This document shows positions 1 to 48,219 of a stretch of DNA of 48,219 bases, piece by piece (position 1 is the stretch's first letter; the number at the start of each line of letters is the position of its first letter). Position numbers and translations under genes: made by a program. The notes under the pieces are model-generated. The model was not told the origin of the DNA. It did not search any database and saw only the letters and a program-made list of their open reading frames with translations. The stretch is from positions 1-48,219 of the forward strand of contig QMSP01000012.1 in NCBI GenBank assembly GCA_003650925.1. The letters run 5' to 3'. Origin of the DNA: Thermoprotei archaeon (GTDB taxonomy: Archaea > Thermoproteota > Thermoprotei > QMSL01).

Positions 1-105
1 CATAGCATCACTCAATACGTTTGGTAGCTCAGTGGCTGAGCTATTGACTTAGTCCATCTCATGGAGATGATGAGAAAATTTTTAGAAACTCAAAGACTAT
101 TTTTC

Positions 106-167
106 AACTTGATGATGAGGATACCCTTAGAGGATGAGTGATGACTGTAAGTGGCCAGGGCTGAGTT
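106..167 (+). ncRNA. candidate C/D box guide sRNA (weaker)
   Basis: Two exact RTGATGA boxes (112-118 as C, 138-144 as C') and a CTGA D box (161-164) lie 53 nt apart end to end, the size of archaeal C/D guide RNAs. A short AAC/GTT pairing (106-108 with 165-167) could close the ends. The D' box is poor (ATGA at 134-137), the guide spaces are 15-16 nt rather than 10-12, and the closing stem is not in ideal kink-turn register. A guide RNA for 2'-O-methylation is an inference; the match could be chance. Confidence 0.3.
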
Positions 168-186
168 CACCTAATGTTGCCTACTC

Positions 187-1335
187 TCAATGAGCTATAG
201 ACTTCGCATGTTCCAGGAGTTCCTCAGCCCTTGACCTATCTACACACATAGTCTGGATCAGCACACCACGTGTAGTAGGAAGTGCCCTTAGTATGGATAT
301 TACATGGCTGTATGGAACAGCTATGACCAGTCTCTTGCCAGCTTTCAATATCTTTCGGTACATAGGCAACCAGTACTCTGAGCCGCAATGTTTACCAACT
401 GCGTCCATTCTAGCTCCAGGAACCCACTGTATGCCGTGTAGGTTATCTACTTTCAATAAATAGTCCAGATGTGGTATTTCACCTGGGCCATCAAGATGAT
501 ATATTATGTGATCAAGTCTTTCACACTGCTCAGCTATGATAGGCAATACGAACCTCTTGAAGTGCTTTGGAGATATCAAAGCTGAGAAGTCGCACTGTAT
601 AGGGTACCATCTTTTCGGACTCCATAATCCCATCCAAGCTGATGTACCACGCATATGCTGTTGGCATAGATGATAAAGTCTTTCATAGTAGATATGCCAA
701 AGATCGAGGATCTTCCAGGAAGCCTCCTCCACCTTGCTAGGGTTGAGGTGCAGATCCTTTAGGAGATTTAGCATACCTCTGAGAGAGGCCAATATGTCGT
801 GTATGCCACCAAGGTCAGTCAGGCCTGTTATATAGCTTCCTACGCCATGAACTAGACAGGCCTCAGTTATCTTGAGAGTTACATTCCACCAGAAACTTTT
901 GTCATTGAAATATAGCATTTCAATAACATCCTCCCAATCTCTAGCTTCATTCTCATCAGCTGATGCGCCAAACCATACAGTGTCCTCCCTAACGACAACT
1001 TTAGCGCCTAGGTATCCAGCCATGATACCTGGGCCAAGATTAACCCATAGATTAGGATAGGCATCGCCTAAAAATAATACATTATTGCACCATTTCATGA
1101 AACTTTGAATAGTTCTCTCAGGATGATGAGGATCCTTGGCAAAGCCCCACGAATCCCTCCAGAACAAGTCCTCAAGCCGTCCTTTCCTTGATGCTATTAT
1201 CTGTATAAGCGGTTCTCTAAGTTCCCCCTCCCACCATGCAGAGAACCTGTTCTCGACTTCACTCCAATCCTCTTTAAACCTGAGGCCCATGGGAAGCACC
1301 CAAGGCATTGTATTCTTTGAGAAGAGGCTGATCAT
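187..1335 (-). CDS. uroporphyrinogen decarboxylase (URO-D) superfamily protein, zinc motif lost
   Basis: A 382-residue cytosolic protein with the general layout of the URO-D/MtaA/CmuA superfamily: an N-terminal helix-rich region, then barrel segments such as GPGIMAGYLGA (about residues 100-110) and HLDGPGEIPHLDYLL near residue 280. In MtaA-type methyltransferases that last segment carries the HxCG zinc motif; here it reads HLDG, so the cysteine is absent. This protein is therefore unlikely to activate a thiol such as coenzyme M through zinc, and a true uroporphyrinogen decarboxylase is also unlikely because the usual N-terminal signature is missing. The ATG directly follows the stop of the cupin gene, so the two are co-transcribed. 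Function unknown; possibly related to corrinoid or one-carbon chemistry. Confidence 0.65.
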   Translation of the reverse strand: MISLFSKNTMPWVLPMGLRFKEDWSEVENRFSAWWEGELREPLIQIIASRKGRLEDLFWRDSWGFAKDPHHPERTIQSFMKWCNNVLFLGDAYPNLWVNLGPGIMAGYLGAKVVVREDTVWFGASADENEARDWEDVIEMLYFNDKSFWWNVTLKITEACLVHGVGSYITGLTDLGGIHDILASLRGMLNLLKDLHLNPSKVEEASWKILDLWHIYYERLYHLCQQHMRGTSAWMGLWSPKRWYPIQCDFSALISPKHFKRFVLPIIAEQCERLDHIIYHLDGPGEIPHLDYLLKVDNLHGIQWVPGARMDAVGKHCGSEYWLPMYRKILKAGKRLVIAVPYSHVISILRALPTTRGVLIQTMCVDRSRAEELLEHAKSIAH

Positions 1336-1686
1336 CTAGCTTAGCCTAATGTACTCAGTTTTAATATCCGGCCGCTCTATGACTAGAACTACACCATCAC
1401 GTTTTGGACTGTAGGCGTTGTGCCATTCCTCAACTATGTATATAATGCCAGGTTTCATTCTTACCTCCTCTACCTCTTTGCCATCTTTGCTTAAGAGGAG
1501 TACTACTTCTCCTCTTATCAGGAGGAATAGCTCAGGTGCATTATGCCTCTCAAGATAGCTCACTTCTTCTTTTGATGAGAACTCTGGTGAATATATGCCA
1601 CATTGCCACTTCTCATCCTCCTTATACACAACTCTCCATCTCTCTAAGACCTCTATTTTTATAGTCTCCACCAACAGCATCCCCAT
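1336..1686 (-). CDS. cupin-fold protein
   Basis: A 116-residue protein with a single double-stranded beta-helix: the segment ERHNAPELFLLIRGEVVLLL (residues about 45-65) is the first cupin motif, and the segment KPGIIYIVEEWHNAYSPKRDG (about 77-97) is the second. Few metal-binding histidines are evident in motif 1, so metal binding is uncertain. A TATA-like CTTAAATC (1707-1714, minus strand) sits about 25 nt upstream of the ATG. The next gene starts at the base after its stop, so the pair forms a two-gene operon with the URO-D-like protein. Small cupins of this type may bind small ligands or act as accessory sensors; no substrate can be named. Confidence 0.7.
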   Translation of the reverse strand: MGMLLVETIKIEVLERWRVVYKEDEKWQCGIYSPEFSSKEEVSYLERHNAPELFLLIRGEVVLLLSKDGKEVEEVRMKPGIIYIVEEWHNAYSPKRDGVVLVIERPDIKTEYIRLS

Positions 1687-1734
1687 GGAGAGTATAGCTT
1701 CAAGTGGATTTAAGTGATCGAGAAATGTAGAGGA

Positions 1735-1788
1735 ATGTCAGCCAGCACCCCTCATCACACCTCAGCACCTCGCGATATCATCAGCCAT
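1735..1788 (-). ncRNA. C/D box guide sRNA
   Basis: On the minus strand the boxes appear in perfect archaeal order: C (TGATGA core, 1778-1784), a 12-nt guide (1766-1777), D' CTGA (1762-1765), a 3-nt spacer, C' GTGATGA (1752-1758), a 10-nt guide (1742-1751), D CTGA (1738-1741). An ATG/CAT stem (1786-1788 with 1735-1737) closes the ends and leaves exactly the 3-nt loop expected for the kink-turn bound by L7Ae. Such RNAs direct fibrillarin-catalysed 2'-O-methylation of rRNA or tRNA at the nucleotide paired to the fifth position upstream of D or D'. It lies in the spacer upstream of the cupin gene. Targets were not identified. Confidence 0.62.
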
Positions 1789-1903
1789 AAGATTAACGTA
1801 GTATGAGGGGCTTAGAGCTTATCGTCATGTGAAGCCATTACTCGGGGATTGATTGTATATTGCGAGTCATGGAGATCAGGAAGAGAAGACATCTTCCTTG
1901 TGC

Positions 1904-1930
1904 TTCGGAATTTTCCGAAAGTTTAAATAT
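1904..1930 (+). promoter_or_regulatory. palindromic operator abutting a TATA box
   Basis: A perfect inverted repeat TTCGGAA-tt-TTCCGAA (1904-1919) is immediately followed by the TATA-like GTTTAAATATG (1921-1930) of the downstream radical SAM gene. In archaea a dimeric repressor bound at this place would block TFB/TBP. The repeat is seen directly; the regulator is unknown. Confidence 0.5.
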
Positions 1931-1975
1931 GCGACAACTATCTTACCTTTCTAACAGCAAGAGGTGGGATGCCAG

Positions 1976-3541
1976 GTGGTGCGAGGTTACAAGGTAGTTC
2001 TGACAGCAGATGAAACCATGATGAGTGATTACGCAGGATATCTCTTTCTAGGCTTTCTATCATGTGCTCCTAGGAAAGGCTTCGTTCCACCATGCCTTCT
2101 CTTCAAATTCATAATAAAGCCTGTGCCCTTCGGTCCCAGAGGAGAGGCCTTGCTTGCTCCTCATGGTCTAAGGCGCATTGAGGCAGCTCTCTTGGAGGCA
2201 GGAGTGGTGGAGGAGGATGAGCTGATAACAGTTCATCCTAAAATGCTGAAGGGGGTTGTAGGAGAAAATACTCAGGTCATACTCGTCAGCGCTGTAGACC
2301 CTCTAGGCATGGGCCCAGCCTCAACCACCTTCGCAGGCCCCTGGGGAGTAAGGCATTATGAACCATTGAATAAGTGGAGATTTAGAGAGTTAGTGTGTAG
2401 TGATGTGATTCAAGCTGCAAGGCGTAGAGGGGCTGTGCTCATGGTTGGTGGTCCTGGAGCTTGGCAGGTAACTGAGGATGTTATGTATGATTATGGTATA
2501 GATATAGTCATCGTGGGTGAAGGGGAGAAGATAGTTCCAGAGCTGATCAGCGAGATACTCAATGGATGGAGACCATCCAAGCCCATGAAGATAGTTGTGC
2601 CACAGGATAAAGTCCCTAGAGCTAGCGAGATACCCATCCTCAGAGGAGCTACGATAGGAGGGCTAGTGGAGGTCTCGAGAGGATGTGGAAGAGGGTGTAA
2701 GTTCTGCTCACCAACATTAAGAGCCTTAAGGAACAGAAGGCTGGAGGACATACTGAAGGATGTGGAAGTTAATGTGAAGTTCGGCAAATGCAACATATGT
2801 CTTCATGCAGAAGACATACTTCAATACGGGGGCACGCCCTTCAGGAAAAAGCCTGAAGCTGTGATCAAACTCTTCAGTAGAGTGAGAAAAGTGCCAGGAG
2901 TAAGGAGGGTTGGAGTCAGTCACATAAGCCTAGCCTCAATTGCAGAGATGCCTGAGCTGGTTGAGAAGATAAGTTACATCATTGGCCTTACCGAGAGATG
3001 TTGGATGGGCTATCAAACGGGAATAGAGACTGGAAGCGTCAGGCTCGTAAAGGAGCTAATGAGGTATAAGCCATACCCATTCAGGCCTGAGGATTGGCCT
3101 GACGTAGTCGAGCAGGCCTTTGGCATATCAGTTGATAACTACATGATACCTTGTGCCACCCTCATACTAAACCTTCCAGGAGAGACCGAGGACGATGTGC
3201 TCAAGACTGTGGAGCTAGTGGATAGGCTAAGGGGCTATAAGAGCTTCATAGTACCTTTGCTCTTTGTGCCCTTCACCGAGGTGCCTGGCTGTAGACCTAG
3301 AAGGCTTATTGAGGATGCTACGCCAGCCTACTGGGAACTATTCAGAGCGATATGGGAACATGATGTAAAATGGATGAAAATACTAGCCAAGGAGTATTCG
3401 GTAGGAATGCCCCTTGGAGCTAAGATGCTGTTAAAGCTCATAGTAGACACTGTGACGACCATAGCTGATAGGAAGGTTAGGAAGTTCATAGATAAAAAGG
3501 TCATTGAAGCAAGAGCGATCAGCTGTAAAGTAAGCAGTTGA
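1976..3541 (+). CDS. B12-binding-type radical SAM protein
   Basis: About 521 residues. The N-terminal half resembles a cobalamin-binding Rossmann domain: VILVSAVDPLG, then MVGGPGAWQ and DIVIVGEGEKIVPELI, the pattern typical of this enzyme class. It is followed by a radical SAM domain with CGRGCKFC (cysteines about 237, 241 and 244), the CX3CX2C that binds the [4Fe-4S] cluster, and a barrel containing GYQTGIETGS and LILNLPGETEDD. Reaction unknown; members of this class do methylations or ring rearrangements. Start choice: in-frame GTG codons lie at 1964, 1976 and 1979; GAGGTG at 1961-1966 is best spaced for 1976. Transcribed alone behind a palindromic operator; it converges with the dpp genes. 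Confidence 0.8.
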   Translation: MVRGYKVVLTADETMMSDYAGYLFLGFLSCAPRKGFVPPCLLFKFIIKPVPFGPRGEALLAPHGLRRIEAALLEAGVVEEDELITVHPKMLKGVVGENTQVILVSAVDPLGMGPASTTFAGPWGVRHYEPLNKWRFRELVCSDVIQAARRRGAVLMVGGPGAWQVTEDVMYDYGIDIVIVGEGEKIVPELISEILNGWRPSKPMKIVVPQDKVPRASEIPILRGATIGGLVEVSRGCGRGCKFCSPTLRALRNRRLEDILKDVEVNVKFGKCNICLHAEDILQYGGTPFRKKPEAVIKLFSRVRKVPGVRRVGVSHISLASIAEMPELVEKISYIIGLTERCWMGYQTGIETGSVRLVKELMRYKPYPFRPEDWPDVVEQAFGISVDNYMIPCATLILNLPGETEDDVLKTVELVDRLRGYKSFIVPLLFVPFTEVPGCRPRRLIEDATPAYWELFRAIWEHDVKWMKILAKEYSVGMPLGAKMLLKLIVDTVTTIADRKVRKFIDKKVIEARAISCKVSS

Positions 3542-3546
3542 CTAGG

Positions 3547-4509
3547 CTATTCATATAAATGACAAGCGACGAGATGGTCCTTCTCGACTTCTATTAGCTT
3601 TGGCCTTACCTTTGAGCATACAGGCTTCTTATATGGGCATCTTGGATGAAATCTACAGCCAGGGGGAGGGTTTATGAGGCTTGGAACTTCTCCTGGAATG
3701 AACTCTAGCTTCTTCTCAGTTCTCAGCGTTGGTACAGCAGCTATGAGCTTCTGCGTATAAGGATGCTTAGGGCTTAGATATACCTGCTCAGCTGTTCCAA
3801 GCTCAACTATCTCTCCAGCATACATGACTGCCACTCTATCAGCTATTTCACTAGCTAGAGCTAGATCGTGTGTTATGAATATGTAGGAAAGCTTATGCTC
3901 TCTCTTAAGCCTCTTTAGAAGGTTCATGATGTTTGCTTGTGTTATTATGTCGAGTGCTGATGTAGGTTCATCAAGTATTATGAGGCGAGGTTTCATGATC
4001 AGGGCCATGGCTATGACCACTCTCTGCTTCATACCTCCACTTAGCTCATGAGGATAACGACGTGCTACTATCTTTGGAAGCCCTACACTCTCAAGTGCCT
4101 CCATGGCTATCTTCAGTGCCTCATCCTTATCCATGCCCTCGTGGATTATCAATGGCTCAGCTACCTGTAGCCCCACGGGTATTACTGGATTTAGCGCGTT
4201 CATCGCCCCTTGGAACACCATGGATATTTTACGCCATCTTATGGTTCTTCGGAATTCCTCGTCATTAAGCTTCATTATATCATTTCCTTCGAACAATATG
4301 GTGCCTTTATATAGGTGCACGTTAACAGGCAGAACTCTTAGAATCGCTATACCTATGGATGTCTTGCCACATCCAGACTCTCCCACAAGAGCTAGAGTTT
4401 CGCCTTCAGGGACAAAGAAGCTTACATCGTCAACTGCTTTTACAGGACCTCGCGTGGTTCTATAATAGAGGTATAGATCCTTGACCTCAAGAAGAGGCAC
4501 ATCATTCAC
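3547..4509 (-). CDS. dppD: dipeptide/oligopeptide ABC transporter ATPase DppD
   Basis: A 320-residue ATPase that powers peptide (or oligosaccharide) import on the inner face of the membrane. Visible motifs are Walker A GESGCGKTS, ABC signature LSGGMKQRV, Walker B LIILDEPTSALD and the H-loop ITHD. The C-terminal Opp/Dpp extension follows, with CRFHPRCPY and further cysteines. Last gene of dppB-dppC-dppD, starting 3 nt after dppC. Its partner ATPase, dppF, lies 6 kb away on the other strand. Some archaeal Dpp/Opp systems move sugars rather than peptides, so the substrate is open. Confidence 0.9.
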   Translation of the reverse strand: MNDVPLLEVKDLYLYYRTTRGPVKAVDDVSFFVPEGETLALVGESGCGKTSIGIAILRVLPVNVHLYKGTILFEGNDIMKLNDEEFRRTIRWRKISMVFQGAMNALNPVIPVGLQVAEPLIIHEGMDKDEALKIAMEALESVGLPKIVARRYPHELSGGMKQRVVIAMALIMKPRLIILDEPTSALDIITQANIMNLLKRLKREHKLSYIFITHDLALASEIADRVAVMYAGEIVELGTAEQVYLSPKHPYTQKLIAAVPTLRTEKKLEFIPGEVPSLINPPPGCRFHPRCPYKKPVCSKVRPKLIEVEKDHLVACHLYE

Positions 4510-4512
4510 CTC

Positions 4513-5925
4513 CTATATCTCCCTAAGTCTTGGATTGACTATCTTGTCTATGGCATAGCCTAGCAGGGCGAAGGCTATGGCTGTGAGAGCTATGAATCCA
4601 GCAGGTATTAGGATCCACCACCAGTATCCATAGTAGGCTGCTCCCTCTGCATGTGCCTCTCCTAGGATCTTGCCCCATGTGGGAAGCACTGGATCTCCTA
4701 GTCCAAGAAAGCTAAGAGCTGCTTCAAGGAATATGTAAGAGGGGACTGCGAGGGCTATCAGAGAGAATGTGTATGGTAGAACTCTTGGGAATATATGCCT
4801 AAAGATGATTCTCCATGAGCTAGCTCCATACGAGACAGCTGCTAATATATACTGCTCCTCCTTTATCTGAAGCACCATGCTCCTCACTACCTTAGTGGTG
4901 CTTCCAACAATACTGAAGCCTACAATTATCACTAGGAGAAGCCATATGCCTATTCTATATAGGAATGATATTAGTATTAAAATAGGCAGCACTGGTATTA
5001 TCATCATCAGGTCGGTAAAGCGCTGTATGATCTCGTCCACTTTGCCTCCAAAATAGCCGCTTACGATGCCAAGGAAGGTTTGTATGAGAGTCACAGCTGT
5101 AGCTGCAGTAAGTGCGAAGGCTAGAGCTACAGGCGCACCCCATAGTAAGCCCACGAGAAGGTCTCTTCTTAAGGAATCAGTTCCAAAGACTCCAAAGACC
5201 TTGCCGTATATGATCACCTCCAGGTCTATGTCGTCCTCTGGAGTGAAGGACGTAGCTTCAAGCACTATCTTGTATCTTCCCTTCAATACCTTAGCCTTGG
5301 ATGGATTCCACATGTCTTCACTCTTCTCAGCGAAGAGTATTACTTGAGGTAGCCTAAGTGAAGGTGATATCCCAGTCACTTCAGCCACATAATTGGACGC
5401 GATGAGCTTCACCTCTGAATCGCCGCTGGATAGCATGAAGGAGGACTCTCCAGAGCTGAAGACCTTGGATAACAGCAGTATTTCATCACCATCAGGTCTT
5501 ATCAGTTTGATATCGACCTTCATGCCCTTTAGACAGGTCATATTTGCCATTATACCAAATTCTGATGGAAAGTCGTCATAGTCATAGTCAAAGTAGGCCA
5601 TCATTCTGATCAACTTTATGGTCAGATTACCATGTGATAGCACAGTGCTATACTTCGTGGCTCTAAAGTCCTCCATGGATATCTTTATCGTCCTAGGTAA
5701 CTTCTTGCCTACCATCAGCTCTACCCATTCAGGCGCTGCGCATCTAGGATTATCGAGCCAAGCACGTGGGTCATTCCACTTCTTGACAACATCATATGGA
5801 GCATAAAGAGGTACTATCACCACAACGCATACGAGGAAGGCTAAAATGGCTATGGCTATGATCCCACTCTTGGTCCTCAAGACCTCCTTGAGGATTGCTT
5901 TAGCACCAACAGGAGGCGCACTCAC
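4513..5925 (-). CDS. dppC: dipeptide/oligopeptide ABC permease DppC with large extracytoplasmic insert
   Basis: About 470 residues, against roughly 300 for typical DppC. One membrane helix (IIAIAILAFLVCVVVIVPLY) is followed by an insert of about 190 residues rich in beta-type sequence, which must face outside. The normal permease core comes next, with the EAA loop around EEQYILAAVSYGASSWRIIF and five further helices. The insert may help dock the large receptor. Start: a TTG at 5934 overlaps the dppB stop but touches its own Shine-Dalgarno AGGAGG; GTG at 5925 has proper spacing and is preferred. Second gene of the dppBCD operon. Confidence 0.88.
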   Translation of the reverse strand: MSAPPVGAKAILKEVLRTKSGIIAIAILAFLVCVVVIVPLYAPYDVVKKWNDPRAWLDNPRCAAPEWVELMVGKKLPRTIKISMEDFRATKYSTVLSHGNLTIKLIRMMAYFDYDYDDFPSEFGIMANMTCLKGMKVDIKLIRPDGDEILLLSKVFSSGESSFMLSSGDSEVKLIASNYVAEVTGISPSLRLPQVILFAEKSEDMWNPSKAKVLKGRYKIVLEATSFTPEDDIDLEVIIYGKVFGVFGTDSLRRDLLVGLLWGAPVALAFALTAATAVTLIQTFLGIVSGYFGGKVDEIIQRFTDLMMIIPVLPILILISFLYRIGIWLLLVIIVGFSIVGSTTKVVRSMVLQIKEEQYILAAVSYGASSWRIIFRHIFPRVLPYTFSLIALAVPSYIFLEAALSFLGLGDPVLPTWGKILGEAHAEGAAYYGYWWWILIPAGFIALTAIAFALLGYAIDKIVNPRLREI

Positions 5926-5930
5926 TACTA

Positions 5931-7004
5931 TCAACCTCCTAGGGTTCTAACTCTTGGGTCGAGTAAAGCATACACTAGGTCAAGTATGAAGATCGTTATC
6001 ACATATAAATAGGCGTAAATCACAGTGAGGCCTATTATCACAGGAGCATCCATGACTCCGATGGCCTCCCAGTACAGTGTTCCAAGTCCAGGCCATGAGA
6101 AAACTGTTTCAGTTATTATAGCTCCTGTCCAGGAGGCTATGATGGCTAATGCAAGCATGGTGACTATGGGAGGGGCTGCTGGTCTTAGGACGTACTTGTA
6201 GAGTATCCTCCTCTCTGGGAGGCCTTTCGCTCTTGCAGCCATGACGAAGTCCTCTCTCATTATCTGTATGACTATGTTCCTTGTCACATATGCCCACCCT
6301 CCGAATGAAGCAAACACCCAAGTTATCAATGGGAGGGCCAGATGATAGAGCACATCGATGATATAGGCGAATAGCTCAGTATGTGGCCTACTGACTAGGC
6401 CTCCAGGAGGGAATATACCGAGCTGTATTGAGAAGACGAGGAGGAATATTATGCCGAAGAACCAGGCAGGGATTGATGATGTCAATATTGCGGTGACCAT
6501 CATGGAACGGTCAAATACGCCTAAGGCTCGTTTGGCCATGTACAAGCCCACGTATATGCCTACTAGAGCGCTAAGTATAGTGCCTGTGGTGAATAGTAGA
6601 ACTGACCAAGGTAATCTCTCCAATATTATATCAGCAACTCTGCTAGAGCCCCCAGCACTTCTTAAGTACATGGCTCTTCCGAGAGACAACGTCAGGGCAT
6701 CACGAAGATATATGATGGATCTCAGGATGAATGGCTTATCAAGGCCTCTAGCCTTGATCCTATCCTCGATCATACGCAATCTTATCCTCTCCTGCTCCTC
6801 CTCAGGTAGTTTTCTAAAAGCAGGATCTCGACTTAATTCCCAAGATACTTCCCACTCTATCTGACTTTTTAGAATCTCATCTATGTAGCCTCCAAAGTTG
6901 GCTATTATTATAGTTAAATACGTAGCTATCATCAGAGTGAGCAGGAGGAAGATAGCTCTCTTGGCTAGGAACCTCAGGTAGCCAGGTATATTGATCTTTC
7001 TCAT
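5931..7004 (-). CDS. dppB: dipeptide/oligopeptide ABC permease DppB
   Basis: A 357-residue permease. The first helix (FLLLTLMIATYLTIIIANFGG) is followed by an external charged segment with EEEQERIRLR. The core has further helices and the EAA loop REDFVMAARAKGLPERRIL, which contacts the ATPases. ATG at 7004 is chosen because AGGAGGTT lies directly upstream (7006-7013); an upstream in-frame ATG at 7103 would put the coding region over the promoter. First gene of the dppBCD operon, transcribed from the shared TATA region near 7090. It pairs with DppC to form the transmembrane channel. Confidence 0.9.
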   Translation of the reverse strand: MRKINIPGYLRFLAKRAIFLLLTLMIATYLTIIIANFGGYIDEILKSQIEWEVSWELSRDPAFRKLPEEEQERIRLRMIEDRIKARGLDKPFILRSIIYLRDALTLSLGRAMYLRSAGGSSRVADIILERLPWSVLLFTTGTILSALVGIYVGLYMAKRALGVFDRSMMVTAILTSSIPAWFFGIIFLLVFSIQLGIFPPGGLVSRPHTELFAYIIDVLYHLALPLITWVFASFGGWAYVTRNIVIQIMREDFVMAARAKGLPERRILYKYVLRPAAPPIVTMLALAIIASWTGAIITETVFSWPGLGTLYWEAIGVMDAPVIIGLTVIYAYLYVITIFILDLVYALLDPRVRTLGG

Positions 7005-7083
7005 CAACCTCCTTTGTTTGCCAGCTTTATTCATACATCTCACCAGTTCATTACATAGTACCGTAGCGGATTTACACTTAGGA

Positions 7084-7100
7084 AAGTATATAAATATTTC
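7084..7100. promoter_or_regulatory. bidirectional TATA region
   Basis: The sequence AGTATATAAATATTTCC reads as a TATA element on both strands (TATATAAATA forward, TTTATATA reverse). It sits about 33 nt upstream of the plus-strand gene at 7127 and about 90 nt upstream of dppB, so one AT-rich site probably serves both transcripts. Confidence 0.5.
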
Positions 7101-7126
7101 CAAATTAATCTAAAAGCCAAGATACC

Positions 7127-7657
7127 ATGTTTGAAAAGAAGCAACTACTACTATTCATCAGCCTGATAGGCATCAGTCTACTCTTGCTATGTACAGCTAA
7201 CTATACGATAGAGGAGATGACCGAGACCAGAGATGAGGAGCTCATGATAGAGCCCGGCTACCTGTTAATGAAGCTTGAGTACGAGGGCAAGGTAGAAGTA
7301 ATAGCAGACCTTCCAGAACATGTGTACCTATATCTTCTCAATAGACGAGAGCTGGAGGATTTCATGTCGAGAGGTGAGATCCCTGAAGAGGGATACAAGG
7401 GGCGTGTAGTGGCTCACGCCATATCTCCTGAGGCGTTACTCATACTCAATAAGAGCGGGAGTGCTGTGAAGGTGTATCTGAAGATCGTTGTGTACAAGAT
7501 CGTGAAGCCTTATGCTCTTCTGGCTCTACTCTCATATGCCTTTTCCCTAGCAGCCATAGCGATGTTATTCATCACGATCATGAGGAGGGAGGCAGAGAAG
7601 CTCAGGAAGCTAGAGGAAAGAAGCGTAGAAAATAAAGTAAAATTTTCGAAAGGCTGA
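7127..7657 (+). CDS. two-helix membrane protein of unknown function
   Basis: A 176-residue protein. The N-terminal signal-like helix (LLLFISLIGISLLLLCTANY, about 7-26) is followed by an external domain of about 100 residues with a predicted beta character (YLLMKLEYEGKVEVIADLPE) and then a second helix (ALLALLSYAFSLAAIAMLFI, about 131-150). The cytoplasmic tail is highly charged (RREAEKLRKLEERS). I recognise no family. It lies alone on the plus strand between dppB and dppA and shares the promoter region with dppB, so a role with the peptide transporter is possible. Start ATG lies about 33 nt after a TATA box, consistent with a leaderless or short-leader mRNA. Confidence 0.65.
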   Translation: MFEKKQLLLFISLIGISLLLLCTANYTIEEMTETRDEELMIEPGYLLMKLEYEGKVEVIADLPEHVYLYLLNRRELEDFMSRGEIPEEGYKGRVVAHAISPEALLILNKSGSAVKVYLKIVVYKIVKPYALLALLSYAFSLAAIAMLFITIMRREAEKLRKLEERSVENKVKFSKG

Positions 7658-7666
7658 TGAGTAGCG

Positions 7667-10264
7667 CTACTTCTTGCCTGCCCTCGCCGCAGCTATGGCA
7701 CCAACCGCTATGCCTATTATACCTACCAGCAGAGCTACGCCAGCTAGCATCATCGCTGTATTCAAAGTCCCCTTAACTCCCTCAACAGCACTTCCTAGCT
7801 CCTCGATCCTACCTTCAAGCTCTGTTCTCAATGCTGAGATCTCGCCACGTAGAGTCATCTCCAGCTCACGAGCCGTCTTTTCGAAGTACAGGGTCTCAGG
7901 CATGACTGTTAGATCTATGGACTTTATCACTGGTATTGAAGCCTCTCTTCCTATGGCTACTACTGTCAACTTATATATTCCAGGCTTTAGCTTGGCAGTG
8001 TCCTCAGATGATAGAGCTATCTCAAACCTGCCGGGCCCTACATGCTCGGCGAGAGCTTTTATCACGGCAAGTCCTGTGGCTGGGTCAACCACCAGGCCTA
8101 CTATGTCAACTTTGTCATAGGGTGCTCCTTCAAAGGTTGAGGATACAGCGATCTTTGCCTCAAGGCCTGGGACTACTGTGGGTGGAGCAGGCAGTCCTAT
8201 CTCTGGCTTCTTAACCTTGACCAGTTCATTCCATGCATCAGCAGTGAATATATACTCACGGAAGGCCTTGATCACACACATCTTAGCGGCGGGGTCAACC
8301 TTGGCTATGTAGAAGGGACCGTTACTTACATAGAAGTGCCCTATCTCCTCATACCACTTTGTTAGGGCTTCCCATCTTGCCTTGGCCTCCTCAGGGGTTA
8401 CCCACTTGCTGATCTCCTTGGGTATGTAGTTCTCAGCCTTGAGCTTGTCTAGATACTTCTTCAGTATATCAAGGCTTGGCCCCTTTGACAGATCCAGCCA
8501 CTCAACGCCCCACTCACCAGCTCTTGTGTCAGAGAAGGCAAGCTCTCTATTCTTGACCGCCTCGTTCATCAGAGCTACTACCTCCCATGGTATGGTTGCC
8601 CATACCACACCGAAGCTGGCTATGTAAGTCTCATCGGGATGCCAGTAGTCTACGTAGACTACAGCCTTGTTATCGGCAAGTATTTTTATGCCCTTGAACT
8701 TCTCGACAAAAGCTCTGCCCGTAGGTCCAACTGAAGCTTCATCGTATATTGGGTCCTCAGGGTTCAGAAGCCTGAAGAGCTCTGAGATGCTTATCATTAT
8801 GTCGGCTATATCCATCTCAGCGCCATGGTGCCACTTTCCATATATGAACTCCATCTCTACAGCGCTGGTTGCATTAACTCCAGGCCCTACAGGCACCCAG
8901 TCTAACGTCTTGGGGTCGAACTTCAAAGCATCCTCTGGAACAGGTAGCTTTCCTTCAGGCCCCTTAGTGACTACCTTGAACTTCACTCTAACAGGTATGT
9001 ATCTTCCAGTGTGTGGATGTGGCCATAGGGCAGGATCCACTATTTGTCTAGTGACTAGAGTGTCATAAAGCCACTTCTCACCACCTATTGGGTTCCATGC
9101 GCTGATGAACATTCTCCTGTTGCCTACAATTATGGAGCCTCCTATCCTGCCCTTGAACTTAAGGGCTCTTATGGTGAACAGTGAGTAGGGGCCTCCCACG
9201 AGGTCATACACTATGTTCTCAAGGTCAGCAGACACGGGGAATACTAGGCTCTGTACTACGAGCCATATTCTGGTGGAGTCCGCTAAACATAGCTCAGTAA
9301 GCTTCCTAACCCACTCAGACCTCTCCTCAAGGGACTTGTACTCAGCACCTGTGAGCTTCTCGGCTAGATCAACGAGGACAGGCGAGGGCTTGTAGTACTC
9401 GAACACAGCACCGCTCCATGGTGAAACATACATGAACTCAGGGAGATCGTCTTCATAAGCAGATATGGCAGTGAAGGCCCAGCCCTCGGTGTAGGCATGC
9501 CATTCACCAGTTCTTGGATCACCTCCATAGACAGTAAGCCATGCCTTGTAGGCATCACCATATATCTTCTCCACTTCAAATCCTAGATCCTCTAGGATGC
9601 TAGCCACATACTCTCCTATGGTCTTCCTCTCATCCTCTATCCTTATGAATATCTTCACCTTTATGGGCTTGCCCTTGTAATACCACTTGCCTTCCTTATA
9701 CTCACAACCAGCCTCATATAGAGCTTCAAATATCATTGACTTGCCTAGGTCCGGGTTGTACTTGTACTTGGTCTCCATAGACATCATGAAATCTACTTCT
9801 CTTGCGTAGTCTGGAGTCATGGGCCTGAAGACGGTTACCTGTGGAATACCATAACCATGTAGTATTTCCTTAACTATGTACTCTCTATCTATTAGATAGT
9901 TCAAAGCTTCTCTGACCTTCTTTATTGAGAAGGGGTTGAAGCCATACTTCTCAGGATCTGTGAATAGCGGATTAAGGAATAGGTTGAAGACACCACCATA
10001 TCCAGGGATCATGCCTACTCTTGGGGATTCCTCAATGAACTTTATATCCTCTGCCTTAGTCGTGTACCAGAGCTGAAGGTGTAATTCTCCCTTGTCGATC
10101 AGCCTTATAGCCTTAGAGGTGTCAGGCTCCTCCTTATAGATTACTTCATCGAGATAGGGGCCTCTAGGGGCTTCCTGCGCAATGACTCCAGCCATCGAAG
10201 TCGCTAGTATGGCCGTTATAAGCATTCCTAGCAGCACTATAGTCAATACTCTACTACTATTCAT
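7667..10264 (-). CDS. dppA: membrane-anchored ABC solute-binding protein DppA
   Basis: About 865 residues: signal peptide (TIVLLGMLITAILATSMAGVI), then a family 5 solute-binding domain with patterns such as KKVREALNYLIDREYIVKEIL and NPLFTDPEKYGFN. A beta-rich region (about 690-780) and a charged coiled coil (LRGEISALRTELEGRIEELG) follow, ending in a C-terminal membrane helix with a short positive tail. The anchor at the C-terminus is typical of archaeal receptors, which are held to the membrane outside. ATG at 10264 with GAGGG six bases upstream is preferred to the GTG at 10279. It would deliver peptides or glycans to DppBCDF. It is transcribed separately from dppBCD, with TTTTAAA near 10301-10307 as TATA. 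Confidence 0.88.
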   Translation of the reverse strand: MNSSRVLTIVLLGMLITAILATSMAGVIAQEAPRGPYLDEVIYKEEPDTSKAIRLIDKGELHLQLWYTTKAEDIKFIEESPRVGMIPGYGGVFNLFLNPLFTDPEKYGFNPFSIKKVREALNYLIDREYIVKEILHGYGIPQVTVFRPMTPDYAREVDFMMSMETKYKYNPDLGKSMIFEALYEAGCEYKEGKWYYKGKPIKVKIFIRIEDERKTIGEYVASILEDLGFEVEKIYGDAYKAWLTVYGGDPRTGEWHAYTEGWAFTAISAYEDDLPEFMYVSPWSGAVFEYYKPSPVLVDLAEKLTGAEYKSLEERSEWVRKLTELCLADSTRIWLVVQSLVFPVSADLENIVYDLVGGPYSLFTIRALKFKGRIGGSIIVGNRRMFISAWNPIGGEKWLYDTLVTRQIVDPALWPHPHTGRYIPVRVKFKVVTKGPEGKLPVPEDALKFDPKTLDWVPVGPGVNATSAVEMEFIYGKWHHGAEMDIADIMISISELFRLLNPEDPIYDEASVGPTGRAFVEKFKGIKILADNKAVVYVDYWHPDETYIASFGVVWATIPWEVVALMNEAVKNRELAFSDTRAGEWGVEWLDLSKGPSLDILKKYLDKLKAENYIPKEISKWVTPEEAKARWEALTKWYEEIGHFYVSNGPFYIAKVDPAAKMCVIKAFREYIFTADAWNELVKVKKPEIGLPAPPTVVPGLEAKIAVSSTFEGAPYDKVDIVGLVVDPATGLAVIKALAEHVGPGRFEIALSSEDTAKLKPGIYKLTVVAIGREASIPVIKSIDLTVMPETLYFEKTARELEMTLRGEISALRTELEGRIEELGSAVEGVKGTLNTAMMLAGVALLVGIIGIAVGAIAAARAGKK

Positions 10265-10298
10265 ACTCAGCCCTCGCACTCTAACTTGATAGGCTAGG

Positions 10299-10310
10299 GT
10301 TTAAAAGCTT
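10299..10310 (-). promoter_or_regulatory. probable TATA box of dppA
   Basis: On the minus strand GCTTTTAAACCC lies about 40 nt upstream of the chosen dppA ATG, which leaves room for the GAGGG ribosome site in the leader. Nothing else in the spacer to dppF resembles a promoter for this gene. Confidence 0.4.
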
Positions 10311-10408
10311 TTCAAGAGTAGCCTTAACTAGGTAAAGTTATCGTTAGGCGTAGATTATGCGCTTTCTAGCCAAAAAATTAATAACCTCTCTCCTCAGTAT
10401 ATAACGGC

Positions 10409-11377
10409 ATGCCGCTACTGGTGCTAGACAAGGTCAGGACTTGGTACATCATAAGGAAGGGTATGTTAGGTGGAAAACTCTACGTGCGAGCTGTTGATGG
10501 AGTAACCCTTGAGCTTAACAGAGGAGAGATAATAGCGCTTGTAGGAGAATCAGGCTGTGGAAAGACCACATTAGGCAAGACTGCGCTAAGGTTAGTGGAG
10601 CCAGTTGCAGGCAGAGTTATATTCGATGGCAAGGACATAACTAAGGTTCCTGAGAGTAAACTAAAGTGGTTCAGAAAGAGAGCTCAGATGATCTTCCAAG
10701 ATCCCTATTCAAGCCTCGATCCTATGCACACCATACTCTACACCCTTGAAGAACCTCTTATAGTTCACAACATGGGAAGTAGAGAGGAGAGATATGAGAG
10801 GGTGTGTAAGGCGCTTGAGGAGGTCAAGCTCACCCCTCCTGAGGATTTCCTCACTAAATATCCCCACATGCTGAGTGGAGGGCAGAGGCAGAGGGTAGCT
10901 ATAGCAAGAGCTCTCATTCTAGAGCCGGATTTTATAGTAGCCGATGAGCCTGTCTCCATGCTTGATGCCTCGGTAAGAGTGGAGATATTGATGCTATTGA
11001 AGGAACTGCAGGAAAGAAAGAACATAGCTATGTTGTATATAACTCACGATATGTCGACAGCGAAATACATATCCCATAAGATAGCGGTTATGTATGCCGG
11101 GAAGCTCGTAGAGATGGGAGACTTCAAGGAGATAGTGAGAAGCCCACTTCACCCCTATACTCAAGCTCTGATCGCTGCCATACCTGAGCCTGATCCTAGC
11201 AATAGATTTAAAGAGAGGGAAGTAGTGCCTGGTGAGCCTCCAAATCTAATAAGCCCACCACCAGGCTGCAGATTCCATCCAAGATGCCCCTATAGAAGGC
11301 CTGTATGCTCGAAGGTTGAGCCAAGGCTTATAGAAGTCGAGAAAGGACACTTTGTGGCCTGCCACCTATATGAATAG
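10409..11377 (+). CDS. dppF: dipeptide/oligopeptide ABC transporter ATPase DppF
   Basis: A 322-residue ATPase with Walker A GESGCGKTT, signature LSGGQRQRV, Walker B FIVADEPVSMLD and H-loop ITHD. It has the same cysteine-containing C-terminal extension as DppD; the last 37 residues of the two proteins differ at only a few positions. It pairs with DppD under the DppBC channel. It starts about 145 nt from dppA on the opposite strand, so the importer is expressed from at least three promoters. An AAAATTAATA element about 30 nt upstream of the ATG suggests a leaderless or very short-leader transcript. Confidence 0.9.
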   Translation: MPLLVLDKVRTWYIIRKGMLGGKLYVRAVDGVTLELNRGEIIALVGESGCGKTTLGKTALRLVEPVAGRVIFDGKDITKVPESKLKWFRKRAQMIFQDPYSSLDPMHTILYTLEEPLIVHNMGSREERYERVCKALEEVKLTPPEDFLTKYPHMLSGGQRQRVAIARALILEPDFIVADEPVSMLDASVRVEILMLLKELQERKNIAMLYITHDMSTAKYISHKIAVMYAGKLVEMGDFKEIVRSPLHPYTQALIAAIPEPDPSNRFKEREVVPGEPPNLISPPPGCRFHPRCPYRRPVCSKVEPRLIEVEKGHFVACHLYE

Positions 11378-11472
11378 GTGTTGAAGCACTATAATCGTGA
11401 GCTCCCAAGAGGCCTAGAGCTCAATCTTAAAGCTTATCTCTGAGTCCTCCTATTCACTCCAAGGGGGATTAT

Positions 11473-12822
11473 GTGAGACGAAAACGAGTTCTCATAATGG
11501 GAGCAGGCGGAAGAGATTTCCATAACTTCAATGTGTTCTTTAGAGATAATGAAGAATATGAAGTAGTCTGCTTTACAGCATCACAGATACCAGGGATAGA
11601 GAATAGAAGATACCCTCGAGAGCTAGCTGGAGACCTATATGAGGAAGGAATCCCCATATATCCTGAAGATAAGTTAGAAGAGCTCATAGAGAGATATAAC
11701 ATAGATCTAGTCGTGCTTGCCTATAGTGATCTCAGCGCAGAGGAGTTCCTAGAGAAAGTATCGAGGGTATTAGCATCAGGAGCTAACTTCATGATACTAG
11801 GACCTAGAGACACGTCCGTAAAATCATCTAAGCCAGTCATAGCGGTAACGGCTGTCAAGACGGGGTCAGGTAAAAGTAGTTTCTCCAGAGCCATAGCCAG
11901 AGAGATTAAGAAGCGAGGACTAAGGGTAGCAGTGATAAGACATCCCATGGCGTACTCCAAGGATCTTGCCTCAATAGCTGTACAAAAGTTTGAAGATGAA
12001 AGGGATCTATTGAAGTATGAGCTGACTTTGGAGGAGAGGGAGGAATATGAGCCATACATTAGAGAGAAGATACCTGTCTTGGCTGGAGTGGACTATGCTA
12101 TGATATTAAGGGAGGCGGAAAGGCTTGGAGATATTATTCTATGGGATGGAGGCAATAATGACTGGCCTTTTGTAGTGGCTGACTATCAGTTTACGCTGGT
12201 AGACGCCACAAGACCACAATTCATAAAGAGCTACCCTGGTGAGGTGAATGTTAGAAGAGCTGACTGCATAGTAATAACCAAGATTGGCGAAGTAGGAGTA
12301 GATGAGTTAGAAAGAATAGAGGATGCTATCAGGGAGCTAAATAGACATGCAAAAATACTGTATGCAGACTTTGATGTCGAAGTGGACAAACCCGATCTCA
12401 TAAAAGGTAGGAAAGTATTAGTGATAGAAGATGCACCTACGATAACTCACGGCGGTGCTAAGTATGGTGCGGGCTACAAAGCAGCTCTAAGATATGATGC
12501 TCACGTGATAGACCCTAGGCCTTACGCTGTGGGCATCATCAAGAAGATCTATGAGAAGTACAAGCACATAGGGCCTGTGCTGCCAAGTTTAGGATATTGC
12601 CCTGAGCACATAGCTGATCTTAGAAGAACCATAGAGAGGGCAAGTCCAGATGCATTAGTGATAGCATCTCCTGCCAGGCTAGAGGAGTACCTTGATATCG
12701 ACATTGAAGTAGTCAGGGTAAAATATGAGCTGAAGATAGTGGGAGGAGCTTCATTTGAGGAAATAGTCGAGGAGCTTATTACAAGGCTACTTTCTAAGCA
12801 GAGTAGGCACGGGCACGGCTAG
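11473..12822 (+). CDS. cpgS: cyclic 2,3-diphosphoglycerate synthetase
   Basis: A 449-residue enzyme that forms cyclic 2,3-diphosphoglycerate from 2,3-diphosphoglycerate with ATP, giving a phosphate-rich thermoprotectant known from hyperthermophilic archaea. The N-terminus VLIMGAGGRDFHNFN and the P-loop VTAVKTGSGKSS (about 125-136) are characteristic of this GTPase-like family; WDGGNNDWPF lies near residue 220. Start is GTG at 11473 behind GGGGGA; an overlapping ATG at 11471 runs straight into a stop. Its last 36 bases overlap the end of the convergent PhoU/AbrB gene. Assignment is by family pattern; some homologues are annotated only as GTPases. Confidence 0.8.
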   Translation: MRRKRVLIMGAGGRDFHNFNVFFRDNEEYEVVCFTASQIPGIENRRYPRELAGDLYEEGIPIYPEDKLEELIERYNIDLVVLAYSDLSAEEFLEKVSRVLASGANFMILGPRDTSVKSSKPVIAVTAVKTGSGKSSFSRAIAREIKKRGLRVAVIRHPMAYSKDLASIAVQKFEDERDLLKYELTLEEREEYEPYIREKIPVLAGVDYAMILREAERLGDIILWDGGNNDWPFVVADYQFTLVDATRPQFIKSYPGEVNVRRADCIVITKIGEVGVDELERIEDAIRELNRHAKILYADFDVEVDKPDLIKGRKVLVIEDAPTITHGGAKYGAGYKAALRYDAHVIDPRPYAVGIIKKIYEKYKHIGPVLPSLGYCPEHIADLRRTIERASPDALVIASPARLEEYLDIDIEVVRVKYELKIVGGASFEEIVEELITRLLSKQSRHGHG

Positions 12823-13821
12823 GTTTATCGTTATCTCGGAGATATCAGTGCTATATTCAGCTATTCTTCTGAAGCTCTCAGCGGATAGCCTAAGCTCTAT
12901 AGCCTCCTCTGCTGAGACTAGCCCAAGAATATCCTCTACTACCTTGGCTTCCATGTCTCTTATCCTTGTCACCTCATCGGCAACTCTATGCGCAGAAACA
13001 GCATCACCTTTGAAGAATGAGTCAATAGCCCTTATGTAGAGTTCTTTAGACTCCTTACCTAACATTAGCAAACTGCCTCGTATAGTGTTAGGAATATCCT
13101 TTATGGCGAGAAGATGCTGAGCTGAGCTAGCTATATGGTCAGCTATCCTCTCAATACTCTTTATGACTAGGCGAAGTCCTAGACATTCTCTCAAATCGTG
13201 AGCCTCTATATCACTAGGTGCTAAAAGGCCAGACATGACCATCTTCAACTGTCGAAGTATGAATATATAGAATTTATCAACGCTATCATCCCTTAGAGGA
13301 ATATCTTCTAAGGTTTTCCTATTGCCAGTCTCTATGGCCTTGAGGAGATCGTCTAACATGAACTGAGTTATGTTAGCCATTCTCCTAAGCGCTACTCTAA
13401 CAGGAAGCTCAGAGTGCTTAGCTAGGCATTGTATCACTAGTTCGTCTGCAGATTCCTCTATTACCTCCATTCCAACAACCTTCCTCTGAATAACATCCTT
13501 TATTACATCTCTCAAATGAAGAGCATGAGGAACAAACTTGACCTTAATGATGTCATAGCCTGCTAAATACCTTGAGATGAAATCGCGCATTACCATGCTG
13601 GGAGTCATATCCTCTCTGATGACCATAGAGGCTTCAAAGGGTCCTCTTCTTCGCCCCTTGGAAGGGACTATTCTAAGCGAGCCATCAGGCTGAGGCTGTA
13701 TGACAACATAATCACCTCGATTCATCCCCAAGCTCTTTATCCATTCCTTGGGCAGAGATACTATATAGGTAGATCCACCCGTGAGCTGAATTCGTCTTAG
13801 AAAGCCTCTTGCCAAGGGCAT
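12787..13821 (-). CDS. AbrB-PhoU fusion, phosphate-uptake-type regulator
   Basis: About 344 residues. An N-terminal SpoVT/AbrB-like swapped-hairpin domain (IQLTGGSTYIVSLPKEWI, followed by GMNRGDYVVIQPQ) can bind DNA. Two PhoU-type helical repeats follow (about 110-215 and 220-335), with patterns such as LRLVIKSIERIADHIASSA and ESFRRIAEYSTDISEITI. This archaeal fusion is widespread and usually called a phosphate uptake regulator; no phosphate transporter is nearby. It converges with cpgS, overlapping it by 36 bases, which could connect phosphate sensing with cDPG formation, but that is inference. ATG at 13821 follows two GTG codons; the GGTGGTG upstream can serve as ribosome site. Confidence 0.8.
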   Translation of the reverse strand: MPLARGFLRRIQLTGGSTYIVSLPKEWIKSLGMNRGDYVVIQPQPDGSLRIVPSKGRRRGPFEASMVIREDMTPSMVMRDFISRYLAGYDIIKVKFVPHALHLRDVIKDVIQRKVVGMEVIEESADELVIQCLAKHSELPVRVALRRMANITQFMLDDLLKAIETGNRKTLEDIPLRDDSVDKFYIFILRQLKMVMSGLLAPSDIEAHDLRECLGLRLVIKSIERIADHIASSAQHLLAIKDIPNTIRGSLLMLGKESKELYIRAIDSFFKGDAVSAHRVADEVTRIRDMEAKVVEDILGLVSAEEAIELRLSAESFRRIAEYSTDISEITINLAVPVPTLLRK

Positions 13822-13842
13822 CACCACCTAATATTGCTATAC

Positions 13843-13854
13843 AATTATATAAAA
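13843..13854 (-). promoter_or_regulatory. TATA region of the PhoU/AbrB gene
   Basis: AATTATATAAAA on the plus strand reads TTTTATATAATT on the minus strand and lies 22-33 nt upstream of the ATG at 13821. It could also serve transcription to the right, but the nearer GAATAATAAAC (about 13910-13920) fits the uppP start better. Confidence 0.45.
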
Positions 13855-13943
13855 ATCTATGTTTAACATGTAGTCACTATAGAGAACACTTTAGAAGGGA
13901 AGAATCAAGGAATAATAAACTGGTGAGAACTTTAGTATGCTCC

Positions 13944-14744
13944 ATGACTAAACAGGCTCTGAGAATAATCGACATAGTATTCTTCTCCATGCTCCAAGGA
14001 GTGCTTGAGTGGCTGCCCGTTAGTAGCTCAGGGCAAGTGATGATCCTTCTCACTAAGATCATGAACTTCAGTCTCATCGATGCGTACAGGCTATCTCTTG
14101 CACTTCACCTGGGGAGTGGACTTGCGGCTATGATATGCTATACAGACGAGCTCAGGAAATCCTTCTGGAGCTTGATGAGAAGAGAGCTTGATGAAAACAT
14201 GAAGATCATGTTAGTTCCAACCATGACCTCCCTGCCAATAGCCTATTTAGTTTATGCCATGTACTCCTCTCTGATTCCAGCTACTAGCCATGAGTGGGGC
14301 ATGTTGCTAGTAGGTGTATTGTTGGTCGTCACAGGCCTATTCATGCTCACTGCAAGATGGATACGCATGAGGTGTCGAGATAGAGTTGCTAAAAAAGACC
14401 TCATTCTGATAGGCATAGTTCAAGGGTTTACTGTCCTTCCTGGGCTTAGCAGATCAGGTGTCACGACATCAGTTCTGATGATTCTAGGCTATCCTCCCAG
14501 TCTGGCTCTCAAGGTGTCCTTCCTTATGGCAATTCCAGTGCTACTTCTAGCATCGCTCTACCAGCTCACCACTGGAGAGTACATGGAACCTCTTCAGCTC
14601 ATGATGAGCTGTATCACATGTGCTCTGATGGGAGTCATGACAATGAAGAGCATGATCAAGCTGGCAAAAAGAGCTCCTATCCACTACTTCGTAATAGCCT
14701 ATGGAGTCCTCACTGTGATTCTAAATGTATTTGCCTACATTTAG
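13944..14744 (+). CDS. uppP: undecaprenyl-diphosphatase homologue (UppP/BacA family)
   Basis: About 266 residues and about eight membrane helices. Both family signatures are present: QGVLEWLPVSSSGQ near the N-terminus (catalytic Glu and the first active-site loop) and LPGLSRSGVTTS (about 172-183). The enzyme dephosphorylates polyprenyl diphosphate. In archaea without peptidoglycan it would recycle the dolichyl-type carrier for glycosylation or act in lipid turnover. ATG at 13944 is chosen because the protein then begins just before the first motif and a TATA-like GAATAATAAAC lies about 30 nt upstream; a GTG at 13923 is the alternative. Single gene, ending 3 nt before the convergent unknown gene. 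Confidence 0.85.
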   Translation: MTKQALRIIDIVFFSMLQGVLEWLPVSSSGQVMILLTKIMNFSLIDAYRLSLALHLGSGLAAMICYTDELRKSFWSLMRRELDENMKIMLVPTMTSLPIAYLVYAMYSSLIPATSHEWGMLLVGVLLVVTGLFMLTARWIRMRCRDRVAKKDLILIGIVQGFTVLPGLSRSGVTTSVLMILGYPPSLALKVSFLMAIPVLLLASLYQLTTGEYMEPLQLMMSCITCALMGVMTMKSMIKLAKRAPIHYFVIAYGVLTVILNVFAYI

Positions 14745-14747
14745 ACA

Positions 14748-16103
14748 TCAAGCTAACTCTTTAACTTTAAAACCAGCTTGCCTTAGTGACTTGATCACCT
14801 CATCAAGCAATGGTACCTTGACCTTGGGTAAGCTCATCTTCGCTCCCATCCTCCAAGAGTTCTCATATACTTTATTTATCGCCTTAAGAAGAAAGAGGCC
14901 CGTCCTCCTAAGATATCTTTCCTCTATAGGCATCTTGACTCTTGCTATTGAAGCTAGAGCCTTCAACCACTCATCGATAGACACAGCATCCGGCCATTTT
15001 ACTCCTTGCTCTCTAAGCCCGTACGGATAGGGTATGAATAGTATCTCCTTTAATGAGCCAGTGTTCATTTCTTTTAGCGTATGAACAGTCCTCTCTAAGC
15101 TCTCCTTGGTCATGAATACTGCCCATATAGGAATAAGGCCCATCTTAGGGATCGTTGTTGAAGCTGAAGCTGTGTATACCTCGACGCATAGGCCACGAGG
15201 CTCTAAATCTGCCTCTTCATACAGCTCCTTGAATATGTAAGAGCCTAGCTTATTAGTCTCATAATAGTTCTCCACCTCCACATAGACAAGTCTAATGCTG
15301 GACCGCTCACAGAAATTGATAACCGAGTCTACATACTCCTGCTGAACACTCCACTCGCTCTCAGGCATGTTCTCAATAGAATAGCTCTGAAGGATATCCC
15401 CCTCCCAGAAGGGCTTACCGCCTTCACTCTCGAGCCACGACTGAAGACGAGAGGAGCCCTCTAGGAACTCCTGAGGACTTAAGGAGTTAGCTCCACCAAC
15501 CTGAAGATATACATTATCTCTGAGCCTTAGCTGTGGCCAGCTGTGCTTAATATTAAGCAATACAACAGCTTCAAGTGTCTTAAGGTAGCGCTCTATGAAT
15601 ATTGCATATGAGCGAGGTAGATCAGTCAAGTGGAGGCGAATGGTATAGGCGTACCGCAGTAGAGGTCTGTCATGGACCGGATCATAGTGTATCACGAGGC
15701 GTAGACCACGATTATTCTCAACAATGCGCTTAGCCAGCTTAAAAGCTCCTTTAACATATGAGCCTATGTCATCAGGGTCCTTAGGAAAGGGAAGACCAAG
15801 AGGGCCTCTCAACACTATCTTCAGGACATTACAGGGAAGGATGGGGGCACCAAGAGCGAAGGAGAGGTGAAGAGCTCCTCCACTGGCTGCTCCAGTGAGT
15901 ATGTAGCGAGGCCTTCGGATGTATCTCGTCAAGAAGAAAGTATTCATGTACATCTCATGTGATAGGTTCATCCTGATAACGGATATGGGGCTTGTGAAGA
16001 GCTTTAGAGGTCTTACGGTCAAATAATCATCCTTCACATATGATGCGCTAAGACACATAAATGTAGTGGCTGAGCATCCGGGTCTTATACATTCAATAGG
16101 CAA
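14748..16103 (-). CDS. conserved-looking protein of unknown function
   Basis: A 451-residue soluble protein that I cannot assign. It shows alternating strands and helices: YILTGAASGGALHLSFALGA (about 67-86), GLRLVIHYDPVHD, VYLQVGGANSLSPQEFLEG, IRLVYVEVENYYETN, IPIWAVFMTKESL and LKEILFIPYPYGLREQG. The GAASGG patch recalls a hydrolase nucleophile elbow, but there is no convincing full catalytic set. No signal peptide is evident. The start appears to be TTG at 16103 with GGTGAG just upstream; a downstream ATG is possible. A TATA-like GATATTAATC near 16139-16148 (minus strand) fits. Monocistronic and convergent with uppP. Confidence 0.55.
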   Translation of the reverse strand: MPIECIRPGCSATTFMCLSASYVKDDYLTVRPLKLFTSPISVIRMNLSHEMYMNTFFLTRYIRRPRYILTGAASGGALHLSFALGAPILPCNVLKIVLRGPLGLPFPKDPDDIGSYVKGAFKLAKRIVENNRGLRLVIHYDPVHDRPLLRYAYTIRLHLTDLPRSYAIFIERYLKTLEAVVLLNIKHSWPQLRLRDNVYLQVGGANSLSPQEFLEGSSRLQSWLESEGGKPFWEGDILQSYSIENMPESEWSVQQEYVDSVINFCERSSIRLVYVEVENYYETNKLGSYIFKELYEEADLEPRGLCVEVYTASASTTIPKMGLIPIWAVFMTKESLERTVHTLKEMNTGSLKEILFIPYPYGLREQGVKWPDAVSIDEWLKALASIARVKMPIEERYLRRTGLFLLKAINKVYENSWRMGAKMSLPKVKVPLLDEVIKSLRQAGFKVKELA

Positions 16104-16448
16104 TCACGCTCACCGATTATCTGAGTAGCCTTCCCAGAGATTAATATCTGACTCATAAAGTCTCTAGTGGAGGAATATCTACACTCCACATAAGCACGTA
16201 AGCCAAGTGATACAGGAGACTTATCTTCAGATGTTGGCTCCCTTCCTGCCAACTCCAGTTGAAGTCATGGAGAGACTCTGAAGCTTGAAAGCAAGCTCAG
16301 AAGATCCGCCAGAATATAAATGCATCTTAAGTGAGGCCTTCATCTAATGAATAGAGTCGACGCTAAGGTCTTCATGCACATAAATCTACCGAACTGTCTG
16401 AAAAGGAAGCAAATAGATAAATAATGAGTATTGTGAGAATCTTGTGAA
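16104..16448. other. 345-bp spacer with hairpins and an isolated promoter-like site
   Basis: No convincing gene. It holds a 6-bp hairpin GTGGAG/CTCCAC (16167-16172 with 16184-16189) and a 5-bp hairpin GCTTG/CAAGC (16283-16287 with 16292-16296). A strong TATA-like GAATATAAATG (16311-16321) lies 33 nt before a 25-codon ORF starting ATG at 16347. A second AT-rich site, AATAGATAAATAA (about 16411-16424), probably drives the gene at 16452. The mini-ORF has no recognisable family and may be noise; a small RNA is equally possible. Confidence 0.35.
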
Positions 16449-16451
16449 GTG

Positions 16452-16751
16452 ATGAGTTTGAGAAGAGAGGGAAGCTTCCTCCTGCTCTTCACACTGGCCG
16501 TAATTAATGATGCACTTGATGTAATAGGTAAACTGACTCAGCCATATGAGACATTCTTCGATATATTCCTGGCCTTTCTGATATCGATAATAATGGGTCA
16601 CGTCGATGTATGGGCTTTTCTCATAACTTTTCTTGATGCTCTGCCTCTCATAGATCTTCCTCCCTTATGGACTCTATACATACTTTATAGATATCTTGCC
16701 GTGAGGATGAGATTGAGCAAGGAGAAGAAGGTAAAGGTCAAGGTCAAGTGA
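16452..16751 (+). CDS. small membrane protein of unknown function
   Basis: About 99 residues. Hydrophobic stretches LLLFTLAVINDALDVIG (about 9-25), FFDIFLAFLISIIMG (about 35-49) and VWAFLITFLDALPLIDLPPLW (about 52-72) suggest two or three membrane segments. A basic tail ends in a KVKVKVK run, so the C-terminus should be cytoplasmic. No family recognised. The stop codon abuts the stop of the convergent gene at 16752. Start ATG at 16452 has only a weak ribosome site; an in-frame GTG lies 3 nt before it. Confidence 0.55.
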   Translation: MSLRREGSFLLLFTLAVINDALDVIGKLTQPYETFFDIFLAFLISIIMGHVDVWAFLITFLDALPLIDLPPLWTLYILYRYLAVRMRLSKEKKVKVKVK

Positions 16752-17573
16752 CTAGCCTTCTATCAATCGCTTGGGATTTTCGACAGCCATTGTATAGATC
16801 TCCTCAACTGTGAAGCCAGCTTCAAGTAGCATCATGAGACCTTTATCCCAGACCTCATCTAGCGGAGTACATGTGAACTCAGCGGAACTGGTAATTATAC
16901 AGTACTCTACTCCCACTTCTCTAATGGCAGAGACTACTTGCTCTCTTAACTCCTTCTCCTTGATGAAGAGTTCAAGGGGATACTCAAAGAACACATCTCT
17001 CCCAACGAGCTTCTTCTGTTGCTTGATGGTCATGAAGGTGGGCCCCCACGTTACATGAGAGATGAAGATTCTATTTACACCTAAACTTCTTGCCTCATCG
17101 AGCAATACATTGACTTCGCCAGGGGAGAGATGCCCTGTCCCGAGCACGGCATGATGATCAGCAATAAGGCTAAGTATCTCCTCGACTTCAAGAAGAACCT
17201 CCCCTCGGGGGTTGAAAATGGTGAGACCCCCGCTCTGTCCCTGATAGCGCCTATGGTTCCAAGCATCAAGAGTGGGCATCCATATGACCTTAGCACCTTC
17301 CTTTAGAGCCTTCTCAACAGCCTTTACGTTAATACCACCTATAGACTCGTTTAGCACTAAGCTGCCATGCACCTTCATATCACATATTTCACTAAGGAGC
17401 TGTGCTAAAAGGACAGTAGGAAAAGAAGGGCTCTTCAGAACAGCTCCTCCTGGGCAAGTTCTCCTTAGCTTCATAGTCAGGTCCTTCACATATTTAGCTC
17501 TCCATGAGGGCTCATCATGAGGTATGTGGACGTGAAGATCAATTATGCTCTCTCTTATGCGCTCGATCCTCAT
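16752..17573 (-). CDS. amidohydrolase-like TIM-barrel protein (DUF6282-type)
   Basis: About 273 residues. IIDLHVHIPHDEPS at the N-terminus supplies the HxH metal motif at the end of strand 1. Further metal-region patterns are SLVLNESIGGIN, AKVIWMPTLDAWNHR, AVLGTGHLSPGE and IFISHVTWGPTFM (with His), then CIITSSAEFTCTP near the end. This order fits metal-dependent hydrolases of the amidohydrolase superfamily; some members are annotated as DUF6282. The substrate is unknown. ATG at 17573 is preferred to a TTG 3 nt upstream. A CTAAAATAC element (about 17599-17607, minus strand) is placed as its TATA. It lies divergently from the PfkB kinase and may share its pathway. Confidence 0.7.
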   Translation of the reverse strand: MRIERIRESIIDLHVHIPHDEPSWRAKYVKDLTMKLRRTCPGGAVLKSPSFPTVLLAQLLSEICDMKVHGSLVLNESIGGINVKAVEKALKEGAKVIWMPTLDAWNHRRYQGQSGGLTIFNPRGEVLLEVEEILSLIADHHAVLGTGHLSPGEVNVLLDEARSLGVNRIFISHVTWGPTFMTIKQQKKLVGRDVFFEYPLELFIKEKELREQVVSAIREVGVEYCIITSSAEFTCTPLDEVWDKGLMMLLEAGFTVEEIYTMAVENPKRLIEG

Positions 17574-17611
17574 CAAGGTATAAATACTAGCTTGAGTATT
17601 TTAGAGTTCGC

Positions 17612-17676
17612 TGCGGATGATGAGTGAGCTCCGCTTGGATTAGTGACGAAATATCCTTTAATCCTTCTCTGACGTA
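17612..17676 (+). ncRNA. candidate C/D box guide sRNA in the pfkB leader region
   Basis: A perfect C box ATGATGA (17617-17623) and D box CTGA (17669-17672) are flanked by TGCG (17612-17615) and CGTA (17673-17676). These pair in the exact kink-turn register, leaving a 3-nt loop. A C'-like GTGACGA lies at 17643-17649, but the D' box is very poor. The region also holds a GCGGA/TCCGC hairpin. It sits just upstream of pfkB and divergent from the amidohydrolase. Plausible but unproven. Confidence 0.32.
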
Positions 17677-17691
17677 TATCACAAGGGGAAT

Positions 17692-18642
17692 ATGGGCCTA
17701 GATCTGGTCTCCATGGGCGAAATCATAGTTGACTTCATACCGATAAATGACATGACTTATCAGGCATGTTTTGGAGGAGCACCTATGAACTGTGCTATAG
17801 CATGTTCAAGACTAGGCTTGAAGGTAGGAGTCATAACCTCTATAGGAGAGGATGCCTTTGGAAGATTTCTTCTAGAGACCCTTAAGGCTCATGGAGTAGA
17901 CACAAGGAGGGTAAGAGTAGCTAAAGGCAGAAGAACTACTCTAGCCTTTGTTGTAAAATTGCCTGAAGGTGAAAGAGAGTTCTTCTTCTATAGAAGACCT
18001 TGGTCAGTAACAGCAGATACTGAGCTTGCGCTGGGTGGTGAAGATCGAGAGTACATATTGTCCTCAAAGATTTTACACATATCAGGCTTTGCTCTATCTC
18101 AAGAGCCTGCCAGATCAGAGATATTCAAGGCCCTTGACTGGGCCATGGAGGGCGATGTTAAGGTATCACTAGACCCTACCTTCAGGCCTGATGTGTGGAG
18201 GAGTATTGATGAGGCTAGAAAGGTATATGCAAAGGTTTTAGGCAAAGTCAACCTATTGCTGGCCACCTTGAGAGAATGCGAGGTTCTATTTAAAGTCAAG
18301 AAGGTCAAGGAGATTCTAAATGAGGTTGCTAATGTAGGCATCGAACTATTTGGCCTGAAAATGGGAGCCAAAGGTGCTCTGCTCTATGATGGAGAGAAGG
18401 CCGTGTTCATGGAGCCCTACCAAGTTGAGGTAAAGGATACCGTGGGTGCAGGAGATGCTTGGAATGCGGGCATCATATATGGATACTTAAGGAAGCTCGA
18501 TCTGGAGGATATGCTGAGACTTGCTAATGCCGTTGCAGCGATAAAGTGTATGCATGTAGGAGCCATTACAGGGCTGCCTACGATAGAGGAGGTGGAAAGG
18601 TTCATCAAGAGCAGAGCTCGTCCCAGCACTAGAGTTCTCTGA
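17692..18642 (+). CDS. PfkB-family carbohydrate kinase
   Basis: A 316-residue ribokinase-fold enzyme. Visible elements are the N-terminal DLVSMGEIIVDFIP, the substrate lid region CFGGAPMNCAIACSRLGLKV (signature 1) and the C-terminal KDTVGAGDAWNAGI, which carries the anion hole and catalytic Asp (signature 2). It phosphorylates a sugar or sugar acid with ATP; candidates are fructose, 2-keto-3-deoxygluconate or a nucleoside. The length and GGAPMN favour the fructokinase/KDG kinase side, but the residues do not decide it. GGGG lies a few bases before the ATG. The aldolase operon 3 kb downstream could use its product. Confidence 0.85.
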   Translation: MGLDLVSMGEIIVDFIPINDMTYQACFGGAPMNCAIACSRLGLKVGVITSIGEDAFGRFLLETLKAHGVDTRRVRVAKGRRTTLAFVVKLPEGEREFFFYRRPWSVTADTELALGGEDREYILSSKILHISGFALSQEPARSEIFKALDWAMEGDVKVSLDPTFRPDVWRSIDEARKVYAKVLGKVNLLLATLRECEVLFKVKKVKEILNEVANVGIELFGLKMGAKGALLYDGEKAVFMEPYQVEVKDTVGAGDAWNAGIIYGYLRKLDLEDMLRLANAVAAIKCMHVGAITGLPTIEEVERFIKSRARPSTRVL

Positions 18643-18778
18643 GTAGAATGCCAAACTTATAGTCCTAAGAGGACAGGAAGTTCGACAAGGGAAGAGAAGA
18701 CGAGGGGTCAAGCTCCAGATGAAGATGAAATTGTCCTTCGCCCATAATTTTAATAATAAACAAGGATTGTAAAGTTTA

Positions 18779-18890
18779 TGGTGCGGGGGCGGGGATTTGA
18801 ACCCCGGACGGGGCTGCCCCCACCGGATCTTGATTCCGGAGGCCTAGAGAGGCCTGTCCGGCCCCTTCGTCCTGGCTCGGGCACCCCCGC
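18779..18890 (-). tRNA. tRNA-Leu(CAA) with a 22-nt non-canonical intron
   Basis: The acceptor stem GCGGGGG/CCCCCGC (18884-18890 with 18783-18789), discriminator A and an encoded CCA (18779-18781) are all visible. So are a D-arm, a long type II variable arm and a T-arm with TTCAAAT. The anticodon CAA is at 18830-18832. The 22 bases 18834-18855 must be removed to give a normal 7-nt loop (CTCAAGA); they lie between positions 32 and 33, not the usual 37/38. CCGG on the exon side can pair with CCGG in the intron to give a relaxed bulge-helix motif, and AGGCC/GGCCT forms the intron hairpin. Confidence 0.9.
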
Positions 18891-18923
18891 ATGGGCCAAT
18901 ATTATACCTGCTCCATGTTCTTA

Positions 18924-19613
18924 TTAAGTTTCTGCCAAGATAAGCGTTCCTACATGTTCTCCTAGTACTAGCTTCTTGATGTTATCAACCTCCATGCCAT
19001 TCAGAACCACAGTCTTAATCCTTGATCTCTCTATTATGCCTAAGGAGACCTCATCGAATAGAGGATACGTTCCAGCGTAGCTCTTTGTTCTTAAAAGCTG
19101 ACGTAGCTTGTCCACGCTTATGACCTCTATGAGCCTAGCATTGGGATTCCTCTTTGGATCATCTGTGTACACACCATCAACATCTGTGGCGTTGATGAGA
19201 TAATCAGCCTTGACTAGCTCAGCTATTAATGCAGCAACTGCCATGGTTGATTGACCAGGCACAAGCCCTCCACATACAATGACCTTGCCAGTATTGAGGG
19301 CCTGTGATAGTTCCCTAAAGCTAGTTGGAATAGGCAAGTGAGCTATAGGCTTCAGACGAATAGCCAGGAGGTAAGCATTCAGCTGAGAGACTAAAATTCC
19401 TATATGGTCTAGTTCGGCTTGTGTAGCAGAAGGAGTCTTAGCAGCCTCGATATATGCTCTTGCAGGAGTTCCTCCTCCTACAACGACGTGTATGTCAATG
19501 CTCTTCTCTTTGAGTTCCCTTACTAGATTAGCATAACTATCAAGGAGTTCCACGTTAGGACTCATGTTATCTCTGAAGAGTACATGCCCGCCTATTTTAA
19601 GCACAAGCCTCAT
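18924..19613 (-). CDS. pyrH: UMP kinase (archaeal type)
   Basis: A 229-residue amino-acid-kinase-fold enzyme that converts UMP to UDP with ATP in pyrimidine nucleotide synthesis. Archaeal hallmarks are the short N-terminus RLVLKIGGHVLF, the glycine loop HVVVGGGTPARAYIEAAK, CGGLVPGQSTMAVAALIAEL (about 114-133), and NATDVDGVYTDDPKRNPNAR (about 140-159), which binds nucleotide. No transferred or missing key residues are seen. It starts with ATG at 19613 and is divergent from aRF1 across a shared TATATA region. Confidence 0.92.
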   Translation of the reverse strand: MRLVLKIGGHVLFRDNMSPNVELLDSYANLVRELKEKSIDIHVVVGGGTPARAYIEAAKTPSATQAELDHIGILVSQLNAYLLAIRLKPIAHLPIPTSFRELSQALNTGKVIVCGGLVPGQSTMAVAALIAELVKADYLINATDVDGVYTDDPKRNPNARLIEVISVDKLRQLLRTKSYAGTYPLFDEVSLGIIERSRIKTVVLNGMEVDNIKKLVLGEHVGTLILAET

Positions 19614-19642
19614 TCTTCACGCCAAGCATAAACTTATCTAGG

Positions 19643-19656
19643 AGCATATATAACTC
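19643..19656. promoter_or_regulatory. shared TATA region between pyrH and the aRF1 gene
   Basis: GCATATATAACTCT carries a near-palindromic TATATA. It is about 28 nt upstream of the aRF1 ATG at 19675 (leaderless start expected) and about 33 nt upstream of the pyrH ATG at 19613, so it suits both directions. Confidence 0.5.
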
Positions 19657-19674
19657 TCGTGTACGGTGGATGCA

Positions 19675-20922
19675 ATGAGTAAAATGAGTGACCTTGAGAG
19701 ATTCAGACTGGATAGGCTGATAAAGGAGCTCAAGTCCAAGAAAGGGAGAGGTACCGAGCTCGTCACACTCTATATACCAGCTGGTAAAAGGCTCGATGAA
19801 GTTGTGAGCATGCTTAGGCAAGAATATGCTCAAGCCTCCAACATAAAGGACAGAACCACAAGACATCACGTGTTAGATGCCCTCACGACCATAATGCAAC
19901 GCCTTAAAATGCTTGGTCCTAAAGCACCTCCTAATGGACTTGTCGTCTTCTGCGGTTATGTCGACATAGGCATACCTGGTCGTGAGGAGTTGGAGATTCA
20001 CCTCCTAGAGCCTCCAGAGCCAGTAAAGACTTGGCTCTATAGATGTGACTCACGATTCTATACGGAGATATTGGAAGACATGATTCGAGAGAAGGATGTG
20101 TATGGGCTGCTTGTCATAGACAGAAGTGAGGCTACCTTTGCCATACTCAGAGGCACTAATATCGAGATAGTCGAGTCCATAACGTCTGGCGTTCCAAGTA
20201 AACACCACAAAGGAGGACAGTCAGCTAGAAGATTTCAGAGGATCATAGAGCAACTAGCCCACGAGTACTATAAGAGGGTAGGGGAGTATGCAAAGAGGAT
20301 ATTCCTCACCGTCCCTGAACTAAAGGGGATTGTGATAGGAGGGCCAGGTCCTACCAAGAATGAGTTCTTTGAGGGAGATTACCTCGACTATAGGCTAAAG
20401 GGTAAGGTGTTAGGTCTTGTTGACATAGGCTACTCAGGTGAGGAAGGCATCTACGAGCTTGTGAAGAGAGCTGATTCACTGCTTAGAGATGCTAGATATG
20501 TCAGGGAGAGAGCTATCATGCAAAGGTTTCTTGACTACCTGGCGAGAAGAAGTGAGCTTGTAGCTTATGGTGAGAAGGAAGTAAGAGAAATGATCAGGCT
20601 TGGTGCTGTAGAGGTTTTGATGTTATCAGAGGCTCTCAGTGACAAGATAGTGAAGGCGGAGTGTACTAGTTGCAGGAAAAGATTTAAGGCCAGAGTTAGA
20701 AGTGAGAAGGAAAAGTATGAGCTTAGATGTCCACACTGTAAGGGACCTGTAAAAGTGCTTGAGGAGAGACTTCTGATAGAGGAGCTGATTGAGGAAGCTA
20801 CCAAGATGGGAGCCAGAGTTGAGCTCATATCCCCCAACACTGAAGAAGGAGAGATGCTCATCAAGACCTTTGGCGGTATATGTGCTATACTACGTTTCAA
20901 TCCTAGATCCTCAAGATATTGA
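19675..20922 (+). CDS. prf1: peptide chain release factor aRF1
   Basis: About 415 residues; recognises all stop codons and triggers peptide release. Domain 1 carries the NIKS-like motif as NIKD (about 56-59), domain 2 has the catalytic GGQ in KGGQSARRF (about 180-182), and domain 3 has zinc-type cysteine pairs CTSC and CPHC near residues 320-345. Length is usual for archaea. Three possible starts (GTG 19666, ATG 19675, ATG 19684); ATG 19675 fits the TATA spacing and is also preceded by GGTG. The Ser-to-Asp change in NIKS may be a lineage feature. Confidence 0.93.
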   Translation: MSKMSDLERFRLDRLIKELKSKKGRGTELVTLYIPAGKRLDEVVSMLRQEYAQASNIKDRTTRHHVLDALTTIMQRLKMLGPKAPPNGLVVFCGYVDIGIPGREELEIHLLEPPEPVKTWLYRCDSRFYTEILEDMIREKDVYGLLVIDRSEATFAILRGTNIEIVESITSGVPSKHHKGGQSARRFQRIIEQLAHEYYKRVGEYAKRIFLTVPELKGIVIGGPGPTKNEFFEGDYLDYRLKGKVLGLVDIGYSGEEGIYELVKRADSLLRDARYVRERAIMQRFLDYLARRSELVAYGEKEVREMIRLGAVEVLMLSEALSDKIVKAECTSCRKRFKARVRSEKEKYELRCPHCKGPVKVLEERLLIEELIEEATKMGARVELISPNTEEGEMLIKTFGGICAILRFNPRSSRY

Positions 20923-20947
20923 CCAGGGTAAGAGTCATTAGGAAAAC

Positions 20948-20962
20948 TTCATAAAAGCTTTT
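20948..20962 (+). promoter_or_regulatory. probable TATA box of tRNA-Ala
   Basis: TTCATAAAAGCTTTT lies 23-37 nt upstream of the mature tRNA 5' end, the distance expected for an archaeal tRNA promoter with a leader of a few bases. Confidence 0.4.
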
Positions 20963-20984
20963 GGAGGAAATATCACTAAGAGAA

Positions 20985-21075
<91 letters not shown>

Positions 21076-21304
21076 TAAATCTCATAACCCTTGTTCATCT
21101 GCTTATTAGCCGTCAACCCAAGGTCTTTACTTCATCCTCATCAACACCAGCCAAGGCTTACAGTCTACAGTATGATGGGCCTTAAATGACCTAAGAAAGT
21201 ATCAATGGTCTTGATTAGCAGGTGCTGATGTATCTTCGATCTATGATGTAGCTTTAGGAATATATAGTCTGAGATTAGACCATAATATTGCATGAGGTGA
21301 AGAT

Positions 21305-22207
21305 ATGGAATTTGAAGTCATAAAAAGGATCCATGGGGTCATACCAGCAGTCTTCACTCCTTTCAAGAATGACTCAATCTGGGAGGAAGTGTTGAAAGAG
21401 CATGTGGAGTACCTCATCAAGGCAGGTGTTCATGGCCTTTATGTATGTGGCTCAGCAGGCATGGGACCTCTAATGAGCTATGAAGAGAGAGTGAAGGTTC
21501 TTGATAGCGTCATGGAAGTAGCTAGAGGAAAGGTTCTCATAATACCACAGGTAGGCAGCATAGTCATGAGGGATGTGCTTGAGTTCGCTAAGTACTGTAG
21601 CAAGAAGGGTGTGGAGGTTCTCTCCGCCATAACTCCCTACTACTATCATAGAGTAGACTATAAAGCTCTAATCAAGTATTATAGCAGAATACATGAAGTC
21701 TCTCAGCTGCCTCTGATGCTGTATAATCTGCCATCTGCTACAGGCATAAACCTGTCTCCTGACGTGGTTAGTAGGATGATTGAAGAGCTTCCATTCATAG
21801 TAGGGATAAAGGATAGCTCAGGAAACATTGCACAGCTGACTGAGTACTTGATGAGGACTGAAGGCAAGGAGTTCGCAGTCATATGCGGCTCAGATTCCAT
21901 AATCTTCCCTGCCTTGGTCATAGGAGCTAGGGGAGTTATCTCAGGAATGGCTAATGTCTTCCCAGAACTCCTTGTTGAGCTCTACAACGCATGTATGGCC
22001 AAGGATTATGATAAAGCTCGTAAACTTCAGTTCAAGATACTGAGACTACGCAGCATCCTTAGGAGATATACACATTGGACAACATACTATGAGGCTATAA
22101 AGCTACTTGGTAGAAGATTTGGTACAGTAAGGTTTCCTCTAAGAGAGAGCTTGGATAAGGAGGAGCTTGAAGAACTTAAGAGAGACCTTGGAGACGTGCT
22201 CGGCTAG
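21305..22207 (+). CDS. DapA/KDG-aldolase family lyase
   Basis: A 300-residue class I TIM-barrel aldolase. The Schiff-base lysine is K169 in GIKDSSGN, the catalytic tyrosine Y140 in LYNLPSATG, and the carboxylate-binding loop GSAGMGPLMSYEER follows strand 2. The GSAG sequence in place of the GTTGE of true dihydrodipicolinate synthase, and the sugar-kinase neighbours, favour an aldolase for 2-keto-3-deoxy sugar acids or a related substrate. First gene of a four-gene operon; GAGGTGA precedes the ATG. The promoter may be GGAATATATAG (about 21255-21265), giving a leader of about 20 nt. Confidence 0.85.
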   Translation: MEFEVIKRIHGVIPAVFTPFKNDSIWEEVLKEHVEYLIKAGVHGLYVCGSAGMGPLMSYEERVKVLDSVMEVARGKVLIIPQVGSIVMRDVLEFAKYCSKKGVEVLSAITPYYYHRVDYKALIKYYSRIHEVSQLPLMLYNLPSATGINLSPDVVSRMIEELPFIVGIKDSSGNIAQLTEYLMRTEGKEFAVICGSDSIIFPALVIGARGVISGMANVFPELLVELYNACMAKDYDKARKLQFKILRLRSILRRYTHWTTYYEAIKLLGRRFGTVRFPLRESLDKEELEELKRDLGDVLG

Positions 22208-22216
22208 GGTGATAGA

Positions 22217-23221
22217 GTGAGATACCGCATAGCCATAGTCAACTCAAAAACTTTTGGAGTATATACTGATGCTGTAGATAGGCTTAGGAGGATAGGCCAT
22301 GTTGTCAGAATGGAGGTACCAAAAGATATTGATGGCAAGCTCCTAGCAGAGAAACTGAGGGGCTTCCACTTTGTAGTGGCTAGCGTCACCCCTAAATACA
22401 ATAGAGAATTCTTCAATTTTAATGATGACGTAGTCCTCATAGCTAGGCATGGCATAGGATACGATAACATAGATGTGAAAGCGGCTACGGAGGCAGGTGT
22501 GGTTGTTACAAGAGTGCCTGGCTACTATGAGAGGGAAGCTGTTGCTGAACACACGATAGGACTCCTCCTAGCAGCCATCAGGAGGATACCTCAAGCCTAC
22601 TTCGCTGTTAAGAAGGGAAGGTGGAAGGATAGAGGTAAGTTCATAAGTTTTGAGCTAAAAAACAGCACAATAGGAGTCATAGGATGTGGCAACATAGGCA
22701 GTAGAGTTGTAGAGCTCTTAAGAGCCCTAGGTGCTCACATCCTAGTCTATGATCCATATGTCCCGAAGGAGAGAGTGCGCAGTCTGGGGGCAGAGCCTGT
22801 TGACTTCGATACCTTGCTTAGGAAATCAGATGCCATAACAATACATGCTGTACTGACCGAGGAGACATATCATATGCTGAATCAAGAGGCTTTCAAGAAG
22901 ATGAAAAGAGGGGTAGTCATAGTTAACACTGCGAGAGGTGAGATCATAGACACTAGAGCTCTAGTGCAAGCTATTGAGGAAGGCATAGTTGGTGCTGTAG
23001 CCCTAGATGTAGTAGAGGGGGAGCCCATAGATGAAAAACATGAACTCCTCAAATATGACAACGTCATAATAACACCGCACATAGCTGCCTTTACCTATCA
23101 AGCCCTGAGGGGCATGGATGATGCAGTGGTTAAGGCGATACTGGACATTATTGAGGGCAGACATCCAGAGGGGACTGTTAATGAGGAAGTCTTCAAGAGA
23201 GGAGTTAGAAAGCTTCCATGA
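22217..23221 (+). CDS. D-isomer-specific 2-hydroxyacid dehydrogenase
   Basis: 334 residues. NAD(P)-binding GVIGCGNIGSRVVELLRALG (about 154-173), the catalytic Arg in VNTARGEIIDTRAL, the Glu in GEPIDEKHE and the His in ITPHIAAFT are all present, so the enzyme should be active. Family members reduce 2-keto acids such as glyoxylate, hydroxypyruvate or phosphoglycerate precursors. In this operon it could reduce the keto acid made by the adjacent aldolase, or feed it. GTG start at 22217, nine bases after the aldolase stop, with GGGTGAT upstream. Confidence 0.88.
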   Translation: MRYRIAIVNSKTFGVYTDAVDRLRRIGHVVRMEVPKDIDGKLLAEKLRGFHFVVASVTPKYNREFFNFNDDVVLIARHGIGYDNIDVKAATEAGVVVTRVPGYYEREAVAEHTIGLLLAAIRRIPQAYFAVKKGRWKDRGKFISFELKNSTIGVIGCGNIGSRVVELLRALGAHILVYDPYVPKERVRSLGAEPVDFDTLLRKSDAITIHAVLTEETYHMLNQEAFKKMKRGVVIVNTARGEIIDTRALVQAIEEGIVGAVALDVVEGEPIDEKHELLKYDNVIITPHIAAFTYQALRGMDDAVVKAILDIIEGRHPEGTVNEEVFKRGVRKLP

Positions 23222-23240
23222 AGGAAGACATGAGGCGCTG

Positions 23241-24755
23241 GTGCTCACTCTTGACGTAGGCACTACAGTAGTGAAGGCTGGCTTAGTGGATGAGCAAGGA
23301 AGAGTCCTTAGAATTAGCTCAGAAGAAGTCAAGCTCCATAGTCCTGAGCCAGGGGCTGTTGAGCACAACCCTAGAGAGCTCTGGAACTGCGTTGTAAGGA
23401 ACATAAAGCACGTCATTAGAGGGTATGAGAACAGTATACATGCCATATCCATTTCATCATACCTCTTTGGGCTAGTAGTTGTAGACCATGAGGGGAAGGA
23501 GAGGACCAACATCATGACGTGGATGGATACACGATGTGCAGAAGCTCTGGAGGATGTTAGGAGGAGAGCTGATGTTAGTGAGCTCTACAGAAGAACAGGA
23601 TGCCCACCTCTTCATGTATACATGTTGCCCAAAATTATTTGGCTTAAGGCTAGAAGACCTGAGGTCTTCGGAGGAAGATACTATCTACTGAATAGTAAGG
23701 ACTATATAATTTCAAAGCTGCTTGGGACTCCATATACAGAATTCTCAACAGCTTCAGCCACTCAGATGCTGAACATCCACTCCCTTCGATGGGAGCCAAT
23801 GGCTCTTGAGCTGGCCGATGTAGACGAGAGAGTGTTTCCTAACTTGGTCGATAGTGATAAGATCCTAGATTACGTAAAAGATAATGTAGCTAAAGAGCTA
23901 GGGCTCAGAGACAAGCTACCCCTTGTGCCCAGCGTATATGATGGTGCAGCCTTTATCGTAGGCTTAGGAGGGCTTAAGGAAGACATTGCTTATACACACC
24001 TAGGCAGCAGCGCCATGGTTAGAGTCATCTCAAGGAGCCCTGTATTGGATAAAAGCGAGAGCATGAGGCTACAGACCTACTATCTCATGAGAGGACGTTG
24101 GGTGCCTGGCGGCGCTATAAACAATTCAGGCCTGACCTTGTTATGGGCCAGAGACAGCCTATGCCAAGTAGAGAAGGAGCTTGCTGAGCTTACAGGCATC
24201 AATGTATTTGAGATCATGGTGAAGATGGCTGAGAAAGTTCCTCCTGGAGCGGAGGGATTAATCTGCATTCCATTCTTTACAAGCGAGAGATTGACGTCGA
24301 TAAGAGGAAGAGCTGGAGCACTCATATGGGGTCTTACGCTAAAGCATACAAAGGCGCACATTCTAAGAGCCCTTATCGAGAGCACGGCATTCCTTCTTAA
24401 GATATTCAGCCTAGCACTGGAGGAGAATGGTCTGGAGTACAAGGAACTAAGAGTGGGAGGGGGAGGAGCTAAGTCAAGGCTGTGGCTTGAGATCATCGCT
24501 AATGTCCTCGGCAAGACTGTTAAAAGAGCTGAGCATATAGAGATGGGGCTCATTGGAGATGCTATGATAGCTTATGTAGCCCTTGGCTATTATAAGAGCT
24601 ATGAGGAGGTCTTCAGAAGCTTTAAGCTTACATTTGAAGAGATAAAGCCCAGCACGGAACTTATAAGGCGATATGAGGAAATATTTGACAGGTTCAATAA
24701 GGTACTTGGAGTAGTTGAGAGGATATATTCAAAGCTGGAGCCTTCAGGAGGTTAG
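23241..24755 (+). CDS. FGGY-family carbohydrate kinase, copy 1
   Basis: About 504 residues. Phosphate-1 motif TLDVGTTVVKAGLVDEQG at the N-terminus, the catalytic Asp probably in VYDGAAFIVG, and the adenosine-binding region RVGGGGAKSRLWLEI near residue 415. Related kinases act on xylulose, glycerol, gluconate and other polyols; the substrate here is unknown. GTG at 23241 is preferred: TGAGG sits five bases upstream and the protein then begins just before the first motif. Longer in-frame starts (ATG 23181) would overlap the dehydrogenase by 40 bases. Tandem paralogue of the next gene. Confidence 0.87.
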   Translation: MLTLDVGTTVVKAGLVDEQGRVLRISSEEVKLHSPEPGAVEHNPRELWNCVVRNIKHVIRGYENSIHAISISSYLFGLVVVDHEGKERTNIMTWMDTRCAEALEDVRRRADVSELYRRTGCPPLHVYMLPKIIWLKARRPEVFGGRYYLLNSKDYIISKLLGTPYTEFSTASATQMLNIHSLRWEPMALELADVDERVFPNLVDSDKILDYVKDNVAKELGLRDKLPLVPSVYDGAAFIVGLGGLKEDIAYTHLGSSAMVRVISRSPVLDKSESMRLQTYYLMRGRWVPGGAINNSGLTLLWARDSLCQVEKELAELTGINVFEIMVKMAEKVPPGAEGLICIPFFTSERLTSIRGRAGALIWGLTLKHTKAHILRALIESTAFLLKIFSLALEENGLEYKELRVGGGGAKSRLWLEIIANVLGKTVKRAEHIEMGLIGDAMIAYVALGYYKSYEEVFRSFKLTFEEIKPSTELIRRYEEIFDRFNKVLGVVERIYSKLEPSGG

Positions 24756-24759
24756 CGTA

Positions 24760-26280
24760 TTGGTAAACTATGTAATCACCGTGGATGTAGGAACCACTAC
24801 CACCAAAGCGATACTGTTTGATGAGGAAGGAAATGTAGTTAGGACAAGCACTTGTGAAAACAACATCTCACGTCCTGAGACTAATGCTGCAGAACACTAC
24901 CCAGAAGAGCTCTGGAGAAATGTTGTCAAATGTGTTAAATCGGCTACAAGAGGAGTTGGCAGTAAGGTCACAGGACTGTGTCTCAGTACATATATGCATG
25001 GCCTGATGGCTATGGATAACAGAGGCAAGGTAGTTCTCAACGTCATGACTCACTTAGACCTAAGGGCTGCAGGCATGGAGAAGCTACTCAGAGATAAGGA
25101 GAGGGAGATATATGAGAGAACGGGCTGTCCTCCAATCTTCGTCTATCCCCTCATCAAGATGCTATGGTTGAGACATAGAAGGAGGGACTTGTTGAATAGG
25201 ATAAGATACTATATGTTTCTTAAGGACTATCTCATAATGAGGCTCATAGGTAAGCCATATGTCGATTATGGTATAGCCTCAGGAACTCAGCTCTTTAACA
25301 TAAATGACCTGAAGTGGGACGACCTCGCTTTAGAAATCGCTGAAGTAGAGGAAGAGCAGCTTGCAGTGCCAGTTGAAGGTGCTAAGGAGCTCGATACTAT
25401 AAGGGATCATGTGGCGAAGGAGATGGGTCTAGAAAAGGGTGTCATCCTTGTGCCTGGAACCTTCGATGGAGCAGCTCAGAGCATAGGACTGGCAGCTTTT
25501 GAAACAAGGCTAGCCCTCAACCTAGGCTCTACAGCAGTGCTTAGAGCGCTAACTAAGGAGCCTATACTTGACCAAGACCCCAGGATGAGGATCTTTGCAT
25601 ACTATGCTGCTGATGGACATTGGGCTGTCGGAGGTGCACTTAACAACGGAGGCTCATTACTGAGGTGGCTTAGAGATACGATAGCTAGAGTGGAGGAGGC
25701 AGTATCTAAGATGACAGGAGAGAGCGCCTACGACTATATGATGAAAATGGCATCCAAGGTTCCTCCAGGCTCAGATGGGCTATTATTCTTCCCATTCCTA
25801 GCAGGCGAGAGATTCCCATTTAGAGACCCTCATGCTAGAGGGACCATAATAGGCTTAAAATATAGTCATAGCAGGCATCACATCTTCAGAGCAGCTCTTG
25901 AGGGCATAGGTTATCTCTTGAGAGTAATAAAGGAGGCGCTTGAGGAGAATGGGATTAAGGTGGAGGAGATTGCATGCGGAGGAGGCGGAGCTAGGTCAAA
26001 GTTGTGGTTAAGAATCATTAGTGACATACTTAAAGCGCCTTTGATAAAGTGTTCCATTGATGAGGAGGCATCTAATCTAGGCCTTTTCTGTATACTTCTT
26101 AGAGTTCTTGATGGGTCACGAAGCCTAAAAGCTATAGCCAGGGGTCTATGCCGAGATCTCCACAGGATAGCTCCTTGCAAAGAGAGCTCAGCGATATATG
26201 AACACTACTACAGGATCTTTGTTAAGATCTATGAAGACCTAAGGAGTGCGTTCACGTTTATGGCTAAACAGCAGCTATAG
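24760..26280 (+). CDS. FGGY-family carbohydrate kinase, copy 2
   Basis: About 506 residues, and alignable to the preceding kinase over its whole length: TVDVGTTTTKAILFDEEG, PGTFDGAAQSIG (probable catalytic Asp), LNLGSTAVLRAL, and ACGGGGARSKLWLRI. Start is TTG at 24760, eight bases after a strong AGGAGGT (24746-24752) that lies inside the end of copy 1. The two copies differ most in the substrate-facing stretches, so they may act on different sugars or as a heteromer. Last gene of the operon; it converges with the metal-receptor gene, leaving a 7-nt gap. Confidence 0.87.
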   Translation: MVNYVITVDVGTTTTKAILFDEEGNVVRTSTCENNISRPETNAAEHYPEELWRNVVKCVKSATRGVGSKVTGLCLSTYMHGLMAMDNRGKVVLNVMTHLDLRAAGMEKLLRDKEREIYERTGCPPIFVYPLIKMLWLRHRRRDLLNRIRYYMFLKDYLIMRLIGKPYVDYGIASGTQLFNINDLKWDDLALEIAEVEEEQLAVPVEGAKELDTIRDHVAKEMGLEKGVILVPGTFDGAAQSIGLAAFETRLALNLGSTAVLRALTKEPILDQDPRMRIFAYYAADGHWAVGGALNNGGSLLRWLRDTIARVEEAVSKMTGESAYDYMMKMASKVPPGSDGLLFFPFLAGERFPFRDPHARGTIIGLKYSHSRHHIFRAALEGIGYLLRVIKEALEENGIKVEEIACGGGGARSKLWLRIISDILKAPLIKCSIDEEASNLGLFCILLRVLDGSRSLKAIARGLCRDLHRIAPCKESSAIYEHYYRIFVKIYEDLRSAFTFMAKQQL

Positions 26281-26287
26281 GTAGAGC

Positions 26288-27322
26288 TTATGCTCTTGCG
26301 AGTCGTAGTATGAGGAGGAACTCAGCTATTGCTATGATGAGGAGGGCTATTATCAGAGCATTATAAAGCTGTGGGGATAGGAGGAGATAGGAAGGCGAAA
26401 CTTCCTTTTCATGAATCATAGAGGCAGCTGTAGTCAAGGAGCCAAGATTATAGTAGAGAAGTGATGAGAAGGTGTCGAAATCTTCAACGTGAATCACACG
26501 AAGCAGTGCCAAGGGCTTCTTCGATCTTGAGATGAGCTCATACGCATACTTGGACGCCTTTGTCTCTAGAGCTAGTTCGCACATTGTGACCAAGCATTTA
26601 TTCTCCTCAAGGATCTCTACGAGCTCTTCCATTTTCCTGGCACTGGGCTCTATGTCATACTTCATAATAACCTCCTTGACCTCTACTCCAAGGCTTGCCA
26701 CGAAGTATTCTTCTATGGGTAGTGTGATTACAACACTTATGTCCCTCAAATCAATTTCATCAACCAATTCCTTGGCTATCTCCTTGAAATGCCTCATCTT
26801 ACTGATAAATTCTGCCAGCTTCGACCTATAGTATTCAGCATGATCAGGGTCTACTTCCTCAAGTGCTTCCTCTATTGCTTTAGCTATTGCTATAGCATTA
26901 TCAGGATCAAGCCAGTAGCCATGGATGTTGACATCTAGGGATGAAGGATAATACACGAACTTCAGACCATATTCCTTGTAGTGTCTCTTGCCAACATCCT
27001 TGATATCAACAGCCCTGAGTATTTCACGCTCGAAATCGAAGTGACCTGTATGGACAAAAAGCTTGGCTCTTTTAACAAGCTCTATTGTGTGAATAGATGG
27101 ATAGAACTCATGAGGATCAGCCTTTGGAGGAAGAATGATGTATGTTTCAACAAAGGAGCCGCCTATTTCCCTAGCTATTAGTGATAAGGGTGCGATGGAC
27201 GTGACTACAACGAGTTTACTACTCTCTCCAGGGGAAGATGAGGTCATAATCAAGGAGGCCATTGAAAGACATAGGGCTAGGGTGAGCAGTGTACGCACTA
27301 CTATCAAGCTCCTCTTAATCAA
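26288..27322 (-). CDS. metal-type ABC solute-binding protein (ZnuA-like), membrane-anchored
   Basis: 344 residues. A signal peptide (LLTLALCLSMASLIM) is followed by a cluster A-I fold with metal-binding candidates H71 (KADPHEFYPS), H91/H94 (FVHTGHFDFE) and H134 (NIHGYWLDPDNA), and CELALETKAS in the last lobe. A C-terminal helix (ALIIALLIIAIAEFLLILRL) anchors it to the outer face. It would bind Zn or Mn for uptake, but no permease or ATPase lies nearby. The TTG start falls one base after the uL2 stop, with AAAGGA upstream, so it appears to be the last gene of the ribosomal operon. Confidence 0.82.
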   Translation of the reverse strand: MIKRSLIVVRTLLTLALCLSMASLIMTSSSPGESSKLVVVTSIAPLSLIAREIGGSFVETYIILPPKADPHEFYPSIHTIELVKRAKLFVHTGHFDFEREILRAVDIKDVGKRHYKEYGLKFVYYPSSLDVNIHGYWLDPDNAIAIAKAIEEALEEVDPDHAEYYRSKLAEFISKMRHFKEIAKELVDEIDLRDISVVITLPIEEYFVASLGVEVKEVIMKYDIEPSARKMEELVEILEENKCLVTMCELALETKASKYAYELISRSKKPLALLRVIHVEDFDTFSSLLYYNLGSLTTAASMIHEKEVSPSYLLLSPQLYNALIIALLIIAIAEFLLILRLARA

Positions 27323-27323
27323 G

Positions 27324-28046
27324 CTATCCTTTACGCCTACCAGTTCTCCTGGATGCTATGTGGCCAACCTTAGCTCCAGGCGGTGCATGCCTTGATACGG
27401 GAGGAGCTCCTTTGGGATGTGAACCGCCACCATGTGGATGTGCATAGGCTCCCATAGCCTTTCCTCTTACTCTTGGCCATTTCCTTGCCCTAGCCTTCCA
27501 CTTGTGATAGGCCTTGCCTGCCTTTAACATAGGCTTGTCTATACGGCCACCACCAGCACATATGCCTATGGTTGCTAGGCACTCATTAGGTATCGCCTTA
27601 GTTTTTCTGCTAGGGAGCTGTATTATGGTCCTACCATTAGTGTGAGTTAATACTGTGACGTAAGTTCCGCTTGATCTGGCTATTTTACCTCCATCTCCTG
27701 GTCTCAACTCAACGTTACATACCATGGTTCCTTCAGGTATTGCTCCTATGGGAAGTATATTACCAGGCATTATGGAGGCCTTGGCTCCTATCTCTATGGT
27801 TTGGCCTACTATAAGGCCTTCAGGAGCTATCATAATGAACTCAACACCATTCTCAAGTGCAATTCTTGCTCTTGGAGTATTACAGCCAGAATCATGGAAT
27901 ATCTCAACAACTCTACCTCTTATCAGTCCCATCAACTGTTCCTTAGTTAGCAAGGGATATCTAGCAGGACCTTCTCTTCTCCAAGATGGAGAGATAAACG
28001 TAGGACTACCACGACCCATTCTCTGTACGAGTATTCTTTTACCCAT
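27324..28046 (-). CDS. rpl2: 50S ribosomal protein uL2
   Basis: 240 residues. Binds 23S rRNA near the peptidyl transferase centre. The conserved KAMGAYAHPHGGGSHPKG (about 197-214) is the loop reaching the active site, and ASRRTGRRKG closes the protein. Length is normal for archaea. It follows uL23 by 17 nt, with GGAGGTGATG as ribosome site before the ATG. In most archaea uS19 follows; here a metal receptor does. Confidence 0.97.
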   Translation of the reverse strand: MGKRILVQRMGRGSPTFISPSWRREGPARYPLLTKEQLMGLIRGRVVEIFHDSGCNTPRARIALENGVEFIMIAPEGLIVGQTIEIGAKASIMPGNILPIGAIPEGTMVCNVELRPGDGGKIARSSGTYVTVLTHTNGRTIIQLPSRKTKAIPNECLATIGICAGGGRIDKPMLKAGKAYHKWKARARKWPRVRGKAMGAYAHPHGGGSHPKGAPPVSRHAPPGAKVGHIASRRTGRRKG

Positions 28047-28063
28047 ACTCCATCACCTCCTGG

Positions 28064-28333
28064 CTAGAATATGCCTAACCTTATGGCTATATCGACTGCA
28101 CTATATTCAGGGGATAGCTTTACATAAGCTTTTTTCTCACCTCTAGGCGTTATGAGGGTATTGACCTTGACTACTTTGACGTCAAATAGCTTCTCAACAG
28201 CTCTCTTGATCTGATGCTTGGTAGCGTCCCTTTTTACTATGAAGACAAGCTTGTTTTCTCGCTCAATTAATTCAACAGCCTTTTCAGTGACTACAGGGTA
28301 TAGTATCACCTCATAGGGGTCCACATCCATCAT
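28064..28333 (-). CDS. rpl23: 50S ribosomal protein uL23
   Basis: 89 residues, complete. [16 protein letters not shown] near the N-terminus and the [20 protein letters not shown] helix-strand (about 45-64) are typical. It sits at the peptide exit tunnel, where SRP and the SecY translocon dock. ATG at 28333 has GGAGGTG five bases upstream; a second ATG directly follows. Between uL4 and uL2 as in other archaea. Confidence 0.96.
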
Positions 28334-28346
28334 ACATCACCTCCTT

Positions 28347-29120
28347 CTAGGTGAATAGTCCCTTGGCGAGCTCTAGTATGGCCGATTTAGTCCATAGAGT
28401 AAGCCTGCCAGGAACCCCCCCTGGAGCAAGAACCTCTGCATTAAGATTCCTTACATGACACACATCCACTCCTGGTAGGTTCCTGGCAGCCTTGAATATG
28501 CCATTATCCTTGGCTATTACAATGAGAAGGCTCTTGGGCCTTACATACCTTCGTCCTCTCATCTTTCCTTTGCCAGCTCGCACTTTCTTCCCTTCCTTAG
28601 CCCTCTCTACATCATCCCATAGTCCAAGCCTTTTCAGTACCTCTCTTACTTCCTTTGTCTTCTTCAGATTCTGAAACTCATCAGATACTACAATTGGAAG
28701 CTCTGGGACTTTGCTTATTACATGACCTCTTCGCTCAATGAACTCCTTGATAGCTGTAGCAGCAATAGCGCTTCTTATTGCAAGCCTACGCTCCTTCTTA
28801 TTTATCTCCTCATGAACTACTTTTTCCACTCTTGGAGGATGAGGTCTATAGCCACCTACTGTCATTGGGGCAAGGGCAGCTCTACTCGAGCCCTTTATCC
28901 TAGGGACTCTGGCCACGCCATATCCTGGCCCCCAGCTCTCTGCTGTAGTCCTCTTGCCTGCAAGTCTATCTCTTCCTTGGGGTTGTATACGTGCGGTTAT
29001 GGATGATATGACAGCTCTTCTTATTAAGTCGGGCCTTACAGGAGTTTCAAAGATAGAGGGAAGCTCGAGCTTCTCGACAGGAGTACCTTCAAGGCCATAT
29101 ACATTCACTACCCTAGGCAC
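28347..29120 (-). CDS. rpl4: 50S ribosomal protein uL4
   Basis: 257 residues, archaeal length. The RNA-binding extended loop lies around residues 45-105 ([20 protein letters not shown], then GGYRPHPP); the C-terminal part [19 protein letters not shown] is conserved. It lines the exit tunnel. GTG start lies one base after the uL3 stop, with GAGGTGAGG upstream, so the pair is translationally coupled. Confidence 0.96.
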
Positions 29121-29121
29121 T

Positions 29122-30144
29122 CTACCTCACCTCGGCCATAATGGGCTTTACGCTAATCCATACGATCTTCGGCTTTCCAGAATGCTGTACTTGAGGGGGC
29201 CTTATGGGGAATCTCATCCTGATGAGCCTCTTAGCCGGACCGGGTATGGAGCCTTCAATAACTATGAAGTCACTCCTGACTATGCCATAGTGCTTCCAGC
29301 CACCCTTGGGATTTATCTCCTCAGCCTTCGTCCCTATGACGAGTATGCGTTTGTTATATTCAGTTCTTTGGTGAAATCCCATTTGTCCAGCCCTTGGTAT
29401 AGTGAACATGACGCTTGGATGTTGAGGACCGGCTGTTCCTACCTTCCTATAGCCTTTTCTATGTTTGTGCCATCTTGGGAGTATCTTAACGCCAAATCTT
29501 TTGACTGGACCTTGAGTACCTTTACCCTTCGTCACAGCTACTACGTCTATATACTGACCTTCTTCAAATACTTCAGTTACTCTGACTTCCTTACCTAGAA
29601 GACTCTTTGCGTATTCGAGTCTGTCTTTCATAGTGCCTCCATCAATCTTCACTTCAAATACCTCTGGCTTCTTCTTGCCTAGACCACTCCTCCTTGGCTG
29701 AGTAGCTACTATTAAGCGTATTTCCTCTACCCTCTCTAGATTATCCTCAATCTTCTTGAGCTGCTCCTCTGTGTTGAACTTCTCAGGTGTGGTGAAGACT
29801 CGTTCTAGGTCCCTGGGAGGATCAGAAGCCCATACCTCTCCAATTGACTTAAGACCTTGCTCTGTCTTAGCATAGGCTCTGAAGCCTAGAACTAGCAGTG
29901 GAGGACACTCTATAACAGTAGCTGCCTTAACTACCTCTCTGCCATAGAAGGGACTACCAACACGGTCTTCTACCATTACGAGGTGAAGCATGCCTACTTT
30001 ATATCCAGCGAAGCCAAGTAGTTTAGGTTTATCGGAAACTATACTTGGCCATCTCCTTATCCTTGCAACGATCCTTCTAGCACGTACCCTAGGCCAGAAA
30101 CCCCAGCTTCCTCTTTTGGGAGCTCTCTTAGGTCTAGCGCCCAT
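29122..30144 (-). CDS. rpl3: 50S ribosomal protein uL3
   Basis: 340 residues, the long archaeal/eukaryotic form. The basic N-terminus ([15 protein letters not shown]), [39 protein letters not shown] and [19 protein letters not shown] are all conserved. The last of these is the loop near the peptidyl transferase centre. It begins the uL3-uL4-uL23-uL2 run, about 50 nt after the SPOUT methyltransferase gene. Confidence 0.97.
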
Positions 30145-30193
30145 GGCTTAGCCCTCTTAGCCAGAGAAAGTAATGTGGTCTCTTTAAAATACT

Positions 30194-31084
30194 TTACCTC
30201 TGCATTACCTTCATGAGGTTTAGTATTGAAAGAACAGCGAACATGGCTTCCTCGCTTCTAACAGTTGCTACTCCTTGCTCAGGAATGAAGTTTATGGAGA
30301 AGTCTACCACCTCATCTAAGCTGAAGCCCTCATCCTTAGCTATGTCGTATAGACCTTCGTAAGGCGCACCAAACACTATGAGAACTTCATTAGAAGACAG
30401 AAGTTTCTCTCTTAGAGAGTCGAAAACGCTCTCTATGCTTCTACCATATCTTGAAGTGGCTATCTTGAGACCTTTGAACTCATTGAGCAAAGCATAGAGG
30501 GAGGTGAAAATTCTCTCCTCTAGAAAAGGACGCCAGTAGAAGGGGATATCATCGACGTCAACCTCTGTCAGAAGAACACCTTGGCTTGTGACCCCTCGAA
30601 GCTTAACGAGCACGAATCTTCTCCTTCTATAGGCTTCTGGGTGTTCAGTCGCCATAATACCCTTCTCCTTCAAGCCTATGTCAACCATAACAAGACCTCT
30701 TTCCTCTAAGACCTTAGTGACAAAGCCTTCTCTATACCTGATTTTTAGAGCCTCACTTAGTTTATCAGGTACATCATGAGAGGGAGCTCTTAGAGGAGGC
30801 AAAAGACCTACGTATCTTAAAAAGGGCCTAAGTGGTATGTATTTCTTCAGGTATGGAGGAGTAAGATGGTATCTCAGGATATCTCTTATTAGAAGACTTT
30901 CATCAGGAGTGCGGCGATATATCAGTACTCTAGAGGCTCTGAATATAGCGAGTGCTCTTGCAATAATGCCTAACTTCATGGTCTTTTCTCTAAGGCTTGA
31001 CTCCTCTGAGAGAATGTTAGAAGGTATGGCCACATACAGCCTAAAGGGGAGCTTAGGTGGGAACCAAAGCCCTTGCATGTTCAC
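30194..31084 (-). CDS. SPOUT-class RNA methyltransferase (COG2106-like)
   Basis: 296 residues. The beginning LYVAIPSNILSEESSLREKT and the end VLIVFGAPYEGLYDIAKDEG with a knotted C-terminal part (FIPEQGVATVRSEEAMFAVL) match the archaeal protein encoded just upstream of uL3 in many genomes. That protein belongs to the SPOUT (alpha/beta knot) SAM-dependent methyltransferases; an OB-like insert lies in the middle. Probable rRNA modification; the exact base is not known to me. GTG at 31084 overlaps the stop of the small basic ORF (GTGA); ATG at 31078 is an alternative. Confidence 0.85.
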   Translation of the reverse strand: MNMQGLWFPPKLPFRLYVAIPSNILSEESSLREKTMKLGIIARALAIFRASRVLIYRRTPDESLLIRDILRYHLTPPYLKKYIPLRPFLRYVGLLPPLRAPSHDVPDKLSEALKIRYREGFVTKVLEERGLVMVDIGLKEKGIMATEHPEAYRRRRFVLVKLRGVTSQGVLLTEVDVDDIPFYWRPFLEERIFTSLYALLNEFKGLKIATSRYGRSIESVFDSLREKLLSSNEVLIVFGAPYEGLYDIAKDEGFSLDEVVDFSINFIPEQGVATVRSEEAMFAVLSILNLMKVMQR

Positions 31085-31182
31085 CGCTTCGTCTTCTTCT
31101 TAGCCTTTCCTTTTCTTGCAGCTTTCTCAGAGCCTCCAGATACGCCTACTTGTAGCAGAGTAGTTCTTTGACGCCCACCCAC
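31081..31182 (-). CDS. 33-residue Lys/Arg-rich small protein
   Basis: GTG at 31182 opens a 33-codon frame ending in TGA at 31081-31083, which overlaps the GTG start of the SPOUT methyltransferase (GTGA). GGAGGGGG lies upstream of the start, one of the strongest ribosome sites in the window. The product starts MGGRQRTTLLQ and ends RKGKAKKKTKR; the second half is highly basic, suggesting RNA or ribosome binding. The N-terminus faintly recalls archaeal eS25 (MGGKKKPTLSQ-like), but the winged-helix part of eS25 does not follow in frame. Function unknown; translational coupling to the methyltransferase is likely. Confidence 0.5.
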   Translation of the reverse strand: MGGRQRTTLLQVGVSGGSEKAARKGKAKKKTKR

Positions 31183-31280
31183 GATCAATCCCCCTCCAGT
31201 ATATTCATGTTCCTCTTCCTAAAAGATATTTCTAGTGATAGGATGGGGTTGTTCAAAAAGTATAGCACGTAGAGTGAGTC

Positions 31281-31499
31281 CTATTTGGCACGCCAGTATG
31301 CTACCTTACCTTTCTTTATCTCCTCTACCTTCCCCTCCCTTAGGAGAAGCCTTAGGACATAGAATGTCTGTGAGTGAGTTAAGCCAGTTTCCTTAACTAT
31401 CTCAGAGGTAGGCATCTCACCTCTATTCTTTAATAGTTCATATATTGCCTTCTTCCTCTCTATTATTCTGTTGGTTACTCTACGCGGCAAAGACCTCAC
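31281..31499 (-). CDS. winged helix-turn-helix protein
   Basis: 72 residues. KKAIYELLKNRGEMPTSEIV is helix 1 and the following helix, KETGLTHSQTFYVLRLLLREG holds the recognition helix, and KVEEIKKGKVAYWRAK the wing. No ligand or dimerisation domain is present. GTG start at 31499 with TGGTGAGG overlapping it; the minus-strand TTATTTTA near 31523-31530 may be its TATA. It lies between secY and the small basic ORF; it may regulate the downstream ribosomal genes or act as a ribosome-associated factor. Unrelated to eS25 by sequence as far as I can see. Confidence 0.7.
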   Translation of the reverse strand: MRSLPRRVTNRIIERKKAIYELLKNRGEMPTSEIVKETGLTHSQTFYVLRLLLREGKVEEIKKGKVAYWRAK

Positions 31500-31624
31500 C
31501 AGTGGTGTCTATAGTGAATACGTAAAATAAGCTTTACGACCTGACTTTGCCCCCGATTTATGAGTAAAGTACAGAGAGGAGGTATGAAGTTGGCATAAAA
31601 TAGATGGCCTTGAACTTCCTGAGT

Positions 31625-33064
31625 CTAAGCTCTGCCCATGCCCAATAATCGCGCTATTCCAGGATACCTTTCCATGATGCGCTCACGGTCCATTATGGCC
31701 TTGTACTGCATCATTATGTCTATTAAGAGGAGTATTCCCATGCCTGAGCCTAAAGCACCTAGCATGTCTGCTACAGCTGCTATGAGGCCAACTATTATAC
31801 CACTCAACAGAGTAAATGAAGGTATGTATCGCTCAAGTATGATGGCTATTATCTTGGGCGACCTACGAAAGCCAGGAACTTGAAGGCCTGCATCAACCAG
31901 TTGTTGAGCTTGTGTACGCGGATCCATTCCTGAGGTCTCAACCCAAGCCTTAGCGAAGAAGGTGCAGATCAAGGTGAATAGTGCCACGTAGATTGCCGAC
32001 CTTACAGGATCACTTATAGCCTCAGCTAAACTTCTGGGCGAGGTGAGGTAGTAGAGAAGGCCCCCTACAAGCTCAAGATTCCTCTCACGGATCTCATAGA
32101 CTGCGATATACCTAAGCCACCAGCTATCCTCGCCTAGTCTCATCCAAGCTATTCTTGAGAATAGATGTAGATTAGCGAGCAAGGCACCAGCAAGGATAAC
32201 TGGTACGTTTGATACGTACAATAGCTTAAAGGGTAGAGTCCCACGTATACCACCATATCTCACGTGTACCACGGGTACGTCAACTCGTATGCCTTCCAGG
32301 TATGCTATTATCAGGAAGACTGCGATCATCGTAAGAAAGCCTGTCATATCGGGAAGGCCACGTCTACTAAAGGCTGCCATGAGGGCGGAGGTGTCACCCG
32401 TAACTATGGCGTTCTGAAGTGCAGCAAAGAATGCTAGAAGAGCTCCTAGAGGGAGATTGTCCTCCATTATGAAGGGGGAGAGGCTAAGCCAGAATATCTG
32501 CTGAGCAACTCCTGCTGCTATGAATAAGCTAACTCCACTTCCAAAGCCCCAACCCTTCTGTACTAGCTCGTCTAGGAGTATTATAATGACGCCAGCTGCC
32601 ATGAGCTGCACGAATATCAGAATGTTAGCCCAGAGAGGTAGCTCGCCGTATGCCCCACCGAGGATATATGCAAGAGCCTCTACTGCAGTGAATACGATGG
32701 CAAAGAATTTTTGAGCTCCTGTGTACAGGGCTCTATCTCGAGGATCTCTGAAGTCAACTGTTATTATCTTGCTTCCTACGAGGAGCTGGAATATTAGGCC
32801 AGCAGTGACTATGGGGCCTATACCTAGCTCAAGAAGTGTCCCCCTACGTGAAGCGAATATTAAGCGAAGAAGGAAGAGGGGCTCATACACTCCTTCTCTC
32901 ACGGTGAGGGGATAGAGGGGGATCTGGCCCATGACCATGTATAGAGTGAGGACGAGGCCTGTCCAGAAGAGCTTTTCTCTAAAGCTCACAGGCCTTCTAG
33001 GACGAGATACCTCAGGGAGTACTCTAAGCACAGGCTCAAGCGCCTCTAAGAACTTCGAAGCCAA
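31625..33064 (-). CDS. secY: protein translocase subunit SecY
   Basis: 479 residues with about ten membrane helices, archaeal SecY/Sec61-alpha type. LVQKGWGFGSGVSLFIAAGV, the lateral gate helices, and the cytoplasmic loop GMDPRTQAQQLVDAGLQVPG near residue 380 (ribosome-contact loop) are present. It forms the channel for secreted and membrane proteins. TTG start at 33064 with GGTGA seven bases upstream; GTG/TTG starts are common in this operon. Follows uL15 as in other archaea. Confidence 0.95.
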   Translation of the reverse strand: MASKFLEALEPVLRVLPEVSRPRRPVSFREKLFWTGLVLTLYMVMGQIPLYPLTVREGVYEPLFLLRLIFASRRGTLLELGIGPIVTAGLIFQLLVGSKIITVDFRDPRDRALYTGAQKFFAIVFTAVEALAYILGGAYGELPLWANILIFVQLMAAGVIIILLDELVQKGWGFGSGVSLFIAAGVAQQIFWLSLSPFIMEDNLPLGALLAFFAALQNAIVTGDTSALMAAFSRRGLPDMTGFLTMIAVFLIIAYLEGIRVDVPVVHVRYGGIRGTLPFKLLYVSNVPVILAGALLANLHLFSRIAWMRLGEDSWWLRYIAVYEIRERNLELVGGLLYYLTSPRSLAEAISDPVRSAIYVALFTLICTFFAKAWVETSGMDPRTQAQQLVDAGLQVPGFRRSPKIIAIILERYIPSFTLLSGIIVGLIAAVADMLGALGSGMGILLLIDIMMQYKAIMDRERIMERYPGIARLLGMGRA

Positions 33065-33078
33065 GGCTTCTCACCCTT

Positions 33079-33522
33079 CTACCTTACAGTTATAGCCTCT
33101 CCCCCACTAGCTTTAATTTTTTCTATGGCAGACTTTGAGAAACTAGGGGCAACTACGATCAGTGGTTTATCAACTCTGCCTCCTCCAAGAACCTTGTTGT
33201 AACCAAGCTTTCTTACATCTATGAGTATCTTTCCCTCCTTCATCTCTGCAAGTCCTCTTCTAAGGAGGGATTCAGCCTCGGCACATAGAGTACCAACATT
33301 TATGGAGTTCACTTTAGGTATAAGTTCAGGAGGCCTTGTAAAACCATGTTTTCCAAAGTAATCGGGACAGTACTTGATGACCCAGGTCCACATATGCTTG
33401 TGCATACCAGCATGACCTACTCCACCCCTAAGCCCACTCTTCCTGTGCTGGCCTGTTCTTCCCCACCCGCAGGTTCTTGTTCCTCTCATGTACCGGGACT
33501 TCTTCTTCCTTCTGACTACCAT
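33079..33522 (-). CDS. rpl15: 50S ribosomal protein uL15
   Basis: About 147 residues. The glycine-rich rRNA-binding N-terminus RGTRTCGWGRTGQHRKSGLR and the C-terminal KSAIEKIKASGGEAITV are typical for archaea. ATG at 33522 is chosen; GTG and ATG lie 9 and 6 nt upstream, just after the uL30 stop, and GGTGATGAGG serves as ribosome site. Confidence 0.95.
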   Translation of the reverse strand: MVVRRKKKSRYMRGTRTCGWGRTGQHRKSGLRGGVGHAGMHKHMWTWVIKYCPDYFGKHGFTRPPELIPKVNSINVGTLCAEAESLLRRGLAEMKEGKILIDVRKLGYNKVLGGGRVDKPLIVVAPSFSKSAIEKIKASGGEAITVR

Positions 33523-33531
33523 CCTCATCAC

Positions 33532-34014
33532 CTATGCCATCCTCTTTAACAGGTCGTTTATTGCAGAGCCCCTATAACCTAGCTCACCTCCAGCCTTATA
33601 GGGTTTCTTTATCGTGCCCTTGAAGCCTCCGCTTGGAGGAGCTAGTCTAAAGACCGGCTTAAGCCCAGGTATATCATCCAGGCGAGCTTTCCCTTCAAGA
33701 ACTGCTTTTGCGAACTGCTCTATATTCTCATAGCCTAGCTTTTTCACATGATCGTCAGTCAGCCTAGTGTTTCCTCGCAGCCTTCCTCTTCTTCTCAGTA
33801 AGAGGGCTAATGTCTCAGCGTCTATTTCACCCCATGTAACATAGTCCTTGACTTTCTGTAACATGCCAAGGTAGCTAGGCCTGTTGTCGATTATTACACA
33901 ATGATGCTTTCTCACAAGACGAAGCATTTTAAGAGTATCTTCCACGTCTTTAGGCACGCCTGCAGTTCCTCGTATCCTTATGACTGCTAATAGTTTCCTT
34001 GAGGAAGTTGACAT
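33532..34014 (-). CDS. rpl30: 50S ribosomal protein uL30
   Basis: 160 residues, the long archaeal form. The ferredoxin-like core [20 protein letters not shown] and [17 protein letters not shown] is followed by the archaeal C-terminal extension with [20 protein letters not shown]. It binds 23S rRNA beside uL5. Ends 9 nt before uL15; order as in other archaea. Confidence 0.96.
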
Positions 34015-34019
34015 TTACC

Positions 34020-34640
34020 TCACCACTCACGTGGATGCTTGAATCTATAGGTGTTCTTGAGAGCATTGTAGACCGCCTTTACAAAGTTTATAGTTGTCCT
34101 GGTCTCTCCTTTTGTTCTAGTCCAGACGTCTCTAATGCCAGCTAATCTGAGGACTACCTTAGCTGCCTCTCCTGCCACAAGCCCTACTCCTTTTGGAGCT
34201 GGTAGTAGAGTAACTCTCACACTACCAGCCTTTCCAGTAACTTTGAAGGGAACGCTGTGAGGCTCACTACATGAACACTCCCAGCTTCCACAACCTCTTC
34301 TTACTGGGATTATGTTTAGCTTTGCATCAACTATGGCCTTCTCTATAGCCATTCTAATCTGTCTGGCCTTGCCTATTCCTATGCCAACATGACCATTTTC
34401 ATCCCCTACTACAACCATGACTTGAAAACGGCTTATCTCACCGGCATCAGTCTGCTTTTGGACAAGGTTCACGTTAACTATTTCATGTTTTATGCCAGGC
34501 AAGAGATAATCCACTATTTCAACTTCTCTTATTGGGAGGTTCAGCTCAAAGAGCCTATCTATCGATGTAATCTTGCCTTCCTTGACTAGCATGCCTACAC
34601 GTGTTCGCGGTATCCATTCCTCTAGATATGTTGAGGCCAT
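34020..34640 (-). CDS. rps5: 30S ribosomal protein uS5
   Basis: 206 residues. The double-stranded RNA-binding segment [20 protein letters not shown] (about 72-91) and the ribosome-fold part [20 protein letters not shown] (about 141-160) are clear. [13 protein letters not shown] in between is the archaeal cysteine-rich insertion. It contributes to decoding fidelity and the mRNA entry channel. The 32-nt gap to uL18 contains only a leader with a possible GAGGTG. Confidence 0.96.
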
Positions 34641-34672
34641 AGGAACACCTCATCATTAGTATTTGATCCTGT

Positions 34673-35281
34673 TTAAATGTATTGCGCCTTCCCAAACCTA
34701 GCCAGTATTATGCCTCTAACTCTCTCAAAGTGGCTTGGAAGATTCTCAGGCTCAAGTCCTCTCTTGAGATACTTAGAGAAGCGAGACTCATAGAGAGATG
34801 GATCGCTTTCTCTCAACATCTTTGCATAATTGGCTATGTGCATTCCCTTAAGCCTATCCTCAGGAGGAAACATCTCTGGGCTACACGGTATTTTAAGGCC
34901 AGCATCTATGCCTCCCTTTATAGCAGCAAAGACCCTAGTACCCTTGATAGGACGGTGTAGGCCTATATCAGGGATGGCTTCTTTTATTCCAAGCTTTAAA
35001 GCCTTAAGGCCTGCTAGTAGTCCCGTCAGATATGCAGCAGGGATGTTATTAGTGTCAGCAAGCCATCCAAAATCTCTGCGAAGCTCATTTGAGTGGGCTG
35101 AGACAAGGACTATATCCCCAATGGGCTTAGCCTCAACTATCTGTACTATGATATGATTTATGGTTCTTCTTACAACAAATCTTGGTTTGCCCGATAGTAT
35201 CATCTTTCTTCGCTTATAGTAGTTTGTAACTCCTTCCCTCCTCCTTCTGAAGGGAACTCTATATCTGGGGCCTCTGGCCAT
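34673..35281 (-). CDS. rpl18: 50S ribosomal protein uL18
   Basis: About 202 residues, the long archaeal/eukaryotic form (L5e type) that binds 5S r[23 protein letters not shown] and [18 protein letters not shown] are conserved. ATG at 35281 with GAGGAG six bases upstream is preferred to the ATG at 35287, which overlaps the eL19 stop. Confidence 0.95.
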
Positions 35282-35283
35282 GT

Positions 35284-35733
35284 TCATCTCCTCACGAGAC
35301 CATGCTCCTTTATGTACATCTTCACGTGAGCTATACTATGAAATGCTCCTCCCTTGGCCATTCGATATAGCATTCTATATGCCTTTGGAGTTATGATTCT
35401 CCTCTTCCTTAGATACCTGAGAAATCTTCTTATAGCCCTTATCCTCCTGACCCACTGCTCCTTTTCATCAATCCTAGAGCCCTTTTTAGTTCCAGGCCCC
35501 CTCCTTCTTCCTTTCCTCCTCTGTTCATGCCTTATCCTTGCCCTTACTCTGCTTGTACCTTTTATTGGTCGTGCCTTTATAACACCTTCCTTTATAAGTC
35601 TTTTGACGTCCTCTCGAGTTATAGCCTCCATAGCCTCGTCCATTCTCTCAGGGTCTATCCATATTCTGTGAATACCTACTCCTAATATCTCAGCTGCCAT
35701 TCTTCTAACTGATTTAAGTTGCTGAGTCACCAT
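35284..35733 (-). CDS. rpl19e: 50S ribosomal protein eL19
   Basis: 149 residues. The archaeal/eukaryotic-only protein, with [20 protein letters not shown] at the N-terminus and the basic stretch [16 protein letters not shown] that threads through 23S rRNA. Near-abutting with uL18 downstream, and 2 nt from the eL32 stop upstream, so coupled translation is likely. Confidence 0.97.
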
Positions 35734-35735
35734 AG

Positions 35736-36167
35736 CTAGCCTACCTCCCCTACCCTACAAGGATTCAATACTTTAAGGCCTAACTCCATGGCTCTTTTGA
35801 CGATCTCAGCCCTCTTCTTCCTACTGACACTAGCAGCTATTCTCACGGCGTGTCTTCGAGGGTCTAGGCCTATAAGCTCATCAGGATTGTGGACTATGAC
35901 TTCTTCAAATCCACTAGGATGAAGCCCTCTAACCTCCTTTGGCCCACGATAGCCAATCTTGACCTTAGCCGGATAGCCCTTAATCTCAAGCCTTATCTTG
36001 TTATCAAGTCCTCTGGGCTTGCGCCAGCCTTCACTAACTCTCTTGAAACGCCAAGCGTCAATTCTCATGAACCTTGGCCTATATCGAGAAAGCAGCTCTC
36101 TTATTCTTAACAGCCTCTCCTCTTCTTGAGTTAACTTAGGCCTAACCTTGCTAGTAGAAGAGCTCAT
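35736..36167 (-). CDS. rpl32e: 50S ribosomal protein eL32
   Basis: 143 residues. Archaeal/eukaryotic-only protein; RFMRIDAWRFKRVSEGWRKP, KVKIGYRGPKEVRGLHPSG and HAVRIAASVSRKKRAEIV are conserved. In nearly all archaea this gene follows uL6, but here it begins 14 nt after the uS8 stop, with no room for uL6. Confidence 0.97.
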   Translation of the reverse strand: MSSSTSKVRPKLTQEEERLLRIRELLSRYRPRFMRIDAWRFKRVSEGWRKPRGLDNKIRLEIKGYPAKVKIGYRGPKEVRGLHPSGFEEVIVHNPDELIGLDPRRHAVRIAASVSRKKRAEIVKRAMELGLKVLNPCRVGEVG

Positions 36168-36181
36168 GACAACACCTCCTG

Positions 36182-36574
36182 CTAATAGACGTAGGCTAAG
36201 AGAACACCTCCTATTCTAAGCTTCTTCGCCTCATGATGTGACATAACCCCTCTTGGGGTAGATACGATTAATATGCCTATGTCTCTTGCAGGAAGGAACT
36301 CACGTTCCCACTTCTCAATATCCTTCCACTTGACAGGGAATCGAGGCTTTATAACTCCACATTTATTTATTCTGCCAAGCAGTTGCACTCTGAACTTCCC
36401 TGACCTCTTATCGTCTATGTACTCAAATTCACCTATGTAACCATACTGTTGCATTACCCTGAGCACTCTTGCTATGAGTTTAGAGGCGGGATATACTATG
36501 CACTCCTTATGGCCACGCATCTCATTGTTCATTATCGTCGCGAGAGCATTCGCTAAGGTATCCATCATTACCAT
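36182..36574 (-). CDS. rps8: 30S ribosomal protein uS8
   Basis: 130 residues. Starts [18 protein letters not shown] and ends with the conserved [20 protein letters not shown] region that binds the 16S rRNA central domain. It is an assembly and autoregulatory protein in other organisms. It lies between uS14 and, unusually, eL32. Confidence 0.97.
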
Positions 36575-36586
36575 GCGCTCTACCCC

Positions 36587-36751
36587 CTACATATACTTCT
36601 TGAAGCCTATCTTCTCAGCTACCTCTCTAAAGCATCTACGGCATATATTGAGGTTATATTTCCTGATGAGAGCCTCATGAGTGCCACAGATGATACAGCG
36701 GCGTGCCCCCTTTCCAAATTTCCTCTCCTTAGGAGGTCTATATTTGCCCAT
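36587..36751 (-). CDS. rps14: 30S ribosomal protein uS14 (zinc-binding type)
   Basis: 54 residues with two cysteine pairs, CIIC and CRRC, that bind one zinc. [18 protein letters not shown] is the archaeal N-terminus. ATG at 36751 with GGTGATG just upstream is the true start; a longer frame starting with TTG inside the end of uL5 is not likely to be used. Confidence 0.96.
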
Positions 36752-36758
36752 GTGAGCA

Positions 36759-37283
36759 TCACCTGACAACCTTTACATTGAAGACCTCTTCTAAAAACTT
36801 TATCGCCTCCTCTCTTGTAACTCGGTGATTCTTTCCAACACCAGCTCTTCTTCGTCTTCTCCTCATAACTCTAAAGCCTGGACGCTCAAGTGAAACGCAT
36901 ACATCCATGCCAAAAATCCCTATCTTTGGGTCATACTTAACCCCTGGGATCTGTATGTGCTCCTTGATGCCGAAGGAGAAGTTGCCAAATCTGTCTATGC
37001 TTGTTGCCTTCAACGTCCTGCCTACAGCTTCAAAAGCCCTATCTAGGAACTCATATGCTTTCTTGCCCCTCAGCGTCACTATGCAGGCTATACTCTCCCC
37101 TTTTCTAATACCGAACTCCTTTATGGTCCTCTTGGCCTTCCTGAAGCATGGCTTTTGACCAGTTAACATCTCAAGCACCTTAGCCGCTTTCTCTAGGCGT
37201 TCAATTGATGAGCCTACACATATATTTAAAACTACTTTTCCGATCACTATTTTTCTCATGGGATTATCCTTATTCTCACTCAT
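36759..37283 (-). CDS. rpl5: 50S ribosomal protein uL5
   Basis: 174 residues, binds 5S rRNA and the P-site t[43 protein letters not shown] and [15 protein letters not shown] are conserved. The ATG overlaps the eS4 stop by 4 nt (ATGA), indicating coupled translation. Confidence 0.97.
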
Positions 37284-38047
37284 TCAAAACACTCCTCCGG
37301 AAGCGATATTAGGGGTTTATCTTTTCCTATAGGGAAGACATACTTAAGGTTTGTTCGAAACTCCTCCCCCTTGTCAGTGACTAAAGTCACAACAGCATCT
37401 CTCTTCTTGAACACCTGCCTTACATCAATCACCTTGCCTACACGACCTACGTTCTTTCCACCGATGGTTACCGCAAGTACTCCCTTCTCGAACTTTATGT
37501 GATCCATGATCTCCTGCTGAGGTATTGCTAGCTTCACGACATCGTATGTAGAGAACACATCCTCAACAGGATTCATGGGATCAGAGACCTTTATGAGGTG
37601 ATTTCTCCCATCATGTAGGTTTAATTGAATGTGGCCATTCTTAACCATTGTCTTGTTCTCTATTCTACATAGCTTAAAGGTGGCCTCCTCCTTGCTTATA
37701 GGGTGAAGAGTCAGCACTCTTACAGGATGAGGAACCACTCTGTAGTACTCATCAGCTCCAGCCACTTCTAGAACATCCATGAGCCCTACTGGAAACTTAT
37801 AATCTCTTCTAACTCTGCCATCAACCTTAAAGTGACCTTCCCCTATGAGCTTACGAGCTTCTCTTGCGGTTTTCGCATAGCCTAGAACATCTCGTACAAT
37901 AACTAACAGAGGAATGCACTGGTCAATGGGGTGAGGGCCAGGAGATGGCTTTACTGCCCATTTAAACCCCTTCCTAGTTATGGGCCAAAACGGAGGTGCA
38001 GCAAGTCTTTTAAGGTGATGTTTACTTCCAGTAACCCTCTTAGGCAC
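37280..38047 (-). CDS. rps4e: 30S ribosomal protein eS4
   Basis: About 255 residues. [20 protein letters not shown] at the N-terminus, an S4-type RNA-binding domain (about 50-100) and a KOW-like C-terminal part with [16 protein letters not shown] at 38047 is chosen: AGGAGGTG lies eight bases upstream inside uL24, and the frame then starts with the usual basic residues. It overlaps the end of uL24 by 8 nt. Confidence 0.95.
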
Positions 38048-38450
38048 TCTTCTCCACCTCCTTGACCACAGCCTGCTTAGTTCTCTGTTTTCTCTCAATA
38101 ACCTCCTTTCTTCGAGGGTCTGACAGGTCGAGCTTGGTTATCATGACATTAGATGGATGAATGGGTACATTGACTTGGGTACCATCAGCCTTTCTCCTTG
38201 TAGCGCCCTCTACATATATGCGAATCTTTTTGAGGTCTACTCGTATCACTTTGCCTTCTATGCCCTTGAAGTCTCCTCTCATGATCATGACAGTATCTCC
38301 CTTCCTAATGGGGAGGTTCCTTATACCATATTTTCTTCGAAGCTCAGGAGATAGAGGGGCTGTCATGAACTTATGCCTAATGTGAAGTGGAGCGTTGAAG
38401 TATGCTTTCCGTTGCTTTCTGGGCTGTCTTGACTCGGTCAACTGCACCAT
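38040..38450 (-). CDS. rpl24: 50S ribosomal protein uL24
   Basis: 136 residues. The KOW motif [20 protein letters not shown] (about 47-66) and the archaeal N-terminal segment [20 protein letters not shown] are clear. It starts assembly of the large subunit and sits near the tunnel exit. In other archaea uL14 precedes it; here a zinc-ribbon protein gene does. Confidence 0.96.
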
Positions 38451-38497
38451 GGACTAGCCCTCACAACCCGCATAGAGTCTTGAGAAATTAATAAAGA

Positions 38498-38899
38498 TTA
38501 CGTACTAGAGGTTGAACTCGTCTCCTCTTTAGCTTCTTTTTTAGCCCGCTCCTCCTCTAGCCTCTTCACTATATCGTCCCTAATTCTAGCCCAGTCTATT
38601 CTCCTTACGACTATCTCCTTGAGGTGTTCCTTTAGAAGCTTGTGTGCAACTTCAGCTCCCAGCCTAGCAGCATTCCACGTAACGAATGGAGGATAGAAGG
38701 TTGCACTTTCAAACACTAGCTTCCCTCCTTCAAGCTTGAACTTGACATACCCTAGCTCTCTGAGATAACATGTGTCATTTGGACAGAGTATATCTATCTC
38801 ATTCATCTCCTTCTTTAGATACAGTAGCTTGTATTCAGCAGGTGAATCTATGAATCTTCCACATGGACATTGAATGCGGGGATGTTCCTCCACGCTCAC
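38498..38899 (-). CDS. zinc-ribbon protein of unknown function
   Basis: 133 residues. Four cysteines arranged as IQCPCGRFI (about 9-17) and DILCPNDTCYLRELG (about 36-50) form a likely zinc site. A mixed fold region (YVKFKLEGGKLVFESATFYP) and a charged helical tail rich in Glu/Lys follow (RIRDDIVKRLEEERAKKEAK). It appears to be first in the ribosomal operon: CTTATATAAC (38931-38940, minus strand) is a TATA about 36 nt upstream of the GTG, and GGTGAT lies just before it. Not one of the known ribosomal proteins that I recognise; possibly a ribosome-associated factor. Confidence 0.65.
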   Translation of the reverse strand: MSVEEHPRIQCPCGRFIDSPAEYKLLYLKKEMNEIDILCPNDTCYLRELGYVKFKLEGGKLVFESATFYPPFVTWNAARLGAEVAHKLLKEHLKEIVVRRIDWARIRDDIVKRLEEERAKKEAKEETSSTSST

Positions 38900-38928
38900 A
38901 GGATCACCATGATAGATAGCTATACAGT

Positions 38929-38942
38929 TCGTTATATAAGTT
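38929..38942 (-). promoter_or_regulatory. TATA box of the ribosomal-protein operon
   Basis: AAAACTTATATAAC on the minus strand lies directly before the Zn-ribbon gene and is the only strong promoter-like element before the run uL24 to uL15. It overlaps the end of the preceding gene's spacer. Confidence 0.5.
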
Positions 38943-41672
38943 TTAGGAGGATGATTCGCTAAGCCACCAGTAGGGTATTGTTATTATCAGCTTGCGCTTA
39001 GCCTCTATGGGGGTGCCTGGGATGGGAAGAAGCTCATAGCCTCTAGTAGGGATGTCCACGTGTATCAAGCCATCCATAGTGCCGTCGTATTCATCCTTTA
39101 TAATACCGTGAATAGTGCCATTAGAAACTAGGAGAACACTAGCCCCTATATGAGGAGTAGCGTGATCATATTCACCTATGAAGAAGACCTTCATTCTGAT
39201 GATATCACCCTTAACCATGTCGAAATCGCTCACGACGAGATAGCCTCTTGTCACAATGCCACTGACCTTGAAGTGATATCCCAGAGGAAGTAGAGTATGG
39301 CCTTTGAGACGTAGTAGCTTCACAAATGTTATAGATGCTGGACATGATGCTTGTTCACGCACGTACTCCTCAAGTGAACTCCATGATAAGTTGGCCTGGC
39401 ATATGAACTCCTCATTCATGGCCTTATATGACGATATATCATTTCTCCACACAGCTATCCTACCTATCAGCCATGCATAGTCGTAGAGCTTAGAGAAGTC
39501 CGACAAGTTGTAGTACCTGCCTTGGAATTTAAATGAGAGCTTGAAGCCTATGGAGACCTCACCCATCCTGTATTCATATATGAACCTCTCAACATCTAGC
39601 TCGCCTATCAGAAGGGTTACATTAATGAGCAAAGAGCACATGGCATCTGCATAAGAGGTTATGTTGATGAGCATGTACGTGATCCTATCCCTCATAGCAA
39701 TCCAGTCGTGTAAAGCTTTTTCGTATAGCCCAGGACCATAGAGTAGAGCAACCAAACCATGGTCTAAACTTTCGCTGGGTAGCTTGATCACGCCATCCTC
39801 TGGAACTATGAGGTGAAGCTCACTTGCAGCCATAGAGGACTCGACGAGAGAGGAACCCATGGAGAGATTAAAGAGACGAATCCACTTCAAAGGAGAGAAT
39901 ATGCGTAGGGCTACATGGTCTCCAGGCTTTATAAGGCCCTCAGATAGCCTGACCACATCTATCTTGAGAGGTATTATGGAGCCGGGAAATATAGGCAATC
40001 CTTGCTTCTCCTCGTACTTCTTAGTAACTTTGATGGGCTCGTACTTAAGGATGATGAGAGCATGGGAGTTATGGAGTAACGAGTAATAGAGGACCTTGAA
40101 ATCACCACTGACTCCTTCATCCCTTTGATACACCCTACCTTTTAGCACACGTAGCTCATATCCACTAAACCTATATGGTACTCCTTCCTGCTCAACTCTT
40201 AAAGGTACTTTTAGCCTTGCTCGGAAATTGGTAATAGAGCCCTTCTTGACTATTTCGAAGGGCGTTGTGTAGGTACGCCAGTAGATGAGCCAGCCTTTAT
40301 CGTGAAATGTACTAGAGCATACTTTCACTTTAACAGAACTTACTGGATAAGAGACTACTTGTAGTATGGAAGCATACTTGCCCTTAGAAGGCTTACGACC
40401 ATATATAGCCATAGCAGTCATCTCGCCAACGACTCTTAGATTCAACGTACGGCCATTGATACGCTTACCATCAACTATCCAGTAGAGAAATCTTAAGTTG
40501 CCATGCTGCATAGGAGCAACAAGGGTTACATCAAAAGGAGACTTGTTTATAAGGTCAAATGGAGTTCTCTTAAACACAAAGGGGACATCGAATATTTCGC
40601 TATAACATTTTATGCTAATCCCCTTAGGATTGCTACGCACATGGAGTATATGCTTCCTAGGCACCCTTCTAGGCTCAGGAGGTGGAGGCGGAGGTGGGGG
40701 AGTAGGTGGTGGAGAGGGAGGCTCCAGCTTCGCCCTATAGATTATGCGAAGAACACCATCATCCATTACCTTGAGCCTATAGCGCCTAGCTGAGAGCTGT
40801 GTGAGCCTGAGGCCAGCAATAGCCTGGACATCATAGAGCTCGTACTGAACACCCTCGACAAATATCCAGGGGCGAACAGTCATCTCATACCCTCCACGCC
40901 ATACGAAGAAGACCTTCGTACCATGTCTCATCTGCACGCTAGTCTCCCCCTTGCCATCGCCATCATTGTCCACGATATTCGATAAGGTGCCCACGACGAT
41001 ACTCTTTAGTGGGCTACCATTGTCATCCACCACCTCTATCTTGATATATCTAGTGAAATCAACTAGCTTCACGCTACAGCTGATGATCCTCACATAGTTC
41101 TCGCCATACATGGGGTAATGTTGAGGAAAGGCATAGGCCTCAATAATAGGCTTAATGGGATCTACCCTCCTATAGGAAAGGCCCCAGCCATTACCCTTAA
41201 CTAATTCGAACCTACCAGAGCTAGCCCTCAAATAGAAGAGGTCATACCTCTCCACATGCAACAAGCCTTTTCCCTGATGAACTCCTTCCGCTTTGCTCAC
41301 TACGTAACGTGCATTTGAGTGCGAGGAGATATATTTGAATAGAGAGAATACTTCAACGTTCTTAAGAGGAGCATACTTCACTACGACGAGTTTACTCTTG
41401 CCCCATGGTCCTCCTACATAATCGCAGTATACCTCTTGACTAAAAAGTAAGTCATGAAACCTCATCCTAAGTATAGCCTTTCCACCGAAGCCAACGTTAC
41501 ATCTATAGTTCCCCCTAAGAGCAAGTAGGTATTTTGCATGACGAGACACGTTAGACTTAACTACGGAAACGTTTCCATGGCTTAGACAGATAACCGAAGG
41601 TAGAAGAGTTAAGAGAAGGAGATGAGAGAGTAGGAGCACTGTCACTGCAAGTGCTACGATATACTTACACAT
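38943..41672 (-). CDS. large secreted protein with proline-rich hinge and Ig/InlB-like repeats
   Basis: About 909 residues, of unknown function. Signal peptide KYIVALAVTVLLLSHLLLLT, then a beta-rich domain with VKLVDFTRYIKIEVVDDNGS. A hinge of prolines (SPPPTPPPPPPPPEP, near residue 330) leads to repeat-like segments SNPKGISIKCYSEIFDVPFV and NLRFLYWIVDGKRINGRTLN. That is the pattern of small beta repeats in archaeal cell-surface proteins. A final helical/mixed domain has no C-terminal membrane helix. ATG at 41672 is chosen because GGTGA precedes it; it overlaps the previous stop by 8 nt, so the two genes are coupled. Probably exported by SecY and held outside by its partner. Confidence 0.65.
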   Translation of the reverse strand: MCKYIVALAVTVLLLSHLLLLTLLPSVICLSHGNVSVVKSNVSRHAKYLLALRGNYRCNVGFGGKAILRMRFHDLLFSQEVYCDYVGGPWGKSKLVVVKYAPLKNVEVFSLFKYISSHSNARYVVSKAEGVHQGKGLLHVERYDLFYLRASSGRFELVKGNGWGLSYRRVDPIKPIIEAYAFPQHYPMYGENYVRIISCSVKLVDFTRYIKIEVVDDNGSPLKSIVVGTLSNIVDNDGDGKGETSVQMRHGTKVFFVWRGGYEMTVRPWIFVEGVQYELYDVQAIAGLRLTQLSARRYRLKVMDDGVLRIIYRAKLEPPSPPPTPPPPPPPPEPRRVPRKHILHVRSNPKGISIKCYSEIFDVPFVFKRTPFDLINKSPFDVTLVAPMQHGNLRFLYWIVDGKRINGRTLNLRVVGEMTAMAIYGRKPSKGKYASILQVVSYPVSSVKVKVCSSTFHDKGWLIYWRTYTTPFEIVKKGSITNFRARLKVPLRVEQEGVPYRFSGYELRVLKGRVYQRDEGVSGDFKVLYYSLLHNSHALIILKYEPIKVTKKYEEKQGLPIFPGSIIPLKIDVVRLSEGLIKPGDHVALRIFSPLKWIRLFNLSMGSSLVESSMAASELHLIVPEDGVIKLPSESLDHGLVALLYGPGLYEKALHDWIAMRDRITYMLINITSYADAMCSLLINVTLLIGELDVERFIYEYRMGEVSIGFKLSFKFQGRYYNLSDFSKLYDYAWLIGRIAVWRNDISSYKAMNEEFICQANLSWSSLEEYVREQASCPASITFVKLLRLKGHTLLPLGYHFKVSGIVTRGYLVVSDFDMVKGDIIRMKVFFIGEYDHATPHIGASVLLVSNGTIHGIIKDEYDGTMDGLIHVDIPTRGYELLPIPGTPIEAKRKLIITIPYWWLSESSS

Positions 41673-42456
41673 GACGTTCACCCACATATAGTACCTCAAG
41701 TTCTTCAATGACACCGGAGAGGAATCCTGAATCCACAATGACCCCTAGTACATGGAGATCATGGTATCTCTTTGGGATAAGGACAAGATGTGTTACGTCA
41801 GATACAAAAGTGTGTTTATGCCACTTTATTACTATATTGAAATTTGACCATACAGTGTAACCGTCTCCCCATGGCGCAAACCCTATCGCATTATAGGAAG
41901 GAGCGTCTTCGATGGTTTCTTTGAAAACTACTATAACCGCACAGGCATCATAAGGGGCCTTATAGGAGAACTTTATTGCAAAGTAATATTCAGTATCGTT
42001 AACACGAAGCTTTGTAGGGAGAGGAGGATAAAATGCCATTCTTTTTACGTAGGAGTGCGAGGTGGGGATTATCGGTCCTGCGAATTCTTTCTCGAATTTT
42101 ACATCAGTCCTCTTCATTTTTAGAACAAAGTAAGTGCCATTGACCCTCTCTATGGCATCTTGATCCCCTTCAATAGCTCTTTCGATCAATAGAGCTGCAG
42201 TTCTGTTAGCCTCCTCAGGTGTTATCTCGACTACGCCTTCCTCTGTCTCTACTTTGACTCTCTTCAAGACTCGCTCTAGGTCTATCTCTACATTCTCAGC
42301 CCCAACAACTACAACTTCCTCCTCTTCCCTAATGTAGAGGTTCAGTAATATGAAATATATGAGGAGGACTGCGACTATGCTAGCTATCATTGCCACGCCT
42401 AGTGCGTAGTGTGTCAGCTTTCTTGCCCGTGTTTTCATCACTTCTTCAGCCTCCAT
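41665..42456 (-). CDS. membrane-anchored extracytoplasmic protein of unknown function
   Basis: 263 residues. After a short basic region there is one helix (ALGVAMIASIVAVLLIYFIL, about 18-37), an acidic helical linker with EEEEVVVVGAENVEIDLERV and KVETEEGVVEITPEEANRTA, and then a beta-rich domain. That domain carries YYFAIKFSYKAPYDACAVIV and AIGFAPWGDGYTVWSNFNIV, which resembles carbohydrate-binding or Ig-like folds. No family assigned. Minus-strand TATA at 42483-42495 (CTTATTATATTAC) is about 32 nt upstream of the ATG, so the mRNA is probably leaderless. Two-gene operon with the large secreted protein. Confidence 0.65.
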   Translation of the reverse strand: MEAEEVMKTRARKLTHYALGVAMIASIVAVLLIYFILLNLYIREEEEVVVVGAENVEIDLERVLKRVKVETEEGVVEITPEEANRTAALLIERAIEGDQDAIERVNGTYFVLKMKRTDVKFEKEFAGPIIPTSHSYVKRMAFYPPLPTKLRVNDTEYYFAIKFSYKAPYDACAVIVVFKETIEDAPSYNAIGFAPWGDGYTVWSNFNIVIKWHKHTFVSDVTHLVLIPKRYHDLHVLGVIVDSGFLSGVIEELEVLYVGERHV

Positions 42457-42527
42457 ATTTGAGCCTTGTATGCTTCATAAGTGTAATATAATAAGATGGG
42501 TTTTTAACCATATCTACTACATATAAG

Positions 42528-42554
42528 TCATTTGTACAAAATGACAATATGTCA
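42528..42554. promoter_or_regulatory. two adjoining inverted repeats
   Basis: TCATTT-GTACA-AAATGA (42528-42544, near-perfect) and TGACA-ATA-TGTCA (42542-42554, perfect) share three bases. They lie in the 256-bp spacer between the anchored surface protein gene and tRNA-Gly, about 40 nt beyond the TATA of the former. Their symmetry fits a dimeric regulator, but no site is known. Confidence 0.3.
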
Positions 42555-42712
42555 AGTGAAAAATTGTGTTAAAGCAATATCAAATTATTGAATGAAGAAG
42601 AATATGTTGGGAGAACGACAAGTCCAGTATTTGATCAGATGCTTGGCGGTAGGCATTTGAGATAAGAATTTAAACTCGTTGAAAGTATCATATTAGTGAA
42701 CTGTGGCTTCAA

Positions 42713-42789
42713 GCGGCCGTCGTCTAGCCTGGTAGGACGCCGGCCTCCCGAGCCGGTAATCCCGGGTTCAAATCCCGGCGGCCGCACCA
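42713..42789 (+). tRNA. tRNA-Gly(CCC)
   Basis: The acceptor stem GCGGCCG/CGGCCGC, D-arm, anticodon stem CCGGC/GCCGG with loop CTCCCGA (anticodon CCC at 42747-42749), T-arm with TTCAAAT and encoded CCA (42787-42789) are all visible. No intron. A TATA-like AATTTAAAC lies near 42667-42675. Confidence 0.95.
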
Positions 42790-42915
42790 TAGATTAGACC
42801 ATTCTCTTCTTTTCATTCTGAAACACAATCTCACCTTGTGAGCTGAGGTCGTAGTCATCATTATGTCGCAGGAGGGCTTGTTGTCATATGAGGTCTCTCA
42901 ATGTCTTCTCGAGGT

Positions 42916-44283
42916 CTAGAGGTCATAGTTCGATGGATTGAATTCCTTAATCTTTGATTTGTATCTACTGATGGTCTTATCGATCAGCTCGTCCTCTTCT
43001 TTAGGCACCACGTTCAATAGTGTAAGGAGCCTCTCAAGATATCTAACCTCAGGCGTGCTTAACTTGATCACCTTGTTCCTATGAGCTTCATTTATGAGTG
43101 TGAGCGCTTTCATGGCTACGGCTACTGTCCTCTCGTATATGTTTCTCTGCTTGATGACCTCAACTCCAAGCTCCCATGCTATATCTGGTGAGAGGATGAA
43201 TGCTTGAGGATCTTCGAATTTATCGGACTCGACGAGCAGGTCTCTTAAGATGAACTCCTCGCCTTTCCTCAGGGCGATGTTCATGAGTTTAACGTCATAG
43301 TGGAGGATCTCGAGAATTGCCTGAGGTGCTGTACCACTGAAGACCTTGATGTTCTCTATCTGCTCATTTGACCATAGGTCACATACTGCAGCAACTATAT
43401 TCCCAACTAGGCTACTATGAGCGACAGCGCTTGTCTTTCCTTCAAGGGACATGGGGTAGCCTGTTATGGCTTTTATCGCTACGTTTTCATAGGCGCAATC
43501 CTTCCCAGGACCTATAGCTCCTTCCTCGTAAGCTATAAGTGACCTCGAGATGCTCATGGCTCTGATCATCGCAGCCATGACGTGGGGTATCGACCTATTT
43601 ACCATGCCTCCCGCCAAGATCATGGCTGTGTTGGCGAAGCCACAAGCTGTGTCTCCTCCGGGCAACACATCATGGCGTCTACATATTCTAACTATTTCCC
43701 TCCATAATCGTCTCATATCTCTTGGCGCTAGGACAGCTAGTGAGAGCACTATGCCCTCTACATCTCCTCTGATCAGAGCATAATCGAAGACCTCCTTGCC
43801 CCCTATGGATTCGACCGATATCACATCAGCTCCAGCTCTACATACAGCCTCAGTGGTCTCCAAGATCATGCTCATGGCCTTGTCAAAGTCAATACCTCTA
43901 AGACCGCGGATATCAGCAGGGGTTACGCGAAGAGCTAACCTTATGCCATATCTATTATGGTACTTCTCTAGAATCTCTCTCTGCTTGTTCACTATCTCCT
44001 CTGCAAGCCTAGGCCTAAGCGTTATGAAGAAGCTGAGCTCAGTCTCGAGCTGGAGTGAAGACATGCCCAGATTCACAGCTCTATCGAGGAGCTTGTTCGT
44101 TATATCCTCGTACTCTCTAAGGAGCTTTTCCTCATCATTCTCATGCTCCCTATAAGGCCAGTACTTCACCTCAGGCACTACCTCTCCATTGCCTACTTCT
44201 AGGTCGAGACCGTACTTGAGAGGCTTTTTCGCTCTTCCAAAGACCATTTCTCTAGGGCTTTCATAAGCCATCTTAGCGAACAT
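42916..44283 (-). CDS. mtaB: methanol:corrinoid methyltransferase MtaB
   Basis: About 455 residues; the methanosarcinal enzymes are about 460. MAYESPREMVFGRAKKPLK, SVESIGGKEVFDYALIRGD, GDTACGFANTAMILAGG and EEGAIGPGKDCAYENVAIKA follow the family closely. The three zinc ligands known in the M. barkeri protein (Glu164, Cys220, Cys269) correspond here to E158, C214 and C263, each shifted by exactly six. The enzyme transfers the methyl of methanol to a cobalt corrinoid protein. No MtaC is next to it, so the partner must be elsewhere, or the substrate differs. ATG at 44283 has the TATA CCTTAAATAA (44311-44320) 32 nt upstream. Monocistronic. Confidence 0.9.
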   Translation of the reverse strand: MFAKMAYESPREMVFGRAKKPLKYGLDLEVGNGEVVPEVKYWPYREHENDEEKLLREYEDITNKLLDRAVNLGMSSLQLETELSFFITLRPRLAEEIVNKQREILEKYHNRYGIRLALRVTPADIRGLRGIDFDKAMSMILETTEAVCRAGADVISVESIGGKEVFDYALIRGDVEGIVLSLAVLAPRDMRRLWREIVRICRRHDVLPGGDTACGFANTAMILAGGMVNRSIPHVMAAMIRAMSISRSLIAYEEGAIGPGKDCAYENVAIKAITGYPMSLEGKTSAVAHSSLVGNIVAAVCDLWSNEQIENIKVFSGTAPQAILEILHYDVKLMNIALRKGEEFILRDLLVESDKFEDPQAFILSPDIAWELGVEVIKQRNIYERTVAVAMKALTLINEAHRNKVIKLSTPEVRYLERLLTLLNVVPKEEDELIDKTISRYKSKIKEFNPSNYDL

Positions 44284-44346
44284 CACAGTATAGGATTCAT
44301 ACTAAGGGGATTATTTAAGGATAAAATAAGGGCTTGATGTAGAGCA

Positions 44347-45867
44347 TCAGAGGATTAGCATGATGCTAAGCATGATCAATAGCGCTCCTGCTATGATCGA
44401 AAGATGTCTGTAGTACTTGGCCACCAGCTCCCTAGCCCTGGCCACACTGAGGCCCACATACGCTGAAATCAGTATCAGGAAGAGAGGTACGACGAATATG
44501 ACATTGTACAATATCAAGTAGGGCAGGGCCTCTTGAAGGCTCAAGCTGGCCAGAGTTTTAATAGCTACTAGGTATGGACCTGCACTACATGGCAATAATG
44601 AGAAGGAGATCATGAGCCCTATGCCGAACGCTGCAATGATGCCCAAGGCTCTGTATAGGAGTCTAAAGGACCTCTTAGGTGCTATGAGCTTTGGCTTCTC
44701 AAGGGCACCTGTTACTATAGAGTAGAGACCAAAACCTACTCCTATCATGACTACAATGACCTTGGGTATGAACACTATGGCGTGATACATAGCTATGCCT
44801 AAGCTCATGTAACCAACTATTATTCCAAGGATGAAGGAAAGACCAGAGCCAAGCACTTTCCATCCTTTGCCATATCTTAGATTAAGCAGTATAAGGAAGG
44901 CCGTATAGACAAGGAAGGTGCATGGATTTATGCTATCTGATAGAGCTAAAGCCACTAGATAGCCCACGTTCGGATGCTCTCTTATGATATACTCTCCTCT
45001 CAGGGCTTTGAGCACTAGCTCTACTTGTTCATGAGGTAGTTCTCTAAGCTCCCCTAGGCGATAATATCTCACGCCCTTGTGTTCGCTTTCACTCAGTATG
45101 AGGTCAAGTACTGAAGATTCCACCTTTCCATCAATTATAGCTATGAGCTTGTCCTCTGCGAACATAATGCTTAGAGGAACCTCCTCTAGTGAAGGAGAGT
45201 TTATTATGCGTTTTATAGTGTAGAATATGTCAAGGTTCCTAGGCTTAGAGATATCGTATTCCTCCACTTGAATATCCTTGCTGGTAAAAACTTTCTTCGC
45301 CTCTTCACAAGCGTGGCAGAGGGGAACTGAGAACATTATGATTCGATATCTACCTAGCTGTATCTCCTCCGAAGGTCTCTCCTCGAGAGCTGGAATTGCA
45401 GAGCCCTTCACTATAGCTATTATCTTCCTCTCCACATCATTACTGAGGGTTATGACCTGCCCTCTAATAGTCCTGAAGATAGGCCTATTCTCCTTGGCGT
45501 ACTGGTCTATGAGTACCTCGAGATCATGTAGGCTCAGTACAGTGCCCAGAGCTACTAGATTATCGAGGTCACTGGTCATTATGATGATGAAGGGTATGGT
45601 GGGCGTTTCATTAAGGCCTAGCACCTGAGCTATGGCTAGAAGCTGATGTTGATAGGTCTCGTTCTCAAGAGGACGATATTCAAAGTCAAGGAGAGCCGCC
45701 TTGAGCTCCTTCTTGAACTTCACACACTCAGGGCAGAGATCACTTCCATAGACTACATAGTGATAATTCGCAAGCTCCTCCTCTGTAGCCTTGATGACAC
45801 AAGCGTTCAGCACTACATATGTGACGAGGAGCAGGGGGAGCAGTAGGATGAGTGAGCAGCGAAGCAT
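44347..45867 (-). CDS. double-thioredoxin/CcdA fusion (DsbD-like)
   Basis: 506 residues. After an N-terminal membrane anchor come two thioredoxin-like domains, with active-site pairs CPEC (C45, C48) and CHAC (C184, C187). About six membrane helices of the CcdA type follow, with cysteines in SINPCTFLVY (C316) and SLLPCSAGPYLVA (C427). CcdA/DsbD proteins move electrons across the membrane to keep outside thiols reduced. The fusion carries its own outside acceptor domains at the N-terminus rather than the more usual separate proteins. TATA GCTTAAATTAG (45898-45908, minus strand) lies about 36 nt upstream; the gene is divergent from the small anchored protein at 45986. Confidence 0.82.
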   Translation of the reverse strand: MLRCSLILLLPLLLVTYVVLNACVIKATEEELANYHYVVYGSDLCPECVKFKKELKAALLDFEYRPLENETYQHQLLAIAQVLGLNETPTIPFIIIMTSDLDNLVALGTVLSLHDLEVLIDQYAKENRPIFRTIRGQVITLSNDVERKIIAIVKGSAIPALEERPSEEIQLGRYRIIMFSVPLCHACEEAKKVFTSKDIQVEEYDISKPRNLDIFYTIKRIINSPSLEEVPLSIMFAEDKLIAIIDGKVESSVLDLILSESEHKGVRYYRLGELRELPHEQVELVLKALRGEYIIREHPNVGYLVALALSDSINPCTFLVYTAFLILLNLRYGKGWKVLGSGLSFILGIIVGYMSLGIAMYHAIVFIPKVIVVMIGVGFGLYSIVTGALEKPKLIAPKRSFRLLYRALGIIAAFGIGLMISFSLLPCSAGPYLVAIKTLASLSLQEALPYLILYNVIFVVPLFLILISAYVGLSVARARELVAKYYRHLSIIAGALLIMLSIMLIL

Positions 45868-45895
45868 ATGGCGCCCCTAGCTATGTGATCGCTTT

Positions 45896-45961
45896 CCCTA
45901 ATTTAAGCAAAACTTTTTGCATAGAGGCTTTTCTTTGTTTACATGACATTAAGGTTTATCA
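45896..45961. promoter_or_regulatory. divergent promoter pair between the CcdA fusion and its neighbour
   Basis: The minus-strand element GCTTAAATTAG (45898-45908) and the plus-strand element AAGGTTTATCAAG (about 45950-45962) lie about 36 and 30 nt from their starts. The 118-bp spacer leaves room for a shared regulator between them. Confidence 0.4.
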
Positions 45962-45985
45962 AGCGGACAAGAGGTAAAACTTTCG

Positions 45986-46513
45986 ATGGGGATATCCTTG
46001 AGAAGGAAGTTGATGACTATTGGCCTCGTCTCCATAGCCTTTATCGTGATGATCTCGCTCATCTATCTGCACATGCTCCTTCAGCCTAGGCTACGAGCGA
46101 TAATATACTCAAGCCCCGAGGTGATGAACTCCATCGAGAGGGAGTTAAGAGAGAAGCTAGGAGTCGGGGACATCACGTTTCACAATATAGCGCTGGATGA
46201 GGAGAGGAAGGTCTATGATATGTTATGTGATATAATATTTGAGAAGTCGTGTGGATTCCTTCCAATAACACTAGTGTTTCAAGGTGAGAAGCTAGTATGC
46301 ATCATAGCTGGGAGGCCAAGCGAGGAGCTATGGAGCGCCATAAGGAGGAACATCACAGAAGGAGAGCAAGTGTTTTTAGCCTACTCAGGACCAATGGAGC
46401 TACTCCTCAAGGCCATATGTCGTTCATGTCCTCCTGAGGAAGTAGTAGAGGCGATAGTTATCTTGAGTGAGAGAAAGGTGGAAGCCATCCAAGAGCTGGT
46501 GATGAGGAGATAG
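45986..46513 (+). CDS. membrane-anchored small protein with scattered cysteines
   Basis: 175 residues. One N-terminal helix (KLMTIGLVSIAFIVMISLIY, about 8-27) anchors a domain of about 140 residues outside. ITLVFQGEKLVCIIAGRPSE resembles the end of a thioredoxin-like fold (cis-Pro region and following strand). Cysteines occur in MLCDIIFEKSCGF, LVCII and AICRSCPP, but there is no standard CxxC at the expected N-terminal place. Divergent from the CcdA fusion and so probably its redox partner or substrate. Function inferred from context only. ATG at 45986 with a TATA about 30 nt upstream suggests a leaderless transcript. Confidence 0.6.
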   Translation: MGISLRRKLMTIGLVSIAFIVMISLIYLHMLLQPRLRAIIYSSPEVMNSIERELREKLGVGDITFHNIALDEERKVYDMLCDIIFEKSCGFLPITLVFQGEKLVCIIAGRPSEELWSAIRRNITEGEQVFLAYSGPMELLLKAICRSCPPEEVVEAIVILSERKVEAIQELVMRR

Positions 46514-46573
46514 AGGGAAGAAAATGCATTAAGTCGAAAGCATTTCTATTTTTATATTTGGGGGTATTCCAAG

Positions 46574-47818
46574 GTGAAGAGTGGTTACACGTCAAGGAGA
46601 AGAGTCATGGAGGCTATTGAGCACAAGGAGCCAGATAGAGTTCCTATTGACTTAGGAGGCATGCTATCAACAGGCATAACTGCGATAGCGTATAATAGGT
46701 TGAAGAGATATCTAGGCATAAAGGGTGGTGCAACAAGAATTATAGACCCTGTACAGTTCCTAGCAAAGCCTGAAAAGGAGATCCTCGACTTTGCTTGGGC
46801 TGATGTGCTGCCCATACTCAGAGAGCCCAAGAAGTGGAAACTATGGACACTAGCGGATGGAAGTACGTGTGAAGTACCTTATGACTTCAATCCTGAGAGG
46901 ATGCCTGATGGTTCGTACATAATCAGAGATGGCGTTGCTTGGATACCTCCAGGAGCTGTCATTAGGATGCCTCCTAAGGGATATTACTTCGACATAATAA
47001 AGCACCCACTATCAGATGCAAGCAACGTGGAGGACTTGAAAAAGTACGACTGGGATAGGCTATTAGTCAAGAACTATGTGTCACCATATTGGGAGACACT
47101 TGATGAGATGGCTGAGAGATGTAAGAAGCTATATCACGAGACTGATTATGCACTAATGCTTAACTTTGGAGGCAACATATTTGAGACCTCGTGGTATTTG
47201 AGAGGATTTGCAGAGTTCCTTATAGACTTAAGACGTAGGCCAAGAATGGCTGAATTCATAATGGATAAGCTTCTTGAGATTTTCAAGCATAACTTCAGAG
47301 AGATCATAAGAAGAGTGAAGGGCTACATACAGATAGTTCAAGTAGGTGATGACCTAGGTCAGCAGAATGGTCCTATAATGTCATTAAAGCTATATAGGGA
47401 GTACATAAAGCCGAGACATGCAGAGCTCTATGAGTTCATAAAGAAAGAGTCTGGTGGAGCCAAGATATTCCTCCACACCTGTGGCTCGATCTATGTCTTC
47501 ATAGAAGACCTCATAGAGATAGGAGTGGACATACTTAATCCCATCCAGGTGTCAGCTAAGGACATGGATACCAAGAGGCTTAAGAAGGAGTTTGGTGATG
47601 AGGTAACCTTCTGGGGAGGTGGATGCGATACCCAGAAGATATTGCCCTTTGGAACTCCAGAGGATGTAAGGAAGGAAGTTAAGAAGAGGATTGAGGATCT
47701 GGCGCCAGGAGGAGGCTTTGTATTCTGCCAAGTTCATAACATACAGCCAGAGGTACCTCCAGAAAATATAGCAGCCATGTATGAGGCAGTACATGAATAT
47801 GGATGGTATCGAAAATAG
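46574..47818 (+). CDS. uroporphyrinogen decarboxylase family protein, MtaA-like zinc motif
   Basis: 414 residues. The N-terminus YTSRRRVMEAIEHKEPDRVP is a family hallmark; LHTCGSIYVFIEDLIEIGVD carries the H301-x-C303 zinc motif of MtaA/MtbA-type corrinoid:CoM methyltransferases, and GGFVFCQVHNIQPEVPPENI the third ligand candidate, C385. A reaction that moves a methyl from a corrinoid to a thiol is plausible; real uroporphyrinogen decarboxylation is less so. GTG at 46574 keeps the hallmark helix; ATG at 46607 has a better ribosome site (AAGGAG), so the start is uncertain. TATA TTTATATTT lies near 46551. It may work with the MtaB encoded 2.3 kb away. Confidence 0.72.
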   Translation: MKSGYTSRRRVMEAIEHKEPDRVPIDLGGMLSTGITAIAYNRLKRYLGIKGGATRIIDPVQFLAKPEKEILDFAWADVLPILREPKKWKLWTLADGSTCEVPYDFNPERMPDGSYIIRDGVAWIPPGAVIRMPPKGYYFDIIKHPLSDASNVEDLKKYDWDRLLVKNYVSPYWETLDEMAERCKKLYHETDYALMLNFGGNIFETSWYLRGFAEFLIDLRRRPRMAEFIMDKLLEIFKHNFREIIRRVKGYIQIVQVGDDLGQQNGPIMSLKLYREYIKPRHAELYEFIKKESGGAKIFLHTCGSIYVFIEDLIEIGVDILNPIQVSAKDMDTKRLKKEFGDEVTFWGGGCDTQKILPFGTPEDVRKEVKKRIEDLAPGGGFVFCQVHNIQPEVPPENIAAMYEAVHEYGWYRK

Positions 47819-47833
47819 AAAATCTAGAAGTAA

Positions 47834-47872
47834 AGTAATGAAGAAAAAGAAAATTAAAAGAATTTTTATGAA
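47834..47872 (-). terminator. T-rich transcript end for the tail gene
   Basis: Read on the minus strand, the sequence just after the stop at 47885 carries several T runs (CTTTTAATTTTCTTTTTC), the usual archaeal intrinsic termination pattern. Confidence 0.4.
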
Positions 47873-47884
47873 TTTATTATAAGT

Positions 47885-48062
47885 TTACGACCTCCTACGT
47901 GCTACTACGAAGAGTACTACTGCCAGTATTATTATGACTATCGCCTCTATGACCACAGCAGTCAGAGCACCTAACTGTCCACTTAGTGCAGCTATGCTTT
48001 CCTTGATAGCCTTCACATCCTCAGCTAGTCCAGCCACGCTCTCCTTTATGGCAGCAACGATG
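47885..48062 (-). pseudogene. truncated C-terminal membrane-anchor tail
   Basis: The frame ends in a coiled coil (AAIKESVAGLAEDVKAIKES) and a membrane helix (ALTAVVIEAIVIIILAVVLF) with a basic end VARRRS. That is the same arrangement as the end of DppA in this window, so it looks like the tail of an exported solute-binding or surface protein. Upstream, the frame continues into sequence that on the other strand encodes a PIN domain. The N-terminal part is missing and the gene is probably broken, although a small anchored protein starting nearby is not excluded. Confidence 0.5.
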
Positions 48063-48219
48063 GTAGTCGATCTGACCAAGGAGATCGCAGAGCTCGCAGG
48101 CGAGATAGACGTTAAGAGAAAGCGTAGGGTGAAGGGATGTGGAATGGCCGACTCCATAATCCTGGCTACAGCACGGATAGCAGAGGCGAGGGTCGTGGCA
48201 GGCGATGACCATTCCAGGG
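48060..48219 (+). pseudogene. PIN-domain (VapC-like) ribonuclease fragment, runs off the window
   Basis: The plus strand encodes VVDLTKEIAELAGEIDVK then CGMADSIILATARIAEARVV and AGDDH, the C-terminal half of a VapC-type PIN domain: the Asp in ADSIILATA and the Asp pair in GDDH are active-site positions. The N-terminal half with the first conserved Asp is absent; the sequence before 48060 belongs to the tail on the other strand. No VapB antitoxin is seen. The right end is cut by the window. Confidence 0.55.

Follow-up and report, generated by a model that had tools for sequence, protein, structure and literature searches.

The spc cluster of archaeal ribosomal protein genes canonically runs in the order uS8-uL6-eL32-eL19-uL18-uS5-uL30-uL15. 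In the window analyzed here, the whole stretch of 48,219 nucleotides from a heat-loving archaeon of the Thermoprotei, uS8 is directly followed by eL32, which raises the question of what has become of uL6. The uS8 gene (130 aa, 36182..36574, minus strand) matches PF00410 (E=9.8e-28), and the eL32 gene (143 aa, 35736..36167, minus strand) matches PF01655 (E=1.9e-41). Between the uS8 stop codon TAG (36184-36182) and the eL32 start codon ATG (36167-36165), both on the minus strand, lie the 14 bp CAGGAGGTGTTGTC (36168-36181, minus strand), at the place that uL6 occupies in other archaea; these coordinates and Pfam identities confirm the spacing reported in the initial annotation. A gene of approximately 580 bp cannot fit into a junction of 14 bp. 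The junction harbors a motif resembling a ribosome-binding site upstream of eL32, AGGAGGTG (36173..36180, minus strand), and it probably represents a working, clean start site for eL32. The remainder of the cluster is in place: eL19 (35284..35733, minus strand; PF25476/PF01280) comes next after eL32, followed by uL18, uS5, uL30, uL15, and secY in their usual order (31625..35287, minus strand), such that all members from uS8 to secY other than uL6 are found in order on one strand. Upstream of uS8, an open reading frame corresponds to uS14 (36587..36769, minus strand), which adjoins uS8 in almost every related locus whose flanks extend far enough. The window was also said to contain no uL6-like frame, and this was borne out both by a profile search of the genome, in which the uL6 family model had no match on the window's contig, and by a comparison of the genome's own uL6 with all frames of the window, which was negative as well.

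The gene is nevertheless present in the same genome. The initial annotation had left open whether uL6 had moved or had been lost, and it had proposed a whole-genome search with a uL6 profile. That search revealed a single intact uL6 of 194 aa on another contig (G000:C2:77359-77943, minus strand), which establishes relocation and rules out loss. The encoded protein has two PF00347 repeats in one open frame of 197 codons free of stops, and apart from the two halves of this gene the uL6 model matches nothing in the genome. Its best match in the PDB is a uL6 chain (E=9.6e-54), aligned over residues 1-185 of 194, and it is therefore similar over nearly its full length to the uL6 proteins of solved ribosomes. 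The relocated gene is solitary, with non-ribosomal genes around it. On its upstream side, at a distance of 83 bp, is a divergently oriented gene for a Ras-like GTPase, and a converging gene overlaps the end of uL6; the product of this converging gene has weak similarity to DUF2400, looks like a DNA glycosylase by eye, and clusters with one such protein. A TTTATA stretch precedes the uL6 start, and comparable A+T-rich or TATA-like stretches precede many relocated uL6 copies, which suggests that the gene is transcribed from its own promoter at this element.

The genome under study is fragmented (2.14 Mb in 81 contigs, 98.6% complete), which would be compatible with a uL6 gene that belongs between uS8 and eL32 having been dropped or collapsed during assembly or binning. 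Such an artefact is almost inconceivable, however, since uS8 and eL32 are likewise close together, with uL6 at another locus, in three further genomes of the order as well as in closed genomes of the class that consist of a single contig, and since the junction itself reads as a clean start site. The assembly gap that had been envisaged as an alternative is thus incorrect, as independent assemblies agree. More generally, caution is called for with binned genomes, in which a single ribosomal gene that has been relocated can easily be recorded as absent.

How far this arrangement extends was determined at the levels of class and phylum, as the sample of the window's own family consists of this genome alone. 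The class sample comprises 81 genomes in 14 families (f1 to f14). In the 67 genomes of f1, f2, and f5-f14 that have both genes, closed genomes included, uL6 never lies within 60 kb of uS8, while the five genomes of f3 and f4 retain uS8-uL6-eL32. In twelve of the 14 families, uL6 was thus never found in its slot, among them f9, represented by one genome that is 52% complete, in which the slot is closed and uL6 has no match. Seven of the 81 genomes, mostly incomplete assemblies, are without a uL6 match. The shared state across families rules out a species-specific event, and the missing slot is the ancestral state of these 12 families rather than a peculiarity of this organism. In one genus of f14 (G073, G074, G076, G077, and G078), uS8 and eL32 are separated by approximately 2-2.4 kb, and other DNA has therefore entered the former uL6 slot.

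Elsewhere in the phylum, 90 genomes could be scored, and uL6 adjoins uS8 in 84 of them. The great stability that the initial annotation had ascribed to the uS8-uL6-eL32 order therefore holds outside the slot-less clade but not within it. The six outgroup exceptions were considered as further uL6 moves, and this was rejected. In three of them (L142, L148, and L149), the junction of uL6 with eL32 is preserved and only the uS8 side is broken, two merely have wider uS8-uL6 gaps of 1.1 and 1.4 kb, and the last (G154) has scattered genes. The first three belong to f23 and f38; their clusters are cut exactly between uS8 and uL6, and uL6-eL32-eL19 are located together elsewhere. A second collection of 80 titled loci had uL6 outside the cluster in 39 cases and beside its usual neighbors in 41. 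All of the former, some of which are on short contigs and several of which appear to come from genomes already present in the class search, bear titles of Thermoprotei, Thermofilaceae/Thermofilum, Thermoproteales, Thermoproteus, Pyrobaculum, Vulcanisaeta, Caldivirga, or unclassified relatives, and the latter include Bathyarchaeota, Methanobrevibacter, Nitrososphaerota, and others.

Whether the gene itself was inherited or acquired was addressed with two phylogenies. In a FastTree phylogeny of eleven concatenated spc-region proteins, from which f13 was left out because it had too few genes, the slot-less genomes form one clade with a support of 0.998 and f3 and f4 are placed elsewhere, although some inner branches are weakly supported. 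In the uL6 tree, the relocated proteins likewise form one clade (support 0.986), f13 inside, and the sister group of this clade consists of the outgroup families that also hold that position in the spc tree (f16, f23, f27, f29, and f38). A new genomic site would suit an incoming gene, and uL6 might have been lost and replaced there by horizontal transfer from another archaeon; nevertheless, a single uL6 clade with the same position and the same sister outgroup as in the spc tree makes this highly improbable. The agreement between the two trees implies that uL6 was most likely inherited vertically and that its place alone changed, and it indicates one ancient removal.

The surroundings of the relocated gene bear on whether it departed from the cluster more than once. 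The window's order keeps the local context c10-c1-c1-uL6-c3; in the genome of the window, uL6 and c3 are inverted. A conserved, uncharacterized protein of approximately 305 aa (L097:7916-8836, L094:3991-4911, and G000:C2:93833-94753), which has no Pfam match, is the product of a gene adjacent to uL6 in ten genomes, which belong to f6, f10, and f11. This gene and uL6 are at a distance of 3 kb in one genome of f2 (G008); in the window's genome, where one contig carries both, the distance is 16 kb. The two genes are apart in G016, and contig ends interrupt the region in two further genomes. The protein has two similar-looking halves, and in f6 and f11 its gene lies near genes that, by eye, look like those of an acetyltransferase, a signal peptidase, and a thermosome. 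This neighbor was seen in f1, f2, f6, f10, and f11 only; it speaks for a single landing site in part of the slot-less clade and in no more than part, because the gene is absent from f12-f14, as it is from f3 and f4. The differing surroundings of uL6 in f7, f8, f12, f13, and f14 would fit repeated independent departures within the class, as would the general instability of the ribosomal clusters of this group, seen in the loci compared here and in the Thermoproteus tenax genome paper (PMC3189178). That scenario is nonetheless very unlikely, given that every slot-less genome tested falls into a single clade, that no member of this clade was found with uL6 in its slot, and that f1 and f2 have the neighbor in common with f6, f10, and f11.

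The slot-less clade has other shared changes, and the removal of uL6 is thus one of several old rearrangements. In the window, the position of the S10-type block uL3-uL4-uL23-uL2 (27324-30144, minus strand) is downstream of secY, and two genes come in between, a small one of the winged-helix type and one of the RNA-methyltransferase type, Methyltrn_RNA_3 (whole region 27324-31499, minus strand). The secY-methyltransferase order is found in f2, f5-f7, f10, and f11, with uL3 next where the stretch extends far enough; the complete secY-methyltransferase-uL3 order was seen in f2, f6, f7, f10, and f11 but not in f3 and f4, which have uL4-uL23-uL2 upstream, as usual. Two further features were observed in these loci. 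In f5, f6, f7, f10, and two genomes of f11 (L115-L118, L120-L122), uS5 and uL30 are inverted as a pair within the spc cluster and lie on the opposite strand; no such inversion is present in the window or in another two genomes of f11 (L123, L124). Upstream of uL24, a cysteine-containing protein of 133 aa (38498-38899, minus strand), for which there was no Pfam match, is conserved in f2, f5, f6, f10, and f11.

The history that very probably accounts for these observations is that uL6 was relocated once out of the spc cluster in a common ancestor and is now a stand-alone gene, presumably with its own promoter. The departure would have taken place in an ancestor that the window's order shares with the families of Thermofilum, Thermoproteus/Pyrobaculum, and Vulcanisaeta/Caldivirga. 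The cluster would then have closed cleanly, leaving the eL32 start 14 bp past uS8 with a ribosome-binding motif of its own, while uL6 would function at a separate site under its own promoter. The move may have proceeded by copying followed by deletion or by excision and reinsertion, as the present sequences fit either route, and the varied surroundings of uL6 would result from later moves from one first site.

The uL6 case is thus an ordinary, well-resolved gene relocation. That its release from the spc operon allowed separate control of one 50S protein and was kept by selection seems very unlikely; if true, the relocation would have altered the regulation of 50S assembly rather than being neutral shuffling. 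The uL6-less uS8-eL32 junction is nevertheless a rare genomic character that is simple to read. It groups 12 families of the class together and leaves out f3 and f4, which are assigned to the same class by the database but are placed elsewhere in the spc tree. It can be used as an independent marker of deep branching within the phylum. Our literature search found no report of uL6 relocation, which may be recorded in a survey of ribosomal gene clusters in archaea that dates from 2009.

Relative to the canonical archaeal spc cluster, the window keeps the other members from uL24 to secY in the same order and has a slot without uL6. Broken ribosomal clusters are known from the Thermoproteaceae. 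As stated in a passage of the T. tenax genome paper, short clusters are typical of this family, and T. tenax, P. aerophilum, P. islandicum, and C. maquilingensis have only short ones of at most five genes, unlike most archaea (PMC3189178). That passage does not single out uL6, and compared with the clusters it describes, the spc run of the window is intact save for uL6, and the uL6 change is older, being common to Thermofilum-type genomes and several uncultured families. In Heimdallarchaeota, the S10-spc clusters are split, with segments located elsewhere (PMC10833476), and a normally contiguous archaeal spc run is thus broken there as it is here. The Heimdallarchaeota break, however, keeps uS8-uL6 as a separate segment (PMC10833476), whereas in the window uL6 alone is gone and its flanks have been rejoined.
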